A stretch of 64,000 nucleotides of DNA from Nitrososphaerales archaeon (GTDB taxonomy: Archaea > Thermoproteota > Nitrososphaeria > Nitrososphaerales > CADDZS01). The stretch's first letter is position 1; each line of letters begins with the position of its first letter. The stretch lies in NCBI GenBank assembly GCA_030041295.1, contig JASHOD010000053.1, positions 1-64,000 on the forward strand. Direction: 5' to 3'. Position numbers and translations under genes: made by a program. The notes beneath the pieces are model-generated. The model did no database searches, was not told where the DNA came from, and worked only from the letters and a program-made list of their open reading frames with translations. This document shows, one piece after another, positions 1 through 64,000 of the stretch.

Positions 1-1419
1 GAGAAAGAACAGTCTCCTAAAATCTCAAACCGTCTCGCGGTCCTACCTTTAGTCAACATGACTGGAGATTCCTCTGATGAATATTTTGCAGATGGGCTTA
101 CCGAGGACATTATCGGAAGACTCTCCAATGTCAAGAGTCTTCGAGTCATAGCTCGCACTTCAATTATGTCTTACAAGGGAACGAAAAAGAGAGCTGACGA
201 AATTGGTAAAGAGCTTGGAGTTACGACGTTGTTAAGCGGTACCGTTCGCAAAGCCGAAAACAAGGTTCGCATAAGCGTGGAACTCATTGATGCGGGGACG
301 GAGGAGCGCATCTGGTCTCGAACATATCAAAAAGAGCTTCGAGACATTTTCGCGATTCAAGCACAAATGGCAAAGAGCGTTGCAGAGTCGCTTAAGGTAA
401 AACTCGCAAGGCCAGAAGAAGAGCGAGTTGAAAAATGGTGTCGCACCCCTAGTCAAAAAGCGCATAACCTCTACCTCAGAGGTCTTTATTTCCTAAACAA
501 GAGGACGCGCGATGATCTCACGAAAGCAATCTCACTTTTTGAAGAAGCGACGAAAGAGGATCCCGATCTTGCGCTTGCATGTACAGGACTTTCGGATTGC
601 TACTGCCTTCTGGGAATCTATGGCAGTATACCTCCAGATCAAGCACTGAAACCCGCCAAAGAAAATTCAATGAAAGCGATTGAGCTGGACAGCAATTTGG
701 CCGAGGCGCACGCGTCTCTTGCACACGTCATTTACCACTATGAATGGAAATGGAACATTGCTGAAAGGGAATTCAAAAAAGCCCTTAGCCTGAATCCAAA
801 TTATGCTTCAGCACATCACTGGTACTCAGAGTATCTTGGCTCAATGGGACGGATGGAGGAGGCCCTTGCAGAAATTAGAAAGGCGCAAGAGCTCGACCCG
901 CTTTCCTTGATAATCAATACACACTATGGCTTTCTTCTCTATGCGTCGGGTGACTATGAGGGCGCAATTGAGCAGTTAGGAACGGTTCTTGAGATGAATC
1001 CCAAGTTTCCTCCAGCTCACGAGATACTCGGAGTTGTGAAGGCAGAGCAGAACAACGTACTAGAAGCAGAGAGTGAGATCAGAAAAGCGATAGAGTTCTC
1101 TGGAGGAAGTTTAGGGCTTAAAGCATCTCTTGCTTATGCGTATGCGATATGCGGCAGATGGGAGGAAGCAAGAAAGATTCTATTGGAGATCAAGGATCTT
1201 TCGGATCAGTACGTTTCTCCAGATTCTATAGCTCAGGTTTTTTCTGGCCTCGGGCAAAGTGATGAGGCTTTTGCTTGGCTAGAAAAAGCGTACACCTCTC
1301 GTTCTAGTCATATCGTAGATCTGAAGATTGAGCCAGCCTTTTACAATTTGCACTCGGACCCAAGATTTTCTAGTTTTCTGAAAAAGATGAAACTATCGCA
1401 AGAAGAAGGAGAGAAGTGA
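1..1419 (+). CDS. TolB-like/TPR repeat protein (5' end outside window)
   Basis: The frame is open from base 1, so the gene begins left of the window; the ATG at 58 lies inside the conserved AVLPLVNM-GD----YFADGLTEDI block that opens the TolB-like domain of TPR-containing adenylate-cyclase-type proteins. That domain covers about the first 120 residues (RVIARTS, LSGTVRK and RIWS blocks are visible). The rest, to residue about 430, is helical tetratricopeptide repeat, ending in the family's usual tail (DEAFAWLEKAY, then a D-PRF motif). No cyclase or winged-helix domain is visible here, but one may be upstream. A scaffold or signalling role is inferred. It ends 9 nt before the peptidase gene, so the two may be cotranscribed. 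Confidence 0.85.
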   Translation, partial: EKEQSPKISNRLAVLPLVNMTGDSSDEYFADGLTEDIIGRLSNVKSLRVIARTSIMSYKGTKKRADEIGKELGVTTLLSGTVRKAENKVRISVELIDAGTEERIWSRTYQKELRDIFAIQAQMAKSVAESLKVKLARPEEERVEKWCRTPSQKAHNLYLRGLYFLNKRTRDDLTKAISLFEEATKEDPDLALACTGLSDCYCLLGIYGSIPPDQALKPAKENSMKAIELDSNLAEAHASLAHVIYHYEWKWNIAEREFKKALSLNPNYASAHHWYSEYLGSMGRMEEALAEIRKAQELDPLSLIINTHYGFLLYASGDYEGAIEQLGTVLEMNPKFPPAHEILGVVKAEQNNVLEAESEIRKAIEFSGGSLGLKASLAYAYAICGRWEEARKILLEIKDLSDQYVSPDSIAQVFSGLGQSDEAFAWLEKAYTSRSSHIVDLKIEPAFYNLHSDPRFSSFLKKMKLSQEEGEK

Positions 1420-1428
1420 TTCCTTTTT

Positions 1429-2199
1429 TTGAAAGCAGTGCCAATTCTTCCAAAATATGGATGGGTAAAAGACGAGCCTGACAAGAGGGATTATCCCTAC
1501 ATCCCTCCCGCGGAAATTGCTAGAAACCTTCCGTCAATGGTAGACCTACGCTCTAAATTCCCTAGGGTGTATAATCAGGGAAATATGAACAGCTGCACTG
1601 CAAATGCGATCGCGGCCGCAATGGAGTTTGATGAAATAAGGCAAAAAGTAGAAAAGTTTTTCGTGCCTTCAAGGCTCTTCATCTACTACAACGAAAGAGT
1701 GATGGAAGGTACCGTCAATAGTGACTCTGGCGCGCAGATTAGAAACGGAATTAAATCCGTAGCGAAACTTGGTAGTTGTCACGAGAAAGAATGGCCCTAC
1801 TTCGAGCATATGCTGAAGCTCAAACCAACGAAGAATTGTTTCCAACGCGCCCGAAGATACAATGTCTTGGAGTACCAAAGACTAAAGCACAATTTGGCCC
1901 AGATGAAATCATGCCTTGTATCGGGTTTTCCATTTGTGTTCGGAATAAAGGTCTACTCCAGTTTTGAAAGTACGGGATTAAGAAAGACAGGACACTTACA
2001 AATGCCTCGGCCTACTGAGAAATTTGTGGGGAAACACGCTGTCATAGCGGCAGGTTATGATGATTCAAGGAAGTGGTTCACAGTGAGAAACTCTTGGGGC
2101 GACTGCTGGGGGATAAAGGGATACTTTACAATTCCATACGATTACCTCCTCAACAGACACCTTTCCACAGATTTCTGGACTATCCGCGTGATAAGATAG
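1429..2199 (+). CDS. C1A papain-family cysteine peptidase
   Basis: A 256-residue papain-fold peptidase. The catalytic set is complete: Gln50 (oxyanion hole, in NQGNMNSC), Cys56, His203 (GKHAVIAAGY) and Asn221 (RNSWG). The segment DEPDKRDYPY near residue 15 and VDLRSKFP near 38 match the start of prokaryotic mature-type C1A enzymes, and no long inhibitory propeptide is seen. No signal peptide or membrane segment is visible, so it is probably cytoplasmic. The start is a TTG 9 nt after the TPR gene's stop. Substrate unknown. The family is uncommon in archaea, so transfer is possible. Confidence 0.88.
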   Translation: MKAVPILPKYGWVKDEPDKRDYPYIPPAEIARNLPSMVDLRSKFPRVYNQGNMNSCTANAIAAAMEFDEIRQKVEKFFVPSRLFIYYNERVMEGTVNSDSGAQIRNGIKSVAKLGSCHEKEWPYFEHMLKLKPTKNCFQRARRYNVLEYQRLKHNLAQMKSCLVSGFPFVFGIKVYSSFESTGLRKTGHLQMPRPTEKFVGKHAVIAAGYDDSRKWFTVRNSWGDCWGIKGYFTIPYDYLLNRHLSTDFWTIRVIR

Positions 2200-2372
2200 C
2201 TTATTCTTAGGGCATCTTGAACCTGATCGTAGGACTTAGTCTATGATCTTAGCAGAAGCAAGATGAATAATCATTAAGGGATCGGCGCAAAGACGACCCC
2301 GGCTAAAGGATGATTGAATTAGCACCCTCTTTCCTATTAATGCTTTTTATCCAGTAAGAACGGAGGGCTTTT

Positions 2373-3683
2373 GTGAGCGCCCTTAGTCTGAGAAGTGTTT
2401 ACTTCTCATATCTTCATGGATTCTCTTTTCCTCTTGACGAACTAAAAGATCCGCATTTTTCATTCCTGAATAAAGGACAGTTGTATCGAGAGCATGTCGT
2501 AGACAACAAAATAGGACGTATGAAACCCTTTGTCAAGAAAGTGGGTCAGTTAAGATCGGCGCTGGAACCCAGGAACTTGGACAAACACGAGCGCGATTAT
2601 CCCATAGGTGACCCGATCTGGGGTCCTATCAGAGACACTTACAGGAATCCCTTTACAATCGGAGGCAAAATTCCATTCTTCCCCTGCTTCCCTGTTGTTG
2701 TCGATTTCCTTCCTAGCAAGCATCGCACTTACTGCCTTAATCCTTCAGAACTCCCAGATTCAGCTTCGAAGGTCTCGCCAGATCTTTCAAAAATGAGTTT
2801 CAGTTTCTTTTACTTCCCCACAGGCTGCGTTATTTCTAGGGTGGGTCTTTACTTGGAAGCAGAGGATTATGTCCTTGACCCTTTTGACTTGATCCGAGTA
2901 TTCAAGGCCCCCAAGAAATTGTATATCTCTTTGAAGAGGGCAAGCGGGGAAGTATCGACTCTGGGGTTCCAAGAAATGATTGACGAATTAGAGTCCTTGT
3001 TTGTTGATGGAATTTGCGGATCGCATATCAAAGATAAACCGGTAACTGTCAAGAGATTTTCTATGATCGATTTTGCTGACGCCTCTGGGCCGATTAGCGT
3101 AAATCATAACCTTGACCTAATATCAAAATCGATCGAATCGACTTTTGAAAATGATGCTGCAGGCTTGCCAAATCTTTCACCGAGACTACCATTGGATGGT
3201 AATTATGAGCAAGGCATCACAGTGATCGGGGACAGATTTGGTTTCGACTGGATGCCGAAAGATCTTGAGTTTCATTTTCGTCTTGGATACAGGCGCTCAT
3301 TCAGGAATTTACTAATGCTCATTTTTGCACAACTTCAACTACAGAATCAAGTCTTCGCTCTTGAGCAAATGGGCTGGCGGGATCAGATCAAGTCAAGCAA
3401 TTTCTTGCGACAACTCAAAAACGGAGTGTCCGGACCTGCGCTTGAATGGCCGCTATCGTTTATGCATTGTTTACAGATACAGCATGCATTTGACTTGGAC
3501 CAGGTCAACAAACGTCTGTACTCCCAGCTAAGGCCTTTGATTGACAGAGACAAGGTCATAGATCAAACTACTAGCCAAATGAAGAATCGACTCACCGAAC
3601 TGGCGGATGAAACAAAGGAGGCAAATAGTACGCTAGGATCCTTCATTAACAATTTGATTTCCATTGCAAGTATCATCAAATAG
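2373..3683 (+). CDS. Hypothetical protein, 436 aa
   Basis: A long GTG-started frame with no family I recognise. The N-terminal half has many aromatic and proline residues (for example SVYFSYLHGFSFPL near the start and FFPCFPVVVDFLPS near residue 105). Residues about 280-345 carry an FRLGYRRSFRN segment followed by a Gln/Leu-rich helix. The last 60 residues look like an amphipathic coiled coil (SQMKNRLTELADETKEA) ending in a short hydrophobic helix (INNLISIASII). That tail could be a peripheral membrane or oligomerisation element. An intact frame of this length argues that it is real. It stands alone, with 173 nt upstream and 355 nt downstream. Confidence 0.6.
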   Translation: MSALSLRSVYFSYLHGFSFPLDELKDPHFSFLNKGQLYREHVVDNKIGRMKPFVKKVGQLRSALEPRNLDKHERDYPIGDPIWGPIRDTYRNPFTIGGKIPFFPCFPVVVDFLPSKHRTYCLNPSELPDSASKVSPDLSKMSFSFFYFPTGCVISRVGLYLEAEDYVLDPFDLIRVFKAPKKLYISLKRASGEVSTLGFQEMIDELESLFVDGICGSHIKDKPVTVKRFSMIDFADASGPISVNHNLDLISKSIESTFENDAAGLPNLSPRLPLDGNYEQGITVIGDRFGFDWMPKDLEFHFRLGYRRSFRNLLMLIFAQLQLQNQVFALEQMGWRDQIKSSNFLRQLKNGVSGPALEWPLSFMHCLQIQHAFDLDQVNKRLYSQLRPLIDRDKVIDQTTSQMKNRLTELADETKEANSTLGSFINNLISIASIIK

Positions 3684-4038
3684 TCGCGAACAGGATCCTC
3701 TTTGATTTATTTGCCGCAAAATACGCGGCCAGTGTTAAACATACAACCTTGATTAGTTCTAATTTTCCGAGGGAAACTCCTAATGGAAAGGTTGCATCGC
3801 AAATTGAATTCGAGTGTCTCGAATCATTAGTCAGAGACGCTCTCCTGAATTATCTCCTGCAAAATGGAGTTAAGAATCTAGTGTCACGGAGATTACGGCA
3901 AGGGATAGGCAGAAGGGACTAAAGGCTACTCTCAGGCTCGGATGAAAGGATCATCATCTACTGTCCAAGAGAAAACCGAGGTCCCCATGGGAACGCATAA
4001 CTACGCAGACGCACATAATTCAAATTGTTTCCAGAAAA
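3684..4038. other. Intergenic region with a possible degraded ORF
   Basis: No recognised gene. One plus frame stays open without a break from the 3' end of the preceding gene to a TAA at 3920-3922, and reads like protein (FECLESLVRDALLNYLLQNG). Its only plausible start is a TTG at 3749, giving 57 residues. It could be a short gene or a remnant; I cannot decide. The remainder, 3923-4038, shows nothing I can name. Confidence 0.25.
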
Positions 4039-4209
4039 ATGAGTGAATTCGACGACGAAGAGGGAAGACTAAGAAAGCTTTACGATCAAGCGCGAATCCA
4101 AGGCGATAAGAAGAAGAAAAAGGAGTACAAGGAGAAGCTAGTTGAATTGAATCGCGACAGAAAACAGGCGATCCGCTCGAAGAGAAGAGAAAACTCAGAG
4201 CTCTCTTGA
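4039..4209 (+). CDS. Small highly charged protein, 56 aa
   Basis: ATG at 4039 to TGA at 4207-4209. The product is almost entirely charged and predicted helical: an acidic start (MSEFDDEEGRLRKLYDQARI), a Lys run near residue 25, then EYKEKLVELNRDRKQAIRSK. A basic, coiled-coil-like protein of this size could bind nucleic acid, but no family is recognised. The skewed composition (almost no hydrophobics except periodic Leu/Ile) suggests a real helix rather than a chance frame. Confidence 0.45.
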   Translation: MSEFDDEEGRLRKLYDQARIQGDKKKKKEYKEKLVELNRDRKQAIRSKRRENSELS

Positions 4210-4372
4210 ATGCAGATTCTTTTTCAACACTGGGTAATTTTCTTCAATTCGGCGCCTACTAGCAGGAAATGTCTTGCAAGAAAGGAAATGATTCTAGTCG
4301 ATAGCCATTGTACACCCTTTATAACTATGCAGGAGTCTAAACAAGGATTTCAGGCTACCAGTACGGCTTATT

Positions 4373-5347
4373 CTACTTCTTCTCCAACCGTTTCAGAATC
4401 TCGAGAGCTTTCAAAGTTAACATCTTGCTTGGCTCTCCTACCTTCTCTAGCGAGAAAGGAGTCGGGGCCTGCTTTGGATGCTTGGCATACCACTTTGCAA
4501 TACCCCCATAATCATCGAGATCAGGATGAACGGCGTCGAGGATCCATTTACCATCCGATTTTTGTCTTTTCTTCTTCAAAACCGAAATTGCATGCTCTAA
4601 TCTCTTGTCATCCGTATATCCCAGCTCTGTCATGAAATCCAATCCAACTAGGAGGTCGTAGTAATAATGAACTGGATAGTGAAAACGGTACCAGGGCTCG
4701 TAATGATCCCCTTGCTTATGGAGCTCTCTTTCAAGGAAAAACTCGGCCCCTCTTTCAACCGCCTCCTTCATCGAGCGGCTCCATTTCTCCTTGGGATACA
4801 CCGCGAATGTGCTCAAGGGTTCCCAGGAATCCAGATTTCTCCCGCTACCGAAGCAAGACCATCCGCCAAGATCAGATTGATTTTGGACGAACCACTGAAA
4901 CGCGCTTCTCACTTTTGGGTGATCTTCATAACCAAATTTCACGAGCGCTCTTGCAGTATTTCCAACAACGCAGAGATGGCTTGTCTTTCCTCCGTCAATC
5001 CCAAACCCACCGTCAGACTTTGCAAAACGCTTAATCCACAATTGACAAGCTTTCTCAATTCTTGGATCATCATCTTTTGTGAGTCCTAGATCAGACAATA
5101 TCAAGAGCATCCAGTTTGTCGAGAGATACTTTGGGCGATAGAGGCTTTCCTCTCCAACCCACCAACCGCCTGGATTCTGTTTAGAGAGTATATCGTATGC
5201 CCAGCCGCTCTGCGTGATCTCTTTCTTAGCTGACTTGACTTCAGGATCGTTTACTGACTTGCCAAGCAATCTCGTGAGAGTAAGATACCTAATAGATGGC
5301 TGATCACCTTCCAATAACCAGTCAATCGTTGAAGAATTTGTTTTCAA
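4373..5347 (-). CDS. Prenyltransferase/squalene-oxidase-repeat (alpha/alpha-toroid) protein
   Basis: A 324-residue soluble protein made of alpha/alpha-toroid repeats like those in terpenoid cyclases and prenyltransferase-like proteins. Repeat hallmarks are visible: NPGGWWVGEE near residue 58, KSDGGFGIDGG near 110, DLGGWSCFG near 155, and SDGKWILDAVHPDLDDYGG near 265, with PSIRYLTLTRLLG at the N-terminus. It is about half the length of a squalene-hopene cyclase and lacks a DXDD acid motif, so cyclase activity is unlikely. Similar proteins are usually annotated only as prenyltransferase-repeat proteins. It is monocistronic as far as I can see. Function unknown. Confidence 0.75.
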   Translation of the reverse strand: MKTNSSTIDWLLEGDQPSIRYLTLTRLLGKSVNDPEVKSAKKEITQSGWAYDILSKQNPGGWWVGEESLYRPKYLSTNWMLLILSDLGLTKDDDPRIEKACQLWIKRFAKSDGGFGIDGGKTSHLCVVGNTARALVKFGYEDHPKVRSAFQWFVQNQSDLGGWSCFGSGRNLDSWEPLSTFAVYPKEKWSRSMKEAVERGAEFFLERELHKQGDHYEPWYRFHYPVHYYYDLLVGLDFMTELGYTDDKRLEHAISVLKKKRQKSDGKWILDAVHPDLDDYGGIAKWYAKHPKQAPTPFSLEKVGEPSKMLTLKALEILKRLEKK

Positions 5348-5451
5348 AAAGAGACTCTCAGCGAGATGAACTTTGACCCGATATTAAGATCCCTTTTCTG
5401 TCGGAGAGAAAAAGAGTCATCTGAACTAGGCCCTTCCTTTTCGAGCCATAT

Positions 5452-6082
5452 TTACCGTCCTACAGGCTCGTCCACGATATTACACCCTTTGAATTTCGAT
5501 CTTCTGACGAAATCTAGGATTTGACCTTCAGTGTAAGCTGATCTGAGCAGCATGTGCTCGAAGATTTGCTTTGTCATGTAGGAATTCAACCAACCTAGTT
5601 TCAGCCTATCCACGTACTGATCCAATTCTGCCTTCGATACTTCCTTTCGCATATCAATTATGAGTGCCTCACTTTGGGGGTCATTTCAAAACCCTGAATA
5701 TATTATCCAACATTCTAACAGGGTCGGGAAAATTCTTGAATGCTGAGGTGCAGATTACAAAATCAAAGCTTTCATTCGCAAAAGGCACGTATGCAGCGTC
5801 GCCATGGCGAAATTCGATTTGTTCTGCATCTAAATGAGCAGCTCTTGCCTTTTCTGTTGCAATCTTCACAAATGTTTTGCTAATGTCCAATCCGACGATC
5901 CTGTATCTACCTAATTTTGCAATTTCAATAGATAAATAACCTGGATCTGGAGCTACTTCGAATATGCTCCCTGCTTCTCTTCTTCCCTGCATATGGCTAA
6001 TAGCTAACTTTGCCCATGATTTATACTGCTTAATGCTCTTTTTCTGAATATTAGAGTACCACTTTGCAATGAGACCCTCCAT
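5452..6082 (-). pseudogene. Class I SAM methyltransferase, frameshifted
   Basis: Two adjacent minus frames together make one methyltransferase. Frame 1 (6082 to 5681) starts MEGLIAKWYSNIQKKS, has the AdoMet loop (FEVAPDPGYLSIEIAKLG), the acidic end of beta-2 (GLDISKTF) and motif IV (FDFVICTSAFKNF), and ends at NIFRVLK followed by TGA. In intact relatives RVLK is followed by PGG-ALIID. That continuation is in another frame just downstream (EALIIDMRKEV) and runs to 5452 through the conserved HMLLRSAYT segment. The break is next to a run of five C (5676-5680), a typical place for a one-base indel. Either the gene is dead or the assembly has a single error. Confidence 0.8.
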
Positions 6083-6084
6083 TG

Positions 6085-6228
6085 CTACTCTTTGTAGGCC
6101 TTCTTCCTCTTTTCGGGCACTGGTCTGTAGGCACCGGTCTCCGGGCTTGCCATAGTCATTCCTGCACTTTCTTTAATGACGATGAGCCATTGGAAGAGGA
6201 ATATTCCTAGCTCACTTTCGATAATCAC
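6085..6228 (-). CDS. Possible small protein, 47 aa
   Basis: A GTG-started frame (6228-6226) ending two bases before the methyltransferase ATG at 6082, so translation could be coupled. The product has a hydrophobic stretch near residues 8-18 (GIFLFQWLIVI) and a basic tail (PVPEKRKKAYKE). No family is recognised. A perfect inverted repeat lies directly upstream at 6230-6258, where a promoter or operator for this pair would be. Weakly supported. Confidence 0.3.
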   Translation of the reverse strand: MIIESELGIFLFQWLIVIKESAGMTMASPETGAYRPVPEKRKKAYKE

Positions 6229-6229
6229 T

Positions 6230-6258
6230 TTTAATCATCACTCAAAGTGATGATTAAA
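6230..6258. promoter_or_regulatory. 13-bp perfect inverted repeat in divergent intergenic region
   Basis: The left arm TTTAATCATCACT (6230-6242) is exactly repeated in reverse complement at 6246-6258, with only CAA between. It lies between the minus-strand methyltransferase pair and the plus-strand oxidoreductase, so it could be an operator for either or both. The RNA could also fold into a hairpin, but no U-tract follows on either strand, which argues against a terminator. Confidence 0.55.
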
Positions 6259-6376
6259 CACGTCTACAATGCGACAGCGTCGAAACTACTTCAAAAGTCG
6301 TATTAGCACTAAGAGAACACGTTGACTGAGGGTGGGGACGTAAGGTATCATGCAAGAAGTCGTACATAATGATGTT

Positions 6377-7387
6377 ATGAAACGAAATGTCAATCGCCAA
6401 TGGTTACTAAATTCAAGACCCGAAGGAATGGTAAGCGAGAATAACTTTCGCCTGGCCGAATCTGACATTCCCAAGCCAAAAATGGGAGAGGTGTTAGTCC
6501 GAGTTCTCTGGCTCTCATTTGATCCAACTCAACGAGGTTGGATGGCAAGAGACACTTACGTTCCAAAAATTCCTCTCGGTGAAGTTATGAGATCCTTTGC
6601 CGTTGGGGAAGTAATAGAATCTAACAACAATCCCGATTACAACGTCGGAGAACTCGTGACTGGTTTGTTTGGCTGGCAAGATTACATCGCAACCGATGGA
6701 AAAGGCATGACGGGAATGCGAAAGGTTCCAAAAGGAATTCCTCCTAACCTTGCCCTAAGTTTGTTCGGCATAACAGGCCTTTCTGCCTATTTTGGAGTAA
6801 ACGATATCGGTCAGTGCAAGTCCGGTGAGACTTTTGTAGTCTCTGCGGCAGCAGGTGCAGTTGGATCTATAGCTGGACAGGTAGCGAAGAAGATCAAAGG
6901 ATGTCGCACGATAGGCATTGCGGGTGGGAAGGCAAAATGTGATTGGATTGTCAAGGAAGCGGGGTTTGATGGTGCAATAGATTATCACTCCGAGGATGTT
7001 GGAAAACGCCTTTCAGAGCTTTGTCCCCAAGGCATAGATGTCTACTTTGACAATGTCGGCGGTCCAATACTAGATATGGTACTGGAACGAATCAATCTCC
7101 ATGCCCGAATAGTTCTGTGCGGCTCCATATCGCGTTACAACACAAATGTTCCCTTTGGTCCCTCAAATTACTTCAATCTCACGGCTCGTAGAGCGAGAAT
7201 GGAAGGGTTTCTGGTTCTAGATTATGCACAGCGTTATCCTGAAGCAGTTCAAGCTCTAGCGAAATGGTTAGCTGAAGACAAGCTCAAACAAAAAGAAGAT
7301 ATCGAAACAGGATTGGAGAACGCTCCCAAGGCTTTCATGAAACTTTTCAAAGGAGAGAATTTTGGAAAGCAGCTGCTGAAGATCTGA
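6377..7387 (+). CDS. NADP-dependent MDR oxidoreductase (CurA/leukotriene B4 dehydrogenase-like)
   Basis: A 336-residue zinc-independent medium-chain dehydrogenase/reductase. The N-terminus (NRQWLLNSRPEG) is the family signature, followed by a GroES-like domain with SFDPTQRGWM. The Rossmann segment is VSAAAGAVGSIAGQVAKKIKG, with the NADPH loop IAGGKAKC after it. Relatives reduce enone double bonds (15-oxoprostaglandin, curcumin) or quinones; the natural substrate here is unknown. I prefer the ATG at 6377 because homologues begin near NRQW; an in-frame ATG also exists at 6350. The palindrome at 6230-6258 lies upstream. Confidence 0.9.
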   Translation: MKRNVNRQWLLNSRPEGMVSENNFRLAESDIPKPKMGEVLVRVLWLSFDPTQRGWMARDTYVPKIPLGEVMRSFAVGEVIESNNNPDYNVGELVTGLFGWQDYIATDGKGMTGMRKVPKGIPPNLALSLFGITGLSAYFGVNDIGQCKSGETFVVSAAAGAVGSIAGQVAKKIKGCRTIGIAGGKAKCDWIVKEAGFDGAIDYHSEDVGKRLSELCPQGIDVYFDNVGGPILDMVLERINLHARIVLCGSISRYNTNVPFGPSNYFNLTARRARMEGFLVLDYAQRYPEAVQALAKWLAEDKLKQKEDIETGLENAPKAFMKLFKGENFGKQLLKI

Positions 7388-7684
7388 AATTCGTAATTGA
7401 TTGACTATTTCTGAGGCAAGGCGCACCGAACTTGAGTTAGAGTTCTAGGTGTCTCCCGTGAACACTTAATCCCCAAATAGCTGAACTGCTCCTAGCACAA
7501 AGCCAAGAGGAATCAAAGGCAAAATGGCTATGGATAAGCCATTGTTTGTATCTATTTTTGCTAGGCCATTGAGTATGTTTGAAGACGAATCTTGGGCAAC
7601 TCTCGCTATCTTCAGTACATTACCCGCCAAAATTAAGGCAGCAGGGCAATCAATTTCTAACTCCTGAGATTTACATTCAAGTCA
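7388..7684. other. Intergenic region; weak ORFs on both strands
   Basis: No supported gene. The minus frame from 7681 to a TAA at 7468-7466 is open for 71 codons and reads protein-like, with a hydrophobic end (IAILPLIPLGFVLGAVQLF), but has no ATG, GTG or early TTG. A plus-strand 47-codon ATG frame (7524-7667) overlaps it. At most one is real; the minus frame could be a gene remnant. Confidence 0.25.
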
Positions 7685-8881
7685 ATGAATAACATTACTT
7701 CGGACATCCTTCTTAGCGATGTCAAAGATTACGAGGATGAAATAATCAAGATTAGGAGGGAGCTCCATTCGAACCCCGAACTCTCTTACCAAGAGGTGCA
7801 GACGGCCAAATTAGTAGCTTCGAAACTCCGTTCGCTCGGAATCGAGGTCAAAGAACACGTGGGAGGAACCGGCGTTGTCGGTCTTCTGAAAGGCGAGGGA
7901 GGAAGAAAGGGGAAAACCGTTGCTCTCCGCGCGGACATGGACGCACTCCCGGTTCTTGAAAACGTCGACGTCCCCTTCAAATCGAAAAACAGCGGGATCA
8001 TGCACGCATGCGGTCACGACACGCACGTTGCAATGCTCCTTGGAACCGCGATGCTACTTTCAAAGCATCGTAGCGACCTTCAGGGCTCTGTCAAATTTCT
8101 ATTTCAGCCCGCGGAGGAGCACGGCGGACGGGGCGGGGCCGAGCCGATGATCGAGGATGGCGCTATGAATGGCGTTGACTATGTCTTTGGCTTGCATATC
8201 GAGTCCGATTGGCCATCGGTCACATTTACTCTCCGGGGCGGACCAATCATGGCGTCGCCGGACGCCTTCAAGATAAGGGTTATTGGTAGAGGAGGCCACG
8301 GTTCTCGCCCCGATGTCGCAATAGACCCGATTTACGTTTCATCGCAAGTGATTTCTGCAATTCAAGGGGTTACGAGCAGACTCACCGACCAGAGAAGGCC
8401 GCTTGTCATCTCCGTCTGCTCGATTCATTCTGGGACGAAGGACAACATTATCCCGGACGAAGCCTTCCTCGAGGGAACGATTCGCACTCTGGACGAAAAG
8501 ACACGCCGGGAAGTCAAGGCAAAATTCCAAAAAACTGTAAGGTCGGTTTGTAAGGCCCACGGAGCGCAATGTGAGATTCAAATGATGAAAGACGCGTACC
8601 CCGTGACGGTGAACGATCCGAAGGTTACCCCAAAGGTCTTTCAAATTTTGAAATCGATCAAGGGGTCCAAAACCCGAGAATGCGAACCGCGAATGGGGGG
8701 TGAGGACATGTCCAGGTTCCTCCAAAAGGCACCAGGAGCTTTTTACTTTCTGGGAACGAGGAATCCGAAGAAGGGGTGCGTAGCGCCTAACCACAGCTCG
8801 AAATTCAAAGTTGACGAAGACGTCCTAAAATACGGTTCGGTTTCTCTCGCACTACTCGCGATGGTATTTGGCGCAGCGTGA
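7685..8881 (+). CDS. M20 family amidohydrolase/metallopeptidase
   Basis: A 398-residue M20D-type amidohydrolase (IAA-amino-acid hydrolase/N-acyl-amino-acid amidohydrolase class). Visible features: RRELHSNPELSYQE at residues 24-37, LRADMDALPV near 81-90, the di-metal motif MHACGHDTH (Cys109, His111, His114), the catalytic pair Glu144-Glu145 in QPAEE, GLHIESD near 170, and MGGEDMSRF in the C-terminal catalytic part. The middle is the dimerisation domain (RGGHGSRPD). Likely role: hydrolysis of N-acyl or small peptide amides in the cytoplasm. The gene is distinctly richer in G+C than its left neighbours, as are the genes to 12.2 kb, suggesting a different history. Confidence 0.92.
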   Translation: MNNITSDILLSDVKDYEDEIIKIRRELHSNPELSYQEVQTAKLVASKLRSLGIEVKEHVGGTGVVGLLKGEGGRKGKTVALRADMDALPVLENVDVPFKSKNSGIMHACGHDTHVAMLLGTAMLLSKHRSDLQGSVKFLFQPAEEHGGRGGAEPMIEDGAMNGVDYVFGLHIESDWPSVTFTLRGGPIMASPDAFKIRVIGRGGHGSRPDVAIDPIYVSSQVISAIQGVTSRLTDQRRPLVISVCSIHSGTKDNIIPDEAFLEGTIRTLDEKTRREVKAKFQKTVRSVCKAHGAQCEIQMMKDAYPVTVNDPKVTPKVFQILKSIKGSKTRECEPRMGGEDMSRFLQKAPGAFYFLGTRNPKKGCVAPNHSSKFKVDEDVLKYGSVSLALLAMVFGAA

Positions 8882-8942
8882 AAAAAAGAGAGAAGGCACG
8901 GAAGGCCGCTCAGCTTTCGGATGCCTAACGCGTGGTAGCCCA

Positions 8943-9206
8943 TCATCCATCCAGGCAGGTCGTGTCGGTAGTTGTAGTTGAGGTACTTAGTGAAGTTTGT
9001 TGAGAGGTTGTGGTTGTGTTTTGCGTTACTGAACTCGGTGACGACGACGAAGTTGTCGAAGTTTGAACGGCGTTTGCGAAAATATTTGTCTGTTGGTTGT
9101 GGAAAAATGAGAATCCTACCACCAGACTGATCGCGAGAGCGGCGGCGAGTACTAGCACGGCTGTGGTCTTGTAAAAACCTAGCTTATGAGGTATCGTGAC
9201 TTTCAT
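8943..9206 (-). CDS. Small membrane-anchored Ser/Thr-rich protein
   Basis: An 87-residue protein with one hydrophobic helix (TTAVLVLAAALAISLVVGF, about residues 14-32) followed by a Gln/Asn stretch and then a tail of nearly pure Ser/Thr, ending TTCLDG. This anchor-plus-glycosylatable-linker layout is like the N-terminus of the solute-binding protein at 58.3-60.2 kb, so it is probably extracytoplasmic and O-glycosylated. No globular domain follows. It lies downstream of the ABC-2 exporter genes on the same strand with a 170-nt gap. Specific function unknown. Confidence 0.6.
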   Translation of the reverse strand: MKVTIPHKLGFYKTTAVLVLAAALAISLVVGFSFFHNQQTNIFANAVQTSTTSSSSPSSVTQNTTTTSQQTSLSTSTTTTDTTCLDG

Positions 9207-9376
9207 AGTTTGGAAACGCTCGAATCGTATATTTGGACCCCTAGCTTATCATCGCTTGCGGATAAAATGGGCGGCCACTTTAACCAGAGATCTGCTTCGA
9301 GCAATAGATTTGGATAAAGCGTACTACTATCTTAGCTAGGGGCTCCGTACTTCCTCGGTTGAGCTAAAAGAGCATC

Positions 9377-10300
9377 CTAGTACTCTTCTAACCTGCCGCT
9401 TCTTCTGGCCAGGCGTTCAAACCCCTTCAGGAGCAGGTATCCAACGAACAAGACAGCGACGCCGTCTATGAACTCTTGGAGGAATATCGGACCGAGACTC
9501 ATTACTGAATAACCCGAGATCGCGTCCCGAGCCGCTTGCACTCCATAAGTCATGGGTATTGCCCATGAGACCGGCTGTAGCCAAAGCGGGAGATCCTGAA
9601 CAGGAAAGTTGACCCCGCTCACGAGCATTGTGAGAAAGAGGAAGATATTCGCGACTATCATGGCGGTTCGCATGAATAGCCCAATGCTGCTGATCAACAG
9701 TCCGAAGCTGATCATCATGACGCTCGTCAGAACGATCGTAATTCCCAGGCCCACAAAATCCGCGTGACCGAAACTGATCCCGAACACATAGTGCGCGTAG
9801 ATGAAAGCTGCCACAGTGATAATCGCCGACATGAAAATTTGAAACGAGGCCCTCCCAATGAACAATGCCATCCGATTCGCGGGCGTGACAATCAGATTTT
9901 GCAATGTGCCCTGCCACTTGTCTTGCGATGTAATGTTAGCTACGGCGAATACGGCGGCGAACGACATCGACTGCACTGCATTCCCGATTACGGTATATTG
10001 AGCGTATTGCAGAGCAGTTGGACCGCCATGATACACCGCTATCGCGAGCAGGAAGAAAAAAGCCATCTCCGCCGGTGGAGTGATGAAAATTTGCATAATC
10101 CACATCTCCCACGAATCCCAAAGGATTGTTCCCTTCCTTCCAAAAAGAACTGAACCTAAGAAGACTCGATAAAACATCGACAGCTTCTGCCTCAAGGTTT
10201 CGTTGTCGTCAGAAACAGCACGAGTTCCCCGATCTCCCCCAAGAGGAGATTTTAGTCCTTGCTCTCGCTCTTTCTTTTCTTGCTCGGATTCTAAAGTCAA
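9377..10300 (-). CDS. ABC-2 type transporter permease (second permease)
   Basis: A 307-residue permease with about six hydrophobic helices after a charged, cytoplasmic N-terminus of about 40 residues (MTLESEQEKKEREQG). The segment DKWQGTLQNLIVTPANR is the typical ABC-2 intracellular coupling-helix region, and VSGVNFPVQDLPLWLQPVSW is the usual extracytoplasmic loop before the last helices. Both this and the preceding permease end in IEEY or LEEY, showing they are paralogues. It is the third gene of ATPase-permease-permease, 24 nt after its partner. Substrate unknown; relatives export drugs, lipids or polysaccharide. Confidence 0.88.
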   Translation of the reverse strand: MTLESEQEKKEREQGLKSPLGGDRGTRAVSDDNETLRQKLSMFYRVFLGSVLFGRKGTILWDSWEMWIMQIFITPPAEMAFFFLLAIAVYHGGPTALQYAQYTVIGNAVQSMSFAAVFAVANITSQDKWQGTLQNLIVTPANRMALFIGRASFQIFMSAIITVAAFIYAHYVFGISFGHADFVGLGITIVLTSVMMISFGLLISSIGLFMRTAMIVANIFLFLTMLVSGVNFPVQDLPLWLQPVSWAIPMTYGVQAARDAISGYSVMSLGPIFLQEFIDGVAVLFVGYLLLKGFERLARRSGRLEEY

Positions 10301-10324
10301 GTCTGAATCAGCACTCCGGGTGCC

Positions 10325-11179
10325 CTAGTATTCTTCTATCGTCCCGTTCTTCTTCGCGATTATCTCGACCTTTCGGAATAGTATGAGACTCAAACCAAGA
10401 TAGGCGAATGTTGCGATCATCATGAACGCAATGTCAGTCCAATATCCCGTGGGCAAAAGATGGCCGAAGGCGTAGCCCTGCCCCACGGCTGCTTGCTTGA
10501 TCGCTTCTATCCCCCAGGTTGGACCCAAAATGAAGGAAATCGGGAGCGCATAGAAGGGAAGTAGCGCTACGGCGAACGAAGTCCCCGTTGCTATGTATAC
10601 CGGTATCTCCATCGAATTTTCTATGAACCCCCCCTTCCTGCTCAACACATACACGGTTGATAGCAAGAGCCCAAATGAGGACATTGAAACATATGTCAGG
10701 ATCGTCGCGAACACGAATAGTGGAGGATTCAGCAATCCTACCCCCACTCCGAACCACGCCATTCCGATAGCAAGCACTATGATTCCGTTGATCACCCCGA
10801 TGAAAGTCTGCCAGAGCACTCTGCCGAGCACTATCCAGATTAAGGGAGCCGGAGCGGCGAGGGTCGATTCCATCGTGCCGTTCCAGCGATCAAATCCGAT
10901 AGAATTCGCGGATCCATAAACGGTGGTACCCCATACTCCCATCAGCCCCCCGCCAAGAACGGCTGCGAGTAGAGCCGACGGGCCCACGTTCTCAGGCCCC
11001 GAGCTCACGACAAAGAAAAGCGAAACCATTGTGAAGATGAAAGGGGCAATGATACTGGGTATGATCCACTGCGGGTCCGCAACGAAGTTCTTTGCGGATA
11101 GGACCATGGAGGCCTTCACCACCTGCGTCCTCGAGACGCGGTATGATCTCGGTTTGTACATTGTCTCGTTCTTTTGCAT
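10325..11179 (-). CDS. ABC-2 type transporter permease (first permease)
   Basis: A 284-residue integral membrane protein with about six helices. The cytoplasmic loop DRWNGTMESTLAAPAP is the ABC-2 family hallmark, and LLPFYALPISFILGPTWGIEAIKQA is the later conserved loop. It probably forms a heterodimer with the downstream paralogue (shared C-terminal EEY ending) powered by the ATPase encoded 6 nt upstream. Start ATG at 11179; a second ATG seven codons in is also possible. Confidence 0.88.
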   Translation of the reverse strand: MQKNETMYKPRSYRVSRTQVVKASMVLSAKNFVADPQWIIPSIIAPFIFTMVSLFFVVSSGPENVGPSALLAAVLGGGLMGVWGTTVYGSANSIGFDRWNGTMESTLAAPAPLIWIVLGRVLWQTFIGVINGIIVLAIGMAWFGVGVGLLNPPLFVFATILTYVSMSSFGLLLSTVYVLSRKGGFIENSMEIPVYIATGTSFAVALLPFYALPISFILGPTWGIEAIKQAAVGQGYAFGHLLPTGYWTDIAFMMIATFAYLGLSLILFRKVEIIAKKNGTIEEY

Positions 11180-11185
11180 GCGATC

Positions 11186-12211
11186 TCATTCCTCGACCAG
11201 CCTAAGGTAGGCGTCTTCGAGAGTCGGCTCCTTGATTCCCTTGTCTATTATCTTGACGCCGTCGTCAGAGATTTGAGTTACTTTCGTCAATACGTCTGCC
11301 GCTATCGGAGTTTGTATCTTGATGAATTGTCTCTCCGACTCTAGTTCAGCGACAACCCTAATCACGCCCTCGATCGATTTCAGTTTGTCTACAAAACTCT
11401 GAGTGGCCCCATAAGTCTGAAGCTCCACGACCGAGATGTCCTTGACGAGCTTTTTCAGTCCCGACGGACTGTCCATTGCGACGATCTTCCCCTTGGAGAT
11501 TACTGCTATTCTCTTACATAGCTCGTCAGCTTCGAACATGTAGTGCGTCGTAAGCAAAATCGTCTTGCCCCATTTTTCCATCTCGCGCACCATTTCTCGA
11601 ATGTCGCGCGCGCCGGCGGGATCAAGCCCTATCGTCGGCTCGTCTAGGAATACCAATTCTGGATCGTTGACGAGGGCTTTCGCAATATGCAGTCTTTGCT
11701 TCATTCCACGGGAGTATTTCTCGACTTTCTCGTTTTCCCTTCCCTCCAGGCCTACCAGCCTTATGAGCTCGGGAATCCTCTTCCTACTTGTCGCGGGATC
11801 AACTCCGTAGAGATCGGAGAAATATTTCATGTTCTCGACAGCAGTCACGCGGTTGTAGAGCCCCCGCTCTCCGCCGAATACGATTCCTATCCTCTTCCTG
11901 ATTTTGTAAATGTCCTTTTTGACGTCATACCCGAGGACGAATGCAGATCCCGATGTCGGGGTAAGCACTGTAGTGAGAATTTTGATGGTCGTGGTTTTTC
12001 CAGCGCCGTTAGGACCGATCAAACCGAAGAGCTCCCCTCGCTTCACGTCGAAGGACACGCCTGCAAGTGCCTCGGTCACTCGGCTCGCCTTTCCAAAGAA
12101 AGAGCGAGTGACATACTCGCGCCTTAGGTTCTTGACCTCTATCGCGAATGCTTCGCGTGCCCTCGCCCTATCTTCTTCTGGCTCTTCAACTATTTGCAAC
12201 GCTAGATTCAC
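11186..12211 (-). CDS. ABC-2 exporter ATP-binding protein (DrrA/NatA type)
   Basis: A 341-residue ATPase. Walker A is GPNGAGKTTT (near residue 67), the Q-loop region contains KRIGIVFGGERGLYNRVTA, the signature is YSRGMKQRL, Walker B is LVFLDEPTIGLDPAGA, and the switch His is in LLTTHYMFEADEL. The last 90 residues form the small C-terminal domain common in DrrA/CcmA-like exporters (ISVVELQTYG onward). First gene of a three-gene exporter operon. The N-terminal 20 residues (EEPEEDRARAREAFAIEV) are an extra charged lead. Confidence 0.93.
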   Translation of the reverse strand: MNLALQIVEEPEEDRARAREAFAIEVKNLRREYVTRSFFGKASRVTEALAGVSFDVKRGELFGLIGPNGAGKTTTIKILTTVLTPTSGSAFVLGYDVKKDIYKIRKRIGIVFGGERGLYNRVTAVENMKYFSDLYGVDPATSRKRIPELIRLVGLEGRENEKVEKYSRGMKQRLHIAKALVNDPELVFLDEPTIGLDPAGARDIREMVREMEKWGKTILLTTHYMFEADELCKRIAVISKGKIVAMDSPSGLKKLVKDISVVELQTYGATQSFVDKLKSIEGVIRVVAELESERQFIKIQTPIAADVLTKVTQISDDGVKIIDKGIKEPTLEDAYLRLVEE

Positions 12212-12516
12212 ACTGTCCTTAGATGCAAGTTTTTCTTAGAAAGAATAAACAGCTAATTTATCGTGGTTTATCTTCATTTCTATCTTCAAAATTCTACTTT
12301 CGAGGTGGGTATTGGGTTTAAGGGTTTGATTGAGCGTGGATTACTAGAATATCTGATCATTTCTTCTTGAATTCGTGAAACTTTTCTCTATAAATTCAGA
12401 ACTATTCGCTCAACAAAAATTACTGTTTGTACACAGGGATGTTACAACCGTAACGAAATGTTGTACGAATAAACGAGAACGAAGAGTAATAATGCTAATG
12501 TCTTGATCTTCGCTAA
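12212..12516. other. Intergenic region, A+T-rich
   Basis: No gene is supported. It contains the promoter side of the ABC exporter at its left end. A short inverted repeat GTTAC-AACC-GTAAC is centred near 12440. A second gene-free stretch, 12763-13033, follows the winged-helix frame; the minus frame there (12808-12990) shows no recognisable domain. Confidence 0.4.
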
Positions 12517-12762
12517 ATTGTAAGGAAGGAAAAAAAGCGCGTCAATTTAGTACTCAAGAATAGAAGCCGTGTAGAGATACTTTACGACATTGTCTCGGCC
12601 GCAAAACCTAGCAGCAAGAAAACTCACCTAATGTACAAGGGGAATCTGTCGTATCAACAACTGGACCTGTACCTCAATTTCATCCTTAGAAATGGACTGC
12701 TTGAGGAACGTTTCGTTGATGAGACTCGACTGTATTTCGTAACCGCAAAGGGAATAGAATAG
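12517..12762 (+). CDS. Winged-helix DNA-binding protein (ArnR1/PadR-like), start unclear
   Basis: A plus frame between TAA at 12514 and TAG at 12760-12762 encodes a compact winged helix typical of archaeal regulators: NRSRVEILYDIVSAAK, then THLMYKGNLSYQQLDLYL (recognition helix region), NGLLEER, and a beta wing ending RLYFVTAKGIE. The order matches the many archaeal single-domain proteins of about 80-90 residues. No ATG, GTG or TTG lies between the upstream stop and the conserved N-terminus; candidates are ATT at 12517 or an unusual codon. It is either translated from a rare start, lost its start, or is affected by a local sequence error. Confidence 0.6.
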   Translation: MVRKEKKRVNLVLKNRSRVEILYDIVSAAKPSSKKTHLMYKGNLSYQQLDLYLNFILRNGLLEERFVDETRLYFVTAKGIE

Positions 12763-13033
12763 AACTCCTCTGCCTGTTCGAGGATCTTCATAACTTGATC
12801 ATGCCGATCAAGCTGGAAAATCCCGAGAATCTAGGTGCTCGTGGCAATATCTCAGAGCAATCGCAGATGTTGCGCACGGAGACTTTTGTGTACTGAAAAC
12901 GGAAAAGGGGCGGAGCGCAGTTTCGATTTTTTCCGCTTTACTCTGTCCACTCTTTTTTCTCACCATCGTCATGCGAAAAAATGGAGACATGACCTAGAAG
13001 AAAAGATCATTTGAGTTAGAAATCATAATATCA

Positions 13034-13426
13034 TTGGAACACAAAGCTTCGACAAAGACGCAAAGAAACAGAGAAGAAGAAGGAAGAGGGAAACGTAGCG
13101 ATACATACAAGATTCAAAATAGTGGAGGTTATTACAATTTGTCTCCGAGTGTAACTAGAAGCGAGCTACGCAAAATGCGATCTATCGTAACCTTGATTGG
13201 CGCCGAAAATCTCCTGAAATTGTCAAACGCAAGTTATCAATGTTTGCACGGTTTTCACATCTACATTGCAAAATCCGGAGAGAAGGAGCTTGCGCTTAGC
13301 ATTTGGGATAGGCCAAGGGAAGAGAAGACATCGCACTGTCTTTTCGCCGACAGAATAAGCATCTCAGCATACACTGCGGCTGTCGACTATTGGCGACATA
13401 GGTACCAAGCGACCCAGACGCAATGA
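13034..13426 (+). CDS. Hypothetical protein, 130 aa
   Basis: A TTG-started frame. The first 35 residues are highly charged (KTQRNREEEGRGKRSD) and may not be translated. The remainder looks folded, with GGYYNLSPSVTRSELRKMRS, LHGFHIYIAKSGEKELALSI and a C-terminal helix around YTAAVDYWRHRY. No family is recognised. No predicted membrane segment. It precedes another small unknown frame by 59 nt on the same strand. Confidence 0.4.
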   Translation: MEHKASTKTQRNREEEGRGKRSDTYKIQNSGGYYNLSPSVTRSELRKMRSIVTLIGAENLLKLSNASYQCLHGFHIYIAKSGEKELALSIWDRPREEKTSHCLFADRISISAYTAAVDYWRHRYQATQTQ

Positions 13427-13485
13427 TATAATTCAAGAGACCTTGGGAAAAGGGTAATTACCCAACTTATTCGCGCTGTCGGATA

Positions 13486-13803
13486 ATGGATCGAATACGA
13501 GGACGTACAAACTCTCAGGAGAAAAAGAAGAAGGCAGACCATACTATCGAGCGGGACATATTGCTTCTGAAAGAGTATGGATTCAAAAAACGCACGCTTG
13601 GCCAATCCTCTTCAAACCTGAAGAAGATCGACGGGTTCGGAATGCGCCAGCTAGACAGGCTCAAGATGCTCCTCCTCAGGCACGAGCAGCTTGTGTACAA
13701 ATACCCGGAGCATATACGCCGAGGTATAGAAATGAATGATCCAGGCTCCTTTGCAAGCGCGCTAGTTATTTTGTCACCGGTGATTCGAGACCTCATGTCC
13801 TGA
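13486..13803 (+). CDS. Hypothetical protein, 105 aa
   Basis: An ATG-started frame with a Lys/Arg-rich lead (GRTNSQEKKKKADHTIERD), a central part resembling a small helical domain (NLKKIDGFGMRQLDRLKMLL), and a C-terminal helix (GSFASALVILSPVIRDL). The KIDGFGMRQLDRL stretch recalls a helix-hairpin-helix, but the match is too weak to name. Cytoplasmic, basic, possibly nucleic-acid binding; that is inference. Confidence 0.4.
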   Translation: MDRIRGRTNSQEKKKKADHTIERDILLLKEYGFKKRTLGQSSSNLKKIDGFGMRQLDRLKMLLLRHEQLVYKYPEHIRRGIEMNDPGSFASALVILSPVIRDLMS

Positions 13804-13924
13804 AATCCTCCCCCCTCTTGCGAAAAGACCATAATGCAAATATCCTAGCGGGCGAGAGTACTTTAGAAGAAAACCAATTCGGAGGATCAGGTAGTCCGAC
13901 CCTTCGAATGATTTTCAATTCCCT

Positions 13925-13938
13925 TCATTTGTAAATGA
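13925..13938. promoter_or_regulatory. Inverted repeat over possible TATA element of the RAM-domain gene
   Basis: TCATTT-GT-AAATGA is centred about 27 bp before the ATG at 13959. That is where a TATA element would sit for a leaderless transcript, so a bound factor would block the promoter. Lrp/AsnC-type genes are often autoregulated, but a stand-alone RAM domain has no DNA-binding part of its own. Short motif, so chance is possible. Confidence 0.3.
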
Positions 13939-13958
13939 GGACTGTGGTCTAATCAAAA

Positions 13959-14189
13959 ATGCCTAGAGCAATAGTACTCGTAAACGCGGACGTCGGGAAG
14001 GAAACAGAAGTATACAATTCCATAAAACAGATTCCTGAAGTCACAGAGGTACACACAAGCTACGGAACGTACGACATTATCGCCATCGTCAACGCTGATA
14101 CTAATGAGAGATTGAAAGGCATAATCACGTCGCGAATAAGGTCGATTCCTTCAATAAGATCGACGCTTAGCATGCCCGTCGTGGACTAG
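13959..14189 (+). CDS. Stand-alone Lrp/AsnC ligand-binding (RAM) domain protein
   Basis: A 76-residue protein that is entirely one RAM/ACT-like beta-alpha-beta-beta-alpha-beta domain: AIVLVNADVGKETEVYNSIK, then VTEVHTSYGTYDIIAIVNAD (with the usual GxYD motif), and a C-terminal helix-strand ending RSTLSMPVVD. It has no helix-turn-helix. Such stand-alone RAM proteins in archaea oligomerise and can bind amino acids or pair with full-length Lrp proteins; the partner is not in this window. The nearby amino-acid operons make an amino-acid-sensing role plausible, but this is inference. Confidence 0.88.
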   Translation: MPRAIVLVNADVGKETEVYNSIKQIPEVTEVHTSYGTYDIIAIVNADTNERLKGIITSRIRSIPSIRSTLSMPVVD

Positions 14190-14439
14190 AATTTTGCAAG
14201 AGTTCTTTCGCGACTAAAAGGGCCTCGCGCACGATCATCGCGTCTATCAGGACGACGCCTCTTAACAAAGCAAACAAGCTACGTGAAGACTGATACTCTT
14301 GAGCGTTTCGAAGGCGCCAAAGTTCTTCCTTAGTGATTTGATCGAAATCGCGTAATTTTCCTGCGTTTCGCTTGCGACTGAATCCAAGGATTGTATCTGC
14401 GCCAAATCGTAAGAAATCGAAAAGCTCCGTTACGGTGCA
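14167..14439 (-). other. Open frame without canonical start, possible gene remnant
   Basis: A minus frame of 90 codons between TAG (14442-14440) and TAA (14169-14167) reads like a helical protein (TELFDFLRFGADTILGF, then ITKEELWRLRNAQEY, then GVVLIDAMIVREALLVAKEL). No ATG, GTG or TTG occurs in the first 50 codons. It overlaps the end of the RAM-domain gene by 23 nt. No family is recognised; it may be a remnant. It otherwise fills the 321-nt gap 14190-14510. Confidence 0.25.
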
Positions 14440-14510
14440 CTAAGCAGGCGTTTTGGCGCTAAAAAGTAATTAGCAGTAGGAAATAAAATTTTTCGTGTGC
14501 AATCACTTTT

Positions 14511-15362
14511 TCAAGGAATTTGTCTTGCGACTTCAAGTGCTTGCTGTAGCTTTCCGATCTCTTTTACAATGACTTTGGTCTTTGGTTCGAAATCTCTAGG
14601 AATGTGCTCGCCTGCCCAAGATGGTATTCCGTTCTTTGCGTTGCGAACACTTTCCAATTGCGTATACCTTTTCCAAAGGCCCGTGTAAAGGCATGCGTTC
14701 ATTCCGCAGGAGGTCGCTCCTAGTACGTCGGCCGAAAAGAGATCCCCGACGTGTAGTGCTTCGGCCGGTTCCACATCTAGGAGATCAAGCGCGTGGTGAA
14801 AGATCTCCTTGCGCGGTTTTAGGTAGCCAATTTCGCATGAGATTACGAAATGATCAAAGAAATTGCCGATTCCAAGGGCCTTCAAGGTACGCCTGTAAGT
14901 GTAGGTTGATCTTGCCGCGTTTGAAATGAGCGCGACCTTGAGCTTTGGGAACTCTTTTCGAAAGGCACGTAGAGTGGGCTCCGCCTCGGGGTTTAGATTT
15001 GGGTGTCTTCTCATATAACCGGAATTTGAGAGGACCTTCCCCGCGCTTTCAAAGACCTTTTCTCGATCCTCTTCCTCGACCTTGATCTTGAGCATGTCAA
15101 AGAGCATTCGTCCTCTGTCCTTTGGGTGAAGATCCTCGCCTCTTTCATAGAAATCTTCAGATTTTTTCGAAAGGGTTTCTAACGCTAATCTAACGTCAGC
15201 GAAACGAAATGGTGTGTCGGACTTGATTCCACTGTCCCTGTGAACACGATTTGCAAAGCGGTACAAGTTTACTACTCGTCTTAGTTTCCTGTATTCTTCT
15301 AGCTCGCTCGAGTCCCAGATGAGGGTAAGCCAGAGATCTAGGGTGAGAGCCTTCAAAGGCAA
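14511..15362 (-). CDS. HAD-superfamily hydrolase
   Basis: A 283-residue haloacid-dehalogenase-like phosphohydrolase. Motif I is LDLWLTLIWD (nucleophile Asp9; the +2 position is Trp rather than Asp, as in some DxWxT members). Motif II is ALISNAAR, motif III includes the Lys of GYLKPRKEI, and motif IV is HVGDLFSADVLGA. An alpha-helical cap of about 90 residues lies between motifs I and II (C1 cap). Substrate unknown. The loss of the usual second Asp of motif I suggests altered or weak phosphatase chemistry. Start is TTG at 15362. Confidence 0.85.
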   Translation of the reverse strand: MPLKALTLDLWLTLIWDSSELEEYRKLRRVVNLYRFANRVHRDSGIKSDTPFRFADVRLALETLSKKSEDFYERGEDLHPKDRGRMLFDMLKIKVEEEDREKVFESAGKVLSNSGYMRRHPNLNPEAEPTLRAFRKEFPKLKVALISNAARSTYTYRRTLKALGIGNFFDHFVISCEIGYLKPRKEIFHHALDLLDVEPAEALHVGDLFSADVLGATSCGMNACLYTGLWKRYTQLESVRNAKNGIPSWAGEHIPRDFEPKTKVIVKEIGKLQQALEVARQIP

Positions 15363-15688
15363 GGTTTACTTTGCTTTTGTCATACGCTTCTCAAAAGGAT
15401 ATGAATCATTCTACGTGGAATGCCTGTATTTTTTTACGCGAAAGAGGCCTGAAAGTACTAAGCAGCTGGATCAGCATCTTTGTACAATTAATTTTTGGTG
15501 TGGAAAATAGACTAGTAGAATATAAGAAGCAATGGCAGATTGATTAAGGGGGTTCATGTGAAAGCAATTGCAGGCAGTCTCCAGCTTCTATTTATTCTTC
15601 TAGCATGAAACCCATCCATTAAGGAACAAAGCACTTCTTTGACTGTCCTAAATTAGGATTTTCTCATCAGAAACGTATTCGCCGCGCT
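15363..15688. other. Intergenic region, nothing recognised
   Basis: This 326-nt gap between two minus-strand genes holds the upstream region of the HAD gene and the downstream side of asd. No supported ORF or RNA; a 16-codon GTG frame ending in LLFILLA near 15560 is too short to call. Confidence 0.3.
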
Positions 15689-16759
15689 CTAAATAATCCC
15701 ATCGAATATCTTGCATAACAGTTCCGCCGTTAAAATTGCTCCGCCTGCGGCACCCCGAATAGTGTTATGAGTGAGCAGGTGATATTGCAGGGCTTTCTCG
15801 TTGTCCTGCCGAATTCTACCAACAACGGTGGACATACCGTTTCCAACCATTCGGTCCAGTCTCGGCTGGGGCCTGTTTTTCTCTTTCATCACAACGATAG
15901 GCCTTTCCGGCGCAGATGGCAGTTTGAGCTTCTGAGGAATTGACTTGAAATTTGAAAGGACGGACTCGGGATCTGAGATTCTATCCTTAGCCTCTAGGTA
16001 CACCGATTCCAGATGACCGTCAATTACAGCGACGCGGTTGCACGAACAATAAATTTCAATCGAAGAAGGTTTGAACGCGTTTTCTTTCTCATCGTAGGTT
16101 CCGAGTAATTTATTCGTTTCTTTTGCGACTTTTTCCTCTTCGCCATCGATGAACGGGATTACATTGTCTTCAATGTCAAGCGATGGTACGCCGGGATACC
16201 CTGCGCCAGAAAGTGCCTGAAAGGAAGTCATTACGACCTTACTTACATTGTAAGCTACGTGAAGGGGCTTGAGCGTCATCGCGAGGCCAATCGTCGTACA
16301 ATTCGGCGTCGCAACGATGAATCCCTTCTTCTTGCTTTTTGGAGGAAGATGATGATCCCCTGTGAAATTTTTTCTCAACATGCCCAAATGCTCAGGATTT
16401 ACTTCTGGGATCATGAGGGGCACGTCCTGATCCATTCTATGAGGAGAGGCGTCTGTTATCACGCTAAATCCAGCTCTGGAGAAGTTTGACTCTACTTGTT
16501 TTGCAATGTCTGTGGGCAGAGGCGAGAATACGAGTCGAGATTCAATCTTTGATGGATTCGATTCCTTTATCTCTAGTGACGACATCGGGGAGGGAAGGTT
16601 CTCAACTACGTCACCCAGCTTTTGCCCGATCTTGGTGTTGCCCGTAACTTCGACGACTTTGAACCATGGATGATCCTTTAAAATACCAAGGTATTCTTGA
16701 CCCACGCGCCCAGTAGCACCGAGCACTGCGACTTCAAAGGTTGGGATGGGATCATTCAC
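15689..16759 (-). CDS. asd: Aspartate-semialdehyde dehydrogenase
   Basis: A 356-residue NADPH-dependent enzyme that reduces aspartyl phosphate to aspartate semialdehyde, the branch point to Lys, Thr and Met. The N-terminal Rossmann motif is VLGATGRVGQEYLGIL. The active-site Cys is in IVATPNCTTIGLAM, and SGAGYPGVPSLDIEDN is the conserved segment of the archaeal/fungal-type (USG-2-like) subfamily. The C-terminal NTIRGAAGGAILTAELL is also diagnostic. It lies 20 nt after lysC on the same strand, so the first two steps of aspartate metabolism are one transcript. Confidence 0.96.
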   Translation of the reverse strand: MNDPIPTFEVAVLGATGRVGQEYLGILKDHPWFKVVEVTGNTKIGQKLGDVVENLPSPMSSLEIKESNPSKIESRLVFSPLPTDIAKQVESNFSRAGFSVITDASPHRMDQDVPLMIPEVNPEHLGMLRKNFTGDHHLPPKSKKKGFIVATPNCTTIGLAMTLKPLHVAYNVSKVVMTSFQALSGAGYPGVPSLDIEDNVIPFIDGEEEKVAKETNKLLGTYDEKENAFKPSSIEIYCSCNRVAVIDGHLESVYLEAKDRISDPESVLSNFKSIPQKLKLPSAPERPIVVMKEKNRPQPRLDRMVGNGMSTVVGRIRQDNEKALQYHLLTHNTIRGAAGGAILTAELLCKIFDGII

Positions 16760-16779
16760 CTTGCTACATTTTCGGAATG

Positions 16780-18414
16780 CTAGGCTGGATTTGGTCTGGC
16801 AGAGGCGAGTTTCAGGGATTTATCTTCCAGCTCTTTGTTAAACTTTGAAGATTCCCCTAGTCGAAACTCATCATGTAATGCGATGACGGCCCTAGTTCTA
16901 TCCTTTGCTTTCACAACAAAGGAGATATTAATTTCAGATGAGCCTTGAGCTATCATACGTATATTGATGCCTTGATTTGCGACTGCCGTAAAAACCCTTC
17001 CCGCAACACCGGGTATTCCGATCATACCTCTCCCTAAGACGCCGATCACTGCAACATCGTCTTCATAGTCGACTCTTGCAAAGGCGGAACTTCTTTTTTT
17101 GGAGTGGTCTCGGATCGGAGATGTCGTCATGACTGAGTTCAACTTTTCCGAATATTCTTCATCTACCTCTTCCTCCTGAAGTAGTCGTTCTCTCAAAGTG
17201 CGCACGACTTGAGTGAGACGATCCTTTTTAATTATGATTGACACATTGCTTTCGGAAACTGACTGTGAAATCATCAGGAGACTCACTTGAAGCTCCTTAA
17301 GAATATCAAAAATAGCTAGGGCGGTGCCCGGTTGCCCAACTATTCTTGCTCCGCTGATTGTTACTATCGCGACATCCGACAGTGAACCGATACACTTGAC
17401 TCCAGTGCTCTCCTCGTCGTTCTCTCCGTTTCCAATCAAACCCGGTGCGACAATCAGAGTACCTTCTGATTTTGGATTGAAGGTGTTTTTGATTCGAACA
17501 GGAATCTCCTTCTTTGCCACAGGCTCGAGAGCCCGTGGTTGCATTGCTTTCGCCCCAAAAGCGCTCATTTCCATAGCTTCAAGGTATGTGATTTGTTTCA
17601 CTATTCTCGCATCTTTGACGAGCCTTGGATCGGCCGTCATTATCCCATCCACATCCGTCCAAAGATATACCTCCTTGGCCCCTATCGCAGTTGCGATCAA
17701 TGAAGCAGTGTAATCTGATCCTCCGCGCCCTAGAGTAATCATTTCATTTGTACGAAATGTACTTGCAATAAAACCAGTAACTATCGGCGTCACTCCAGCA
17801 GAAAGTAATGGAACCATCTTCTTCCTGAGATTCTCTCCGGTTATTCTCTGGATAGGCTCTGCAGATCCAAAATTTTCGTCGGTGACAATGCCCGCTTGTC
17901 CTCCCGTAAGATACTCTGCCCTCAATTCATCGGAGGAAAGGAGATTTGACATTATCAATGTGGAAAGTTGCTCTCCGAAGGATAGAATGAAATCAATCGT
18001 TCTTGAACTCGTATCTCTTACTAACGAAATACCGTACAGCACTTTCTCGAGTTCATTGAGTTTGCTTTCTAGAAATTCGCATGTTCCCTTGAAGAACAGT
18101 GGATTTGTTATCGTTCTCGAAATAGTGGAAAGGTGTACCTTTTTGATCTCCAAAAGAACTGCTCTCGCTTCTTCGAATTTGCCTTCCTTCGCAAGATTAA
18201 TCGCTTTCAGAAGATGATCGGTCGTATCTCCCATCGCGGAACATACGACTACGAGCAGATTGTTGTTCTTCTTTTGTTGAATATGTTCTTTGATGATAGA
18301 TTTGCACTGCAAAAACTCCTCTGAACCAGCTAGAGAAGATCCGCCGAATTTCATTACGCATGGAGCGGAATAGTCTTCTAGGCTGTCAGAGTCTCCTGTG
18401 TCTTTTATTTCCAT
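16780..18414 (-). CDS. lysC: Aspartate kinase
   Basis: A 544-residue aspartokinase. The catalytic part starts CVMKFGGSSLAGSEEF (residue about 20), with ITLGRGGSDYTASLIA and YLWTDVDGIMTADPR in the amino-acid kinase fold. Two C-terminal ACT domains follow (VAIVTISGARIVGQPG and VAVIGVLGRGMIGIPG), so feedback inhibition by Lys or Thr is likely. It is longer than the usual 450-470 residues because of a 20-residue lead, a longer inter-ACT linker (residues about 420-450) and a tail. Pairs with asd downstream and is divergent from ilvD, 132 nt away. Confidence 0.96.
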   Translation of the reverse strand: MEIKDTGDSDSLEDYSAPCVMKFGGSSLAGSEEFLQCKSIIKEHIQQKKNNNLLVVVCSAMGDTTDHLLKAINLAKEGKFEEARAVLLEIKKVHLSTISRTITNPLFFKGTCEFLESKLNELEKVLYGISLVRDTSSRTIDFILSFGEQLSTLIMSNLLSSDELRAEYLTGGQAGIVTDENFGSAEPIQRITGENLRKKMVPLLSAGVTPIVTGFIASTFRTNEMITLGRGGSDYTASLIATAIGAKEVYLWTDVDGIMTADPRLVKDARIVKQITYLEAMEMSAFGAKAMQPRALEPVAKKEIPVRIKNTFNPKSEGTLIVAPGLIGNGENDEESTGVKCIGSLSDVAIVTISGARIVGQPGTALAIFDILKELQVSLLMISQSVSESNVSIIIKKDRLTQVVRTLRERLLQEEEVDEEYSEKLNSVMTTSPIRDHSKKRSSAFARVDYEDDVAVIGVLGRGMIGIPGVAGRVFTAVANQGINIRMIAQGSSEINISFVVKAKDRTRAVIALHDEFRLGESSKFNKELEDKSLKLASARPNPA

Positions 18415-18546
18415 TCCACTGTTCGTCCTTGTTGCTTTTCTTTTGAAAAATCTGGTTTCGGAATAAGCACTTCCGTGATTTAGGCTTGTAAGTCTTTGGC
18501 GAGGCTATGAATTATTTTGAGATAAGGCTGTAAATCGTTTTAAAGC

Positions 18547-20304
18547 GTGGCCCATTCAACCAAGAAAAGCATCCGCAAAAAAGTGAGTTATTGGAAATTG
18601 CCTGCAAAAGACGGAGGAAGGGAAATTCAAATAAGAAGAAGCGCGGACGTACTTCAAGGAACAAAGAACTCCCCGCACAGGTCTTACTACAAAGCTATGG
18701 GGTTGTCTGACGCTGACCTAACAAGACCTCTAATCGGCATCGCTAACACGTGGAACGAAGCAACACCATGTAACGTTCACCTCGATGCTCTCGCAAAGAA
18801 AGGAGCAGAGGGCGTCATTGCTGCCGGAGCGACTCCGCGAGAGTTTGTCACTATCGCCGTAAGCGACGGGATAGCGATGGGCACAGAGGGAATGAAAGCA
18901 TCTCTGGTCAGCCGAGAAATAATCGCCGATTCGGTCGAGCTGATGGTAAGAGCACACGAATACGACGCTTTCATGGGTATAGCAGGGTGCGACAAGAGCC
19001 TGCCTGGAATGATCATCGCGATGGCACGCCTGAATGTTCCTTCCGCTTTTGTTTATGGAGGAACTATTCTTCCGGGTTCTTGCAACGGACGAGATATTAC
19101 GATTCAAGATGTGTTCGAAGCTGTCGGTGCATACGAAGCTGGAAAGATCAGCTCTGAAGAACTGAAAGAGATTGAAAACTCTGCCTGCCCAGGCCCGGGG
19201 TCGTGTGCCGGTCTCTACACGGCGAACACAATGGCTTCATTGAGTGAAGCTCTTGGCGTGGCACTTCCAGGAAGCGCTTGCCCGCCCGCAGTTGACGCGC
19301 GTAGAGCTCAAGCGGTGTATGAGACTGGTAAAGCGACGGTGAATGCGTTAGAAATAGATCTTAGACCCCGCGACATTCTGACGTTTGAAGCCTTTGAAAA
19401 TGCAATAACGGTTCTGCAAGCTATTGGCGGATCGACGAACGCAATCTTGCATCTACTCGCGATTTCGAAGGAAGCAGGAGTGAATCTAACACTGAATGAC
19501 TTTGAAAGAATTCGAAAAAAAGTTCCGCACATTGCTGACTTGAGACCAGGAGGAAAATATGTAATGTCAGATCTTGATCGAGCAGGCGGCGTTCCATTGA
19601 TAATGAAAAAGTTGCTTGATAGGAAGATGCTTCATCCAAATGCTCTTACTATCAGTGGAAGAACTATTGAACAAAATCTGAACATTTTTAATTTCAAAGA
19701 GCAGCAAGAAGTTGTCCGACCCTTTGAGTCGGCTCTTAATCCAATTGGAACAGATGTGATTCTTTATGGATCACTTGCACCTGAAGGGGCGGTAGTGAAA
19801 ATTGCGAGTATAGGAACAACTTCGTTCAAGGGAACAGCGAAAGTATTTGATCGCGAGGAAGACGCGTTTGACGCAGTGTCGAAGAAGAACGTAATCAAAG
19901 ACGGGGACGTTGTAGTAATTCGATACGAAGGACCAAAGGGAGGTCCAGGAATGAGAGAGATGCTCGCAGTGACTGCTGCGATCGTGGGACAGGGCCTCGG
20001 TCATAAAGTCGCACTGGTGACGGATGGTAGGTTCTCTGGTGCGACGCGCGGCCTCATGGTGGGCCACGTATGTCCAGAAGCAATGGCGGGTGGACCACTG
20101 GCTCTCGTGAAAGATGGCGATGAAATCGAGATTAACACTTTGGAGGGCAGGCTTGATCTCGTTTCTGTTTCAAGGACCGAGCTCGAAGAAAGAAAGGGAA
20201 AATGGAAACCCCCAGAGGCAAAGTACAAGTGGGGAGCTCTCGCGAAATATGCTTCCCTTGTGGGCCCTGCCTCCGAAGGCGCAGTTTGCAGACCGCTCGC
20301 ATAG
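18547..20304 (+). CDS. ilvD: Dihydroxy-acid dehydratase
   Basis: A 585-residue IlvD/Edd-family Fe-S dehydratase that makes the 2-oxo acid precursors of Val, Leu and Ile. The three cluster cysteines are in [23 protein letters not shown] and [13 protein letters not shown]. The C-terminal [15 protein letters not shown] and VGHVCPEA complete the signature. The GTG start gives about 40 residues before the usual N-terminus, and there is no alternative start before the conserved [12 protein letters not shown]. It stands apart from the other ilv genes, convergent with thrC and divergent from lysC. Confidence 0.97.
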
Positions 20305-20387
20305 TGGATGACTCTGAGCATACTCGTGAGGGATTCTCATTGTTTCATGGAAGAACCGAAAAACCGACAGAGTGCCTGCAATGCCTT

Positions 20388-21485
20388 CTAGTCGTATCTT
20401 TGTCCAGTTATGATGACAACACTCGTTTCTCCTTCAGGAATTGATTTTCTTAGTAAGAGTTCATACGTAGCGTAGGAAAGAGCTCCTGCAGCCTCGGCTT
20501 TGATACCGTCCTCCTGAAGGAATATTGACTCCTGTCCTTTTGAAACTGGCTCTTCGTCCAAACTTAGCAAAGCTCCACGCGTGTCGCGGATGATTTTGAA
20601 TGCTGTGGTCAGATCTCCAGGCCGACTGACTCCAAGGGCGCTAACTTTAGGATGGAGGTACTCGGGTACTACTGCCCCGTAGATTCTCGGAATCTCGCTT
20701 ATAAATTCCATCTTTTTTAATTCGTCAAAAGCCTTCCAAATCGCGCATAGTAAAGTTCCATTGCCTACGGGTACAATGATATTGTTTGGAACCTTGCATC
20801 CCAGCTGGGCGTAGATTTCGTAGCCAATTGTCTTGCATCCTTCGATTCGAAGCGTCGTATCTCCGATCCACAATCTTCTACTTCTTTGTGGTACGTTTCT
20901 ATGCTTTTCAAATTCTTCTCGAACATGATTTTGTTGCACATCGTACCCGCCGTCTCTTTCGGAGCATTCCAAGCAACGACGGACGCCGTTTAGAGAATCC
21001 AAACCAAAATTTCTCATCCTCTGCAACTTGGTCTTGTTGATGTTCTTCGACACGTGAAGAACGAGTGGTAAATGCAGAGCATCAGCATAATACGTCGCGG
21101 AAATTGCCATATTCCCCGTCGAAGCTAAATGAAGAGCATCATCATTAGATTCGTAACTTCTAGAAAGGCCAATCTCGTGTGCTTTTGAGAATTCGCAAAT
21201 CGTTCCCATGTCTTTGAACGAACCAGTGGGATTTTGGAATTCGCATTTCAAGAACAAATTCGAATATCTGTTACTTCTTCTAAGCTCAGTAGATCCCGGA
21301 AGCCTGGTTCCATTCGTCGAAAGGACTCTTGATACTTCGTATAATGTCTCTTCTCCCACCGGCAACAATCCGGAGATTTGAAAGAAAAGAGGAAGAGATG
21401 ATGAATCTCCGGAGGAAAGCGAATCTAAAGCCATCCTGATTTGCGATTTGATCGAAACTAGACCGTAATCATAGTTCACGTGCAT
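20388..21485 (-). CDS. thrC: Threonine synthase (N-terminus probably extends upstream)
   Basis: A fold-type II PLP enzyme converting O-phosphohomoserine to threonine. The PLP Lys is in NPTGSFKDMGT, the substrate loop is ASTGNMAISATYYAD, and IIVPVGNGTLLCAIW binds the cofactor phosphate. From the ATG at 21485 the protein lacks the zinc ribbon usual in archaeal ThrC, yet the frame continues upstream and encodes it: CFYCGN about 28 codons up and CDTCRAN just before the ATG. No ATG, GTG or TTG precedes that ribbon in frame. ATA at 21581-21579, or a one-base shift from an ATG at 21592, could supply the start. Last gene of the ilvB-thrC run. Confidence 0.88.
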   Translation of the reverse strand: MHVNYDYGLVSIKSQIRMALDSLSSGDSSSLPLFFQISGLLPVGEETLYEVSRVLSTNGTRLPGSTELRRSNRYSNLFLKCEFQNPTGSFKDMGTICEFSKAHEIGLSRSYESNDDALHLASTGNMAISATYYADALHLPLVLHVSKNINKTKLQRMRNFGLDSLNGVRRCLECSERDGGYDVQQNHVREEFEKHRNVPQRSRRLWIGDTTLRIEGCKTIGYEIYAQLGCKVPNNIIVPVGNGTLLCAIWKAFDELKKMEFISEIPRIYGAVVPEYLHPKVSALGVSRPGDLTTAFKIIRDTRGALLSLDEEPVSKGQESIFLQEDGIKAEAAGALSYATYELLLRKSIPEGETSVVIITGQRYD

Positions 21486-21651
21486 ATTTGCCCTGCATGT
21501 ATCGCACTCTGTGTGCCAACTTCTCCTTACAGCTTCCTCGGACGTAATCGAGTTGCCGCAGTAAAAACAAACTAAACTTATCGAATTTCCATTTCCGCTT
21601 TTTCCCCTTTTTTATTTTCTCGTTTTTGTTTGTACTATTGTTACTCTTATC

Positions 21652-22542
21652 TCAAGCACGTTTGTATGAGCCGAGAATTTTGAGCTCAATGGTTCGTTCC
21701 TTTAATTCATCAAGAGCATTACGGCAATTTTCATCTTTCTCATGCCCTTCGAAATCCACATAGAAATAATATTCCCAAGGGCGAGATTTCATCGGTCTAG
21801 ATTCAATCTTTGTCAAGTTGATTTTTCGTGAGGAAAGAGTCGAGAGTGAATCGACAAGAGATCCAGGTTTATGCTCAGTCGAGAAAATGATCGAAGTCCG
21901 ATAATCGTTCGCTTCGCTGTTTACGAGAACAGGCGATGATGCATTCGAAGTGATCACTATGAACCTCGTTTGATTTGAGTGATCGTCTTCGATATGGCGA
22001 GCTAAAATCTGCAGACCGTAAATTTCTGCCGCCAATTCGCTCGCTATCGCCGCGGTATCCTCGAGATTTTCATCTCTGATCATCTTAGCGGCACCAGCAG
22101 TATCGTAAACTGGGATCTGTTCCCAGTCATGCGCGTCAAGATACTCTTTGCATTGTGCTATTGCCTGCGGATGCGAAATTACTCTTCTAATCTTAGAAAT
22201 GGAAGAACAATTCTCGTGAGCGATTAATGCATGGGAGATTGGAATTCTTACTTCCCCAACTATTCTCACATTATTTGATAGAAGAAGAAGGTCCAAAGTT
22301 TCGCCGATGGTTCCAGCCAAACTATTTTCTATTGGGACAACGGCGTAATCTGCTCTCGATCCTTCACGTACGAGATTTTGAAAGACTTGTCTCAGTGTGG
22401 GAAGTGGCAAGACCTCATTTACATTGTCTCTTCCGAAGAATGCGTAGATTGCGCTCTGACTGTATGCCCCGATCTCTCCTTGGAAAGCAATTGAGTACTT
22501 GCTCGTATAACCGGGTCTAGTCGACGTTTGCAATACGCTCAA
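21652..22542 (-). CDS. pheA: Prephenate dehydratase
   Basis: A 296-residue enzyme that converts prephenate to phenylpyruvate. The PDT domain starts IAFQGEIGAYSQSA and includes VPIENSLAGTIGETLD and the catalytic NQTRFIVI (TRF motif). An ACT domain follows (FSTEHKPGSLVDSL, then LTKIESRPMK), whose ESRP motif binds phenylalanine, so feedback inhibition is expected. There is no fused chorismate mutase; that activity is on TyrA at 41.7 kb. Its TTG start overlaps the leuD stop by 4 nt (TTGA), so it is translationally coupled to the leucine genes. Confidence 0.95.
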   Translation of the reverse strand: MSVLQTSTRPGYTSKYSIAFQGEIGAYSQSAIYAFFGRDNVNEVLPLPTLRQVFQNLVREGSRADYAVVPIENSLAGTIGETLDLLLLSNNVRIVGEVRIPISHALIAHENCSSISKIRRVISHPQAIAQCKEYLDAHDWEQIPVYDTAGAAKMIRDENLEDTAAIASELAAEIYGLQILARHIEDDHSNQTRFIVITSNASSPVLVNSEANDYRTSIIFSTEHKPGSLVDSLSTLSSRKINLTKIESRPMKSRPWEYYFYVDFEGHEKDENCRNALDELKERTIELKILGSYKRA

Positions 22543-23096
22543 ACTATTACTTGCAACCTCTTTCGGAGCCTTTCCTTGACCAAGGTGATACGGTCTTGCG
22601 AAAGTAGAGTCTGCCTATCTTCTTTTGACATTGAAATCTTTAATTCAAGTTCAGATCCGCGTTTCTTGATCGTCAGATCCTCTAGGTTGATCAAGAGATC
22701 GTCACCGACATCTAGATCCCCAGTTTTTGCAACGAGTAGAGCTGGAAAACCGTTGTTGATTGAATTCCGGTAGAAAATATCTGGAAATGACTCTGCGATT
22801 ACAGCTTTGACATTGTTGTACTTGATTGCATAAACTGCCTGCTCGCGACTGGATCCGCAACCAAAATTCTGTCCCGCGACAACGATGTTTTCATTTGAGG
22901 CTTGGCATTTGGTCACGAAGGAAGGGTCGTAACGCTCGAAAGCATGTTCGGCAAAGTAGCTTTTCTTCCAAGCCTCTTGAAGAAGATAGGCTGGGATAAT
23001 GTAATCCGTATTGATGTCGTTTCCGAATTTGACCGTGACTTTGCCAGTAAAGGAAGGTTGATTTGAAATGCTACCCGATATGGATTTTTCTTGCAT
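22539..23096 (-). CDS. leuD: 3-isopropylmalate dehydratase small subunit
   Basis: The swivelling subunit of the LeuCD isomerase. The signature GQNFGCGSSREQAVYA is intact, and KFGNDINTDYIIPAYLL opens the domain. I place the start at the ATG at 23096 (MQEKSISG), five bases after the leuC stop; an in-frame ATG at 23126 lies inside leuC. A strong purine-rich AGGAGGT (23118-23112) lies upstream within the last codons of leuC. About 186 residues, slightly long for the family (160-170). May also act in the methylmalate steps of isoleucine synthesis. Confidence 0.94.
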   Translation of the reverse strand: MQEKSISGSISNQPSFTGKVTVKFGNDINTDYIIPAYLLQEAWKKSYFAEHAFERYDPSFVTKCQASNENIVVAGQNFGCGSSREQAVYAIKYNNVKAVIAESFPDIFYRNSINNGFPALLVAKTGDLDVGDDLLINLEDLTIKKRGSELELKISMSKEDRQTLLSQDRITLVKERLRKRLQVIV

Positions 23097-23100
23097 CTTG

Positions 23101-24429
23101 CTAATTATAGTACCTCCTAGGATCAACTATCTTCCCTTCAATGGCACAAGCGGCCGCAGTCGCGGGGGACGCTAGATAGATCATTGCCTCTGGTGAGCCC
23201 ATTCTCCCCTTGTAATTTCGATTAGAAGTGCTCACACAAACATCTCCCGACGAGAGAACTCCCATATGCTTTCCAAAACAGGGGCCGCAATTTGACGATT
23301 CTATGTTTGCTCCTGCTTCAGCAAAAATTTCTAGGACTCCCGATTTCATCGCCCAATTGTAGACACTTCTTGATGCTGGTATGACAATCAAATTGACACC
23401 AGGGTGCACCTTTCTTCCCTTGAGAATTTGGCTAGCCTCAAATAGATCTGAGTGCCGTCCGTTTGTGCAAGAGCCAATGAAGACCACGTTGACCTCGGCT
23501 CCATTCACATCGTCTACTGGTTTAACATTTGCAGGCGAGTGAGGCAGAGCGATTTGAGGATCTAGTTTTGAAGCTTCTACCTCAGTCGCTCGGGCAAAAT
23601 TAGAATCTTCGTCTGTTCTTAATCTAGAAATTTGGGAGCAACATGATTTGATTCGCTCGGAGAGTTCCGGATGCTTTCTAGTCACTTCTTGTAAGAAATC
23701 AATTGTAATCTGATTTGGGTTTACAATTCCAGTTCTTGCTCCCATCTCTACGGACATATTGCAAATCGTAAAGCGACCGTCCATCCCCATTTTTTCGATT
23801 GCGTCTCCTGAGTACTCTGCTACCATCCTTGAACAACCGCTTTCACTCATTTGTCCCAAAATGTAAAGTACCAAATCCTTCGCAGAACACCCCTTCTTGA
23901 ATTTACCATTTACTTTGAATTGATGCGTCCCAGGAACAACAAAATCATAAATCTCTCCAAGAGCTAAAGCATATTCTGCTTCTGTCGTTCCAATTCCAAA
24001 TCCTAGTGCTCCGACTGCGCCAACCGTGTCGGTATGGCTATCGGTTGCAACAACTATCTCGCCAGGAAGAACAAACCCTTCTTCGGTTACAACTGTATGC
24101 TCGATCCCATCCCCCTCCTTGTACATCTTGAGTCCTTCTTCTGCTGCAAACTCTTTCATCAAATTGATTCCCTTGGCTACCATGATCGAGCAAGAAGGAA
24201 CCGTATGATCAGGAATCATGGCAACGCGAGATGGATCAAATACTCTCTGGACTTTCGTCTCTAGCTTCTGAAGCTGTTGGTCTCCGCTCCCCTTGTGTTG
24301 GTTGACGGAATACTCGTTGAATATAGGCTCAAAATCTTCTTTAAAGCTAGAAATTGCCGGCGGTGCAATTACCTCGTTGAAGTAAAGCTTGTCGATCGGG
24401 AGGACATCGATAAGATCGCCTGCACTCAC
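23101..24429 (-). CDS. leuC: 3-isopropylmalate dehydratase large subunit (5' end disturbed)
   Basis: An aconitase-superfamily subunit. The 4Fe-4S ligands are Cys in FIGSCTNGRHSD and the pair in SSNCGPCFGKH, and VATDSHTDTVGAVGALGFG is the conserved active-site segment. From the GTG at 24429 the protein begins MSAGDLIDV and lacks the usual first helix. That helix is encoded in frame upstream (TIVEKIVSRAVGHK), but the only upstream start, GTG at 24510, is cut off by a TAA at 24498-24496, four codons later. Translation must begin at a rare codon, or the sequence has a local error. Length is otherwise normal. Confidence 0.92.
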   Translation of the reverse strand: MSAGDLIDVLPIDKLYFNEVIAPPAISSFKEDFEPIFNEYSVNQHKGSGDQQLQKLETKVQRVFDPSRVAMIPDHTVPSCSIMVAKGINLMKEFAAEEGLKMYKEGDGIEHTVVTEEGFVLPGEIVVATDSHTDTVGAVGALGFGIGTTEAEYALALGEIYDFVVPGTHQFKVNGKFKKGCSAKDLVLYILGQMSESGCSRMVAEYSGDAIEKMGMDGRFTICNMSVEMGARTGIVNPNQITIDFLQEVTRKHPELSERIKSCCSQISRLRTDEDSNFARATEVEASKLDPQIALPHSPANVKPVDDVNGAEVNVVFIGSCTNGRHSDLFEASQILKGRKVHPGVNLIVIPASRSVYNWAMKSGVLEIFAEAGANIESSNCGPCFGKHMGVLSSGDVCVSTSNRNYKGRMGSPEAMIYLASPATAAACAIEGKIVDPRRYYN

Positions 24430-24522
24430 TTTGTGACCAACAGCACGTGAGACTATCTTCTCGACTATGGTCTGTCCGTCGGTTGTCGTCGTATTTTATG
24501 GCACTCTCACGTTGTTGTTTTC

Positions 24523-25221
24523 TTAAGCGATTGCAACTCTCCAATCAGGAATCGCAAACCTTTCTTTCTTGTTTAGGAAAATGAGTTTGTACCTGTATCC
24601 ATCAATAAGAGCGCGAACACTTGCATCGATAACATCGTCAGAAACCGCAACTGTTGCCCAGGTAGTAGGATTGACATTTCGATTCGCATGATCGTCGACA
24701 AATTCTGTCCTTGCTATGGCGGCGGCCGCCGAACCGTTTGAGGAATCCACGATGTTTAGCGAGTATGAAACTAGCTTGATGTCTTTTGTCTCGGGGAATA
24801 CTTTGGATAGAGCTTTTCGCAAGGACAAATCAATTGCGTGAATAGGACCAACTCCCTCTGAGCTTACGGAGAAACTTCTCGAAACGGAACCATGTCCCAC
24901 TGTTCCTTCTAAGGTCGCCTTGACTTTCGCTGTCTCGTCTATTGACCTCAATGAGCTTGTTTGCCAACCCGTGATCGTAAAGGGAACTATGTTTGAACCC
25001 ATCATCTGAAGGATCAGAAGATGCACACTCGCAAGAGCTTCCTCGAAATTGTACCCGACGCCCTCAAGATCCTTCATTTTAGCGAGAGTTATTTTAGCAA
25101 GTTCCTTCGGGTTCTTTGTATACAACCCGAGCTTTGAAATTTCTTCTAAAATCGAGGGGGCATCATAGACTATACCAACCTGCCTTGTGTTGCTACTTTG
25201 AGTTTGTTCCGTAGTCTCCAA
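24523..25221 (-). CDS. Stand-alone LeuA/CimA-type allosteric domain protein
   Basis: A 232-residue protein matching only the C-terminal half of isopropylmalate/citramalate synthases. Residues about 14-75 (IVYDAPSILEEISKLGL, KMKDLEGVGYNFEEALASV) resemble the linker/communication subdomain, and about 78-220 form the LeuA_dimer regulatory domain (TAKVKATLEGTVGHGSVSRS, VGPIHAIDLSLRKALSKVFP, SSNGSAAAAIARTEF). The TIM-barrel catalytic domain is absent, and ilvC ends only 7 nt upstream, so there is no room for it. A complete LeuA is encoded at 28.6-30.1 kb in the same run. A separate regulatory subunit sensing Leu or Ile is the natural inference. Confidence 0.85.
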   Translation of the reverse strand: METTEQTQSSNTRQVGIVYDAPSILEEISKLGLYTKNPKELAKITLAKMKDLEGVGYNFEEALASVHLLILQMMGSNIVPFTITGWQTSSLRSIDETAKVKATLEGTVGHGSVSRSFSVSSEGVGPIHAIDLSLRKALSKVFPETKDIKLVSYSLNIVDSSNGSAAAAIARTEFVDDHANRNVNPTTWATVAVSDDVIDASVRALIDGYRYKLIFLNKKERFAIPDWRVAIA

Positions 25222-25228
25222 TTCCCTC

Positions 25229-26386
25229 TCAGTTCCTCTTTCCTTTGGCTGATTTTCGAGAACGCCCAGGTCGTCGTCCTTTTTGTTGTAGCCTGGACCA
25301 GCTAGGAGTCTTGCTTTTTCGCGAGTCTTCTGGCCACATCATCGCCCGAAGTTTTCGACCCGCTTGTTCAATAGGGTGGTTTTCCAGCTCTCGCAAGTAT
25401 TTTTCAAATGCCTGAGATCCCTCGTTTTGGTACGCATTCATCCAATCTTGGGCAAATTCACCAGATTGAATCCTGTCGAGCGCTTTGCGCATTCGCTCTT
25501 TTGTCTCACCTGTCATAATAGATGGCCCGACAACCAACCCGCCATATCGTGCGGTTTCGCTCACTCCTCTGTACATTCCTCCGATTCCGTAGCGCTGAAT
25601 GAGATCTACGATCAGCTTCAATTCGTGGAGGCACTCGAAATACGCTATTTCAGGTTGATATCCTCTTTCAACAAGGACTTCGAAAGCGGTTCGAATCATC
25701 CTGTCAACTCCTCCGCACAGGTCGACTTGTTCTCCAAACCAGTCGCTTTCAACTTCTTCTTTGAACGTTGTTTTGATCAAACCCGCTCTTGCACTTCCAA
25801 TTCCCTTTGCTAGCTCGAGCGTTCTCTGCCAGGCACGACCCGTGGAATCTTGCTCAACCGCGATAAGCGACGGAGTCCCAAAGCCCGAAACGTAAACTTC
25901 CCTTACTCTCTGACCAGGAGCTTTCGGAGCAATCATGAAAACATCAACATCTGACGGTGGCTTGATCCAGCCCCAGTGAACTGCAGCTCCATGAGAAAAT
26001 CCGAGTGCCTTTCCCTTGGTCACATAAGGCTCGATTTGTTTGTAGACGGAGCTTTGAGCCATGTCAGGAACCAGCATGTGGATGATGCTCGCTGTCTTGG
26101 CAGCTTCCTCAACAGGCAAAACTTTGTGGCCATCCTTCTTAGCCAAGTTCCAAGACTGACCCCCTTTCCTTAATCCAACAACGACTTTGAAACCAGAATC
26201 ACTCAGATTGCTTGCTTGAGCTCTCCCTTGGAGGCCGTAGCCAATCACGGCTATGGTTTCGTTTTTCTTTACGGTCGTGCTCTTGATGTCTTTCTCATAG
26301 AGAGCCTTTGAATCTCCTAGAGTGGTTTCATTTTTTCCTTCCAATTGTTGTTGTTTCATCATATCTAATTCCCTCTTACCCGCCAA
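25229..26386 (-). CDS. ilvC: Ketol-acid reductoisomerase
   Basis: A class I KARI (385 residues) for Val and Ile synthesis. The NADPH Rossmann motif is IGYGLQGRAQASNL, with specificity loop GLRKGGQSWNLA. GFSHGAAVHWGWIKPP and APKAPGQRVREVY follow. The Mg ligands are in the DLCGGVDRMIRTAFE and FECLHELKLIVDLI helices. It has a 20-residue N-terminal lead and an unusual basic tail of about 30 residues after MMWPE (rich in Arg, Lys and Ser). Sits between ilvE (12 nt) and the LeuA-type regulatory domain gene (7 nt). Confidence 0.96.
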   Translation of the reverse strand: MAGKRELDMMKQQQLEGKNETTLGDSKALYEKDIKSTTVKKNETIAVIGYGLQGRAQASNLSDSGFKVVVGLRKGGQSWNLAKKDGHKVLPVEEAAKTASIIHMLVPDMAQSSVYKQIEPYVTKGKALGFSHGAAVHWGWIKPPSDVDVFMIAPKAPGQRVREVYVSGFGTPSLIAVEQDSTGRAWQRTLELAKGIGSARAGLIKTTFKEEVESDWFGEQVDLCGGVDRMIRTAFEVLVERGYQPEIAYFECLHELKLIVDLIQRYGIGGMYRGVSETARYGGLVVGPSIMTGETKERMRKALDRIQSGEFAQDWMNAYQNEGSQAFEKYLRELENHPIEQAGRKLRAMMWPEDSRKSKTPSWSRLQQKGRRPGRSRKSAKGKRN

Positions 26387-26398
26387 TCCATTCGTGTT

Positions 26399-27382
26399 CT
26401 AGTACACTCGCGTGACCCAGTCGTCGCGACCAAACGTCTCGCGCCCGACCACAAGATCAAAATAGGCTTTAGCTAGCTTTTCTGTAACGGCTCCGACTTT
26501 TCGGTTTCCAACTGGTTTCTTGTCAACGCTCAGAACTGGTGCAATGCCTGCGGCCGTTCCGGTCAAGAATATCTCGTCGGCAGTGTAAAGTTCGGATCTG
26601 CCTACTTCTCGCTCGATGATTTCCACGCCGAGCTTCTTTGAGAGGAAGATTATGGTATCTCTGGTCAATCCCTTGAGAATCGAGGAGCCAACCGATGGTG
26701 TTACTAATTCCTCATCTTTCACGACGAAAATGTTCTCACCTGTTGCTTCAGATACCTTGCCAGTTGCGTTGAGCATGATTGCCTCATCATATCCATTCTT
26801 TGCAGCCTCCCGTTTTGCAAAGACAGAGTTCACATAATTTCCACAAATCTTGGCCATAGGTGGCGTTACTGGATCATAGATTCGCGTCCAGCTAGAGACA
26901 CAAACATCCAAACCAGCTTTCGCGAAATACTGTTTGAAAGGAAAAGCTACGATCGCCGCATCAATTGGATAGTTGATAAAACCTAGGTTGATTCCTGAAA
27001 AACCCACGAAGACGATTGGTCGAATGTAGCAGTCTCCTCTGATTTTATTGGCTCTTAGAAGATCAACGCACGCATTTTCAAATTCTGTCGAAGTGTACTT
27101 GCATTCCAAATCACATATCCTTGCGGATTCAAGTAGTCGTTCAAAGTGCTCTCCAAGCCTGAACACGTACAGTTTATCTTCAGATCCATAACCTCGGATG
27201 CCTTCAAAGACCCCGGTTCCGTAATGAAGTGAATGAGTCATAACAGGGACAGTTGCGTTATCCCAGGCAACCAATTCGCCGTTCATCCATACAAAATCCA
27301 CTTTTTGGATTTCGGGTCTCGTTGCTTGTGTTGATTCTCTTCTTTGTTCCAGTTCTGTTTGCATTTTCTTTTTCTCACTCAT
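26399..27382 (-). CDS. ilvE: Branched-chain amino acid aminotransferase
   Basis: A fold-type IV PLP aminotransferase (327 residues) carrying out the last step to Val, Leu and Ile. Conserved blocks are THSLHYGTGVFEGIRGY, the PLP Lys region NYVNSVFAKREAAKNGYDEAIML, GKVSEATGENIFVVKD and EIFLTGTAAGIAPV. The first 30 residues are a charged lead not usual in the family. Same strand and close spacing to leuB (56 nt) and ilvC. Confidence 0.96.
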   Translation of the reverse strand: MSEKKKMQTELEQRRESTQATRPEIQKVDFVWMNGELVAWDNATVPVMTHSLHYGTGVFEGIRGYGSEDKLYVFRLGEHFERLLESARICDLECKYTSTEFENACVDLLRANKIRGDCYIRPIVFVGFSGINLGFINYPIDAAIVAFPFKQYFAKAGLDVCVSSWTRIYDPVTPPMAKICGNYVNSVFAKREAAKNGYDEAIMLNATGKVSEATGENIFVVKDEELVTPSVGSSILKGLTRDTIIFLSKKLGVEIIEREVGRSELYTADEIFLTGTAAGIAPVLSVDKKPVGNRKVGAVTEKLAKAYFDLVVGRETFGRDDWVTRVY

Positions 27383-27438
27383 TTTTCCTTATCGCAAAGT
27401 TATTTCATTCAGTTCTTCTTCCTCGGGTTTTTTCCGTG

Positions 27439-28554
27439 TCAAATCTCGGGGAAGCGTAAGGGGCATTTTTTTGATACTTGACGAATTTCTTGGGAGACAG
27501 CCTCAGCGACTCGATTTGTGTTCGCATTACCTCCAATATCTGGTGTCTTTACACCAGAAGCAATAACAGAATGAATCGCTGCTTCCACAATTCGAGATGC
27601 TCTGTTAAAGTCAGAATTTCCTTTTGTCTTTGCGAGCCAATCTAGCATCATCTTGATCGAAAGGAACATCGCAATCGGATTTGCTATGCCCTTTCCTGCG
27701 ATATCAGGCGCAGCGCCGTGAACTGGTTCAAAGAGAGCAAAATGTTCGCCTATGTTTGCAGACGGAGCTAGTCCTAATCCACCAGCTATTTGCGATGCTT
27801 CGTCGGACAGTACATCTCCGTACATATTTGAAGTTACGATAACATCGAATGCCTCTGGATTCCTAACTAGATTCATCGCGGCCGAATCTACATACATATT
27901 CGAGAAATGAACAGAAGGATATTTCTTTGAAACACTCTCACAGCTTTTTACAAATAGTCCGTCGCTTTTTGGCAGGACGTTTGACTTTGAAACGCAGATT
28001 ACTGACGGGTCGGATTTCCTCTCGTTGTTGTGTTCTTTTTGCCTCGATAATGCTTGCTCGAATGCATATTTTGCAATTCGCAAACTTGCTCTCTTCGTAA
28101 CGACCTTTAGAGCAGTTGCCTTCTGACCGGACGCATCTATTGATTCTCTCCCCACGTAAAGATCTTCCGTGTTTTCTCGCACAATGACCAAGTCTACATT
28201 TGGAAATTTGGATTCGACGAAAGGAAGATTTTTCGCTGGACGTATGTTTGCATAAAGATCCAGCTCTTGCCTTATTTTGAGAATTGTATCTTTCGCTGTC
28301 TCTCCGACAGGGGCCTTCAGGCAAGCATCAGATTCTTTGATCACTTCTAAGGAGCTTTTTGGAAGAGCTTTTCCATTTCTTTTGAGTTCTCTATCTCCGG
28401 CTGGGGCGTTTACATAATGAAAATTGAGATCGAAAGTCTCTGAAATAGAATCGAGCACAACTCTAGCCGCTTCGAAGAGTTCTGGTCCTATACCATCTCC
28501 CTCAATGCATGATAGTACTACAAAAGATTCGCTTCTCAAATTAAACCACCTCAT
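27439..28554 (-). CDS. leuB: 3-isopropylmalate dehydrogenase
   Basis: A 371-residue beta-decarboxylating dehydrogenase. It opens IEGDGIGPELFEAAR, has RPAKNLPFVES, VIVRENTEDLYVGRE, the metal-binding TSNMYGDVLSDEASQIAGGLG and the NAD-site FEPVHGAAPDIAGKGIANP. In this family isopropylmalate, isocitrate and homoisocitrate enzymes are hard to separate by eye; the location between leuA and ilvE makes isopropylmalate (and possibly methylmalate for Ile) the likely substrate. Starts 7 nt after the leuA stop. Confidence 0.93.
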   Translation of the reverse strand: MRWFNLRSESFVVLSCIEGDGIGPELFEAARVVLDSISETFDLNFHYVNAPAGDRELKRNGKALPKSSLEVIKESDACLKAPVGETAKDTILKIRQELDLYANIRPAKNLPFVESKFPNVDLVIVRENTEDLYVGRESIDASGQKATALKVVTKRASLRIAKYAFEQALSRQKEHNNERKSDPSVICVSKSNVLPKSDGLFVKSCESVSKKYPSVHFSNMYVDSAAMNLVRNPEAFDVIVTSNMYGDVLSDEASQIAGGLGLAPSANIGEHFALFEPVHGAAPDIAGKGIANPIAMFLSIKMMLDWLAKTKGNSDFNRASRIVEAAIHSVIASGVKTPDIGGNANTNRVAEAVSQEIRQVSKKCPLRFPEI

Positions 28555-28561
28555 GTTCCAT

Positions 28562-30136
28562 TTAGGATGTCATCGCTGCAATTGTCTGGGCAGGACGAAC
28601 GATTTCTTGGTTGCCATCCTGCCTAGATCTGCGGAGCATTGTTTCGTTGATACCGCTCATCATAGCATAAACACTTGCCATCACGATATCCTGTCCTGCC
28701 GCTGAAGCAGAGCATACGTTCCCTCTGTCGTCTTCAACTTTCACGAGTACTTCGGCTTCTGCATCAGTACCTCCGCTCACGGCCTCGATTCTGTATTCGC
28801 GTAGCGTCACCTTTGCATAACGATCGGTAACCTGAGAAATTGCTTTTAGTACAGCATCAACAGGTCCAACGCCTGTCTGGGCGGTAGTGGTTGAATCATT
28901 GTTTCCAAATGCGAGCCTTACAGAAGCAGTTGGAACAGTGTTAATTCCAGTAATGATCGCAAGATCAGTTATCTTGAAATAAGAATCTCGTTTTGCTAAA
29001 CCACTTATCTCGCGTGCCAACCGGTCTAAGTCGCTATCTGTCACTGGTTTGCCTTGATCTCCAATCTCTTTCACTTTCTGAACGACTTTCTTCAGTTCAT
29101 CGGAGGTGAGATTGAAGCCAAGAGATTTCAATTGTGAGTAAACCCCGTGTGTTCCAGCGTGTTTACCTGCTTGGATCCGTCTAGAAGCACCAACGAGCTC
29201 TGGCTCCATGGGTTCATAGGTGGCTGGCATATTCAAGACGCCATGCGTGTGAATTCCTGATTCGTGGCCAAATGCATTTTCACCAACTATGGCTTTGTTT
29301 GGTTGCAAAAGCACACGGGTCAATTTGGAAACTGTTCGCGAGGTTTCGTAGAGCAACTTTGTTTTGATCCGGCACTCGATACTGTACAATCTAGAAGCTG
29401 CCATTACGAATTCTTCGAGCGACGCATTCCCCGCTCTTTCGCCCAGTCCGTTAATAGTTACATGCGCCTGATCTGCGCCGGCATTCACTCCAGCTAGGCT
29501 GTTCGCAACGGCGAGTCCATAATCATCGTGGCAATGAACACTTATGGGAATTCGTATTTGCGATTTCAAGTACCTAATTAGTTCGGCAAATCTCTCTGGA
29601 GTGCTAGTGCCGACGGTATCAGGAACATTGATTCGTTCCGCCCCGACTCGCTCCGCTTCGCGAAACGCCTTTACAAGAAAATCTCTCTCTGTCCTAGTAG
29701 CATCTTCTGCAGAAAATTCGACCTTTATTCCGTGAGCTTTCGCATATTCTATACCGGCGATTTCGGATTCAAGGGCCTTTTCTCTTGAAATTTTGAGCTT
29801 GTACTGCAGGTGCAAGTCGGAAGTTGCTATGAAGAGGTGACCATAGCTAATGTCACAATCGATCAGTTTGTCAATGTCTGCCTTGTCAACCCTTGAGAGA
29901 GCAGTGATCTGTGAGGATAACCCAAGTTTGTTAATTCTTTTGACCGCATCATATTCCCCCTCGGAAACTACAGGGAACCCGGCTTCTATGACATCGACGC
30001 CCAGCCGATCAAGGGACTTTGCTATCTCCACCTTGTTATCAGCTGTAAGCGATACTCCCGGAGTCTGCTCACCGTCACGAAGTGTTGTGTCGAAAATGCG
30101 TACTTTACTTACGGATTGATACGGAGAGTAATCCAT
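28562..30136 (-). CDS. leuA: 2-isopropylmalate synthase (or citramalate synthase)
   Basis: A full-length 524-residue alpha-isopropylmalate/homocitrate-family enzyme. The catalytic TIM barrel starts FDTTLRDGEQTPGVSL, with HCHDDYGLAVANSLAG (metal His) and NGLGERAGNASLEEFV. A linker (HESGIHTHGVLNMPATYEP) and a C-terminal LeuA_dimer allosteric domain (ATVSVRL-like, VGPVDAVLKAIS) follow. Acetyl-CoA is condensed with 2-oxoisovalerate (Leu) or pyruvate (Ile via citramalate); the two cannot be told apart by eye. The start overlaps the ilvN stop by one base. The separate regulatory-domain gene downstream may act on it. Confidence 0.93.
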   Translation of the reverse strand: MDYSPYQSVSKVRIFDTTLRDGEQTPGVSLTADNKVEIAKSLDRLGVDVIEAGFPVVSEGEYDAVKRINKLGLSSQITALSRVDKADIDKLIDCDISYGHLFIATSDLHLQYKLKISREKALESEIAGIEYAKAHGIKVEFSAEDATRTERDFLVKAFREAERVGAERINVPDTVGTSTPERFAELIRYLKSQIRIPISVHCHDDYGLAVANSLAGVNAGADQAHVTINGLGERAGNASLEEFVMAASRLYSIECRIKTKLLYETSRTVSKLTRVLLQPNKAIVGENAFGHESGIHTHGVLNMPATYEPMEPELVGASRRIQAGKHAGTHGVYSQLKSLGFNLTSDELKKVVQKVKEIGDQGKPVTDSDLDRLAREISGLAKRDSYFKITDLAIITGINTVPTASVRLAFGNNDSTTTAQTGVGPVDAVLKAISQVTDRYAKVTLREYRIEAVSGGTDAEAEVLVKVEDDRGNVCSASAAGQDIVMASVYAMMSGINETMLRRSRQDGNQEIVRPAQTIAAMTS

Positions 30137-30750
30137 CAGTCATCTCTCCTTAAAGCAGTTAGACCCGTACGGACTACTTCCTTCACCACGCCTGACTTTG
30201 AAGCCTCTTCGATGAAGGAATCAATTCCCTCCGGCGTCGAGCAGAATTCTACAACTAGTGAGTCATGGGTGGAATCAACGGCCTTAGCCCCGAGAGCGTT
30301 AGACAAGTCAAGTATTTCGCGTCTAGCCTCTGATGAGTTGGTCTCGAACTTCACCAGAGCAAGTTCTCTTACTATGGAATCTTGTCTCGTCATCATGCCG
30401 ACTTCGATTACGTCAATCATTTTTCGGAGCTGTTTTACCAAAAGTACTAGAGAGGTATCGTCTCCAGAGGGCACAATTGTCATACGAGCCAGTTCAGAAT
30501 GCGAAGTTCTCCCTATCGCGATGCTTGTAATGTTGAATCCCTTTGCTCTGAACATACTAGAAACTCTGTGTAATACGCCTCGCTGGTTTTCGACTATAGC
30601 ATAGACAATCGCGTGCGAGTGTTTCTGCCTAGTTTTTTGCAGTACCTCGTCGCTCCTTGATTTGGAAGCTTCTAGAATCGGTTTAGCGGTAGAAAGAGGA
30701 CTCTGCGGAGTTGAGGACGACGTTGGAGAAGAAGGTGAAGAGGCGCTCAT
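30136..30750 (-). CDS. ilvN: Acetolactate synthase regulatory subunit
   Basis: A 204-residue small subunit. The N-terminal ACT domain begins after a low-complexity Ser/Pro lead of about 20 residues: AIVYAIVENQRGVLHRVSSMF, FNITSIAIGRTSHSELARMT. The second ACT-like domain is residues about 125-190 (REILDLSNALGAKAVDST). It binds valine in relatives and confers feedback control on IlvB. Start overlaps the ilvB stop by 4 nt, so translation is coupled. Confidence 0.94.
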   Translation of the reverse strand: MSASSPSSPTSSSTPQSPLSTAKPILEASKSRSDEVLQKTRQKHSHAIVYAIVENQRGVLHRVSSMFRAKGFNITSIAIGRTSHSELARMTIVPSGDDTSLVLLVKQLRKMIDVIEVGMMTRQDSIVRELALVKFETNSSEARREILDLSNALGAKAVDSTHDSLVVEFCSTPEGIDSFIEEASKSGVVKEVVRTGLTALRRDD

Positions 30751-32429
30751 GCTACGACCATATCCTTCAAAGCGGTTCCTGGAACGACGAAGGGAAATAC
30801 ATCTTCTTCAGGAGAAATTGGAACGTCGATAACTGTGGCGACATCACTCTTGAGTCCGAGTTTTACGGCTTTGGAGAATTCTTCTAAAGATTGAGCACGT
30901 AGTCCTTGAGCTCTGTAGGCTTCCGCGAGCTTGACATAATCTGGTAAGCTGTAGAGCTTGACGCCATTATATCGACGTCCGTAGAATAACCTCTGCCATT
31001 GAGCGACCATCCCGAGCATTCCGTTGTTAATCACAACTACAATCACTGGGATGTTATCTAGAACGGATGTTGCTAGGGCCGCTTCTGTCATGTTAAAACT
31101 GCCATCGCCAGCAATGTCTAGGACGGGACGATCTGGACTTGCAACCTTGGCTCCAATTGCCGCCGGAAAACCAAATCCCATCGTTCCCAGTCCTGTTGAA
31201 CTGTAGAACGTTCCAGGCTCTATAACATCGAAATGAAGCGAAGCCCACATCTGACACTGCCCAACTTCGGTCGTCACGATTGCCTGTGAGGGAAGAGAAT
31301 CTCTGAGCGTTTTGAGAAGGCTTATCGCACTGACCTTTGTCATGTCTACAGAAAATTCACTCTTGCAATGATCCTTGACCTCCGTGAAACGATCCTGCCA
31401 CTTTTTCAGTTCATTTCGTCTAGCTCTTCGTTTGAGTGAATGTATCATCATTTGAAGTGACGCTCTAACATCTCCAACGATTCCGAGATCGACTTCTTTG
31501 TTTTTGTTGATCTCGGAAGGATCAATGTCTATGTGAATCACTTTGGATTCTTTGACAAACTCAGAAACCTTGCCGGTTGATCTGTCTGAAAATCTCGTCC
31601 CGATTGCGATCAAAACATCAGCTTCAAGAGTCAGCCTGTTTGCCTCGATGTGGCCATGCATTCCTATTGGTCCGAGTGCCAGCGGATGAGTCTCGCTGAA
31701 CACGCCCTTTCCCTTGAATGTCGTCGCGACTGGTATCATCAGCATCTCTGCAAGGGCTTGCAGTTCACTGAACGCTCCAGAAATTGCGACTCCTCCTCCG
31801 GCTAGTATCATCGGCCTTTCTGCCGAAAGGATCATGTCAAGGGCTCGTTCTACCTCTGGACCGCTAGGCTCGCCAGGCGGGTCATAACCTCGTACCCTGA
31901 TGGCGTTTGGAAATTCTGTTTCAGCTTCATTGGTTTGGACGTCTTTTGGAATGTCGATTAAAACTGGGCCCGGTCTACCAGAAGAAGCAATGAAGAAAGC
32001 CTTCTTTACAGCGTGAGGGATTTCGTTTGGCTTTAGAAGCTGGAAAGTATACTTCGTAACCGGCGTGGCGACCCCGACTATATCACATTCTTGAAATGCA
32101 TCGCGCCCTATGCTTGAGGTCGCTACCTGACCCGTAATTGCGATCATAGGAATAGAGTCCATGTAAGCGGTCGCAATTCCTGTTACTAGGTTTGTAGCTC
32201 CAGGACCGGACGTAGCTAGACAGACTCCGGGCTTTCTTGAAACTCGTGCAAAGCCATCCGCCATGTGGGCTGCGAGTTGCTCGTGCCTAACTAAGATGTG
32301 TCTTATACTCGAACTTCCCAGTTCATCATAGATTGGAAGGTTCGCCCCTCCAGGCATACCAAAGATAACCTTCGTGCCTTCGTTTTCCAGCTGTTTGATG
32401 AGAGATTTTGATCCAGATAGCTTTACCAA
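30747..32429 (-). CDS. ilvB: Acetolactate synthase catalytic subunit
   Basis: A ThDP-dependent AHAS large subunit of about 560 residues. It shows VIFGMPGGANLPIYDEL, the catalytic Glu region LVRHEQLAAHMADG, TSGPGATNLVTGIA, and the ThDP motif DIAGDGSFNMTEAALAT ending INNGMLGM. The longest frame starts at a TTG at 32453, but that overlaps the flank of a hairpin; TTG at 32429 (MVKLSGSKSL) fits homologues better. First enzyme of the long ilv-leu-phe-thr run, preceded by a hairpin and a 35-codon leader ORF. Confidence 0.95.
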   Translation of the reverse strand: MVKLSGSKSLIKQLENEGTKVIFGMPGGANLPIYDELGSSSIRHILVRHEQLAAHMADGFARVSRKPGVCLATSGPGATNLVTGIATAYMDSIPMIAITGQVATSSIGRDAFQECDIVGVATPVTKYTFQLLKPNEIPHAVKKAFFIASSGRPGPVLIDIPKDVQTNEAETEFPNAIRVRGYDPPGEPSGPEVERALDMILSAERPMILAGGGVAISGAFSELQALAEMLMIPVATTFKGKGVFSETHPLALGPIGMHGHIEANRLTLEADVLIAIGTRFSDRSTGKVSEFVKESKVIHIDIDPSEINKNKEVDLGIVGDVRASLQMMIHSLKRRARRNELKKWQDRFTEVKDHCKSEFSVDMTKVSAISLLKTLRDSLPSQAIVTTEVGQCQMWASLHFDVIEPGTFYSSTGLGTMGFGFPAAIGAKVASPDRPVLDIAGDGSFNMTEAALATSVLDNIPVIVVVINNGMLGMVAQWQRLFYGRRYNGVKLYSLPDYVKLAEAYRAQGLRAQSLEEFSKAVKLGLKSDVATVIDVPISPEEDVFPFVVPGTALKDMVVA

Positions 32430-32460
32430 TATAACTTGACAACTCCAATACAATTTTTCC

Positions 32461-32490
32461 CCAGCGAATTTCTTCTTAGAAGAACGCTGG
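32461..32490 (-). promoter_or_regulatory. Hairpin between leader ORF and ilvB
   Basis: On the minus strand CCAGCG pairs with CGCTGG and, inside it, TTCTTC with GAAGAA, closed by a TAA loop, with ATT bulged on one side: 12 base pairs in 30 nt. It begins two bases after the stop of the 35-codon ORF and ends 8 nt before the first possible ilvB start. No U-tract follows on the minus strand, so it is not a classic terminator; it could block the ilvB start or respond to ribosome position. Confidence 0.65.
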
Positions 32491-32492
32491 GT

Positions 32493-32600
32493 CTAGGCGA
32501 TAATAATGACAAGCAAGCTAAGGACTACAAGGGACACTCCCAAGTACAGAGAACCTCCCTTGAATGAGGACAAAATAGATGCAGATTGCTTGTCTGACAT
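32493..32600 (-). CDS. 35-codon ORF rich in Ile/Leu/Val codons upstream of ilvB
   Basis: ATG at 32600 to TAG at 32495-32493. The peptide starts MSDKQSASIL and ends LVVLSLLVIIIA; 15 of 35 residues are branched-chain, and the last sense codons are Val-Ile-Ile-Ile-Ala, immediately before the stop and hairpin. A TATA-like element (CTTAAATA, minus strand) lies about 31 nt upstream, so the transcript would start only a few nt before this ATG. Two readings fit: an attenuation-type leader peptide for the branched-chain operon, or a tiny single-helix membrane protein (hydrophobic residues about 18-35). Position favours the first, composition allows both. Confidence 0.55.
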   Translation of the reverse strand: MSDKQSASILSSFKGGSLYLGVSLVVLSLLVIIIA

Positions 32601-32619
32601 CGCTTCCACGCATACCCGA

Positions 32620-32646
32620 CTCTCACTTATTTAAGAATAGTGAGAG
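32620..32646. promoter_or_regulatory. Inverted repeat bracketing the TATA element of the ilvB run
   Basis: CTCTCACT (32620-32627) and AGTGAGAG (32639-32646) form a perfect 8-bp inverted repeat separated by 11 bp. The 11-bp spacer holds most of the TATA-like CTTAAATAA (minus strand, 32635-32627). A dimeric regulator bound here would cover the promoter, as expected for repression of the branched-chain run (for example by an Lrp-type protein). The divergent aminotransferase begins about 215 bp away. Confidence 0.55.
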
Positions 32647-32859
32647 GTTCTGTTTATTTTTAAGAAGGTACTTAGAGCAAGACAAAGACTGCATTTTTTT
32701 CGGTGATTAGACTATTGTCAATTACTAGGAGCTGGAATTTCAGATATATTCGTGTCATATGCGACAACTGCAAATCTACTAATAATCATAAAATAAGCGT
32801 AGGAAAAATGTCGTGTGACAAACAAAGTGCAAAGAAATCAGAGATTTATTGCAGAAAGA

Positions 32860-34023
32860 ATGAAACTTTCAAGCGAGTCAGCCACGATTCGGCTTGCGGA
32901 CAAAGCAAAAGCCCTGAAACAACGCGGCGTGGACCTCATAGATCTGACTGCCGGTCAGCCACATTTTGACACTCCAAGCAAGGTGAAGGAAAGCGCAAAG
33001 AAAGCGCTTGACTCTGGATTCACTAGTTACACGCAAAGCTCGGGTATTCCTGAACTGATAACAGCGCTTCGAAACAAGCTCAAAAATGAAAGTGGAATAG
33101 ACGTCCAAGAATCTCAGATCCTAGTTACTGTGGGCGCAAAGGAAGCAGTGTTTGACTCGGTCTTTTGCACTGTCAATCCTATGGACGAAGTTTTGATTCC
33201 AGATCCTTATTGGAACACTTACGGCGAGTGCGTCAAGCTTGCTGGAGGCGTTCCGATTTCTGTCCCAATCAGCTACGATGAGGAGAACGGTTTCCGTTTG
33301 GACATCGAGAAAATGAGGGAGTCAGTGTCAAAAAGGACGAAGATGATAATGTTGAACTCGCCTCACAACCCGACGGGAATGGTGCTTCAAAGAGGAGAAC
33401 TGGAATCTATTGCCGAGATCTGCAAGGAAAATGATCTTCTTATTGTGTCTGACGAAATTTACGAGAAGATTGTCTTCGATGATTCAAGACACTATAGCAT
33501 CGGATCCTTCGATGGAATGTCCGAGCGAACAGTCACGATAAACGGTTTCTCAAAAGCTTACGCCATGACGGGCTGGCGCTTGGGATACGCCGCTGGACCC
33601 AAAGAAGTGATCGATAAGATGAAAGTACTTCATCAGCATACCGTCACCCACCCCGCATCGTTTGCCCAGAAAGCGGCCGTAGTCGCCCTTAATGAAAGCG
33701 AAGGAGAAATAGAACAAATGCGGCAAGAGTATCAGAACCTGCGAGACTTTTTCTTTATGATGCTTCAAAAGAGGGCTGATCTCTTTTCATCGACAAAACC
33801 CGAAGGCACGTTCTACGCATTTCCAAAAATCAAAATAGACGGAATGTCATCGCAGCAGATGGCAGATGTTTTGCTCGATAAAGCTCACATACTCTGCGTA
33901 CCCGGAGCTTCATTTGGCAATTATGGAGAACCGTTTTTGCGTTTCGTTTTTGCAAACAATATGGCGACTCTCGAAAAGGTAGATAGAAGGATAGAAAAGC
34001 TAGCTCTTTCTGTAGTACAATGA
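32860..34023 (+). CDS. Class I/II aminotransferase, aspartate-type
   Basis: A 388-residue fold-type I PLP aminotransferase. Blocks: VDLIDLTAGQPHFDTP, MLNSPHNPTGMV, DEIYEKIVFDD, the PLP Lys in TINGFSKAYAMTGWRLGYAAG, and the C-terminal substrate Arg in PFLRFVFAN. The subfamily matches archaeal/thermophilic aspartate aminotransferases, which also act on aromatic substrates. I choose the ATG at 32860 (MKLSSESA); an in-frame GTG at 32815 would add 15 residues not usual in homologues. Likely supplies aspartate to the lysC-asd route or serves aromatic amino acids. Confidence 0.92.
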   Translation: MKLSSESATIRLADKAKALKQRGVDLIDLTAGQPHFDTPSKVKESAKKALDSGFTSYTQSSGIPELITALRNKLKNESGIDVQESQILVTVGAKEAVFDSVFCTVNPMDEVLIPDPYWNTYGECVKLAGGVPISVPISYDEENGFRLDIEKMRESVSKRTKMIMLNSPHNPTGMVLQRGELESIAEICKENDLLIVSDEIYEKIVFDDSRHYSIGSFDGMSERTVTINGFSKAYAMTGWRLGYAAGPKEVIDKMKVLHQHTVTHPASFAQKAAVVALNESEGEIEQMRQEYQNLRDFFFMMLQKRADLFSSTKPEGTFYAFPKIKIDGMSSQQMADVLLDKAHILCVPGASFGNYGEPFLRFVFANNMATLEKVDRRIEKLALSVVQ

Positions 34024-34268
34024 TTATTCTAGCCATGGCTTATCTGCCTGCGCCTGTGCGGAAAGAGAAAAAACTGCTTCAAATGCGATCGGAAATTCAA
34101 AATGGAAACTCATTGACTGGAAGTTCATCAAGGACTAGCAAACAGCACAAGAGAAATAAAGAAAGCGTGAATTCTCTGGCTAAATTGAGAGAGTTGCTTG
34201 ACGACAAGGATCTGGACAGAATAGAGACACCCTCAAAGAAATTCAGGAAAGGATTCAAGCTGCATTGA
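34020..34268 (+). CDS. Small basic hypothetical protein, 82 aa
   Basis: ATG at 34020 overlaps the aminotransferase stop (ATGA-type), so it may be coupled. The product is rich in Lys, Ser and Arg, mostly disordered in appearance (SSSRTSKQHKRNKES), then a helix (LAKLRELLDDKDLDR) and a basic end (KKFRKGFKLH). No family recognised. Confidence 0.4.
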   Translation: MIILAMAYLPAPVRKEKKLLQMRSEIQNGNSLTGSSSRTSKQHKRNKESVNSLAKLRELLDDKDLDRIETPSKKFRKGFKLH

Positions 34269-34323
34269 TCTCAATAAATCTGCGAGAAAACTAAATACAG
34301 ACCATACGTAGATTTTTCGCCAA

Positions 34324-34716
34324 ATGAGTATCGTCAAGAAGACCGGCGAGGTTCCGTCACTCAAGGTGGACAAAGCTGTTGGAACCGAAATCGAGTGGCT
34401 CATAGATCGCCACGATGGAGCCCCGAATTTTGAACTAAGGAAATTCAAGATCAAACCCAACGGCCGGATTCCAAAGCACTATCACCCGGACATCGAGCAT
34501 GAACAGTACGTCTTGAAGGGAAACTATGAGGTAGGAATAGGAGACAGAGTAGTTCGTGTCAAGACAGGCGACTCACTGTACATTCCGGCAGGTACCGTTC
34601 ACTGGTACAATAATATAGGGACTGAAGACGCGGAATTTCTCTGCGTCGTCCCAAAGAAGGAAGATTACAAAGCAGTCTACCTAGAAGAAGAGGAAACGAC
34701 AGCTCTAGATAAGTGA
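34324..34716 (+). CDS. Cupin-domain protein
   Basis: A 130-residue single cupin. Motif 1 is HYHPDIEHEQYVLKG (His, His and Glu metal ligands) and motif 2 is GDSLYIPAGTVHWYNN (final His). The N-terminus IVKKTGEVPSLKVDKA is a short lead. Small cupins of this kind bind metal and may sense or isomerise small molecules; no specific role is evident. It is convergent with the cystathionine gamma-synthase-family gene, 18 nt away. Confidence 0.88.
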   Translation: MSIVKKTGEVPSLKVDKAVGTEIEWLIDRHDGAPNFELRKFKIKPNGRIPKHYHPDIEHEQYVLKGNYEVGIGDRVVRVKTGDSLYIPAGTVHWYNNIGTEDAEFLCVVPKKEDYKAVYLEEEETTALDK

Positions 34717-34734
34717 ACGACGCCCTGCATTTTA

Positions 34735-35946
34735 TTAGAGCGATGTTGCTGACTTGATAGCTCGGTCTAGATCTTCAACAATGTCCTGAGGATCTTCCAA
34801 CCCCACTGAGACTCGTATCAGACCGTCTGTGATTCCGGCTTTTTCTCGGGCTTCCTTGCCCATAGCTGCATGAGTCATCGTAGCAGGATGTGTGACCATC
34901 GTTTCTATGGCCCCAAGGTTCTCTGCCAGTGTAAGGAAGGAAAGACTCTTGGCGAATTTTAATCCAGCTTCTACGCCGCCTTTAAGTTCAAAGGCTAACA
35001 TCCCTCCGTAGCCATTTTTCGAGTTGTTCTGTTTCTTTGCAAGAAAAGCTTGAGAAAAGCTTGCCAGCCCTGGATACAGTACTTTGGAGACCTTGGGATG
35101 GTCTTCCAGATATTCAGCCACAATCTGGGCATTTTCGCTGTGTTTTCTCATTCGCAGTTCGAGAGTCTTTAGTCCTCTAATTGTGAGCCAAGCGTTGAAA
35201 GGAGTGAGAATCGATCCAGTAGCATTTTGAATGAACTTGACATCCTCATTATCCTTCTTTGAGTTTGAAACTACGGCGCCCCCGATTGTCGAATTGTGAC
35301 CCTCGATATATTTCGTCGTGCTATGTATTACAATATCGGCTCCGAGCTCGATCGGTCTTTGAATTGCAGGAGTGAGAAATGTATTATCTACGACGAGCTT
35401 CGCGTTTCCCTTGATTTCTGATAGTGCCTTAATATCGCTGAGTTTCAAAGTAGGATTCGCCGGCGTCTCGACGAAAATCAGTCTAGTATTCTCTGTGATT
35501 GCGTTTCGAGTTGCCTCGATGTTTGACGTGTCCACGTATGTTGACTTGATCCCAAACCTTGACAGGATATTATTGCACAATCTTGGAGTTCCACCATAAA
35601 CAACCTCAGAAATTAGAACATGATCACCTAGGCTCAAGGTCGAGAAGACCGCCGTAATCGCCGCCATGCCGGACGAAAAACAAGCGCAACCAGCTCCTCC
35701 TTCGAGTTCATTGAGATTTTCTTCGAGGGCACTGACTGTCGGATTTCCAGTCCTTGAGTAAGTGTACCCCTTGTGGACTCCGACCGCTTCTTGGGCATAT
35801 GTTGTTGTCTGGTAAATTGGGATCGTAACTGCACCAGTTGTCGGATCTGGAATCTGTCCGGCGTGAATCGCGCGAGTTGCGAAGCCCAATTCTTTTTCCT
35901 TCTTGTCTTTCTTTTCAGGTTGTTGTTTTTCTGTTAAGAGAGTCAT
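34735..35946 (-). CDS. Cystathionine gamma-synthase/lyase-family PLP enzyme
   Basis: A 403-residue Cys/Met-metabolism PLP enzyme. Blocks: ATRAIHAGQIPDPTTGAVTIPIYQTTTYAQ, YTYSRTGNPTVSALE, CFSSGMAAITAVF, VVDNTFLTPAIQRP, the PLP Lys in IIHSTTKYIEGHN, and the C-terminal SVGLEDPQDIVEDL. It could act as cystathionine gamma-synthase, gamma-lyase or O-acetylhomoserine sulfhydrylase; sequence alone does not decide. It follows the cysteine synthase gene by 18 nt, so the pair probably interconverts Cys, cystathionine and homocysteine. Confidence 0.93.
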   Translation of the reverse strand: MTLLTEKQQPEKKDKKEKELGFATRAIHAGQIPDPTTGAVTIPIYQTTTYAQEAVGVHKGYTYSRTGNPTVSALEENLNELEGGAGCACFSSGMAAITAVFSTLSLGDHVLISEVVYGGTPRLCNNILSRFGIKSTYVDTSNIEATRNAITENTRLIFVETPANPTLKLSDIKALSEIKGNAKLVVDNTFLTPAIQRPIELGADIVIHSTTKYIEGHNSTIGGAVVSNSKKDNEDVKFIQNATGSILTPFNAWLTIRGLKTLELRMRKHSENAQIVAEYLEDHPKVSKVLYPGLASFSQAFLAKKQNNSKNGYGGMLAFELKGGVEAGLKFAKSLSFLTLAENLGAIETMVTHPATMTHAAMGKEAREKAGITDGLIRVSVGLEDPQDIVEDLDRAIKSATSL

Positions 35947-35964
35947 TTTTCCTATTGCACCTTT

Positions 35965-36948
35965 CTAGTTCAAACCGTTCTTTACTAACCATTCATCATT
36001 ATAGACAGTGGAAAGATATCTTTCGCCCGTGTCAGGAAGGATTACTACAATATTGTCGTCTTCTGATCGATATCTCTGCGCGACCTTCAAAGCACCATAG
36101 ATCGCTGCGCCGGAGGATCCTCCAGCGAGAATCCCTTCCTCTCTTGCTAATCTCCTCGCATATTGAAAACAAACCTTGTCCGAAACTCTGATCCACTCGT
36201 CCACAACGTTTGGCCAAAGAGTACTCGGAGTGAAATCGTATCCGATGCCCTCGACTTTGTAGGGTGCGTCTATACCTCCTGAAAGAACTGAACCCTCGGG
36301 ATCCACCCCGATTACTCTAGTACGTGGATCGAATTTCTTTAGCTCGCTTCCAGCGCCGCTTATAGTTCCTCCCGTGCCCGCCCCAGCTACGAATGCAGTT
36401 ATTCTCTTCCCATCCATCTGTCGAAAGATTTCACGAGCTGTTTCAAAGTGAGCTCGAGCATTCGCCTGATTGTTCGTTTGATCCAAGAAGACTGCATTCG
36501 GTCTTTCCATTGCGATTTTTTTCGCTACTTCGAGGTAGCTATTTGGGTCAGAATGGGAAGCGTTTGGAGTCACGATCACTTCGGCGCCGTAAGCCTTTAG
36601 CAGATTCTTCTTCTCGATACTCATCTTCTCCGGTATAGTAATCACAAGTTTGTACCCTCTTGCCGCAGAAATCAAGGCGAGACCTACTCCCGTGTTTCCC
36701 GAAGACGCTTCAACTATCGTGCTGACCCCGGAGGTCAGGAGGCCTCTCCTTTCGGCATCCAACACCATAGAGAGTGCACATCTATCTTTGACGCTGCCGC
36801 CGGGATTGCAAAGTTCTAGTTTTGCATAGATTCTCGCCTTTATCTCCTTAGATACCATTCTTTCTAGCCTAACGAGTGGCGTGTTTCCTATCTGATCGAC
36901 TAGAGATTCCCCTTGTGTTTTTTGCTCACTAACTGATTCTAAAGTCAA
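35965..36948 (-). CDS. cysK: Cysteine synthase/cystathionine beta-synthase-family enzyme
   Basis: A 327-residue fold-type II PLP enzyme. Blocks: LVDQIGNTPLVRLERM, the PLP Lys in NPGGSVKDRCAL, EASSGNTGVGLALI, and GAGTGGTISGAG. No C-terminal CBS pair, so it is a catalytic core only. Substrate could be O-acetylserine, O-phosphoserine or serine plus homocysteine; with its neighbour the latter would give reverse transsulfuration. Start is a TTG at 36948; a TATA-like TATATA lies at 36961-36966, unusually close to it. Confidence 0.93.
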   Translation of the reverse strand: MTLESVSEQKTQGESLVDQIGNTPLVRLERMVSKEIKARIYAKLELCNPGGSVKDRCALSMVLDAERRGLLTSGVSTIVEASSGNTGVGLALISAARGYKLVITIPEKMSIEKKNLLKAYGAEVIVTPNASHSDPNSYLEVAKKIAMERPNAVFLDQTNNQANARAHFETAREIFRQMDGKRITAFVAGAGTGGTISGAGSELKKFDPRTRVIGVDPEGSVLSGGIDAPYKVEGIGYDFTPSTLWPNVVDEWIRVSDKVCFQYARRLAREEGILAGGSSGAAIYGALKVAQRYRSEDDNIVVILPDTGERYLSTVYNDEWLVKNGLN

Positions 36949-37118
36949 ATTGAAGACTCGATATATAATCGCAACTAGTTGAACTGCGCTGATTCGAATA
37001 TTCCATTAAGAATACTCTTCTTAGAGCTATATTCCTGCTCCGCTTGAAATCATTTTCCGAATAAGTGCCCTCATAATTCAGCTCAAGATTTATTGATATT
37101 CACAATAAAATTCCGTAT

Positions 37119-37514
37119 TTGTTATTAAACCGGCTATTTACGTTGAAATTTCGAGAAAAGCTTTGCAAGATTCAAAGAATGCTGAGCATCCAACCATTTC
37201 TACGCGAAAGAATTTTCTTAAACGACTTGTTATTGGTGAAAGAATCTTCGGAGCAGTTGTGGTCATCGAGACTGGAGCATTTTTCCTTGCAGAGAGAATC
37301 AGTGACAGATAATGCCAGAACCAACGGAGCACTACTTGCTCTTGTATACTTGGGAATGGATGATCTAGATCAATCGTTTCGATCGCTAGAGTTTGCTTTT
37401 CAGACCCGCGAGATATTCTTCGGCTGGGTACGAAACTATCCACTTTTCAGGAAGGTGAGAGAAGATATGCGATTTGCACAGCTACTTGAAAAAGCTGGAT
37501 TACCAACCGGTTAA
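37119..37514 (+). pseudogene. C-terminal fragment of a TolB/TPR-family protein
   Basis: A 131-codon TTG-started frame whose last 65 residues resemble the end of TolB-like/TPR proteins: LALVYLGMDDLDQSFRSLEFAFQTRE, then RNYPLFRKVREDMRFAQLLEKAGLP. The gene at the left edge of the window ends the same way (DEAFAWLEKAYTSR, DPRFSSFLKKM). The TolB-like domain and earlier TPRs are missing and upstream DNA does not supply them. Probably a decayed remnant, though a short expressed protein cannot be excluded. Confidence 0.55.
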
Positions 37515-37616
37515 GAAAGTGAATAAAAAAGAAGAAATAGGATTCATAGGGTGACTTTTAGGGTTCCACATCGCTTCCCTGAATCACAGAAAATTAGGAA
37601 GCAGAGAAGCTATTGA

Positions 37617-38012
37617 TTAAATCCAAACCCGTTTGACCTCCGAAAAATGAGGATCATTTGTAACGCAAGGAACACCAAGTCTTCTTGCCGTCGCCATGAT
37701 AAGAGAGTCTGCCATCGGGATTCTCAGTTTATTGGCCAATACCGCGCCTTCCCTTGCAGTTTCCGAATCAATGCCGATAATTTCGAACTCATTTTCGATA
37801 GCATCTGCTCGAATTCTTGCAACATCACTTCCTTGTTCTTCAAGAGAAATTTTGTAGACCTCGTAAACTGTGATAATAGATGCAAACCTATGTTCCCCAG
37901 ATTTGTATACTAGAGACCTGAGTCTGCTAAGCTGAGCCGCATCCTTCGTAGCAAAACGAACAAGAAAATAACGAGTTTCGAATAACAAATCAGCACGACT
38001 ACTCGGCTTCAC
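37617..38012 (-). CDS. vapC: PIN-domain ribonuclease toxin (VapC family)
   Basis: A 131-residue PIN domain. Acidic residues: VYEVYKI (second), MADSLIMATARR (third) and TNDPHFSEV (fourth). The position of the first Asp reads LLFETRYFL, with Glu where VapC proteins normally have Asp. It overlaps the AbrB-type antitoxin gene by 14 nt, the usual VapBC arrangement. Expected to cleave RNA (tRNA or rRNA in known cases) when free of antitoxin; the Glu substitution may weaken this. Confidence 0.85.
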   Translation of the reverse strand: MKPSSRADLLFETRYFLVRFATKDAAQLSRLRSLVYKSGEHRFASIITVYEVYKISLEEQGSDVARIRADAIENEFEIIGIDSETAREGAVLANKLRIPMADSLIMATARRLGVPCVTNDPHFSEVKRVWI

Positions 38013-38220
38013 GCATCTTGTCTAGAAGTCGAATCGCTTTCGCAGGCGTCAGCTTGCTAGAACCATCTAAATCATCCATTGACGGAGACTTGGTAAAAAT
38101 AATCTTATCATCAATAGACTCAACGGACAGTCGAGCCCCCTCCTTGATGCGCAATTTTTTGCGGATCTCTATCGGGATTGTGGTTTGACCCCGTCGTGTG
38201 ACTTGTACTTCGGTTGTCAT
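37999..38220 (-). CDS. vapB: AbrB/SpoVT-type antitoxin
   Basis: A 73-residue protein with an N-terminal swapped-hairpin AbrB domain (VQVTRRGQTTIPIEIRKKL, then EGARLSVESIDDKIIFTK) and a C-terminal helix that would wrap the toxin (LTPAKAIRLLDKMREAE). The AbrB part binds DNA, so the pair is likely autoregulated, in keeping with the three repeats upstream. Confidence 0.88.
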   Translation of the reverse strand: MTTEVQVTRRGQTTIPIEIRKKLRIKEGARLSVESIDDKIIFTKSPSMDDLDGSSKLTPAKAIRLLDKMREAE

Positions 38221-38239
38221 TATGGCCAGAAATATTTGA

Positions 38240-38283
38240 TTCCTATCTTAAATAGACTTCCTATCAGAAAACTCATTCCTATC
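38240..38283. promoter_or_regulatory. Three 8-bp direct repeats on an 18-bp period (VapB operator)
   Basis: TTCCTATC occurs at 38240, 38258 and 38276, each exactly 18 bp apart. The TATA-like element of vapB (TATTTAA on the minus strand, near 38251) lies between the first and second copies, about 31 bp before the ATG at 38220. An 18-bp period would place bound dimers nearly two helical turns apart, near the same face. The natural ligand is the AbrB antitoxin or the VapBC complex. Confidence 0.6.
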
Positions 38284-38345
38284 ATCCTGTTCTGTCTTAT
38301 TATGCACATTATCTCTCGGCTTTTTTTGAGACTGAACTTTTGAAT

Positions 38346-38915
38346 TCAAAGAACTCCTGGTGCTACTGGCTTTTTCCGTTTGGTGAACGGGAACAGCATG
38401 GGCGTGCTCTCAGAGTACTTTTTCCACTGTTCTCCGAACAGAGCATACAATTCTCTCTCTTCAAACGGGATTAGAACAAAAGTGAACCAGAGCAAAATGA
38501 TTACTGTAGCAATAAACACGAAGGTGAAAGAGGTTAGGATGGCCCAGCCAAAAACCATCACCACGACTCCAAAGTACAGCGGGTTTCTTACGTACTTTTG
38601 CGGGCCGGTTATTATCAGAGGCTCGGTTCGGCCAGCGCTTTCGCTGACGAGGGTCCGCCTGAACAGCTTTGTAAGCGTGATGTACGTTGAAACAATTACG
38701 TTAGTTGGGCCTCTATGCGCTAAGACCCAACCTCCTATTCCCATTCCCGACAGGACAATGGCCCCTCCAGCCACTCTCACAGCAGTCGGCAGGTCAAGAG
38801 ACAAGGGCAAACCGACGAGAGTCGACATGAAGTATGAAATGACAAAGAGGGCCAAAACTACCGCTACGATGATAGGGACTGCGAACAGGACAGCCCTTCC
38901 CACCGATGTCTTCAT
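38346..38915 (-). CDS. Isoprenylcysteine carboxyl methyltransferase-like membrane protein
   Basis: A 189-residue membrane protein with about five hydrophobic helices. The C-terminal motif region is typical of the ICMT/PEMT-like family: GPQKYVRNPLYFGVVV, then PFEERELYALFGEQWKKYSE. Archaeal and bacterial relatives are mostly uncharacterised; some methylate lipids or small molecules. The AdoMet site is formed by the RNP and EE motifs, both present. Neighbours give no functional hint. Confidence 0.85.
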   Translation of the reverse strand: MKTSVGRAVLFAVPIIVAVVLALFVISYFMSTLVGLPLSLDLPTAVRVAGGAIVLSGMGIGGWVLAHRGPTNVIVSTYITLTKLFRRTLVSESAGRTEPLIITGPQKYVRNPLYFGVVVMVFGWAILTSFTFVFIATVIILLWFTFVLIPFEERELYALFGEQWKKYSESTPMLFPFTKRKKPVAPGVL

Positions 38916-39417
38916 GAGTCCTTAGTTCTACAATTGGTCGATTTAGCGTTACCTTGGCTTCAGTTGATTTAGCGGCTTTGTCTACTTTCCTCCATGTAGT
39001 AATTCTCTAGCTCGGCTCCGAACCGCAGCACTATCACTTTTCAAAATTCGATTAGTTCTTGGTACCGAAGGCGTTGTCAATATTTCACTTTGCTGACCCG
39101 ATTCCCCCATTACTTCTGTTGCGAATGTGTTGACAATACAAATTCTGTCCTCTTGGATCCTCGCACCATCTCGTATTGTTTAATAATCCTTGTTTCAATA
39201 CATTACTACATCAAGTTCAAGGATAGGGCGATTGCTCTGGTGATGTCCTTCCAATATCGTTTGCCCCCGTCGGGCCTGTTTTACTTCTGAAGCTCTTTTT
39301 CTTCAAACTATACCTTAGCAACATGCTGTGCAGTATTTTGGTAGTCGCAATTTTTCAATGTAGTAGCTTTTTTCGCAACATATCAAGCAATTCTATGTAG
39401 GGAGGAAGACAAACCTC
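38916..39417. other. Gene-free region upstream of aroF
   Basis: About 500 nt between two divergent genes. The only frame of note (39090-39290, plus) is rich in Cys, Tyr and Phe and has no recognisable domain; I do not call it. A strong Shine-Dalgarno-like GGAGG (39401-39405) lies 12 nt before the aroF ATG, unlike the mostly leaderless pattern elsewhere, so aroF probably has a real 5' leader here. Confidence 0.45.
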
Positions 39418-40491
39418 ATGAGCATTGTCATGAAACCGACGGCGACGAAAGAAGATGTTCAAGTCGTCATTAAGCTGATCAAATCTGCCGGTCTAAAGGC
39501 AGACGTCTCTTCGGGTCAATTCCAAACAGTCATCGGGATCATCGGAGACGAAAATAAGATCAGCTTTGACCAGATCAAGGCCTTATCTGGAGTCTATGAT
39601 GTCAACCGGATTCAAGTTCCTTATCGGCTCATAAGCCGTTCTTACATTCCACATGACGTTGTTGTAAAAGTTAGGGACGTTTCAATTGGCGGGGAAAACG
39701 AACCAGTCATGATCGCGGGGCCATGTTCAATTGAAAGTTACGAACAAATGTTCAGGATTGCAAAGAAAGTGAAAGAAGCAGGTGCGCATATCTTGCGCGG
39801 TGGGGCTTACAAGCCGAGGACATCTCTCCATTCATTTCAAGGCCTAGGTCTGGACGGATTGAAACATCTACACAATGTCGGAAAGGATCTCGATATTCCG
39901 ACAGTGTCTGAGGTTCGCTCCGAGTTTGATGTAGAAATGGTCGCGAAATACTGCGATATGCTCCAAATTGGAGCTAGAAACATGTACAATCAGGACCTCA
40001 TTGAACAAGCAGCTAAACAGGGCAAGCCAATCTTGTTCAAGAGGGGGTTCTCCGCTCAGATTGATGAGTACCTCAGTTTCGCGGAACGGATTGTTGCAAG
40101 CGGAAACCGGAAATTGTTGCTTTGCGAAAGAGGAATCATGCCTTTGGGCGGTTCGTTCAAATCTCAAACGAGATTCACACTTGACCTAAATGCAATCCCT
40201 GTGTTGAGAAGAGAGACACCGTTCCCTGTGATAGCCGACCCAAGCCACGGAACCGGTAGAAAGGATCTCATAATCCCTATGAGCAGGTCATCCATTGCAG
40301 CTGGAGCGCACGGTCTAATGGTCGAAGTGCACGACAGACCTCAAGAGGCACTGAGTGATGCGAACCAAGCTTTGCCCCCAGAAGATCTTGGAAAGGTGAT
40401 CAGGATGTCGAAACTATTGTTCCAAACCATTAAGCAAAGTGAAACGCCTTTCACCGGAGACATATCAAATGGCTCTACACATCAAAGTTGA
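39418..40491 (+). CDS. aroF: 3-deoxy-7-phosphoheptulonate (DAHP) synthase
   Basis: A 357-residue type I-beta DAHP synthase that condenses PEP and erythrose 4-phosphate. Residues 1-70 form a ferredoxin-like regulatory domain (ATKEDVQVVIKLIKSAGLKAD). The barrel has the metal Cys in MIAGPCSIESYEQM, LRGGAYKPRTSLHSFQGLG, FKRGFSAQIDEY, and the metal His in VIADPSHGTGRKDLI. The N-terminal domain usually mediates feedback inhibition in this subfamily. First gene of the plus-strand half of the shikimate locus, overlapping aroB. Confidence 0.96.
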   Translation: MSIVMKPTATKEDVQVVIKLIKSAGLKADVSSGQFQTVIGIIGDENKISFDQIKALSGVYDVNRIQVPYRLISRSYIPHDVVVKVRDVSIGGENEPVMIAGPCSIESYEQMFRIAKKVKEAGAHILRGGAYKPRTSLHSFQGLGLDGLKHLHNVGKDLDIPTVSEVRSEFDVEMVAKYCDMLQIGARNMYNQDLIEQAAKQGKPILFKRGFSAQIDEYLSFAERIVASGNRKLLLCERGIMPLGGSFKSQTRFTLDLNAIPVLRRETPFPVIADPSHGTGRKDLIIPMSRSSIAAGAHGLMVEVHDRPQEALSDANQALPPEDLGKVIRMSKLLFQTIKQSETPFTGDISNGSTHQS

Positions 40492-41650
40492 AATTGTAAA
40501 TCCGAATGATCTTCTATCGGGCGTTCCTTCTTCTTCTACCCCACAATTTTCTGCCGACACCTCCAAAATTATAATTCAAGACAGCCTGTTTTCCTCTTCG
40601 AAAAAAACCGCAAGGCTCTTGCAATCTCTCTTAATGGAAAAGGAGCCCACTTCTTTTGTCATTATTACTGATTCGCGAGTCCGAAGACTCTACGGCCAAA
40701 AAATCCGCGAATTATTTGCACCAATTGCAACAACAGACCTTATTGCGATTCCGCAGGGTGAAAGAAGCAAGACATTAGATTGTTGCTCCGAGATTCTTTT
40801 ACAGCTTTCTAAACTCAAATTCGACAAAAACGGTGTTCTAGTCTTACTTGGCGGTGGAGTGGTTGGCGATTTAGGCGGTTTCGTTGCCTCGATCTACAAG
40901 CGAGGCGTAAGATATGTTCAGGTTCCGACGACGCTTCTGGCGCAGGTCGACAGCAGCATTGGAGGAAAGACGGGTGTCGATATGCCATGGGGGAAGAATC
41001 AGGTCGGTACAATTTATCAACCGCTCGCGGTGCTCATAGATCCAAGATTTCTCGATACCCTTCCTGAAAGAGATATTTTGAATGGAATCGGAGAGATGGT
41101 CAAGTACGGCATCATTGCAAATGAGAGGATCTTTACCTCTCTTCAACGGAAATCTGAATTTCATTCCCTTTCAAAGACGCTTATCGATCTTATCGAACCC
41201 TGTTGCAAAATCAAAGCGCGCATAGTAACTGAGGATGAATTTGAGCAAAATGTTCGTTCCATATTAAATTACGGCCACACAGTTGCTCACGCGATTGAAG
41301 CCTCATCAAATTTTAGGCCAAATCATGGGATTTCCGTTTTGATTGGGATGCTTTGTGAGGGATGGATCGCGCGGCAATTAGGAATCTTTGAGAAAGAGGA
41401 TTTTGAAAGAGAAGAAAAATTGATTTTGAGAATTTTGCCCAGGAGAAAGACGAAAGCTCTTTCTCTCAAAGAAACTACCAAATTCGTGAATTTTGCTTTC
41501 GCTGACAAGAAGAATATTGGTGGCAAGTTAATGATGAGCCTTCCCGAAAGGATAGGGAGAATGCACAGGACGAGCGAAGGTAGTTACAAAATCGAGGTTC
41601 CCGAGAGCCTCCTGAAAGACGCAATAGTAAGGCTCCAATCTATCTTGTAA
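40469..41650 (+). CDS. aroB: 3-dehydroquinate synthase
   Basis: An NAD- and zinc-dependent enzyme. The NAD-binding block is LLGGGVVGDLGGFVAS, followed by YVQVPTTLLAQVDSSIGGKTGV; zinc ligands are the Glu of GEMVKYG, and the His residues in NYGHTVAHAIE and NHGISVLIGM. I take the ATG at 40469, preceded by a GGAG and overlapping aroF by 23 nt; an in-frame ATG at 40439 exists. True AroB is notable since many archaea instead use the DKFP route with AroB'. The chain is 393 residues, with a longer N-terminal part than usual. Confidence 0.95.
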   Translation: MALHIKVEIVNPNDLLSGVPSSSTPQFSADTSKIIIQDSLFSSSKKTARLLQSLLMEKEPTSFVIITDSRVRRLYGQKIRELFAPIATTDLIAIPQGERSKTLDCCSEILLQLSKLKFDKNGVLVLLGGGVVGDLGGFVASIYKRGVRYVQVPTTLLAQVDSSIGGKTGVDMPWGKNQVGTIYQPLAVLIDPRFLDTLPERDILNGIGEMVKYGIIANERIFTSLQRKSEFHSLSKTLIDLIEPCCKIKARIVTEDEFEQNVRSILNYGHTVAHAIEASSNFRPNHGISVLIGMLCEGWIARQLGIFEKEDFEREEKLILRILPRRKTKALSLKETTKFVNFAFADKKNIGGKLMMSLPERIGRMHRTSEGSYKIEVPESLLKDAIVRLQSIL

Positions 41651-41687
41651 TAACTTTGCTTTCCTTCTGAATAATGCTGAATCAAGT

Positions 41688-42881
41688 ATGACAACCAATA
41701 GTTCTACTAAGCTAACAAGTGTCCAACGAAATCAAGCTGAAAGCGAGTTAGAGGAATTACGCAATCAGATCTCAGAACATACTCTTACTATCTTGCAAGG
41801 AGTGAGTGAAAGGCAAGAGCTCGCGCGCAAAGTTGCTCGAATAAAAGAAGAGTCTGGACTTGCAATCGAAAATCTGGCTGTAGAGAAAAAACTCAAAGCG
41901 ACGATCGAAGAATACGCGAAAAAGATAGGTCTAGAATGTAGACTCGCTTTTCAAATTGCCGACATTCTCATCAATTCCTCGAAGATTGAGCAGCGTAAAG
42001 CGGTGTTTGCAAGGAGGATAACTGCCTTTCTAGATAGAAAAGAAATCAGATCGGTGTCAATTATCGGAACTGGCAGAATGGGAGGCTGGTTCGCACGATA
42101 TTTCAAAGACCTAAAGCTGGAGGTATCCCTTTACGATCAGAAACCGATTTTTGCAAAAAGAATGGCCTACGAGCTTGTTTGCAAGTTTGTTACAAACTAT
42201 CGATCAGTTTTGGATTCAGACCTAATTTTGGTAGCAATCCCAATGTCACGAACAAGCGTGGAAATTAAAAAGATTCAAAAATTAATCGACAACAAACAAT
42301 CGCGAGTCAAAGCTATTATTGAGATATCCTCTGTTAAGGGAACGGTTTTACGAGATCTTGAAAATACAATCGTTCCTGTAGTATCAATTCATCCATTGTT
42401 CGGGCCTTCAGCCAACGAATTCTCTCAAAATACAATCGCAGTTGTAAAGCGAAAAGGTAATCTTGCGAAAGATAGTCGGAATTCTTTGCAACTTGTGAAG
42501 GGCATCTTTCCTCAATACAATATCATTCAACTTGATGCTTTGGAGCATGATAGAGAGATGGCACTAAAACTTACACTACCCCATGCGTTGGCTCTTGTCT
42601 TTGCGAAAGTTCTGTCAAGAAATAATAGATCTATGGGGCGCGACACGAGACTGGAAACTCCGAGCTTTAGTGCCATGAAGGAGATTTCCAGCAAAGTACT
42701 TTCGGAGAATCCCGATGTATATTTTGAAATTCAAACAGCTAACAAGTTCACTCGAACTGTCCTGAAAGATCTCGAATCAGCGATTAAGGAATTCAAAGAG
42801 ATTGTTGAACTGAAGGACAGTTTGAAATTCAAGAAACTCTTTGACCTCTCGGAAAAGAGAATAAGATCTTCAAGATACTGA
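41688..42881 (+). CDS. tyrA: Chorismate mutase / prephenate dehydrogenase fusion
   Basis: A bifunctional tyrosine-pathway enzyme (397 residues). Residues about 15-105 are an AroQ-type chorismate mutase helix bundle (LEELRNQISEHTLTILQGVSERQELARKVARIK is its first long helix, with the usual Arg and Lys). Residues about 120-390 are prephenate dehydrogenase with a Rossmann GTGRMGGWFARYF, the SSVKGTV segment and SIHPLFGPSA (catalytic His). It provides the only chorismate mutase in the window, feeding both TyrA and the separate PheA. Confidence 0.94.
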   Translation: MTTNSSTKLTSVQRNQAESELEELRNQISEHTLTILQGVSERQELARKVARIKEESGLAIENLAVEKKLKATIEEYAKKIGLECRLAFQIADILINSSKIEQRKAVFARRITAFLDRKEIRSVSIIGTGRMGGWFARYFKDLKLEVSLYDQKPIFAKRMAYELVCKFVTNYRSVLDSDLILVAIPMSRTSVEIKKIQKLIDNKQSRVKAIIEISSVKGTVLRDLENTIVPVVSIHPLFGPSANEFSQNTIAVVKRKGNLAKDSRNSLQLVKGIFPQYNIIQLDALEHDREMALKLTLPHALALVFAKVLSRNNRSMGRDTRLETPSFSAMKEISSKVLSENPDVYFEIQTANKFTRTVLKDLESAIKEFKEIVELKDSLKFKKLFDLSEKRIRSSRY

Positions 42882-42920
42882 AGAAATAACGCTTTGGTTC
42901 CTTTTATAGCTGTTATATCC

Positions 42921-42950
42921 TTATTTAGCCACTAGTACTAGATACTAGGT
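42921..42950 (+). promoter_or_regulatory. Promoter and repeat operator of the second VapBC pair
   Basis: TTATTTA (42921-42927) is 27 bp before the ATG at 42951, the spacing of a leaderless archaeal promoter. Between them ACTAG occurs three times (starting 42931, 42937 and 42944), and CTAGTACTAG (42932-42941) is a perfect 10-bp palindrome. A protein bound here would block the start of transcription, as expected for antitoxin autoregulation. Confidence 0.55.
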
Positions 42951-43196
42951 ATGGTAGAAGAAGTTAAAGTCACTAGAAACTACCAAGTAACGATACCAGC
43001 TTCAGCTAGGAAGAATCTAGGCGTTAAGGTAGGCGATGTGCTAGTGGCAGATTCCGAGGACAACAGGATAGTATTTCAAAAGAAATCTTCGGACATTGCC
43101 AAGCTTCGAATAAGATTAAACAAAAAGATAGACTGGAAGGATGTAGAAGCGACAGTTCGAGAAGCTGGAGAAAGACTTGGCACAGGCAGTCGCTGA
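42951..43196 (+). CDS. vapB: AbrB-type antitoxin
   Basis: An 81-residue antitoxin with an AbrB domain (VKVTRNYQVTIPASARKNLGVKVGDVLVAD is its core, residues about 5-35) and a C-terminal helical toxin-binding part (IDWKDVEATVREAGERL). It overlaps the PIN gene by 20 nt. It lies between tyrA and the end of aroC. Confidence 0.88.
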   Translation: MVEEVKVTRNYQVTIPASARKNLGVKVGDVLVADSEDNRIVFQKKSSDIAKLRIRLNKKIDWKDVEATVREAGERLGTGSR

Positions 43197-43545
43197 CACA
43201 AATCTCCTGGTTGCCGTCATGGTGGAAGACGATCGTAACCACAAACAGGCAATTAGGATCTGGGAGTCTTTTGACAGATTTGTTGTCCCTGCAATATCTC
43301 TTTTCGAACTTTCTTTCTTTTTGGTCAAGAACAAATTGAGCCTTGGCCTGCTGGATAAAGTTGTAACGGATCCGAAGATAGAATTTGTAGAAAACAATTT
43401 GGACGATTTTTCGTATCTTGTACGCCATTCGGATAAGGTAAAATATTATGATGACGTCGGGGATTTGATCATCGTATCCGTGGCAAAGAGACTAGGAATA
43501 GAATTGAAGACATTCGATAAAGATCTGATGAAGATGTTTTCTTAG
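43177..43545 (+). CDS. vapC: PIN-domain ribonuclease toxin (VapC family)
   Basis: A 122-residue PIN domain with a full acidic set: first Asp in VADTNLLVAV, Glu in SLFELSFFL, Asp in DDVGDLIIVSVAKR, and Asp in KTFDKDL. TTG start at 43177 inside the antitoxin gene. It ends one base before the aroC stop on the other strand, so the module exactly fills the space between the two aro halves. Confidence 0.88.
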   Translation: MAQAVADTNLLVAVMVEDDRNHKQAIRIWESFDRFVVPAISLFELSFFLVKNKLSLGLLDKVVTDPKIEFVENNLDDFSYLVRHSDKVKYYDDVGDLIIVSVAKRLGIELKTFDKDLMKMFS

Positions 43546-44661
43546 CTATGTCTTGAGTACTCTTGAGATGTAACCTCCGCGAATACCGAGATCTGCTAGT
43601 ACGCAAGATGTCATCGCTTCAATCACGGGAACTGCTCTTGGGACCACAGTCGGATCATGTCTTCCTGGGACGACAAGTTTGCTTTCCTTACCCGTACTCA
43701 GGTCGATGGTATCTTGAGGCTTTGCGATCGAAGACGCAGGTTTGAAAGCGGCACGGAAAACTAGAGACATCCCAGTACTCAATCCGCCCAGTATTCCTCC
43801 AGAGTTGTTCGTTCTTGTCACTATTCTACCGTTGTCGAGTCTCACATAAGGGTCGTTATTCTCTGAACCTCTGAGTCTAGTTCCCGCAAAGCCCGAACCA
43901 AACTCTATTCCCTTGACGGCTGGAATTGAAAAGATTGCTTTGCTTATCTCCGACTCCAAAGATGAAAAAACTGGTTCCCCGATACCTACAGGTAGGCCGA
44001 GCACGGTACATTCGACTACCCCTCCAAGAGAGTCGCCTTTGCCCCGCTCTTCAACAATTAGATCCTTCATTTGGTTCGCCACTACGCCATCTGGACAACG
44101 AACCTCGTTGGAATATCTCACGCGAATGATGTCCTCGTAAGAAAGTTTTGAAAGGTCAGCTCGCAGTCCGCCCAGTTCGATGGTGTACGCGAAGATTTTG
44201 AGCGAAAGAGTGGTTACCAGGAGTTTTTCTGCGACGGCGCCAGCCATCACGAATCCTGCTGTGATTCTTCCCGAGAAACGTCCTCCTCCACGATAGTCAT
44301 TCAGTCCTGAGTATTTCACAGATGCAGGATAATCTGCATGACCTGGCCTGGGGTTGTTGACGAATTTTTCGTAATCAGAGCTTCTGACATCGGAATTCCA
44401 GATCAGCATGCATATTGGAGCGCCAGTGGTCTTGCCGTTGAACACGCCTGAGAGGATTTCGACCTTGTCTTCCTCAGCTCTCTGGGTTGTAACTATCGAT
44501 TGTCCTGGTTTCCTCAGATTTAGTTTTGTTTGGACGTCAATATCCGAAATTTCAAGACCTGCCGGACAACCATCAATCACTACTCCAACGCATCTTCCAT
44601 GACTTTCGCCAAAACTTGTGAAAGCGAAACTGGATCCGATAGTATTTAGAAGTGACGACAT
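43546..44661 (-). CDS. aroC: Chorismate synthase
   Basis: A 371-residue FMN-dependent enzyme for the last step to chorismate. Signature blocks: TSFGESHGRCVGVVIDGCPAG, YRGGGRFSGRITAGFVMAG, VKGIEFGSGFAG, NSGGILGGLSTG, and the C-terminal GRHDPTVVPRAVPVIEAM. Last gene of the minus-strand half aroD-aroE-aroK-aroA-aroC, 5 nt after aroA. Confidence 0.97.
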   Translation of the reverse strand: MSSLLNTIGSSFAFTSFGESHGRCVGVVIDGCPAGLEISDIDVQTKLNLRKPGQSIVTTQRAEEDKVEILSGVFNGKTTGAPICMLIWNSDVRSSDYEKFVNNPRPGHADYPASVKYSGLNDYRGGGRFSGRITAGFVMAGAVAEKLLVTTLSLKIFAYTIELGGLRADLSKLSYEDIIRVRYSNEVRCPDGVVANQMKDLIVEERGKGDSLGGVVECTVLGLPVGIGEPVFSSLESEISKAIFSIPAVKGIEFGSGFAGTRLRGSENNDPYVRLDNGRIVTRTNNSGGILGGLSTGMSLVFRAAFKPASSIAKPQDTIDLSTGKESKLVVPGRHDPTVVPRAVPVIEAMTSCVLADLGIRGGYISRVLKT

Positions 44662-44666
44662 TCGAA

Positions 44667-46061
44667 CTAGATATCTCCCCCTTTGTTGACTAGAGAAATA
44701 ACTCTTTCATTGTTCATGAGAGATTCAAGATCAGAAATAAACGAGGGGTACGATTTCTTCACACAGGATGGATTTGAAATCAAAAGTTCTCCAAACTTGC
44801 CAGAAATGCCTGCGATGGTCAAGCTCATCAATATTCTGTGATCGTTTTGTGAGCTCAAAAGAATAGGTCGAGTGGATTCCTTATTACTTCTTTGAAACTT
44901 TTCAGCAGAAATTGCTAGAGAATCTTTTTCTTCGGTTAATTCTAGTCCTAGTCTTTTGAATTCGCGAGCTAATGTGTCCAATCTATCCGATTCTTTGAAA
45001 CGCAAGTGAGCCACATTAGTAATTTTTACATCGCGTCCCATTGCAGCGGCCGTTCCCACGATAACGGGAACCAAATCAGGAGAATTACTAAGATCAAGAT
45101 TCAACAACTTACGATTTCTTAATTTGTCCGAAACTTTTGCATTGACTTCAATAAATCTTTCAGTACTCTTTTTTGTAATCCTAACTCCCAATGACTCTGC
45201 AATGTTCAAGAAAGCTGAATCCGCTTGAGGCATCTTTAGATTTACGCCATCTATCTTGACCCTCCCTCTTGCCCCCATTGTCGCGGCGATCAACGCAGCA
45301 CCGGAGCTCATGTCACCAGGGACAGAAAATGTTCGACCTCTTGTTTTGGTTTGATTTGCCTTGATAAGAAAGATGTAAGAGGATCCCGATTTCCTGCTTT
45401 GGATTCTGAATCCAAAATAATTTAGGACAGAAATAGTAGCATCAATGTACGGCAGGGAAACTGCCTTCCTAATGTCGAGTATTTTCAATATCGTGTCATT
45501 TCGCCCCTGAGTACACGCAATTAAAAGAGCAGAGATGAATTGGGACGAAATAGATCCGTCGACAATACAATCACCGCCTTCAATTCCGCTTGACTCGACA
45601 AAAACAGGCAATCTTCCATTCGAATTACGAGAGTAACATTTGACGCCGATTTGAGCCAAAGCATCAAGAAGAGGCTTCATGGGTCTCGTTAGAAGGCTGT
45701 TACCACCGGTGATTGTCGTCCGCTTTCCATCCGTTGAGATTGCGGCGAATGCAATCGCAAGTCTCGCCGTCGTTCCGGATTCTCCTGCAAAGACCCTTCC
45801 GCTTGATACGTCGTTTGGAAGAACTAGGATACTCGTACCGTCTCTGGCTCTTTCGATGCATTGTCCAAGAGATTTCAGAGTTTGAATCGTTGCTGACACA
45901 TCGTCAGCGAGTAAAGCGCCGATATTTTCAATTCGGGATTGCGTCTTACAAAGCGAAGCGATGAACAGGGCTCTGTGGAGATAACTTTTGCTCGGTGGTA
46001 ATATTATTGTTCCATCAAAATTTCTAGGCCTTGAGCCTGACAGTCGGAGATATTCTGTCAT
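44667..46061 (-). CDS. aroA: 3-phosphoshikimate 1-carboxyvinyltransferase (EPSP synthase)
   Basis: A two-domain EPSP synthase. Blocks: ILPPSKSYLHRALFIASL (PEP/S3P site), FAGESGTTARLAIAFAAIS, SSQFISALLIA, FKESDRLDTLAREFKRLG, and NDHRILMSLTIAGI. I choose the ATG at 46061 (MTEYLRLSG); an in-frame ATG at 46094 would overlap aroK. At about 464 residues it is longer than the usual 430. The active-site loop follows the ordinary pattern for the family. Confidence 0.95.
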   Translation of the reverse strand: MTEYLRLSGSRPRNFDGTIILPPSKSYLHRALFIASLCKTQSRIENIGALLADDVSATIQTLKSLGQCIERARDGTSILVLPNDVSSGRVFAGESGTTARLAIAFAAISTDGKRTTITGGNSLLTRPMKPLLDALAQIGVKCYSRNSNGRLPVFVESSGIEGGDCIVDGSISSQFISALLIACTQGRNDTILKILDIRKAVSLPYIDATISVLNYFGFRIQSRKSGSSYIFLIKANQTKTRGRTFSVPGDMSSGAALIAATMGARGRVKIDGVNLKMPQADSAFLNIAESLGVRITKKSTERFIEVNAKVSDKLRNRKLLNLDLSNSPDLVPVIVGTAAAMGRDVKITNVAHLRFKESDRLDTLAREFKRLGLELTEEKDSLAISAEKFQRSNKESTRPILLSSQNDHRILMSLTIAGISGKFGELLISNPSCVKKSYPSFISDLESLMNNERVISLVNKGGDI

Positions 46062-46077
46062 AGTGTACTTATTCCTC

Positions 46078-46992
46078 TTAGGTGTCGCCTTCAAAAGTGC
46101 TGGTCTTGATTATTGTAAATTCATCTCCATCTTTCATTTCTTTCCATCGCTTTTCAATGCGTCTTGCAATTTTGCTAGTTGTACACATCGCAGAAATGGC
46201 CGGACCCTTTCCACTTATTCCTGCACATGTAGCACCTTGTTCCACCGGCATAAGGATGGGATCAAAAGAATAGCCCAAAACCGAGCATTGGGCGAGCGAG
46301 TTTAATAACATCGCGGCTTTGATATCTCCTTTCCTAGCCAATTCAAAAGCGTCCTTGGAGTTGTTTCTGTACTTTGAATAAGCACTCTTATTGATCGAAC
46401 TTGTGTAGAGCTTGGATCTAGTTGGAGCTCTAACAAGGACAATCCTTCCTAGGTTCCTAGGAATTTTAATGCGCTTTAGAATGCGGTAATTTAAATTGTC
46501 AGTTAAAACTAATCCTCCAAGGAAACAGGATGTCGCGTCGTCATAGGCTCCTGTAATTGAGGCTCCCGAATCTTTGGAAGCATCGCAGGAGAGTCTCAGA
46601 ACGGTTCTGGAATCTGGTTCTTTTTTCCCAATTAGCTTTGCAACCGCAGCCACAACTGCAGTTGAAATCGAGCTTGAGCTTTTGAGACCCACTGCAACCG
46701 GTATTTTCGAGTCCACATTGATTTGAAGTTGATAATCTTTCGGGACGTGAAGTGAAAGGAATCGCTCGACATAATCGACACATTTTGGGATCAAAAGATG
46801 TTTGTCAAATGTAGAGGTTTGAATGAGAATATGTTCTCCTTTTCCATCATCTGGAATTATCGAGGCCTCTGCTTTGCAAGGAATAGAGATTCCGATCGCA
46901 GCTCCAAAACCGGTGCCTATCGCATTAACTACAGAAATTGCCGAATGTGTTTCTACGACACTGCGTGAACGAAACAATGTGGTTCTATGCAT
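46078..46992 (-). CDS. aroK: Shikimate kinase, archaeal GHMP type
   Basis: A GHMP-superfamily shikimate kinase, unrelated to bacterial AroK and typical of archaea. The ATP loop is PVAVGLKSSSSISTAVVAAVAK; VNAIGTGFGAAIGI is the N-terminal strand block and AGISGKGPAISAM the third motif. I prefer the ATG at 46992 (MHRTTLF), giving about 304 residues and a 19-nt gap after aroE; an in-frame ATG lies at 47034. A GAAGG Shine-Dalgarno-like run precedes it. Confidence 0.94.
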   Translation of the reverse strand: MHRTTLFRSRSVVETHSAISVVNAIGTGFGAAIGISIPCKAEASIIPDDGKGEHILIQTSTFDKHLLIPKCVDYVERFLSLHVPKDYQLQINVDSKIPVAVGLKSSSSISTAVVAAVAKLIGKKEPDSRTVLRLSCDASKDSGASITGAYDDATSCFLGGLVLTDNLNYRILKRIKIPRNLGRIVLVRAPTRSKLYTSSINKSAYSKYRNNSKDAFELARKGDIKAAMLLNSLAQCSVLGYSFDPILMPVEQGATCAGISGKGPAISAMCTTSKIARRIEKRWKEMKDGDEFTIIKTSTFEGDT

Positions 46993-47011
46993 AAACTTGA
47001 GCCTTCTGTTG

Positions 47012-47878
47012 CTAAACCGAGTGCTGTAGCACACTCTTCGCTGTAGCCATCATAAGGTCAAATGGAGCTTTTCTTCCCGTCCATATTTCAAACGATTTTG
47101 CAGCTTGGGTCACAAGCATCAGGAGACCGTCGATAGTTTTCAATCCACTTCTTCTAGCTGTCTTTAGGAAGGTACTTTCCTCCTTGTATCCTAGGTCAAA
47201 TACTGCTGTCTTGCTAGCAATTCTTGACAAATCGAGCTTCTTCAATGGGAAATATCTTGAATTTGACTTGGAAATCGTATTGATTATCAAGCCACAATTT
47301 TCTATAGATTTGGCGAATTTTGCTTCTGTTAATGGAGCTATCTCAATTTCTGATTTAGGAAAAAGACTTTCAAACCTCTTTGAAAGAACTCGGGCTTTCG
47401 AAACAGTTCTATTCAGTATCGTCAAATTCGAATAACCGTTATTCAACAAAACATAGATTGAGGCTCTTGATGCGCCACCGGCACCCAATACGACTGCGCT
47501 TTTCTGTTTGGCTGATTCTCTTAAGCACCCAAGTCTCCTAAGAGCGGCGAAGATTCCATCGTAGTCAGTATTGAACCCCATCATTCCTCCGATTTGATTG
47601 TCGATTATCTTTACCGTATTGACTGCGCCAATAGATTTCGAACGAGGATCAATTGCAGTTAGATAACTCATTATTTCCTCTTTGAACGGAGATGTTACGT
47701 TGAATCCAATTGTATCAGATATTGATAAGCTCGAAAAAAAACTCGCAAAGGAACGCCTATTCAGATCTTCAAGTTCGTAAGCTGCATTGATTCTTAATTT
47801 TCTGAACGCTGCGTTTTGTATGGCTGGCGAAAGAGAATTTGAAATCCCTCTCCCTAAAAGAAAAGCTTTCTTCATCAA
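47012..47878 (-). CDS. aroE: Shikimate dehydrogenase
   Basis: A 288-residue NADPH-dependent enzyme. The substrate loop is GRGISNSLSPAIQNAAF, the catalytic Lys in NVTSPFKEEIMSYL, with GFNTDYDGIFAALRRLG after it; the NADP motif is VVLGAGGASRASIYVL, and LLMLVTQAAKSFEIWTG closes the domain. Lies 21 nt after aroD. Confidence 0.95.
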   Translation of the reverse strand: MMKKAFLLGRGISNSLSPAIQNAAFRKLRINAAYELEDLNRRSFASFFSSLSISDTIGFNVTSPFKEEIMSYLTAIDPRSKSIGAVNTVKIIDNQIGGMMGFNTDYDGIFAALRRLGCLRESAKQKSAVVLGAGGASRASIYVLLNNGYSNLTILNRTVSKARVLSKRFESLFPKSEIEIAPLTEAKFAKSIENCGLIINTISKSNSRYFPLKKLDLSRIASKTAVFDLGYKEESTFLKTARRSGLKTIDGLLMLVTQAAKSFEIWTGRKAPFDLMMATAKSVLQHSV

Positions 47879-47899
47879 TTTACGATGCAGTTCTCTGTC

Positions 47900-48592
47900 C
47901 TAGGGTTTCAATAGTCTTCTCATTACTTCGATATCTAGTTGCCCAGAAGCAACGGGCTCGCGGGGCAAAGACGCGTATCCAAATGGAGCTCCAAAATAGA
48001 AAGCCAGAATTCTTGATGGGACTCCTAGTTTTCCTAAGCAAAACGCAACGAGTTTAGAAGGACCGCCTCTGTAAAGATTCAAGAGCTTCAAGTTATCTTC
48101 AAGTCTTCTTGCCTTGCTCACAATTTTGACAGCATAGAGTGAGGATTTCAACTCATAGGGAACGAATGACATAATATTTCTGAGATATTCTTCTGACTTC
48201 GTGCCTTGGAGATCGTGAAAAGATGCCACCAGTTTCGTGTTTGATCTTTTCAGATCCTGTAGAAGGAAGGGATATTTCTGAATCGTCGAGATTTCTATGT
48301 CCATAATTGACGGTTTCAGTTGATTTATGACATATCGGATTAGTCTTAATCGTTCTCTATCAGAAACTGTAATATGACCACCTTCTTTCCTTGATCTAAT
48401 TGTCAGGATTTCGTTACCGCGCAAGCGACCTTTGATAGTTTCGAGTTTTTCGATATCCAGTCCTCGAATGAAATCGAGTCTTAGCTCGATCAGATCCGGT
48501 CGAAAATGTCGTCTTGCTAGACTCATTCTTTCCGCTAGTGACCGAATTGTCTCTCCTGATAGTGAAATACAAAACTTGGAGCTGCGGTTCAA
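47900..48592 (-). CDS. aroD: 3-dehydroquinate dehydratase, type I
   Basis: A 230-residue class I Schiff-base enzyme. DLIELRLDFIRGLD holds the conserved Glu and Arg; the catalytic His is in KLVASFHDLQGTKS and the Schiff-base Lys in AVKIVSKARR; FGYASLPREPVASGQLDI is the C-terminal lid. First gene of the minus-strand shikimate half; divergent from ridA (72 nt). Confidence 0.94.
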   Translation of the reverse strand: MNRSSKFCISLSGETIRSLAERMSLARRHFRPDLIELRLDFIRGLDIEKLETIKGRLRGNEILTIRSRKEGGHITVSDRERLRLIRYVINQLKPSIMDIEISTIQKYPFLLQDLKRSNTKLVASFHDLQGTKSEEYLRNIMSFVPYELKSSLYAVKIVSKARRLEDNLKLLNLYRGGPSKLVAFCLGKLGVPSRILAFYFGAPFGYASLPREPVASGQLDIEVMRRLLKP

Positions 48593-48664
48593 ACTAGGGA
48601 TTTCCTAGGAGCTTTCATTTCTCCCTAAGAAAGATTATCTATCTGCCTTGAAATTTGAGAGTTA

Positions 48665-49063
48665 GTGTTTCGATATTTGAACGGAAAAAAGCAGGTCGTA
48701 ACAACTTCGAATGCGCCAAAGCCAATCGGTCCTTATTCTCAAGGCATCATAGTCGGTGACCTCGTTTTCACGGCAGGTCAGGGAGCAATCGACCCAAAGA
48801 CGAATCAATGGGCCGGCGGAGACATCAGAGAACAAACACGTAGAGTATTTGAGAACATTAAAGGCATCCTTGAAGAAGCAGGAAGCTCACTTGACAACGT
48901 AGTCAAGGTTACTGTGTTTTTGAAGGACAACAAGCTCTTCGGCGAAATGAATGAAGTGTATGCTACTTACTTCAAGAACGAGCCTCCAGCAAGAACGACG
49001 GTTATAACTGGTTTGCCTAAAGACGAAATGCTAGTCGAAATCGAAGTTGTAGCGACGCTTTGA
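48665..49063 (+). CDS. ridA: RidA-family enamine/imine deaminase
   Basis: A 132-residue Rid/YjgF protein. Conserved blocks: [55 protein letters not shown], and [11 protein letters not shown] with the catalytic Arg. RidA proteins hydrolyse the reactive enamines released by PLP dehydratases such as threonine/serine dehydratase, which is encoded 34 nt downstream. GTG start at 48665. Confidence 0.94.
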
Positions 49064-49097
49064 AATACACCGCAGTTTTCCTTCATTCTTTCTGTTC

Positions 49098-50075
49098 GTG
49101 GTAAGTTTGGAAATCAGTCTAGCAGACATTGAGAAAGCGAAAGAGCGCATCAAGTTTCTAGCTTCTCATACGCCTCTTTACGAATCTCAGTTCCTATCCA
49201 AGCGATGCTCGTGCGAAGTCGACCTTAAACTAGAATGCTATCAACCCATCCGAGTGTTCAAGATACGTGGCGCGGCAAATAAAATGCTTAGTTTGGCCGA
49301 GAATCACGAGTTACGAAACGTTGTAGCTTTCTCGGCAGGAAATCACGGACTCGCCGTCGTATACGTAGCCTACAAATTAGGCGTGCAGGCTGCAATAGTA
49401 GTTCCTAACACGGCAGTTCAGACTAAGGTCAATGCAATTAGCGAGTATCCAAATTCAAAGATAATCAGAGGAGGTAGCACCGTTGAAGAACTGAAAACGG
49501 TCGCAGAAAAAATCGCAAATGATGAAAACTCGTTATTGGTCCATCCCTTCGCGGACCCCGCTGTGATTTGTGGTCAAGGAACCATTGGACTAGAGATTGT
49601 AGAAGATCAGCCAAAAGTTGACACGATACTCGTCCCTATAGGCGGAGGCGGCTTGATTAGCGGTATCAGCGCTGCCGCAAAGGCGAAGAAGGAAAGCTGC
49701 AAGGTCATTGGAATTTGTGCCGAAGGAGCGCCCGCTGCTTACAAATCATTCAAAGAAAATCGCATAGTGAGCCAGCCACCAAAGACAATAGCTGATGGCA
49801 TGGGAGCCTCCACAACCGATCCGTTCAATTTGGAACTGATGAAAAGATACGTCGACGACATGGTCCTAGTTTCAGACTTAGAAATCAAGCATGCGATGAA
49901 GGTACTAATTGAGGATCTTCACGTGTTGGTCGAACCAGCTGGAGCAGCGGCTGTAGCAGCCTTGTTGTCGGGAAGTTACAAACCTTCTAGCCGAGATGAA
50001 GTTGTTGTTCCAGTTTTGAGCGGAGGAAATGTGAATCCGTCTTTGGTCAAGGAAATATTGCTTGAGCCAAGTTAA
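49098..50075 (+). CDS. ilvA: Threonine dehydratase
   Basis: A 325-residue fold-type II PLP enzyme. The PLP Lys is in RVFKIRGAANKM, AFSAGNHGLAVVYVAY binds substrate carboxylate, and VPIGGGGLISGISAAA binds the phosphate. No C-terminal ACT domain, so it is not the feedback-inhibited biosynthetic form by structure. It would give 2-oxobutyrate for Ile; serine or catabolic use is also possible. Next to ridA, whose product clears its enamine by-product. GTG start. Confidence 0.9.
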   Translation: MVSLEISLADIEKAKERIKFLASHTPLYESQFLSKRCSCEVDLKLECYQPIRVFKIRGAANKMLSLAENHELRNVVAFSAGNHGLAVVYVAYKLGVQAAIVVPNTAVQTKVNAISEYPNSKIIRGGSTVEELKTVAEKIANDENSLLVHPFADPAVICGQGTIGLEIVEDQPKVDTILVPIGGGGLISGISAAAKAKKESCKVIGICAEGAPAAYKSFKENRIVSQPPKTIADGMGASTTDPFNLELMKRYVDDMVLVSDLEIKHAMKVLIEDLHVLVEPAGAAAVAALLSGSYKPSSRDEVVVPVLSGGNVNPSLVKEILLEPS

Positions 50076-50198
50076 TCGCACTTACACTGCCCCATCGTGA
50101 CTGTGCTAATCTTGATTATTGGCACGATTTCCGAACAAACCAGTGATTGATTAGCCTTATCAAGAGGAATCAAACCAAGCAACAACCTAGTCTAGGAC

Positions 50199-51443
50199 TT
50201 GATTTCGAGAAATTCCCTTGCGCTCTACGGTGGAAAGCCTGTCAGAGATAGGCCACTTCCAGTCATGCACCCCGGAGCAACCTTCTTTGATGATGAAGAG
50301 ATAAATTCCGTCCTTGAAGTCCTTAAAGCTCAATCACCGTACAGGTTCTACGGCCCAAAGTTTCTCAATATTACAGGCAAGTTCGAAGACGAATTTCGAA
50401 GTTACATGGGAACAAGGTACGCCCTAGCAGTTACGTCTGGAACAGCAGCTTTGCACACGGCACTGATCGGACTAGGAGTTGGTCCGGGCGACGAGGTGAT
50501 TATTCCAACGTATGGCTGGGTGGCGTGTCCTAGTGCAGTTGTTGCAAGCGGAGCGACCCCGGTTCTTGCAAACATTGACCATTCACTTACTTTGGACCCC
50601 TATGATGTTGAGCGAAAAATCACAAACAGAACAAAGGCGATAATGGCAGTCCACATAAGAGGGGTTCCTTGTGACTTGGATCGTCTGGGTAGCATTGCTT
50701 CACATTATCAAATACATCTTCTTGAGGATGTGGCTCAGTGCGGAGGAGGCAGCTATCATGGAAAGAAACTGGGTTCAATTGGAGAAATCGGTTCGTATAG
50801 TTTCCAATTGAATAAGTTGATCTCTGCCGGCGAAGGAGGGGCAATTGCTACAAACAATCGGGAAATTTACGAGAGAGCCTTAATGTTTCATGATACCGGC
50901 ACGCCATACAGAGGGCTCGAAGAGAAGGAACTTCGATTCTCAATAAGCCCATTCCCGGGTGTAAACTATAGAGCAAATGAGATTTCTTCTGCAATACTCT
51001 GTGTTCAGCTAACAAAGATGGACCGGATCATAAAGAAGATACGGGAAAACAAATCGAAGATAAAGAAAGGTATCTCGGATATCAGTGGGCTCGAATTTAG
51101 AAAACTTCCAGATCCTGAAGGAGAAGTCGGCGTCGGATTAGTATTTTTCACCCAAACCAAAGAAAAAGCATTGCAATTCAAGGAAGCGCTATTAGCAGAA
51201 AACATTCGAACGCCTAGTGGTTCCTACCCAGGCGTAGTGTACGAACCGGGTCGTCAGGACGGACATGTCTTCATGCACTGGGCTCACCTTCTACCAGGAG
51301 TGGAGCGCGTAAGCCAACAATATTCTCAATCGCTTGACTTGCTCAGTAGAGCTGTACATATCGACATCAGTCCGCTAGATGGAGAGCAGGAGATCAACGA
51401 CATAGTCGAAGGAATCAGGAAAGTTTCTAGCGTAGTACTCTAA
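50199..51443 (+). CDS. DegT/DnrJ/EryC1/StrS-family sugar aminotransferase
   Basis: A 414-residue fold-type I PLP protein. Blocks: GGKPVRDRPLPVMHPGATFF, YALAVTSGTAALHTALIGLG, VIIPTYGWVACPSAV, HLLEDVAQCGGGSYHG, and the PLP Lys in FQLNKLISAGEGGA. The opening GGKPVR block and these features are shared with inosose- and keto-sugar aminotransferases (StsC-like). TTG start at 50199. It is followed by an IolB-like gene 7 nt on, so a cyclitol or amino-sugar substrate is plausible, by inference. Confidence 0.9.
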   Translation: MISRNSLALYGGKPVRDRPLPVMHPGATFFDDEEINSVLEVLKAQSPYRFYGPKFLNITGKFEDEFRSYMGTRYALAVTSGTAALHTALIGLGVGPGDEVIIPTYGWVACPSAVVASGATPVLANIDHSLTLDPYDVERKITNRTKAIMAVHIRGVPCDLDRLGSIASHYQIHLLEDVAQCGGGSYHGKKLGSIGEIGSYSFQLNKLISAGEGGAIATNNREIYERALMFHDTGTPYRGLEEKELRFSISPFPGVNYRANEISSAILCVQLTKMDRIIKKIRENKSKIKKGISDISGLEFRKLPDPEGEVGVGLVFFTQTKEKALQFKEALLAENIRTPSGSYPGVVYEPGRQDGHVFMHWAHLLPGVERVSQQYSQSLDLLSRAVHIDISPLDGEQEINDIVEGIRKVSSVVL

Positions 51444-51450
51444 CAAAAAC

Positions 51451-52215
51451 TTGAGTGAAACAATTTCGATGCTATACAAGAATAATGCTGAGCAATATGA
51501 TTCGCTGGTCAAGGTGTTCGAATACCATGGATACAATCTGTATTCGTACAAGAGTCACTCACAATTTTCAAGGAAATTAACGTTTGATTCTAGCAAAAAA
51601 GAAAGAATCACGTTTAGTTTGAAAGGGAGAATTAGGGTAAACGGGATCGATTTAGATGAGAAAGACATGATCTATCTGCCAGTGGGTTCCTCTGAATTGA
51701 AATTAGAATCGTCTGAGGGATCTGTCGTCTTCGTCGCAGAGACAGATGGGGTGAAGAAATGTGATCAATATGTGAAGAAGTACTCTGCTGCAACCAAAAT
51801 GTCAATTGGTCAACCTACTTATCGAAGGTCAGTAGTCGTCTCGATAGGGGAAAAGGATCCAGCGAACCGCTTTATTGCAGGTTTCGTTGAGGATTCTCTA
51901 GGAGAGTGGAGTAGCTACCCGCCACACAAGCACGATGATAAGCCAGAAGCATACATTTTCTACGGTGTCAATCCGGGATTTGCAATTCAAGTTGTCTTAG
52001 ATGGCGAAAGTGAGGAAGCATATGTAGTTCACGATTTTGACACCGTATTGATACCAAAAGGCTACCACCCCCACGTCAACACCTCGCTTACTGGGAGCAA
52101 CTACGCTTGGATTATCTCCGCCCCTCCTGACAATAGAAATCTCGGTGTTGAAATACTCGAGGCATATCGAAATGTCGAGCTTGGCAGGTCGCATCTTTCG
52201 ATTAAGAAGAACTAA
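51451..52215 (+). CDS. IolB/KduI-like 5-deoxy-glucuronate isomerase-family protein
   Basis: A 254-residue bicupin. The C-terminal cupin carries the IolB pattern: SYPPHKHDDKPEAYIFYGVNPGFAIQ is its metal site region (two His and a Glu), then HDFDTVLIPKGYHPHVN with the last His. The N-terminal cupin (ITFSLKGRIRVNGIDLDEKDM) is degenerate. IolB isomerises 5-deoxy-glucuronate in inositol breakdown; the exact substrate here is unknown. TTG start, 7 nt after the aminotransferase. Confidence 0.85.
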   Translation: MSETISMLYKNNAEQYDSLVKVFEYHGYNLYSYKSHSQFSRKLTFDSSKKERITFSLKGRIRVNGIDLDEKDMIYLPVGSSELKLESSEGSVVFVAETDGVKKCDQYVKKYSAATKMSIGQPTYRRSVVVSIGEKDPANRFIAGFVEDSLGEWSSYPPHKHDDKPEAYIFYGVNPGFAIQVVLDGESEEAYVVHDFDTVLIPKGYHPHVNTSLTGSNYAWIISAPPDNRNLGVEILEAYRNVELGRSHLSIKKN

Positions 52216-52290
52216 AATCGCTGTCATTTTCAGATCTTCGTAAATTAGATCTGTGCTACACTTGAGTGCTTTCGGAGCTGACTCTAGAAT

Positions 52291-53229
52291 TTGCCGGAGA
52301 ATATTATAACTGGAAAGGCCGAGAGGTTCATCGTCATCGGCTATCTAACCGCGTTCACGGTAGGCATTCTAAACGGGCTAATACCAACTGTATCAAAGCC
52401 TCTGTTAAATTCCGTTAATCCTTTGTTCTTCACTGCAATAGTTACACTCACACCCGCGCTATTGTTCACTCCTGTTTCACTTAGGGCGAAGGAGAACACG
52501 AAGATCAAGAGAAGAGGCTACCTAGTCCTCTTAGCTTCTGCCGTGATTGGCAATCTGATCGGACCGTACGTGTATTTCGTCGGAGTGAAAGAGACTACAG
52601 CCTCGAATGCCGTTCTTCTCGCAAATGGAGAAATGGTCTTCACAGTTCTCATAGCATCGATGTTCTTTGGCGAGCGTCTTTCGAGAAAGGGAGTACTCGC
52701 TCTGGGGATTTTGGGCGTCGGTCTGATTACGGTGGTAACTGATCTCCAATTCTCAATTACAGCTGCGAATTTTGCGCAACCCGGAAATCTACTGATAATA
52801 CTTGCGACATTGTTTTGGGGCATCGATAACAATGTCACTAGTGCAATAACCCAGAAGCTAAATGTAGCAAGAATAATTCAGTTCAAAGCATTAATTTCTG
52901 GTGCTTCTCTACTCTTGATCGGTTATTTTGTTCACGCCATATCGATCAATGGCACAGACCAGCTGATCGAGATAATTCTCTTTGGCCTCCTGATATTTAG
53001 CGGGACTGTGTTTTTGAGCGTCGAGACACTGAGAAGGCTCGGCGCGATTACCACGACAATAGTTTTCCCGATTAGTTCTGTCTTCGGACTGATATTTGCG
53101 TTCATCTTGCTTAACGAGAACATAAGTTTGATCCAAATTGCGTCCGTTATCTTGATCTTTTTCGGGATCTATTTGATAACGAGAAAGGGAAGTGTAACGA
53201 GACTGGGGATAAACTTAGAGCAGATCTAG
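52291..53229 (+). CDS. EamA/DMT-superfamily transporter
   Basis: A 312-residue membrane protein with about ten helices in two EamA repeats. ANGEMVFTVLIASMFFGERLSRKG is the end of the first repeat and LLNENISLIQIASVILIFFGIYL ends the second. DMT members export or import metabolites, amino acids or sugars. TTG start. It completes the plus-strand trio and overlaps the last 4 nt of the convergent ABC ATPase gene. Confidence 0.88.
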   Translation: MPENIITGKAERFIVIGYLTAFTVGILNGLIPTVSKPLLNSVNPLFFTAIVTLTPALLFTPVSLRAKENTKIKRRGYLVLLASAVIGNLIGPYVYFVGVKETTASNAVLLANGEMVFTVLIASMFFGERLSRKGVLALGILGVGLITVVTDLQFSITAANFAQPGNLLIILATLFWGIDNNVTSAITQKLNVARIIQFKALISGASLLLIGYFVHAISINGTDQLIEIILFGLLIFSGTVFLSVETLRRLGAITTTIVFPISSVFGLIFAFILLNENISLIQIASVILIFFGIYLITRKGSVTRLGINLEQI

Positions 53230-54269
53230 GCCGTTTTTTCGACAAAGTGACAGGACGCGAACTGTCCTGATTGTACCTCACGGAGTTCGGGTGCCGTCTC
53301 CGAGCATACGGACTGAGCGTAAGGACATCTCGGATTGAATTTACAGCCACTAGGAGGATTTATCGCCGAAGGCACCTCACCCTTGATCTCAGTATTCAGC
53401 AAGTTCCTCTTCCATGGATTTGGGATTGGGGCAGAAGCAATTAGACTGATCGTGTACGGATGACGCGGTTTCGAAATGACCAATTCTGAGGGACCGTATT
53501 CCACGACATTCCCAGCATACATTACAACGAGGTAATCAGACATGTACTCTGCAACCGAGATGTTGTGCGTGATTAGGATGTAGGTCAGGTTGTAATTTTT
53601 TTGGAGATCCAAGAGAAGGTTCAAGATTTGCGCCTGAACAGAAGCATCGAGGGCGCTAGTTGGCTCGTCAAGAATCACAAGCTTTGGTTGGGTCGAGATT
53701 GCTCTCGCGATTGCAACTCGCTGTTTCTGACCCCCACTTAGATGACCTGGCAAACGATCTGCATGCTCTGGGGACAAACCTACAGCCTTGATGCTTCTCA
53801 TCACCATGCTATCAATGTCCTCCTTGCTTAGGTGTAGCAATCCGCGGCAGGGCTCCGCAACGATATCCCGGACTCTGAGGCGGGGATCAAGCGACGAATC
53901 AGGATCCTGGAAAACCATTTGCATTCCACGGTACAGGAAGCTCGGATTTATTCGGGGGTTTATTGTCTTTCCATCGAATGTAATGTGTCCAGAGGTGAGC
54001 GGAGTTAACATTGTGATCGCCCTAGCAAGAGTTGTCTTGCCACAACCAGATTCTCCGAGTATCGCCATTGTCTTTCCTCTAGGTACTGTAAGAGAAACAT
54101 CATCTACTGCGCGAACGAATTGTGCTTTCTCTCTACTTAGCGGATTGAATCCCCTCCTTATCGGATAATATTTCTTTAATTGAGTCGCGACAAGAATGTT
54201 GTCAACACCGATGCTGGTGCTGCCGACGCCTCTGTTGTTGTCGCTACTTTCAATAGATTCATTGGGCAT
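53226..54269 (-). CDS. Opp/Dpp-type ABC transporter ATPase (OppF/DppF)
   Basis: A 347-residue ATPase: Walker A GESGCGKTTLARAI, Q-loop MVFQDPDSSLDPRLRV, signature LSGGQKQRVAIARAI, Walker B LVILDEPTSALDAS, and the C-terminal oligopeptide-type extension with Cys-rich GCKFNPRCPYAQSVC. Last gene of the transporter set, overlapping its partner ATPase by 11 nt. Confidence 0.95.
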   Translation of the reverse strand: MPNESIESSDNNRGVGSTSIGVDNILVATQLKKYYPIRRGFNPLSREKAQFVRAVDDVSLTVPRGKTMAILGESGCGKTTLARAITMLTPLTSGHITFDGKTINPRINPSFLYRGMQMVFQDPDSSLDPRLRVRDIVAEPCRGLLHLSKEDIDSMVMRSIKAVGLSPEHADRLPGHLSGGQKQRVAIARAISTQPKLVILDEPTSALDASVQAQILNLLLDLQKNYNLTYILITHNISVAEYMSDYLVVMYAGNVVEYGPSELVISKPRHPYTISLIASAPIPNPWKRNLLNTEIKGEVPSAINPPSGCKFNPRCPYAQSVCSETAPELREVQSGQFASCHFVEKTA

Positions 54270-55476
54270 AGAGATAGCAGGCCACCCTATGATTTGGTTT
54301 TATTTCTACTAGCTTCGGTTTGTTTTCCTGACACACCGGCATTGCGCTTGGGCACCGTGAAGCGTACTTACAACCCTTTGGCAGATTTGCAAGGTCAGGA
54401 ACAGTTCCCGGTATAGGTTTGAGTCTAGCCTTATCCTTCGAACCCGAGGGAATACATGACAAAAGTCCCTTACTGTACGGATGGAGGGGTTGCTCAAACA
54501 GACTATAAACATCAGAATCTTCGACGATGTCTCCAGCGTACATCACCACAACTCTATCTGCAACCTGACTTGCTACGGATAGGTCGTGCGTAATGAGTAA
54601 AATGCTCGTGTTAACTTCATTCATGAGCTCCTTCATGAGCTTCAGTACCTGTGCTTGGGTGGTTACATCAAGAGCCGTAGTAGGCTCGTCTGCGATAAGT
54701 AAAGCGGGTTTTTGCGATAGAGCCATCGCAATCATCACTCTCTGTCTCATTCCACCTGAGAGCTCGAATGGATACCTTTCAATGACTTGCTCGGGATCTG
54801 CGATTCGAACTTGTCTTAGAGCATCCAGAACTTCATTTTTGAGAAGCTTTGTTAAACCACCCCTTCGGAATAACGGAGGAAGTCTAGATGGCAAATCCCG
54901 AGAGTCCCTTTTGTAGACCTTTTGCATCACGTCGCTTTCAAGATCAGCCTGGGGATTCCCCTTCCTCTCTTCACGCACTGCAATAGCTTCGGCTATCTGG
55001 TCTCCCACCTTGTATACAGGATTCAAGCTTGTTAATGGTTCTTGAAAAATCATTGCTATTTCTGTTCCTCTAAACTGTCTTCTCTCATTTGATTTTAGAG
55101 CAGTGAGGTTTATTGATTTGTACATTATTTGTCCGCTTAACATTCTTGCAGGAGGGCTAGCTAACAGACCAATGATCGAAAGTGCTAGGGTTGATTTTCC
55201 GCAACCAGACTCTCCGACGACCGCAACAAAGCTGTTTCTGCCTATCTCAAGGTTGATATTTTCCAGTGCGAGCAATGCGGAGTTCTTCTGTTTGTATTCG
55301 ATGGAAAAGTCCAAGATTGAGAGAAGCTGTCCTTTTCGGGTCGAGTCAGTATTTTCATTTTCTTTTCTCGTTACAAGTTGCTCCGTCTCGGGGAGGGTCT
55401 GCGTCAATGGTTTGTTTTCATCAACTTGTGAGAGTATCCTTAAGGCCGTCTCCGAGTAGACTGAATCCAATGACAC
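54259..55476 (-). CDS. Opp/Dpp-type ABC transporter ATPase (OppD/DppD)
   Basis: A 405-residue ATPase: Walker A GESGCGKSTLALSI, Q-loop IFQEPLTSLNPVYKVG, signature ELSGGMRQRVMIAMAL, Walker B LLIADEPTTALDVT, and a Cys-bearing tail (CKYASRCPSAMPVC). An insertion of about 40 residues lies between the Q-loop and signature (KRDSRDLPSRLPPLFRRGG). The longest frame overlaps the upstream permease by 56 nt; a TTG at 55407 would give a start just past that gene's stop. Confidence 0.94.
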   Translation of the reverse strand: MSLDSVYSETALRILSQVDENKPLTQTLPETEQLVTRKENENTDSTRKGQLLSILDFSIEYKQKNSALLALENINLEIGRNSFVAVVGESGCGKSTLALSIIGLLASPPARMLSGQIMYKSINLTALKSNERRQFRGTEIAMIFQEPLTSLNPVYKVGDQIAEAIAVREERKGNPQADLESDVMQKVYKRDSRDLPSRLPPLFRRGGLTKLLKNEVLDALRQVRIADPEQVIERYPFELSGGMRQRVMIAMALSQKPALLIADEPTTALDVTTQAQVLKLMKELMNEVNTSILLITHDLSVASQVADRVVVMYAGDIVEDSDVYSLFEQPLHPYSKGLLSCIPSGSKDKARLKPIPGTVPDLANLPKGCKYASRCPSAMPVCQENKPKLVEIKPNHRVACYLYAQ

Positions 55477-56338
55477 TTAGTGCAATCACTAGTCCAGGAA
55501 AGAAGGGGAGCCAAGGATCTGAGATGATATAATCCTTAGTCGAGCTTACCATTTCGCCCCAATCTGGATGCGGGGGGAGCACGCCCAACCCGAGAAATGT
55601 AAGACCGGCGTAAACCAAGATGACCGTCCCGACATCCAACGAAGCATAGATCAATAATGTCAAAGAAATATTTGGGAGAGCATGTCCAAAAATTATCTTG
55701 GTCGTTCCCCTTCCAGAGAGTCTTGCTGCCTCTATGTAATTTTGGTGCGCAATTTTCAAAGCTTCACCTCTAGCTAGCCTAGCGTACGGAGGCCACCAGA
55801 TGACCATTAGAGCAATTGTCATGTTCACAATACCAGGGCCTAACGCGAGAGCAATAGCCATCGCAAGAACAAGTGCTGGGATGGCAAAGAAAATATCTGT
55901 CACCCTCATCAAGGCTTCATCCCATAGTCCACCATGGAATGCCGCATAGCTCCCTACTATCGCACCTACAACGAGAGAAAATGCGATCACAGTCAGACTG
56001 ACGGCAAAATCATTTGGCGTAGCGGTTAATATTCGACTGAATGTATCTCGACCGAGTTGATCAGTTCCCATCAAGTGAGATAACGAAGGAGGCGATAAAG
56101 GCGGCCCCGCGCTGAGCTCTAGAGGATTGTACGGGGTTACGGGCAATTTCAGGAGCTGGCCGACATACTCAACTATTGCCGTTACAGCAAAGATTCCGAC
56201 GATTATAGCTCCAATCAATGCTCCTTTATTGGATCTGATAGAACCGAGGATCGCCCGGAATCGTACGCTAGCACTGGGGTTTGAGGGAAGAATTTCCTCT
56301 CTGTCCTCCGCCTCGTCGCTTCTTTCAGCAGTCAGCAA
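55421..56338 (-). CDS. Opp/Dpp-type ABC transporter permease (DppC)
   Basis: A 305-residue permease. After a charged N-terminus and first helix (IGAIIVGIFAVTAIV) comes HLMGTDQLGRDTFSRIL, the DppC signature, and the EAA loop YIEAARLSGRGTTKIIFGHALPN-type segment (near residue 205). Six helices in total. Partner of the DppB-like protein encoded 33 nt upstream. Confidence 0.94.
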   Translation of the reverse strand: MLTAERSDEAEDREEILPSNPSASVRFRAILGSIRSNKGALIGAIIVGIFAVTAIVEYVGQLLKLPVTPYNPLELSAGPPLSPPSLSHLMGTDQLGRDTFSRILTATPNDFAVSLTVIAFSLVVGAIVGSYAAFHGGLWDEALMRVTDIFFAIPALVLAMAIALALGPGIVNMTIALMVIWWPPYARLARGEALKIAHQNYIEAARLSGRGTTKIIFGHALPNISLTLLIYASLDVGTVILVYAGLTFLGLGVLPPHPDWGEMVSSTKDYIISDPWLPFFPGLVIALSVIGFSLLGDGLKDTLTS

Positions 56339-56371
56339 ATCTTTGATTTATTCTCCTATTGATCCTTTTTC

Positions 56372-57406
56372 CTATCCAAGCCGAATCTGCGGATCTACCA
56401 CCACATAGAGTATATCGGCGACTAGATTTGCGAGGATGATAATAATTGCAAAGACGAGCGTTGTCGCTAGAATACCAGGATAGTCTTGGACGATGAGAGC
56501 TTGAAAGACATACTGACCCATACCAGGGTACGAAAAGATGTTTTCAACGAATATCGTTCCAGTTATTAGCCAAGTCACGATTAATGAGGATAGCGTGACG
56601 ACAGAGATCATCGCATTTCTGAGACCATGTTTGAAGAATACCGTGTTCTCCTTCAGACCCTTGGCCCTAGCCGTCCTAATGTAGTTAGAGCGCATTACAT
56701 CTAACATTGAACTACGAAGAATCCTGACTACTACTCCAAAAGTTCCTAGCGCGAGGGACACACTTGGAAGTATTACGTGTTGAAGTGAACTGAAGAAGTA
56801 TGGATAGTTCCCTTCAAGTAGAGAATCCAACATGGGAATATGCGTGACAGGTTTTGGCGTAGCTAACGTGATAGCTGCCGCCCCACCGCTAGGGAGAAGT
56901 GCAGGACGAAAGATAAGCGGAGAACAAAAAACGATGATCAAAACTAGAGCAATAAAGAACGAAGGTGAAGAAATTCCAGCGAGATAAAATCCTCTTATGC
57001 TTTTATCCACCGGTCCATGGTGAAACCTAGAGGCAATCACCCCAAGGGATATTCCCAGAATGAGGCTGATCAAAATTGCGAAGAAAGCGATTTGAAAAGT
57101 ATAGGGAAAAGTTTGAGCTATAACGTCGCTTACGGGTTCGAACTCCTTTGCGGGCGATAGTCCAAGATTTCCGTGCAAAAGACCATCGAGGTAGTAGTAA
57201 TATTGAACATAGAGGGGTGAATCGAGATGATATTCCTTTGTATAAATTTGGACAAGTTGAGGATGAGCGGAAGCGTCTCTTCCGAGCCATGCATACACCG
57301 GATTTCCTCCGATACTATGAGCCAAAATGAATGTTATTGTTACGACGCCTAGAAGTACTAGTATTGCTAGAAGGAGCCGACGAACTATGAACCCGACAAT
57401 GTTCAA
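56372..57406 (-). CDS. Opp/Dpp-type ABC transporter permease (DppB)
   Basis: A 344-residue permease with six helices. Opening VGFIVRRLLLAILVLLGVVTITF is the usual first helix; LDGLLHGNLGLSPA and the EAA loop YIRTARAKGLKENTVFFKHG follow; EFVENIFSYPGMG-type segment near residue 290. First gene after the sugar-isomerase-like gene, 99 nt downstream of it. Confidence 0.94.
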   Translation of the reverse strand: MNIVGFIVRRLLLAILVLLGVVTITFILAHSIGGNPVYAWLGRDASAHPQLVQIYTKEYHLDSPLYVQYYYYLDGLLHGNLGLSPAKEFEPVSDVIAQTFPYTFQIAFFAILISLILGISLGVIASRFHHGPVDKSIRGFYLAGISSPSFFIALVLIIVFCSPLIFRPALLPSGGAAAITLATPKPVTHIPMLDSLLEGNYPYFFSSLQHVILPSVSLALGTFGVVVRILRSSMLDVMRSNYIRTARAKGLKENTVFFKHGLRNAMISVVTLSSLIVTWLITGTIFVENIFSYPGMGQYVFQALIVQDYPGILATTLVFAIIIILANLVADILYVVVDPQIRLG

Positions 57407-57505
57407 ATCGTTGCGTGCAACCGCGTTCTGTACTTATATCTGATTTATGACGACAAGAAATGGATGAATATTCTTTTTTGCCTTTTTACAAAGCGTTTGT
57501 CGTTA

Positions 57506-58243
57506 TTAGAGTAACCCTTTGAGGTATTCGTAACCCTCCGCCACAACATCACGAGGATTCTGTCCTTCGTTTGCCTCGATCTCAAGCATTAGCTCTCCTC
57601 TGTAACCGACAGCCTTGAGTTTGTCTATCGCGGCCGAAATGTTCACGATGCCGTGACCGACGTTAACGAAATCACGCCTGAATTTAATTTCATTCATTGG
57701 TACTTTGGCTTTGAGATCCTTGAGGTGAATCAGAGTAAGACGATCGGCATATTCTTCAATCGTCTTCGTTATGTTAACGCCAGCTGCTGTGCCATGCGCA
57801 GTATCAAGACAGAGTGTAAGGCCCTCAATAGATTTCATTGCTCGGCGGATTTCAGAACTTGTCTGAAAAGCTGAACGAACCTCATTATGGAGAGATGCCA
57901 CAATCCCATTTTCTCGGGCTGTCTCTGCAAATCTTCTTAGCTTTTGGACTGCTTGCTTTCTGTCGTGTGAATATATCGAAACCCAGATGAGCGGAGTTTT
58001 CGAATCTTTTGCCCAATTGATTCTTGCTAGTGCTCCTGGTGAAAAAGTACCGCCATTTTCAAGCCCCGATTTCCTGACTAATGGGGCTACTAGTTCTGGC
58101 TTTTCCTTGAGCGCATTAGGTAGATACCCATACTCCAAGCCTACTCCTTCAAATCCAATCTCCCGTAGTGTAGAAAGCACGTTGGAAAGGTCCCGTGGAG
58201 TTTTGATTTTCCTCCACGGAAACGTTGTCACTGAGAGTTTCAT
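57506..58243 (-). CDS. Sugar phosphate isomerase/epimerase-like TIM barrel
   Basis: A 245-residue AP-endonuclease-2-fold protein (xylose isomerase-like). Metal-site candidates: ASLHNEVRSAF (Glu), LCLDTAHGTAAG (Asp and His), LIHLKDLKAK (His, Asp) and LMLEIEANEG (Glu). It belongs to the IolE/IolI/hydroxypyruvate-isomerase-like group, but the substrate cannot be read. It sits between the solute-binding protein and permease genes of the transporter, so it likely acts on the imported compound. Confidence 0.85.
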   Translation of the reverse strand: MKLSVTTFPWRKIKTPRDLSNVLSTLREIGFEGVGLEYGYLPNALKEKPELVAPLVRKSGLENGGTFSPGALARINWAKDSKTPLIWVSIYSHDRKQAVQKLRRFAETARENGIVASLHNEVRSAFQTSSEIRRAMKSIEGLTLCLDTAHGTAAGVNITKTIEEYADRLTLIHLKDLKAKVPMNEIKFRRDFVNVGHGIVNISAAIDKLKAVGYRGELMLEIEANEGQNPRDVVAEGYEYLKGLL

Positions 58244-58266
58244 GTATTACTTCGTTTCGATAAAGC

Positions 58267-60243
58267 TCAGCTATTCGATACAAAAGTGATTGTATTGAAT
58301 ATGGCTGTGGATGACTGCCCAGTATAGACCGGGTCGAGAAGCATACTCTTGACCACGTTCTTGTTCCACACGATTGACCCAGCGCCAAAAACCAGTTTCA
58401 GAGTACCAAGTGGAATGTATGGCGCATCATTGTAGAATTGTGCCTGCGCTGCAGTGCAGTCCGAAACCAGTGTGGCATTGCTTGCGCCATTCGTCCAATC
58501 ATCTACACATTTTTGGACGGTGGGGTTAGAGTAAATTGCCCAGTTATTTGATGAAGTTGCATTGTTAGCGAATAGTAACCAAGCGTCTGCGGGATCCGGA
58601 GCCGCAGGCGCGAAAGTTCCAGTACCGAACCAAGCTAATTGCGCGACTGTTTGCGAATCATTCAGAGCTTGGGAGTAGGAACAAGTTCCAGCCGTGTATG
58701 GGCATTGGTATTGACTAGGTTCGGTCACTTCAATCTGAACGTTAAATCCGAGGTTTGAGAGGTCGGCCTGTACGATTTCTGCGGTTTCCTCACAATAGCT
58801 GCAGCCGGCGACAACTCTAAATTCCATCTGAGGGAGGTTCGCGGGATTTATGCCAGCATTTGATAGAATCTGTTGGGCCAAAGTGACATTGTACTGGTAA
58901 GGCGGCAGATTTCCGAGATCGTAATACGCGGACTGCGCAGGATACTCGGGAAATACCAGAGGATTCAATCCTCCGAAGAAGACTGTCTGTGAGATGTAAG
59001 TATAATTTATGGCGTGTACAATCGCTTGCCGTACCGCCGTTATATTCGTCGGATAGCGTTGCGTGTTCATAGCCAATCCCACGAATAACATTGACTTGGC
59101 GGGCATTGTAAAGTACGAGTAAGTATTCAGATTGTTTTGAATTAAAGGCCAATCTTCACTCAGGATAGCGGCGACTTGGGCAGCACCAGAACTTAGGTCC
59201 GAGTAGCGGGTTACATCATCTTGTACCCACTTTACAATCACATTCTTGGCATGCCCTGGATCTAGGTAAGGATTCGCTTGGATCTGAGCAGCAGTCAGAT
59301 TTGCGCCCCAATAGGTTGGATTCTGAGTAAACTGAACATTCGAATCTTCTGTTACACTTGTTACCACATAGGGTCCAGTCCCTGGAATTGGGTTGTCATT
59401 GAAGTAAGTATTGAATTGCGCAGGAGTACCGAATCCACCATGATTCAAAAGCCATTGTGTGTCAAAAATTAAACCGGTATAAACTGGAAAGAGGTAGGGG
59501 AAGAATTGGAATGGATGCGCGAGTTGGAATACTATGGTTTCAGGCCCAGTAACATAGATCGGCCAAGACGAATTCTCCATGATTGAAAGTAGTTGTGAAG
59601 ATGGATTAATGAGTTCTGAGGAACTTGCATTCATTAGGGCGAGCGTGGCGGGTCCAAAATTCGCAGTGTTCATGTTAAACACATTATATGAAAGCATCCA
59701 AGACGAGCTGTTTCCGGACAGATAGTAGAAGCCGTACATTTCTCCCCAGACTTGGTAAGCGTTTAGTGGATCTCCATCAGAGAAATTCACATTTGGTCGA
59801 AGGGAGAAAGTGTAGTTCAACCCATTGGATGACACAGTCCACGAACTAGCTAACATTGGTTCAAGCTGGACAGTGCCCGAATCATACAGGGCAGAACCAT
59901 TCAGGGTAACAAGAGATTGATAGACCGTGTAAGTGAGCCAATTAGGGTATGGAATCTCGCCTAGAGCATTTAATTGATTCAAGTCTCCGGCCGGCCAAAA
60001 TGCATCATCAATTGTAAGAGTCTGCATGAAACCAGACCCAGTACCTGTGCTCGTTGAAGTGCTAGTACTTACAGTAGCTGAACTAGAGGATGAAGTACTC
60101 GTAGTTGTCGAGGATGATTTTGACGTGAGAAGAGCGTAAGAGCCCGCAACTGCGGCGATAACAATTATTACGACGACAATGGCTATCGTCGCTATTCGAG
60201 AAATTCCGGCAGCTTTCTTCCTACCCAGCACGTTACTATTCAA
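58267..60243 (-). CDS. ABC transporter substrate-binding protein, family 5
   Basis: A 658-residue extracytoplasmic binding protein. Residues about 16-42 are a membrane anchor (IATIAIVVVIIVIAAVAGSY), followed by a Ser/Thr-rich linker to about 70, the archaeal arrangement for glycosylated surface binding proteins. The mature part shows family-5 features: LEPMLASSWTVSSNGLNYTFSLRPNVNFSDG is the start of the core (about residue 130), and IPGTGPYVVTSV later. Many NxS/T sites. Family 5 proteins bind peptides, but in archaea and Thermotoga many bind oligosaccharides, which fits the neighbours. Confidence 0.94.
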   Translation of the reverse strand: MNSNVLGRKKAAGISRIATIAIVVVIIVIAAVAGSYALLTSKSSSTTTSTSSSSSATVSTSTSTSTGTGSGFMQTLTIDDAFWPAGDLNQLNALGEIPYPNWLTYTVYQSLVTLNGSALYDSGTVQLEPMLASSWTVSSNGLNYTFSLRPNVNFSDGDPLNAYQVWGEMYGFYYLSGNSSSWMLSYNVFNMNTANFGPATLALMNASSSELINPSSQLLSIMENSSWPIYVTGPETIVFQLAHPFQFFPYLFPVYTGLIFDTQWLLNHGGFGTPAQFNTYFNDNPIPGTGPYVVTSVTEDSNVQFTQNPTYWGANLTAAQIQANPYLDPGHAKNVIVKWVQDDVTRYSDLSSGAAQVAAILSEDWPLIQNNLNTYSYFTMPAKSMLFVGLAMNTQRYPTNITAVRQAIVHAINYTYISQTVFFGGLNPLVFPEYPAQSAYYDLGNLPPYQYNVTLAQQILSNAGINPANLPQMEFRVVAGCSYCEETAEIVQADLSNLGFNVQIEVTEPSQYQCPYTAGTCSYSQALNDSQTVAQLAWFGTGTFAPAAPDPADAWLLFANNATSSNNWAIYSNPTVQKCVDDWTNGASNATLVSDCTAAQAQFYNDAPYIPLGTLKLVFGAGSIVWNKNVVKSMLLDPVYTGQSSTAIFNTITFVSNS

Positions 60244-60320
60244 TTTAAGATTAGCTCAAGATCAGCCCGCTAGCGTTGTCATTTATAGTGTTTAGGGAAG
60301 CGGGGGCAGCAATCACAATC

Positions 60321-61355
60321 TCAGTGAGTCATAATGACAGGTGCCTTTCTTTTCATAGACTCATCAGCCGCAAATCCAATCTCAATCGCAGCTTTTCCAT
60401 CTCTTGCCGAGACTCTGGGCGGTCGGTTCTCAAGGATGCAGGTGGCAAAATCCTCGACCTCGTCGTGATATGCCTGCCCGAATCTCTCCACGTAGGAGGA
60501 AGAATACTGACCATGGTGGCCTGATTCATCGAGAATCGTGGCGGAGTTTTTCTCCCCTATTCCCACAAAGGCGGCTCCCTTCGTCCCCAGGATCTCCGCT
60601 TGCACGTCGTAACCATAGACAGCATATGCTGAGGAATCCACATGAGCCATTGCCCCTCCTTCGAGGGTTAATGTTACTACGACATGATCGGGGATCCCGG
60701 AAGGATCCAGTTCCTTGTGATAAACCAGAATTTCACCGTCCGCATAGACCTTCGTAACCTCCGATTTAGATAGCCACCTTATGACATCAAAATCGTGGCT
60801 ACACGTATCGGCCATGATTCCTCCGCTTTTTGCAAAGTCGAGATAATAATTCGGGGATAGGCCCGGGGGGTCACGTGTGTGTGAAGACATCAAGAGAACT
60901 CTTCCTATTCTCCCTTCGTTTATTGCGTCTTCTACGCGTCGAAAGGCATTGTCAAAGCGCCTTTGGTAACCAACTTGAATTTTCACTCCGGCTCGATCGG
61001 TTTCGTAAATTATCTCGTCGGCGTCTTTCGAGGATAGAGTCATTGGTTTCTCGACAAAGACGTGCTTCCCAGCCTTTGCTGCTTGCACGATCATGTCCTT
61101 TTTCAGATACGGAGGAACCGCTATGAGAATCGCCTCAACATTCTTGTCGTCGATAAGGGAGCCAAAATCTGAATACACTGTTTCTACCCCTAGGCTGGAT
61201 GCTAGTTTCTTAGCGGGTTCGACAAGCATATCCGCTATAGCCACAAGATTTGCCCTTGGGATCTTGAGGGCGAGATTTTCTGCATGCACACGGCCCATAG
61301 CACCTACTCCTACAACACCAAATCCAACTCTTCTTTTCGCTTCAGACATTTTCAA
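60321..61355 (-). CDS. Gfo/Idh/MocA-family oxidoreductase
   Basis: A 344-residue NAD(P)-dependent sugar or cyclitol dehydrogenase. The Rossmann motif is FGVVGVGAMGRVHAENLA; VEKPMTLSSKDADEII contains the catalytic Lys of EKP; SGGIMADTCSHDFDVIRWL holds the His of the active site. Inositol 2-dehydrogenase (IolG) is one member; the family is broad. Promoter region has a perfect 26-bp palindrome (61415-61440) and a TATA-like TTAAAA about 33 bp before the ATG. Confidence 0.92.
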   Translation of the reverse strand: MKMSEAKRRVGFGVVGVGAMGRVHAENLALKIPRANLVAIADMLVEPAKKLASSLGVETVYSDFGSLIDDKNVEAILIAVPPYLKKDMIVQAAKAGKHVFVEKPMTLSSKDADEIIYETDRAGVKIQVGYQRRFDNAFRRVEDAINEGRIGRVLLMSSHTRDPPGLSPNYYLDFAKSGGIMADTCSHDFDVIRWLSKSEVTKVYADGEILVYHKELDPSGIPDHVVVTLTLEGGAMAHVDSSAYAVYGYDVQAEILGTKGAAFVGIGEKNSATILDESGHHGQYSSSYVERFGQAYHDEVEDFATCILENRPPRVSARDGKAAIEIGFAADESMKRKAPVIMTH

Positions 61356-61414
61356 AATCTAAGGGCCGTCTCTTTCTCTAGTAGTTTTAAGACTTCTAAG
61401 TGGAGCGGATTCCT

Positions 61415-61440
61415 TGTAGTCTTCCCGGGAAGACTACAAA
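61415..61440. promoter_or_regulatory. Perfect 26-bp palindrome upstream of the dehydrogenase gene
   Basis: TTGTAGTCTTCCC (61415-61427) is followed directly by its exact reverse complement (61428-61440), with no spacer. It lies between the ParB-NTF2 gene (ends 61445) and the dehydrogenase start (61355), about 25 bp upstream of the TATA-like element near 61388. This position suits a transcription-factor operator controlling the dehydrogenase and transporter. It could also fold as RNA, but no U-tract follows on the minus strand. Confidence 0.65.
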
Positions 61441-61444
61441 TTGT

Positions 61445-62596
61445 TCAGTTTTCGTGAGCGATTCGAGAGTCCGTTTCGGTACTCTCAAGAATGTCCGTAT
61501 GGTTGCCGCTCAATCGCGACCAGTGCTCATGGCGTATCTTCCATTTGCCGCCCTTACGAACCAAGATTATAGTTCCACCGGCGCGCATTTTTATCTGCCT
61601 ATCGTAGAACGAACCGGAATAGCTTAGCGTTAACGTTGCAAAGGCGACATCGTTAAGGATCTCCGCATCAAAATCGCCTATCTTGTAAGCTAACCTTGGA
61701 GCGAGCTCATAAGACCAATTCTTGACACGCGACAGTGCATAATTCTTTTCGATTTTTTCAAAGGGCGGAAACGCACTGAACAGGCTAAAGGAATCGTCAA
61801 AGATTTGCATGTCTTCAACGGACTGGAAATCGCCGCTGTGGATGAGACGTAACTTGTTCACGATCAGACTGAAAATTTGTTTTCGTTGCTCCCCTTCGTA
61901 GGAGAATGATGAAGATAGTTCAGGAGCACTTGCGATCGATTCATCATCGGGAATACGCTGTATGTCATTTGATTTGAACCAGCTGCGTAAGCGTCCCACG
62001 ATTGCTGAGAGTTCCCTTACCGAGATATTCTCCTTGACTATCCTTTCGAGAAGATCAAACCGAACGGAGGGATCTTTTACTCTTGCGAGTATTCTAGCGT
62101 GATGCTCAGAGACTTTGTGAAGGAAATCAATGGCATCAGTCTTTGAGGCAAGGAAATCAGGATCAAACAAATTAAGCATCGCAATGTAATTCCCTACGTG
62201 TTGCTTTGATCGTCCCAGAAGTGCACCTATCTGTTCGTAGGTCAGATGAAAATCCCTGTTCAGTCTTTTCAAAGTGAACGCTTTTTCATAATCAGAGAGC
62301 TCCTCTCTGTCCAAGTTTTCTATCAAAGACTCGAAAATCATCTGAGAGTCGTCTGCTCCGACAACACTCGCCCGAATTGATTTCCAACCGAGGTTCTTTG
62401 CTGCCAAAAATCTCCGATGGCCATACACGAGCTCGTATTTCCCCTCGTGCTTTGGAGAAGGGCGGACCTTTACCGGAACTAGCTGACCATGTTTGCTCAA
62501 GGAAAGATTGAGTCGTCTGATGTTTGAGTCTGAATAATGCAATCTAGAATTGTAAGGGTTCCATTCGATCGAATCTAGGGGAATCTCTGCTTCCAA
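61445..62596 (-). CDS. ParB-like DNA-binding protein fused to an NTF2/SnoaL-like domain
   Basis: A 383-residue protein with two parts. Residues about 1-200 are ParB/Spo0J-like: SIEWNPYNSR, HGQLVPVKVRP, the nucleotide-site motif YGHRRFLAA (GERR in typical ParB, so Glu is replaced by His60), IENLDREELSDYEKA (the ENLxR motif, Glu93, Asn94, Arg97, intact), and a helix-turn-helix LTYEQIGALLGRSKQHVGNYI. Residues about 235-362 look like a SnoaL/NTF2 fold (FATLTLSYSG, then TIILVRKGGKWKIRHEHWS). No ParA is nearby. It lies inside a catabolic operon next to a palindrome, so it is more likely a gene regulator than a partition protein; the NTF2-like pocket could bind the pathway's ligand. Confidence 0.85.
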   Translation of the reverse strand: MEAEIPLDSIEWNPYNSRLHYSDSNIRRLNLSLSKHGQLVPVKVRPSPKHEGKYELVYGHRRFLAAKNLGWKSIRASVVGADDSQMIFESLIENLDREELSDYEKAFTLKRLNRDFHLTYEQIGALLGRSKQHVGNYIAMLNLFDPDFLASKTDAIDFLHKVSEHHARILARVKDPSVRFDLLERIVKENISVRELSAIVGRLRSWFKSNDIQRIPDDESIASAPELSSSFSYEGEQRKQIFSLIVNKLRLIHSGDFQSVEDMQIFDDSFSLFSAFPPFEKIEKNYALSRVKNWSYELAPRLAYKIGDFDAEILNDVAFATLTLSYSGSFYDRQIKMRAGGTIILVRKGGKWKIRHEHWSRLSGNHTDILESTETDSRIAHEN

Positions 62597-62686
62597 AAAC
62601 TGCGCTCTGGCAGAGTCACATATTCTGAATCTAATAAGTATTCGAGCGAGAAAATAAAGGAGTCAGTTTGAATATAGCTGAAATCA

Positions 62687-63820
62687 TCAATGATATCGAT
62701 ACTTTTTGAAGAAATCGATGTGCGTTTCTCTTTGAGGATGCCTCTTTATCTCAGAGTAATCTAATTCGACACCTAAGCCCGGGCGCTCGGATAATCTGAT
62801 CTGTCCATTAGAAACATGTTCTCCGCCTTTGACTAGTTTGGACCTCCACGGCACATCGACCCAGTATTCCAAAATCAAGCCATTTGGCATCGAGGTCAAC
62901 AGGTGAGCCGAGGCAGCAGTTGACACCGGTCCGTTGGAATTGTGAGGAGCAACAAGAATGTTCTTGTTTTCGGCCAAAGCAGCGATTTTACGTAATTCGG
63001 AGATTCCACCGACGTGGCATACATCAGGCTGTATGACGTCAATTCCAGTGCTTGAAGAAAGGAGATTCCAATAGTCGGATCTTGTGAAAAGGCGCTCGCC
63101 CGTCGCGATAGGGATGTCTACACTTCTTGCAACTCTTGCCAATCCCTCCATGTCCTCTGGAGGCACGGGCTCCTCGAGCCACATAGGATCGAAGCGTTCT
63201 AACTTTTTACCTAATCTGATTGCAGTTCGCGCAGAGAATCTCCCATGCGCTTCGATGATGAGATCGACGTTCACTCCAACTTCTTCTCTTACTTCACTCA
63301 CGATCATGATCGCTTTTTCTTCGTCTACTCGATCAATTGTCAGGTCGGCTGTTCCGAAAGGATCAAACTTTAGTGCATTGAATCCCTTTTGGACCATCCT
63401 ACTTGCAGCTTTAGCATACTCCTTAGGTGTCCCATTTCCTGAGAACCATCCATTAGCATACAATCTCACTTGGTCGCGATATTTTCCACCTATAATTTTG
63501 TACAACGGGAGATTGGAGGCTTTTCCTACGATATCCCAGAGTGCTTGATCTATTGCACTGATTGCGGTTGTGAAGACTGCTCCTCCTCTCCAAAATGGTC
63601 CCCTGTGCATGCCCCTCCAAATTTTTTCAATGTTAAATGGATCCTGACCTAGAAAATATTTCCGAAGATCCTGAATCGCCCCTACGACACCGTACTGATT
63701 ATTCGCTAGTGTCGCTTCGCCGTTTCCCACTAAACCTTCATTATCTGTTTTGAGCTCGACAAAGATGTAGTTTCTCCAGTTGGCTTCCATTGTGTAGATC
63801 TTTAGGTCGACTATTTTCAT
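62687..63820 (-). CDS. Enolase-superfamily (MR/MLE) sugar acid dehydratase
   Basis: A 377-residue enolase-superfamily protein like galactonate/gluconate-type dehydratases. N-terminal cap IVDLKIYTMEANWRNYIFVEL. Barrel motifs: FNALKFDPFG (Lys and Asp at the second strand), DLIIEAHGRFSART (metal Glu and His), MWLEEPVPPEDM (metal Glu), IATGERLFTR (metal Glu), and VAPHNSNGPVST (catalytic His). Expected to dehydrate a sugar acid to a 2-keto-3-deoxy acid. First gene of the minus-strand island. A CACGTG at 63852-63857 lies in its promoter region. Confidence 0.9.
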   Translation of the reverse strand: MKIVDLKIYTMEANWRNYIFVELKTDNEGLVGNGEATLANNQYGVVGAIQDLRKYFLGQDPFNIEKIWRGMHRGPFWRGGAVFTTAISAIDQALWDIVGKASNLPLYKIIGGKYRDQVRLYANGWFSGNGTPKEYAKAASRMVQKGFNALKFDPFGTADLTIDRVDEEKAIMIVSEVREEVGVNVDLIIEAHGRFSARTAIRLGKKLERFDPMWLEEPVPPEDMEGLARVARSVDIPIATGERLFTRSDYWNLLSSSTGIDVIQPDVCHVGGISELRKIAALAENKNILVAPHNSNGPVSTAASAHLLTSMPNGLILEYWVDVPWRSKLVKGGEHVSNGQIRLSERPGLGVELDYSEIKRHPQRETHIDFFKKYRYH

Positions 63821-64000
63821 TTCGAAGAAGCTCCTGATTTATCGAGATTATCACGTGCTTTTATGTTTCAAAAACTCTCTTCACATGATGCAGGAGGCTC
63901 TCATTCAAAGAAGTTAAATTACTTGTATGGTTGGATCGATTTTCTGGTTAGAGAAATTTGAAACCAGATAGCTGGAAGATATGCCCCGATGATCGACCAT
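63821..64000. other. Right edge: promoter region and possible partial ORF
   Basis: 63821-63913 is the upstream region of the dehydratase gene. From 64000 to a TAA at 63916-63914 a minus frame is open (28 codons, starting with an ATG at the very edge), which could be the end of another gene; nothing in it is recognisable. Confidence 0.2.

What the first reader, a model, noticed from the sequence alone, without database searches (positions are those of the whole stretch)
32461..32600. Possible attenuation-like leader (Ile/Val/Leu-rich ORF plus hairpin) before the archaeal ilvB run
Seen: a 35-codon ORF with 15 branched-chain codons, ending Val-Ile-Ile-Ile-Ala-stop, then two bases later a 12-bp hairpin, then ilvB. 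This is the layout of bacterial ilv attenuators. Known: transcription and translation are coupled in archaea, but ribosome-mediated attenuation is not an established archaeal mechanism. The peptide could instead be a tiny membrane protein, as branched-chain residues also make transmembrane helices.
Basis: partly seen in the sequence, partly recalled or inferred. Interest (0 to 1): 0.7.

Follow-up and report, generated by a model that had tools for sequence, protein, structure and literature searches.

The report
Archaeal Leu/Val/Ile leader before ilvB
A tiny gene rich in leucine, valine and isoleucine codons sits in front of the genes that make these amino acids in a whole class of archaea, and it looks like a ribosome-read sensor of their supply, a kind of control known from bacteria but not established in archaea.

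Summary
In detail: a 35-codon ORF with 15 Ile/Leu/Val codons (32600-32493, minus strand), a hairpin from one base after its stop, then ilvB. In 151 regions upstream of ilvB orthologues from the window's order, a rule blind to amino acids (ATG just below a TATA-like box) finds a short ORF in 128. Its last ten codons are 59% Ile/Leu/Val, against 26% in shuffles and 23-24% in the other two frames. The rest of the peptide drifts; hisG, ilvC and ALS-paralogue controls give none. The leader is also in 11 of 18 regions from other orders of the class, and in none of 40 from other classes by the same rule. Pairing of the leader's start region with its control codons or just past its stop is supported (Nitrosopumilus-type: 6 of 8 pairs with two-sided changes). 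No general terminator and no general Shine-Dalgarno sequestration was found, so the output step is open. Best reading: an archaeal ribosome-mediated attenuator of branched-chain synthesis. In passing: trpE of the same archaea seems to need a +1 frameshift at a Trp codon.

The parts
32629..32634 (-). TATA-like box (TTAAAT), 34 nt above the leader ATG
   Evidence: sequence; blind rule pick; promoter role inferred
32493..32600 (-). leader ORF, 35 codons plus stop TAG, 15 Ile/Leu/Val codons, ending Val-Ile-Ile-Ile-Ala
   Evidence: equivalents upstream of ilvB in 6 other genomes of the family and across the order
32598..32603 (-). S1a (GCGAUG, holds the leader start codon), predicted to pair with 32502-32497
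   Evidence: duplex prediction, 0 of 100 shuffles as good
32588..32594 (-). S1b (GACAAGC), predicted to pair with 32514-32508
   Evidence: alignment fold of 7 sequences, (the aligned register there is four bases upstream in the window's repeat GCTTGCTTGTC)
32508..32514 (-). S2a (GCUUGUC), inside the Leu/Val/Ile codon cluster
32497..32502 (-). S2b (UAUCGC), the last Ile-Ala codons before the stop
32460..32491 (-). hairpin one base after the leader stop (lower stem CCCAGCG:CGCUGGG, 3-nt bulge, upper stem)
   Evidence: same place in 7 of 7 family members; lower stem kept with one two-sided change
32443..32446 (-). GGAG, Shine-Dalgarno-like, 13 nt before the ilvB start
   Evidence: sequence; role inferred
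30747..32429 (-). ilvB, acetolactate synthase large subunit (start TTG 32429 inferred)
   Evidence: TIGR00118 E 2.4e-212; orthologues
30136..30750 (-). ilvN, acetolactate synthase small subunit
   Evidence: TIGR00119 E 2.3e-40
28562..30136 (-). leuA-like, 2-isopropylmalate synthase
   Evidence: NF002085 E 1.5e-198
27439..28554 (-). leuB-like, isopropylmalate/isohomocitrate dehydrogenase
   Evidence: TIGR02088 E 2.4e-117, below the family cut-off
26399..27382 (-). ilvE, branched-chain aminotransferase
   Evidence: NF005146 E 1.7e-114
25781..26266 (-). ilvC, KARI N-terminal domain (domain match only, not the whole gene)
   Evidence: PF07991 E 5.2e-65

Best explanation
The ORF is a cis-acting leader peptide, not a functional protein. 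RNA polymerase starts just above its ATG and a ribosome begins at once on the leaderless 5' end. The ribosome meets a cluster of Leu, Val and Ile codons right before the stop. If the charged tRNAs are plentiful it reaches the stop and leaves; the leader's start region can then pair with the control codons (S1:S2), and the hairpin after the stop can form. If one of these amino acids is scarce the ribosome halts on the cluster and physically covers S2 (and, near the stop, the foot of the hairpin), so the RNA folds differently and the ilvB-ilvN-leuA-leuB-ilvE-ilvC run is expressed more. Shown here: conserved position, frame and codon bias; drift of the rest; part of the pairing. Inferred: stalling, the direction of the response, and the output. 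The output could be ilvB translation, or transcript continuation through a factor such as FttA rather than a U-tract terminator.
For: Blind rule: 128 of 151 regions give a leader, against a mean of 29.6 of 151 in 40 dinucleotide shuffles; Ile/Leu/Val in the last ten codons 0.589 against 0.257 (sd 0.025); at least 60% Ile/Leu/Val in 81 of 128 against 21 of 1185 shuffled picks. Mean at least 0.50 in 14 of 16 families. Other frames 0.233 and 0.244. Same rule before hisG 0 of 30, ilvC 0 of 30, ALS paralogues 0 of 21 with at least 60%. Other orders of the class: 11 of 18 regions (6 by the blind rule, five more by an any-start scan). Start-region pairing: in 22 Nitrosopumilus-type leaders 82.9% of cells pair, 17 cells change on both sides and the covariation score is 0.355, none of the three reached in 500 shuffles; slid controls pair 21-57%. 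Family f1: S1:S2 with two-sided changes at 2 of 8 pairs. Best S1 pairing beats shuffles at p<=0.05 in 34 of 111, about 5.5 expected; the window's own leader 0 of 100. Post-stop hairpin z -3.6 in f1, 6 of 7 at p<=0.05. Leader DNA found with confidence only beside ilvB in the family.
Against: No experiment was seen: no transcript start, ribosome profile or amino-acid response. No common output: T runs of 5 or more between leader stop and ilvB in only 16 of 114 leaders. Pairing of the leader end with the ilvB Shine-Dalgarno region is not better than shuffles overall (mean z 0.09, 4 of 111 at z<=-1.64), only hinted in f13. Modelled ribosome positions barely change Shine-Dalgarno accessibility (0.42 free, 0.44 stalled, 0.47 terminating, n=85). 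S1 pairing is not significant in 77 of 111, and the post-stop hairpin is not significant in f8 and f9 as a whole. On the Nitrosopumilus-type stem two measures do not stand out from shuffles (pairs with two-sided change 6, reached in 38 of 500; further pair types 11, reached in 357 of 500). The wirings differ: S2 lies inside the cluster in f1 and f13, after the stop in Nitrosopumilus-type. Some f8 genomes lack the leader; f2 and f14 have weak averages.
Confidence: 0.8

Rival explanations
1. Constitutive translational delivery: the leader only loads ribosomes near ilvB or keeps transcription and translation coupled, without sensing amino acids.
For: The ORF is always short, leaderless-like and near ilvB. 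In f18 loci L194, L195 and L201 the stop overlaps the ilvB Shine-Dalgarno-like site.
Against: Delivery does not need Leu/Val/Ile codons; 0.589 against 0.23-0.26 in controls. The leader stop lies about 26-78 nt from the ilvB match in most regions, and spacings above 30 nt show little to no coupling in the cases reviewed in PMC12548453 (passages).
Confidence: 0.08
2. A small membrane protein made with the operon.
For: The window peptide has a hydrophobic C-terminal half of TM length; 29 of 107 leaders of at least 19 aa have a TM-like window.
Against: 21 of 128 are shorter than 19 aa; charged residues interrupt many (e.g. MVEIDSTSISSILLLVELVL); Phe, Ala, Met and Gly are depleted against TM-like segments; no Pfam match; no copies away from ilvB in the family; sequence drifts beyond recognition.
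Confidence: 0.03
3. A nascent-chain arrest peptide that senses the free amino acid, in the manner of TnaC (recalled), rather than tRNA charging.
For: The hydrophobic end next to the stop is conserved in position; three or more members of f1 keep MPGKQSG and LSLPxxVA.
Against: No residue-specific motif is shared between families; Leu, Val and Ile swap freely. The conserved ends in f1 are also the paired RNA arms.
Confidence: 0.05
4. A structured RNA with no translated ORF; the open frame is a by-product of the stems.
For: The stems and hairpin are supported and overlap the ORF.
Against: Ile/Leu/Val bias is confined to one frame (0.588 against 0.233 and 0.244); the frame stays open in all 7 family members despite insertions and deletions; no Rfam family matches.
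Confidence: 0.04

Closest known systems
Corynebacterium glutamicum ilvBNC attenuator (leader MTIIRLVVVTARRLP)
   Same: Short Ile/Val/Leu-rich leader ORF before ilvB; alternative RNA hairpins; operon of the same pathway (PMC11857589, passages).
   Different: That one ends in a proven transcription terminator; here no general U-tract terminator was found. Here the leader is leaderless-like, archaeal, with the control codons next to the stop.
E. coli ilvGMEDA and ilvBN attenuators (recalled)
   Same: Same layout of Leu/Val/Ile-rich leader, hairpin, operon.
   Different: Bacterial, Shine-Dalgarno-led leader, intrinsic terminator; no sequence relation tested or expected.
Translational attenuators such as ermC with leader ermCL (PMC10219788, passage)
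   Same: Stalled ribosome changes mRNA folding near the start of the next gene; family f13 has an anti-Shine-Dalgarno-like arm.
   Different: Signal there is a drug; anti-Shine-Dalgarno pairing is not general here.
Bacterial RF2 (prfB) programmed +1 frameshift, for the trpE side finding (recalled)
   Same: Shine-Dalgarno-like element, a few nt, then NUU followed by the sensed codon.
   Different: Sensed codon would be UGG (Trp), not UGA; archaeal; gene is trpE.

Membership tests
Ribosome-mediated attenuator of amino-acid operons | Short translated ORF upstream of the operon | tested here: met
   ORF found in 128 of 151 regions by a blind rule; translation itself not shown
Ribosome-mediated attenuator of amino-acid operons | Cluster of codons for the operon's own end products | tested here: met
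   0.589 Ile/Leu/Val in the last ten codons against 0.257 shuffled; operon is ilvBN-leuAB-ilvE-ilvC
Ribosome-mediated attenuator of amino-acid operons | RNA stems that the stalled ribosome would disrupt, with mutually exclusive alternatives | tested here: inconclusive
   Stems supported in Nitrosopumilus-type and f1, 34 of 111 overall; mutual exclusion seen by eye in f13 and some f8, not proven
Bacterial transcription attenuator (ilv type) | Intrinsic terminator: hairpin plus U tract before the first gene | tested here: not met
   T>=5 in 16 of 114 leaders, none in the window leader; one f24 locus has hairpin plus six T
Translational attenuator with sequestered Shine-Dalgarno | Anti-Shine-Dalgarno arm pairing the downstream gene's site | tested here: not met
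   mean z 0.09 over 111, 4 at z<=-1.64; f13 mean z -1.09
Ribosome-mediated attenuator of amino-acid operons | Expression rises when the amino acid is scarce, lost when control codons are changed | not testable with these tools
   needs experiments
Known Rfam cis-regulatory RNA | Match to a curated covariance model | tested here: not met
   no match at E<1 in window 32380-32760 (three chance rows at E 4-5.4) and none at gathering scores in 11 loci
Small membrane protein | Transmembrane helix conserved across homologues | tested here: not met
   29 of 107 leaders of >=19 aa with a TM-like window; 21 of 128 shorter

The most novel reading that the evidence does not exclude
A class-wide, ancient archaeal form of ribosome-mediated attenuation: leaderless leader ORFs whose own start region pairs with their control codons or just past the stop, with no terminator. 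Together with a Trp-codon +1 frameshift that appears to gate trpE, it would mean these archaea sense amino acids through the translating ribosome as a general habit.
Probability: 0.5. Interest if true: 0.92.

Novelty: new variant of a known kind. Interest (0 to 1): 0.82.

Why it matters
Ribosome-mediated attenuation is textbook bacterial biology; my searches listed no archaeal amino-acid leader, in a library limited to openly licensed papers. One passage says uORFs act in archaea too (PMC10219788), without an ilv case. The leader is in cultivated ammonia-oxidizing archaea (Nitrosotalea devanaterra; that it is cultivated is recalled), so the question whether archaea regulate biosynthesis by reading their own ribosomes becomes testable in living cultures.

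Tried and rejected
Pfam on the peptide gave nothing. Rfam gave nothing. General Shine-Dalgarno sequestration and general U-tract termination were tested and not supported. A general model of which stem forms when was not reached: S2 lies in the cluster in some families and after the stop in others. hisG and ilvC were looked at for leaders of their own; none. Leaders outside the class: the blind rule picked 10 of 40 regions, none with 60% Ile/Leu/Val; an any-start scan gave 7 ORFs in 6 loci, of which L396 and L427 (both f41) resemble each other and may be real. Rows dropped: for the structure tests 15 of 132 leaders with under 40% Ile/Leu/Val, 3 repeated peptides, and 3 with too little sequence were left out, so those tests are on 111. 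Of 23 regions missed by the blind rule I read 22 by eye and accepted 4 more leaders (L004, L106, L133, L177); L178 was too short. Matches that its output did not list were not fetched.

Full report
WHAT IS THERE. On the minus strand a 35-codon ORF runs from ATG 32600 to TAG 32495-32493, with 7 Leu, 4 Val and 4 Ile codons. A hairpin of 13 predicted pairs starts one base after the stop (32491-32460). ilvB follows, most likely from TTG 32429 (TIGR00118), then ilvN, leuA, a leuB-like gene and ilvE and ilvC. A TATA-like box lies 34 nt above the ATG, so the transcript is probably leaderless; this is inferred from spacing, not measured.

WHO CARRIES IT. ilvB orthologues are in 155 of 201 genomes of the order. 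One of them, G086, matches Candidatus Nitrosotalea devanaterra LN890280 in coordinates, so the set contains ammonia-oxidizing Thaumarchaeota; that f8 and f9 are Nitrososphaeraceae and Nitrosopumilaceae is recalled. I took 151 upstream regions: 7 from the window's own family, 24 loci, and 120 fetched. A rule that ignores amino acids (ATG 26-42 nt below a TATA-like box, nearest to 34, 8-45 codons) picks an ORF in 128 of 151, against a mean of 29.6 in 40 dinucleotide shuffles. The last ten codons are 58.9% Ile/Leu/Val; the earlier part 21.5%; shuffles 25.7% (sd 2.5). At least 60% is reached in 81 of 128, against 21 of 1185 shuffled picks. The family mean is 0.50 or more in 14 of 16 families, with f2 (0.42) and f14 (0.41) below. 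The other two frames of the same DNA give 23.3% and 24.4%. The same rule before hisG, ilvC and ALS paralogues gives no ORF with 60% Ile/Leu/Val in 30, 30 and 21 regions.

THE PEPTIDE DRIFTS, THE CODONS STAY. Examples: f9 MVEIDSTSISSILLLVELVL, MSTKLTGTFDKKLSVVFLL; f8 MPHTGSERSRHKVKILVLLLLA; f10 MQGDNASANTVIRQLALTLLV; f13 MEDVEIDYKYQGSVLSLEVLLKVVLLSSVVLQ; f14 MKVVSGCLPNSRLGLTVFVGLTPLVLVVV. Leu dominates (33%), then Val (18.5%) and Ile (7%); Phe, Ala, Met, Gly and Trp are rare. Ile/Leu/Val are 85% of the hydrophobic residues against 65% in TM-like segments of the window's own ORFs. Only 29 of 107 leaders of at least 19 aa hold a TM-like window and 21 of 128 are shorter than that, so a membrane protein does not explain the set, though the window's own peptide alone could pass for one.

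LIMITS OF THE DISTRIBUTION. Of 23 regions without a pick, 22 were read by eye: four have a leader that the TATA rule missed; several f8 genomes (L072, L086, L088, L094, L099, L104) have a TATA-like box right before ilvB instead and no leader. In other orders of the class 11 of 18 regions have it (6 by the blind rule, five more with any start codon); the 7 missing ones are all in f22. In 40 regions from other classes of the phylum the blind rule finds none with 60%; two f41 loci have a possible TTG-start version. In the 9 genomes of the window's family the leader DNA matches confidently only beside ilvB (rows at E 0.2-0.8 elsewhere are 16-28-base chance matches).

STRUCTURE. In 22 Nitrosopumilus-type leaders the start region (AUGAGCACA and variants such as AUGUGUGUG) pairs with the bases right after the stop: 82.9% of cells paired, 6 of 8 pairs with two-sided changes, 17 such cells (0 of 500 shuffles reach the cells paired, the two-sided cells or the covariation score; 38 of 500 reach 6 pairs and 357 of 500 reach the number of pair types), against 21-57% paired for slid registers. 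In the window's family GACAAGC/GGCAAGC near the start pairs with GCUUGUC/GCUUGCC inside the Leu/Val/Ile cluster, and in the window the start codon itself (GCGAUG) can pair with UAUCGC in the last Ile-Ala codons. Over 111 distinct leaders the best start-region pairing beats 100 shuffles at p<=0.05 in 34, and in 33 of these 34 the 3' arm lies inside the ORF or across its stop, within the stretch that was searched for it (33 nt before the stop to 15 after). A hairpin right after the stop is strong in f1, f3, f6 and others but not in f8 and f9 as wholes.

HOW IT MOST LIKELY WORKS. The control codons are the last codons before the stop, and they (or the bases just past the stop) are one arm of a stem whose other arm is the start of the same ORF. 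A ribosome held up on those codons covers that arm; a ribosome that finishes frees it. That is the logic of attenuation, reached by inference. The output is open. A hairpin plus U tract is rare (T>=5 in 16 of 114), and pairing with the ilvB Shine-Dalgarno region is no better than shuffles (mean z 0.09), apart from a hint in f13, where the Ser-Ser codons in the cluster read GUCCUCC and could pair either with GGAGGAC at the leader start or with the AGGAGGA before ilvB. [quoted passage not shown] applying it here is speculation.

COMPARED WITH WHAT IS KNOWN. The nearest described case I read is the C. glutamicum ilvBNC attenuator with leader MTIIRLVVVTARRLP (PMC11857589, passages); it ends in a proven terminator. 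My searches for archaeal leader peptides (listings only) showed none for amino-acid operons; the library holds openly licensed papers only. PMC10219788 says in one passage that uORFs regulate genes in archaea among others. No Rfam family matches. So: works like a bacterial attenuator, not shown to be one, and lacks its terminator.

A SIDE FINDING: trpE. Looking for other leaders I found that 36 of 42 trpE loci of the order carry [start]-GG-...-NTT-TGG (peptide start like MGDRFW, MGGHLW, LGDYLW; two f17 loci read MSDLLW) with the trpE frame running on as TTT-GGN, one base further. In 8 of the 36, from four families (f1, f6, f13, f14), the trpE frame has no ATG, GTG or TTG at all between the previous stop and the conserved domain. 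In most others the only in-frame start is the GTG inside the GGGTG element, so an ordinary GTG start is not excluded there. The layout, a Shine-Dalgarno-like GGGUG[AG], a few bases, then NUU before the sensed codon, recalls the bacterial RF2 site (from memory), with UGG (Trp) in place of UGA. This would make TrpE when Trp-tRNA is scarce. Two searches listed no paper on it, and passages of a large frameshifting review mention archaeal cases but not trpE (PMC5009743; only the first 300,000 characters are held). The window's own genome had no trpE match.

VERDICT. Confidence 0.8 for a Leu/Val/Ile-sensing leader attenuator.

Noticed in passing
trpE loci L294-L321 and L382-L393 (about 45-90 nt before the Pfam match): 36 of 42 trpE loci begin with a start codon, GG..., NTT-TGG and continue in the +1 frame as TTT-GGN; 8 of these, from four families, have no start codon in the trpE frame. 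Looks like a Trp-codon programmed +1 frameshift, RF2-like.
   Followed up: partly
f8 genus g36 loci L072, L086, L088, L094, L099, L104: No leader; a TATA-like box lies directly before ilvB, as if the leader was lost and ilvB became leaderless.
   Followed up: no
L396 and L427 (both f41, another class): TTG-start ORFs ending ...NVVILK and ...IVVILK about 62 nt before ilvB resemble each other and may be leaders outside the class.
   Followed up: no
L198, just after the leader stop: Here the post-stop hairpin is followed by six T, the one terminator-like case seen in the class outsiders.
   Followed up: no
upstream of trpE in e.g. L294, L298, L300, L312: TGTACA-type sequences above the TATA-like box; a TrpY-like operator is recalled, not tested.
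   Followed up: no
G000: The window's genome has eight further ALS-like matches besides ilvB (two on one contig may be halves of one gene); its stated contamination is 6.88%.
   Followed up: no

Follow-up and report, generated by a model that had tools for sequence, protein, structure and literature searches.

The known role of ParB-type CTP clamps is in segregation, and a few from bacterial plasmids or phages act as transcription regulators, which raises the question of what a ParB-like protein is doing among the catabolic genes of an archaeon. We addressed this question for a gene in a 64,000-nucleotide stretch of DNA from a Nitrososphaerales archaeon (referred to as the window here). The gene occupies positions 61445 to 62596 of the minus strand, is intact, encodes 383 amino acids, and has full-length homologues; its TTG start is backed by an orthologue that starts with ATG (L054; METEIPLESIEW versus LEAEIPLDSIEW). 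Its product combines a ParB_N domain with an NTP-binding fold (residues 4 to 95, 62312 to 62587; PF02195, E value of 6.5e-17), a ParB helix-turn-helix (HTH) domain (residues 98 to 203, 61988 to 62305; PF17762, HTH_ParB, 1.4e-15), and a SnoaL_3/NTF2-like domain (residues 249 to 360, 61517 to 61852; 4.9e-8, 33.8 bits versus a cut-off of 22 bits), all on the minus strand. The three domains exceed the curated Pfam cut-offs, which bears out the fusion of a ParB and an NTF2 domain claimed in an earlier interpretation of the bare letters (the sequence-only reading). The protein also passes the NCBIfam cut-off of TIGR00180 (120.3 versus 58.45 bits), and the NCBIfam model with the lowest E value is that of Noc (TIGR04285), with 123.5 bits, far under its cut-off of 315. 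The closest solved structures are those of Noc (7ol9, 2.7e-27), Caulobacter ParB, and Spo0J, all of which span residues 4 to ∼200. The canonical ParB C-terminal dimerization domain (PF23552) was absent in Pfam at an E value of ≤1, and SnoaL_3 is found instead.

The fusion gene shares its strand with a set of enzyme and transport genes. Upstream of it lies an enolase-superfamily sugar-acid dehydratase of the galactonate dehydratase type (62687 to 63820), which exceeds its NCBIfam cut-off, and the first gene downstream, beyond a palindrome described below, encodes a Gfo/Idh/MocA oxidoreductase (60321 to 61355) whose inositol 2-dehydrogenase-like match scores just below the NCBIfam cut-off. Further along come, by profile, an extracellular solute-binding protein (SBP_bac_5; 58267 to 60243) and an AP_endonuc_2 TIM barrel that is weakly IolE-like (57506 to 58243), then two ABC permeases (55421 to 57406; the one at 56372 to 57406 is BPD_transp_1 by profile, and the one at 55421 to 56338 was assigned by sequence and orthologue order) and two ABC ATPases of the oligopeptide type (53226 to 55476; oligo_HPY at 53226 to 54269 by profile, 54259 to 55476 by sequence). 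From its gene content, this looks like an operon that takes up and oxidizes a sugar, a sugar acid, or a cyclitol, with a dipeptide/oligopeptide-type ABC importer. Relatives of the fusion gene have different neighbors, and every neighbor to which a name could be put belongs to catabolism or transport, given a data set drawn mostly from fragmented metagenome-assembled genomes (MAGs), with the window's genome itself rated 6.9% contaminated. Among them are SBP_bac_5 and other solute-binding proteins, ABC ATPases, an amino-acid permease, a class-III aminotransferase, UbiD, creatininase, S-Me-THD (DUF917), luciferase-like monooxygenases, old-yellow-enzyme-type oxidoreductases, and aldehyde, alcohol, short-chain, and 2-hydroxyacid dehydrogenases. 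An anti-phage role for the fusion was rejected, with no PADLOC match.

The family to which the gene belongs comprises ∼26 genes in two clades and is restricted to a lineage of heterotrophic Thaumarchaeota. Full-length fusions occur in the window's own family (f1; G002, G003, G005, G006, G007, and G008, plus a partial copy in G004) and in a second family of the order (f12; G019, G032, and G041), often with several copies per genome, and no other match emerged at E ≤ 1e-30 when 398 genomes of the phylum were scanned. In public records, the fusion is carried by MAGs classed as thaumarchaeotal or archaeal, part of which derive from soils and acid waters; the carrier SubAcS9-71 is described as a heterotrophic terrestrial thaumarchaeon (PMC10640624), and the carrier Maxine3 stems from acid mine drainage (PMC10190701). 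In a tree built on ParB_N and HTH, the fusions stand apart both from bacterial ParBs and from the other, shorter ParBs that these archaea carry (support of 98/94), and they divide into clade A (12 rows, window included; 94/96) and clade B (13 rows; 87/91). The window's genome (G000) holds ten ParB_N genes, seven of which lie outside its three fusion loci, on contigs C19, C122, C21, C148, C118, C125, and C27 (L077 to L083); those on C19, C122, C21, C148, and C118 fall in a separate archaeal clade of shorter ParBs, and the short ParB gene on C118 has GCGTCCACGTGGACGC ∼370 bp downstream. At the base of the fusion family stands a ParB-HTH protein with a C terminus unlike that of the fusions (L068; G041:C3, 2940 to 4064), and a site TGACACCC-AGGTGTCA is located 24 bp upstream of its gene (here and below, a hyphen marks the center of symmetry).

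Comparison of inverted repeats and of family members points to a 26-bp perfect palindrome without spacer, TTGTAGTCTTCCC-GGGAAGACTACAA, at 61414 to 61439 as the candidate operator; the sequence-only reading had noticed this palindrome but placed it one position off, at 61415 to 61440. It encloses a 16-bp core common to the family (GTCTTCCCGGGAAGAC, 61419 to 61434), and there is no other such inverted repeat in positions 57000 to 64000. The exact site is present once in the 3.68-Mb genome, as is its 14-bp core. A regulon with multiple copies of this exact operator is unsupported, because a genome-wide search with up to 2 mismatches gave no second copy above the reversed-pattern control. The palindrome directly follows a stop codon and ends 58 bp ahead of the next downstream gene. 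Given this spacing and a TATA-like TTAAAA, picked by eye as a candidate promoter element in between (61385 to 61390, minus strand), the site sits just upstream of a probable promoter, a position that would suit an upstream activator or the loading of a clamp beside the promoter.

We then scanned the loci of the relatives for perfect palindromes with a minimum length of 16 bp, a threshold fixed before looking. Nine of the 10 such palindromes in 280 kb fall within 250 bp of a fusion gene, a zone that makes up 12.5 kb of the total (Fisher p = 7e-12). The site consensus is GTMTGCCC-GGGCAKAC in clade A and KTTCACCC-GGGTGAAM in clade B. Within clade A, the site reads GTCTTCCC-GGGAAGAC in the window, GTCTGCCC-GGGCAGAC (twice) in G006, GTATGCCC-GGGCATAC in G002 and L092, GTCTGCCC-GGGCATAC in G005, CTATGCCC-GGGCATAG in G007, GTATGCGC-GCGCATAC at another locus of the window's genome (G000:C1), GTATGCTA-TAGCATAC in G003, and GTACGCCC-GGGCGTAC in L090; L090 and L092 carry the clade A motif even though neither was used in its derivation. 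The pattern GTMTKCCCGGGMAKAC has 5 exact copies in nine family genomes, and every copy adjoins a fusion gene (a pseudogene in one case); its reversed control, with one mismatch allowed, was found twice in one genome and not at all in the other eight. On the flanks of clade B genes, ACCCGGGTGA is the most shared 10-mer (4 loci, k-mer count), a relaxed search placed sites resembling the clade B consensus at most of the genes, and TTCACCNNGGTGAA has 11 copies in 12 genomes, of which 7 adjoin fusion genes (7 genes), against 1 for the control. A further copy stands 5.7 kb from a fusion gene (G008:C59:783), and two strays, one inside a gene (L173) and one at the start of an open reading frame by a transposase-like frame (L172), are probably due to chance. 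A copy reading TTCACCGTGGTGAA (L174; G008:C39, 2405 to 2418) is far from any fusion gene and occupies the promoter shared by two divergent genes, one acyl-CoA-ligase-like and one solute-binding-protein-like; it may be a remote operator. No site was found at one clade A member (L057), which lies on a short contig, and no clear site at four clade B members (L065, L066, L075, and L076). A clade-A-type site, GTATGCCCGGGCGTAC, is located 150 bp from a contig end (L166; G008:C13:7281-7296), and the neighbor beyond that end, outside the contig, may carry a fusion gene.

A perfect palindrome can form a hairpin, so these sites could instead be terminators, REP-like repeats, or targets of another protein, associated with the fusion gene only indirectly. 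The window site, directly after a stop codon, and the sites of L070 and L074, which sit between convergent genes, would suit such an origin. However, the sites in L055, L058, L059, L061, and L062 lie between divergent genes, where no transcript ends, and on this ground we reject a terminator or REP origin; the explanation as a whole is most improbable. Elsewhere, the sites mostly precede a gene for catabolism or transport by 40 to 180 bp. Two clade A sites are 1.7 to 2.1 kb away from the ParB gene, which, like the convergent sites and the members without a clear site, counts against a dedicated operator. Repeats of the REP kind would be expected in multiple copies, which were not seen, and the type of site follows the clade of the HTH. 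A second copy of the locus in G006 (L071; C42) adds to this picture, as it holds a decayed fusion gene with 17 stops (9047 to 10132, minus strand), flanked by a dehydratase that shares 77% identity with the one in the window and by an IolG/TIM-barrel pair. Its operator, GTCTGCCCGGGCAGAC (9018 to 9033), has nevertheless stayed intact and matches exactly the operator beside the live copy on contig C37 of the same genome, which fits a site still used in trans and speaks against a mere repeat.

The two site types share an inner CC-GG and an invariant C, which parS and NBS have at the equivalent position as well, and their outer arms differ and change symmetrically, with 38 two-sided changes, a count that is inflated because the sites were picked as near-palindromic; the colocation tests are free of this flaw. 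The reader of the site is the HTH (GRSKQHVGNYIAMLNLF, 62165 to 62215, minus strand), whose specificity residues K131, N136, Y137, and N142 in the window protein correspond to Caulobacter positions 173, 178, 179, and 184. Clade A proteins mostly have S(K/R)QH..N(Y/L/I) with H at Caulobacter position 201, and those of clade B mostly have SxxYVSQH with R/K, such that the site arms track both the clade and the HTH (mostly N/Y/H versus Q/H/R-K at positions 178/179/201). Positions 173, 178, 179, 184, and 201 are DNA-contacting or permissive in ParB and Noc (PMC7383237), so the site and its reader covary. Colocation and covariation thus support the proposal that the palindrome is a binding site, here as a family-wide 16-bp operator, and the fusion protein very probably binds the copy in the window.

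Binding of a dedicated site is also what a protein for segregation or for the nucleoid would do, serving either the archaeal chromosome or an integrated element, with the palindrome as its parS or NBS. The nearest solved relatives are Noc and ParB, and the sites have an NBS-like CCCGGG core, the same 16-bp length, and one copy per locus. The genomic setting speaks otherwise. As the sequence-only reading had noted, no parA is near: the AAA_31 proteins of the genome are confined to contigs C152 and C94, with none on C116, which carries the fusion gene, and once homologues and their neighbors were tabulated, the former turned out to lie in catabolic neighborhoods and not beside parA. The N terminus (MEAEIPLDS) lacks a ParA-binding motif of the LG[KR]GL type, and its sequence has no membrane helix, with ParB_N starting at residue 4. 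Several paralogues per genome serve separate catabolic loci with their own sites, mostly in promoter regions. Because there is no ParA and one paralogue per operon, we reject a role in segregation as very unlikely. The catabolic and transport neighbors, together with sites near the promoters of these operons, are instead consistent with the proposed regulator of uptake and oxidation genes.

Whether such a regulator works as a clamp depends on its nucleotide-binding residues. According to the family alignment, the window protein has a P-motif, GHRR, at residues 59 to 62 (62411 to 62422, minus strand), aligned with Caulobacter G101-E102-R103-R104, and a Box III, ENLDR, at residues 93 to 97 (62306 to 62320, minus strand), aligned with E135-N136...R139, the nucleotide motif that the sequence-only reading gave as ENLDRE. 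Equivalents of S74, G79, G101, R103, R104, E135, and N136 are kept in all 20 family members aligned and R139 is kept in 18, and the Box I arginine R60 is retained in 12, including the window protein. Loss of S74, G79, R103, R104, N136, or R139 stops CTP binding in Caulobacter ParB, and E102A gives a locked clamp (PMC8367383). The position of E102 is H in 12 members, N in 7, and Q in 1. The motif was thus read correctly, yet the change of hydrolysis deduced from it carries little weight, given that H, N, or Q is found family-wide and that KorB, whose GARR has alanine in place of the hydrolysis glutamate, still hydrolyzes CTP (PMC11790492); GHRR therefore does not settle the question of hydrolysis. 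From the conserved residues, we consider it likely that the fusion protein is an NTP (CTP) clamp.

The same data could describe a conventional ligand-responsive repressor or activator of the LacI or TetR kind, whose HTH sits on the palindrome and whose NTF2 pocket takes the substrate, with no sliding clamp and with a ParB_N that is structural or binds another nucleotide. A single site per locus near the promoter, diverse catabolic neighbors, and the invariant W/H/H of the NTF2 domain (see below) would all agree with this. Moreover, according to the 2025 survey of ParB-CTPase folds (PMC12704722), some such folds bind ATP or GTP and the nucleotide is not predictable from sequence, and there is a known ParB-like clamp that works independently of CTP (PMC12260392). 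A purely structural domain, however, has no need of CTP-binding residues, and both P-motif and Box III are conserved (R139 in 18/20). We thus regard a conventional regulator as unlikely, if clearly less so than a terminator or a segregation protein, and favor an orphan DNA clamp of the ParB/Noc/KorB type, acting as a local, operon-specific transcription regulator in archaea, to which we assign a probability of roughly 0.6.

The remaining part of this proposed clamp is its C terminus. We aligned 22 domains, of which one comes from the window protein, 19 from fusions in other genomes, and two from archaeal proteins that stand alone; all 22 match SnoaL_3. A profile of this alignment retrieved from the PDB the NTF2-like structure 3f7s (2.7e-11) and the CaMKII hub, and AlphaFold2, run with the same alignment, gave an alpha-alpha-alpha-beta(4) cone with a core pLDDT of >90, for which the top Foldseek matches are CaMKII hub domains (E value of 1.6e-7, TM score of ∼0.8 by target length). 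A C-terminal fold other than NTF2 would have counted against the fusion as first proposed, and profile, model, and structure search all agree on NTF2. The family motif WKIRHEHWS spans residues 352 to 360, with W352, H356, and H358 invariant. The stand-alone proteins (L141 and L157, one from a Bathyarchaeota MAG) are ∼28% identical to the fused domain and are a possible source of the fusion. The fold is thus common to SnoaL_3/NTF2-like proteins, the CaMKII association hub, and the fusion C termini, and only in the last is it joined to a DNA clamp; we know of no enzymatic role for the fused domain. The ligand pocket proposed earlier is one of two ways to read the model, whose nearest folds are an oligomerization hub. 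A ParB clamp requires a permanent dimer base, for which the NTF2 hub is a natural candidate, and we lean slightly toward its having replaced the ParB dimerization domain as a dimer or oligomer hub. That it senses a ligand as an added role is possible but rather less probable.

Put together, the HTH would recognize a 16-bp palindrome of its own within the adjoining operon's promoter region. By analogy with ParB, Noc, VirB, and KorB, contact with the site would allow the N domains to take up CTP, shut around the DNA, and move along it into the neighboring promoter, with the NTF2/SnoaL_3 domain most likely serving as a permanent dimer or oligomer hub whose pocket possibly senses the substrate of the operon. 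In the window, the protein would thereby control the downstream inositol/sugar-acid uptake and oxidation operon, by either activation or repression. A bolder version, in which several paralogous CTP-gated clamps per genome, with their own operators, are metabolic switches whose NTF2 hub senses the substrate, so that the ligand controls closure or opening of the clamp over the promoter, appears doubtful to us. If the proposal is true, an archaeal chromosomal family with one operator for each catabolic operon would show the clamp converted wholesale to substrate-specific gene control. The natural protein-site pairs, with two clades and two types of arms around one core, would lend themselves to the study of how ParB HTH specificity evolves, and the operator sequences make binding, loading, and CTP dependence testable with short oligonucleotides.

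Noc recognizes the site NBS, TATTTCCCGGGAAATA. Noc, the nucleoid occlusion protein of Bacillus with an NBS of 16 bp (PMC8429893), is the best match of the window protein among solved structures and NCBIfam models, and the fusion is similarly an orphan ParB_N-HTH protein with a 16-bp palindrome around CCCGGG. It differs in lacking a membrane helix, in its specificity residues (K/Y/N/H versus Q/K/K/R in Noc), in the outer arms of its sites, in an NTF2 C terminus instead of the ParB dimerization domain, and in having one site at a catabolic operon. KorB of plasmid RK2, a CTPase clamp acting as a repressor (PMC11790492), shares with the predicted clamp of the fusion the control of transcription from a palindromic operator and a P-motif without the usual glutamate; KorB, however, is a plasmid protein with a KorA partner, whereas the fusion is chromosomal, archaeal, and equipped with NTF2, and the KorB domain is matched in one family member only. 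VirB of Shigella, a CTP-dependent activator of the ParB type (PMC10770331), likewise uses a ParB fold for transcription regulation and a parS-like palindrome in target promoter regions, as the association of sequences suggests for the fusion, but it is an antisilencer of H-NS on a bacterial virulence plasmid, without the NTF2 domain and the one site per catabolic operon. In the ParB-CTPase-fold survey, orphan folds fused to lineage-specific domains are described, with CBS, ASCH, and MT-A70 among the archaeal ones, a pattern that the window family follows; SnoaL/NTF2 is unmentioned in the main text of this survey (PMC12704722), and a full-text literature search for ParB with SnoaL gave nothing relevant. 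Given that Noc, KorB, and VirB show each element of the mechanism in bacteria and that a ParB-SnoaL protein was not found reported, what is new here is the NTF2 C terminus together with the operon-specific operators, suggesting that archaea of soils and mine waters have turned a partition machinery into a set of local gene switches.
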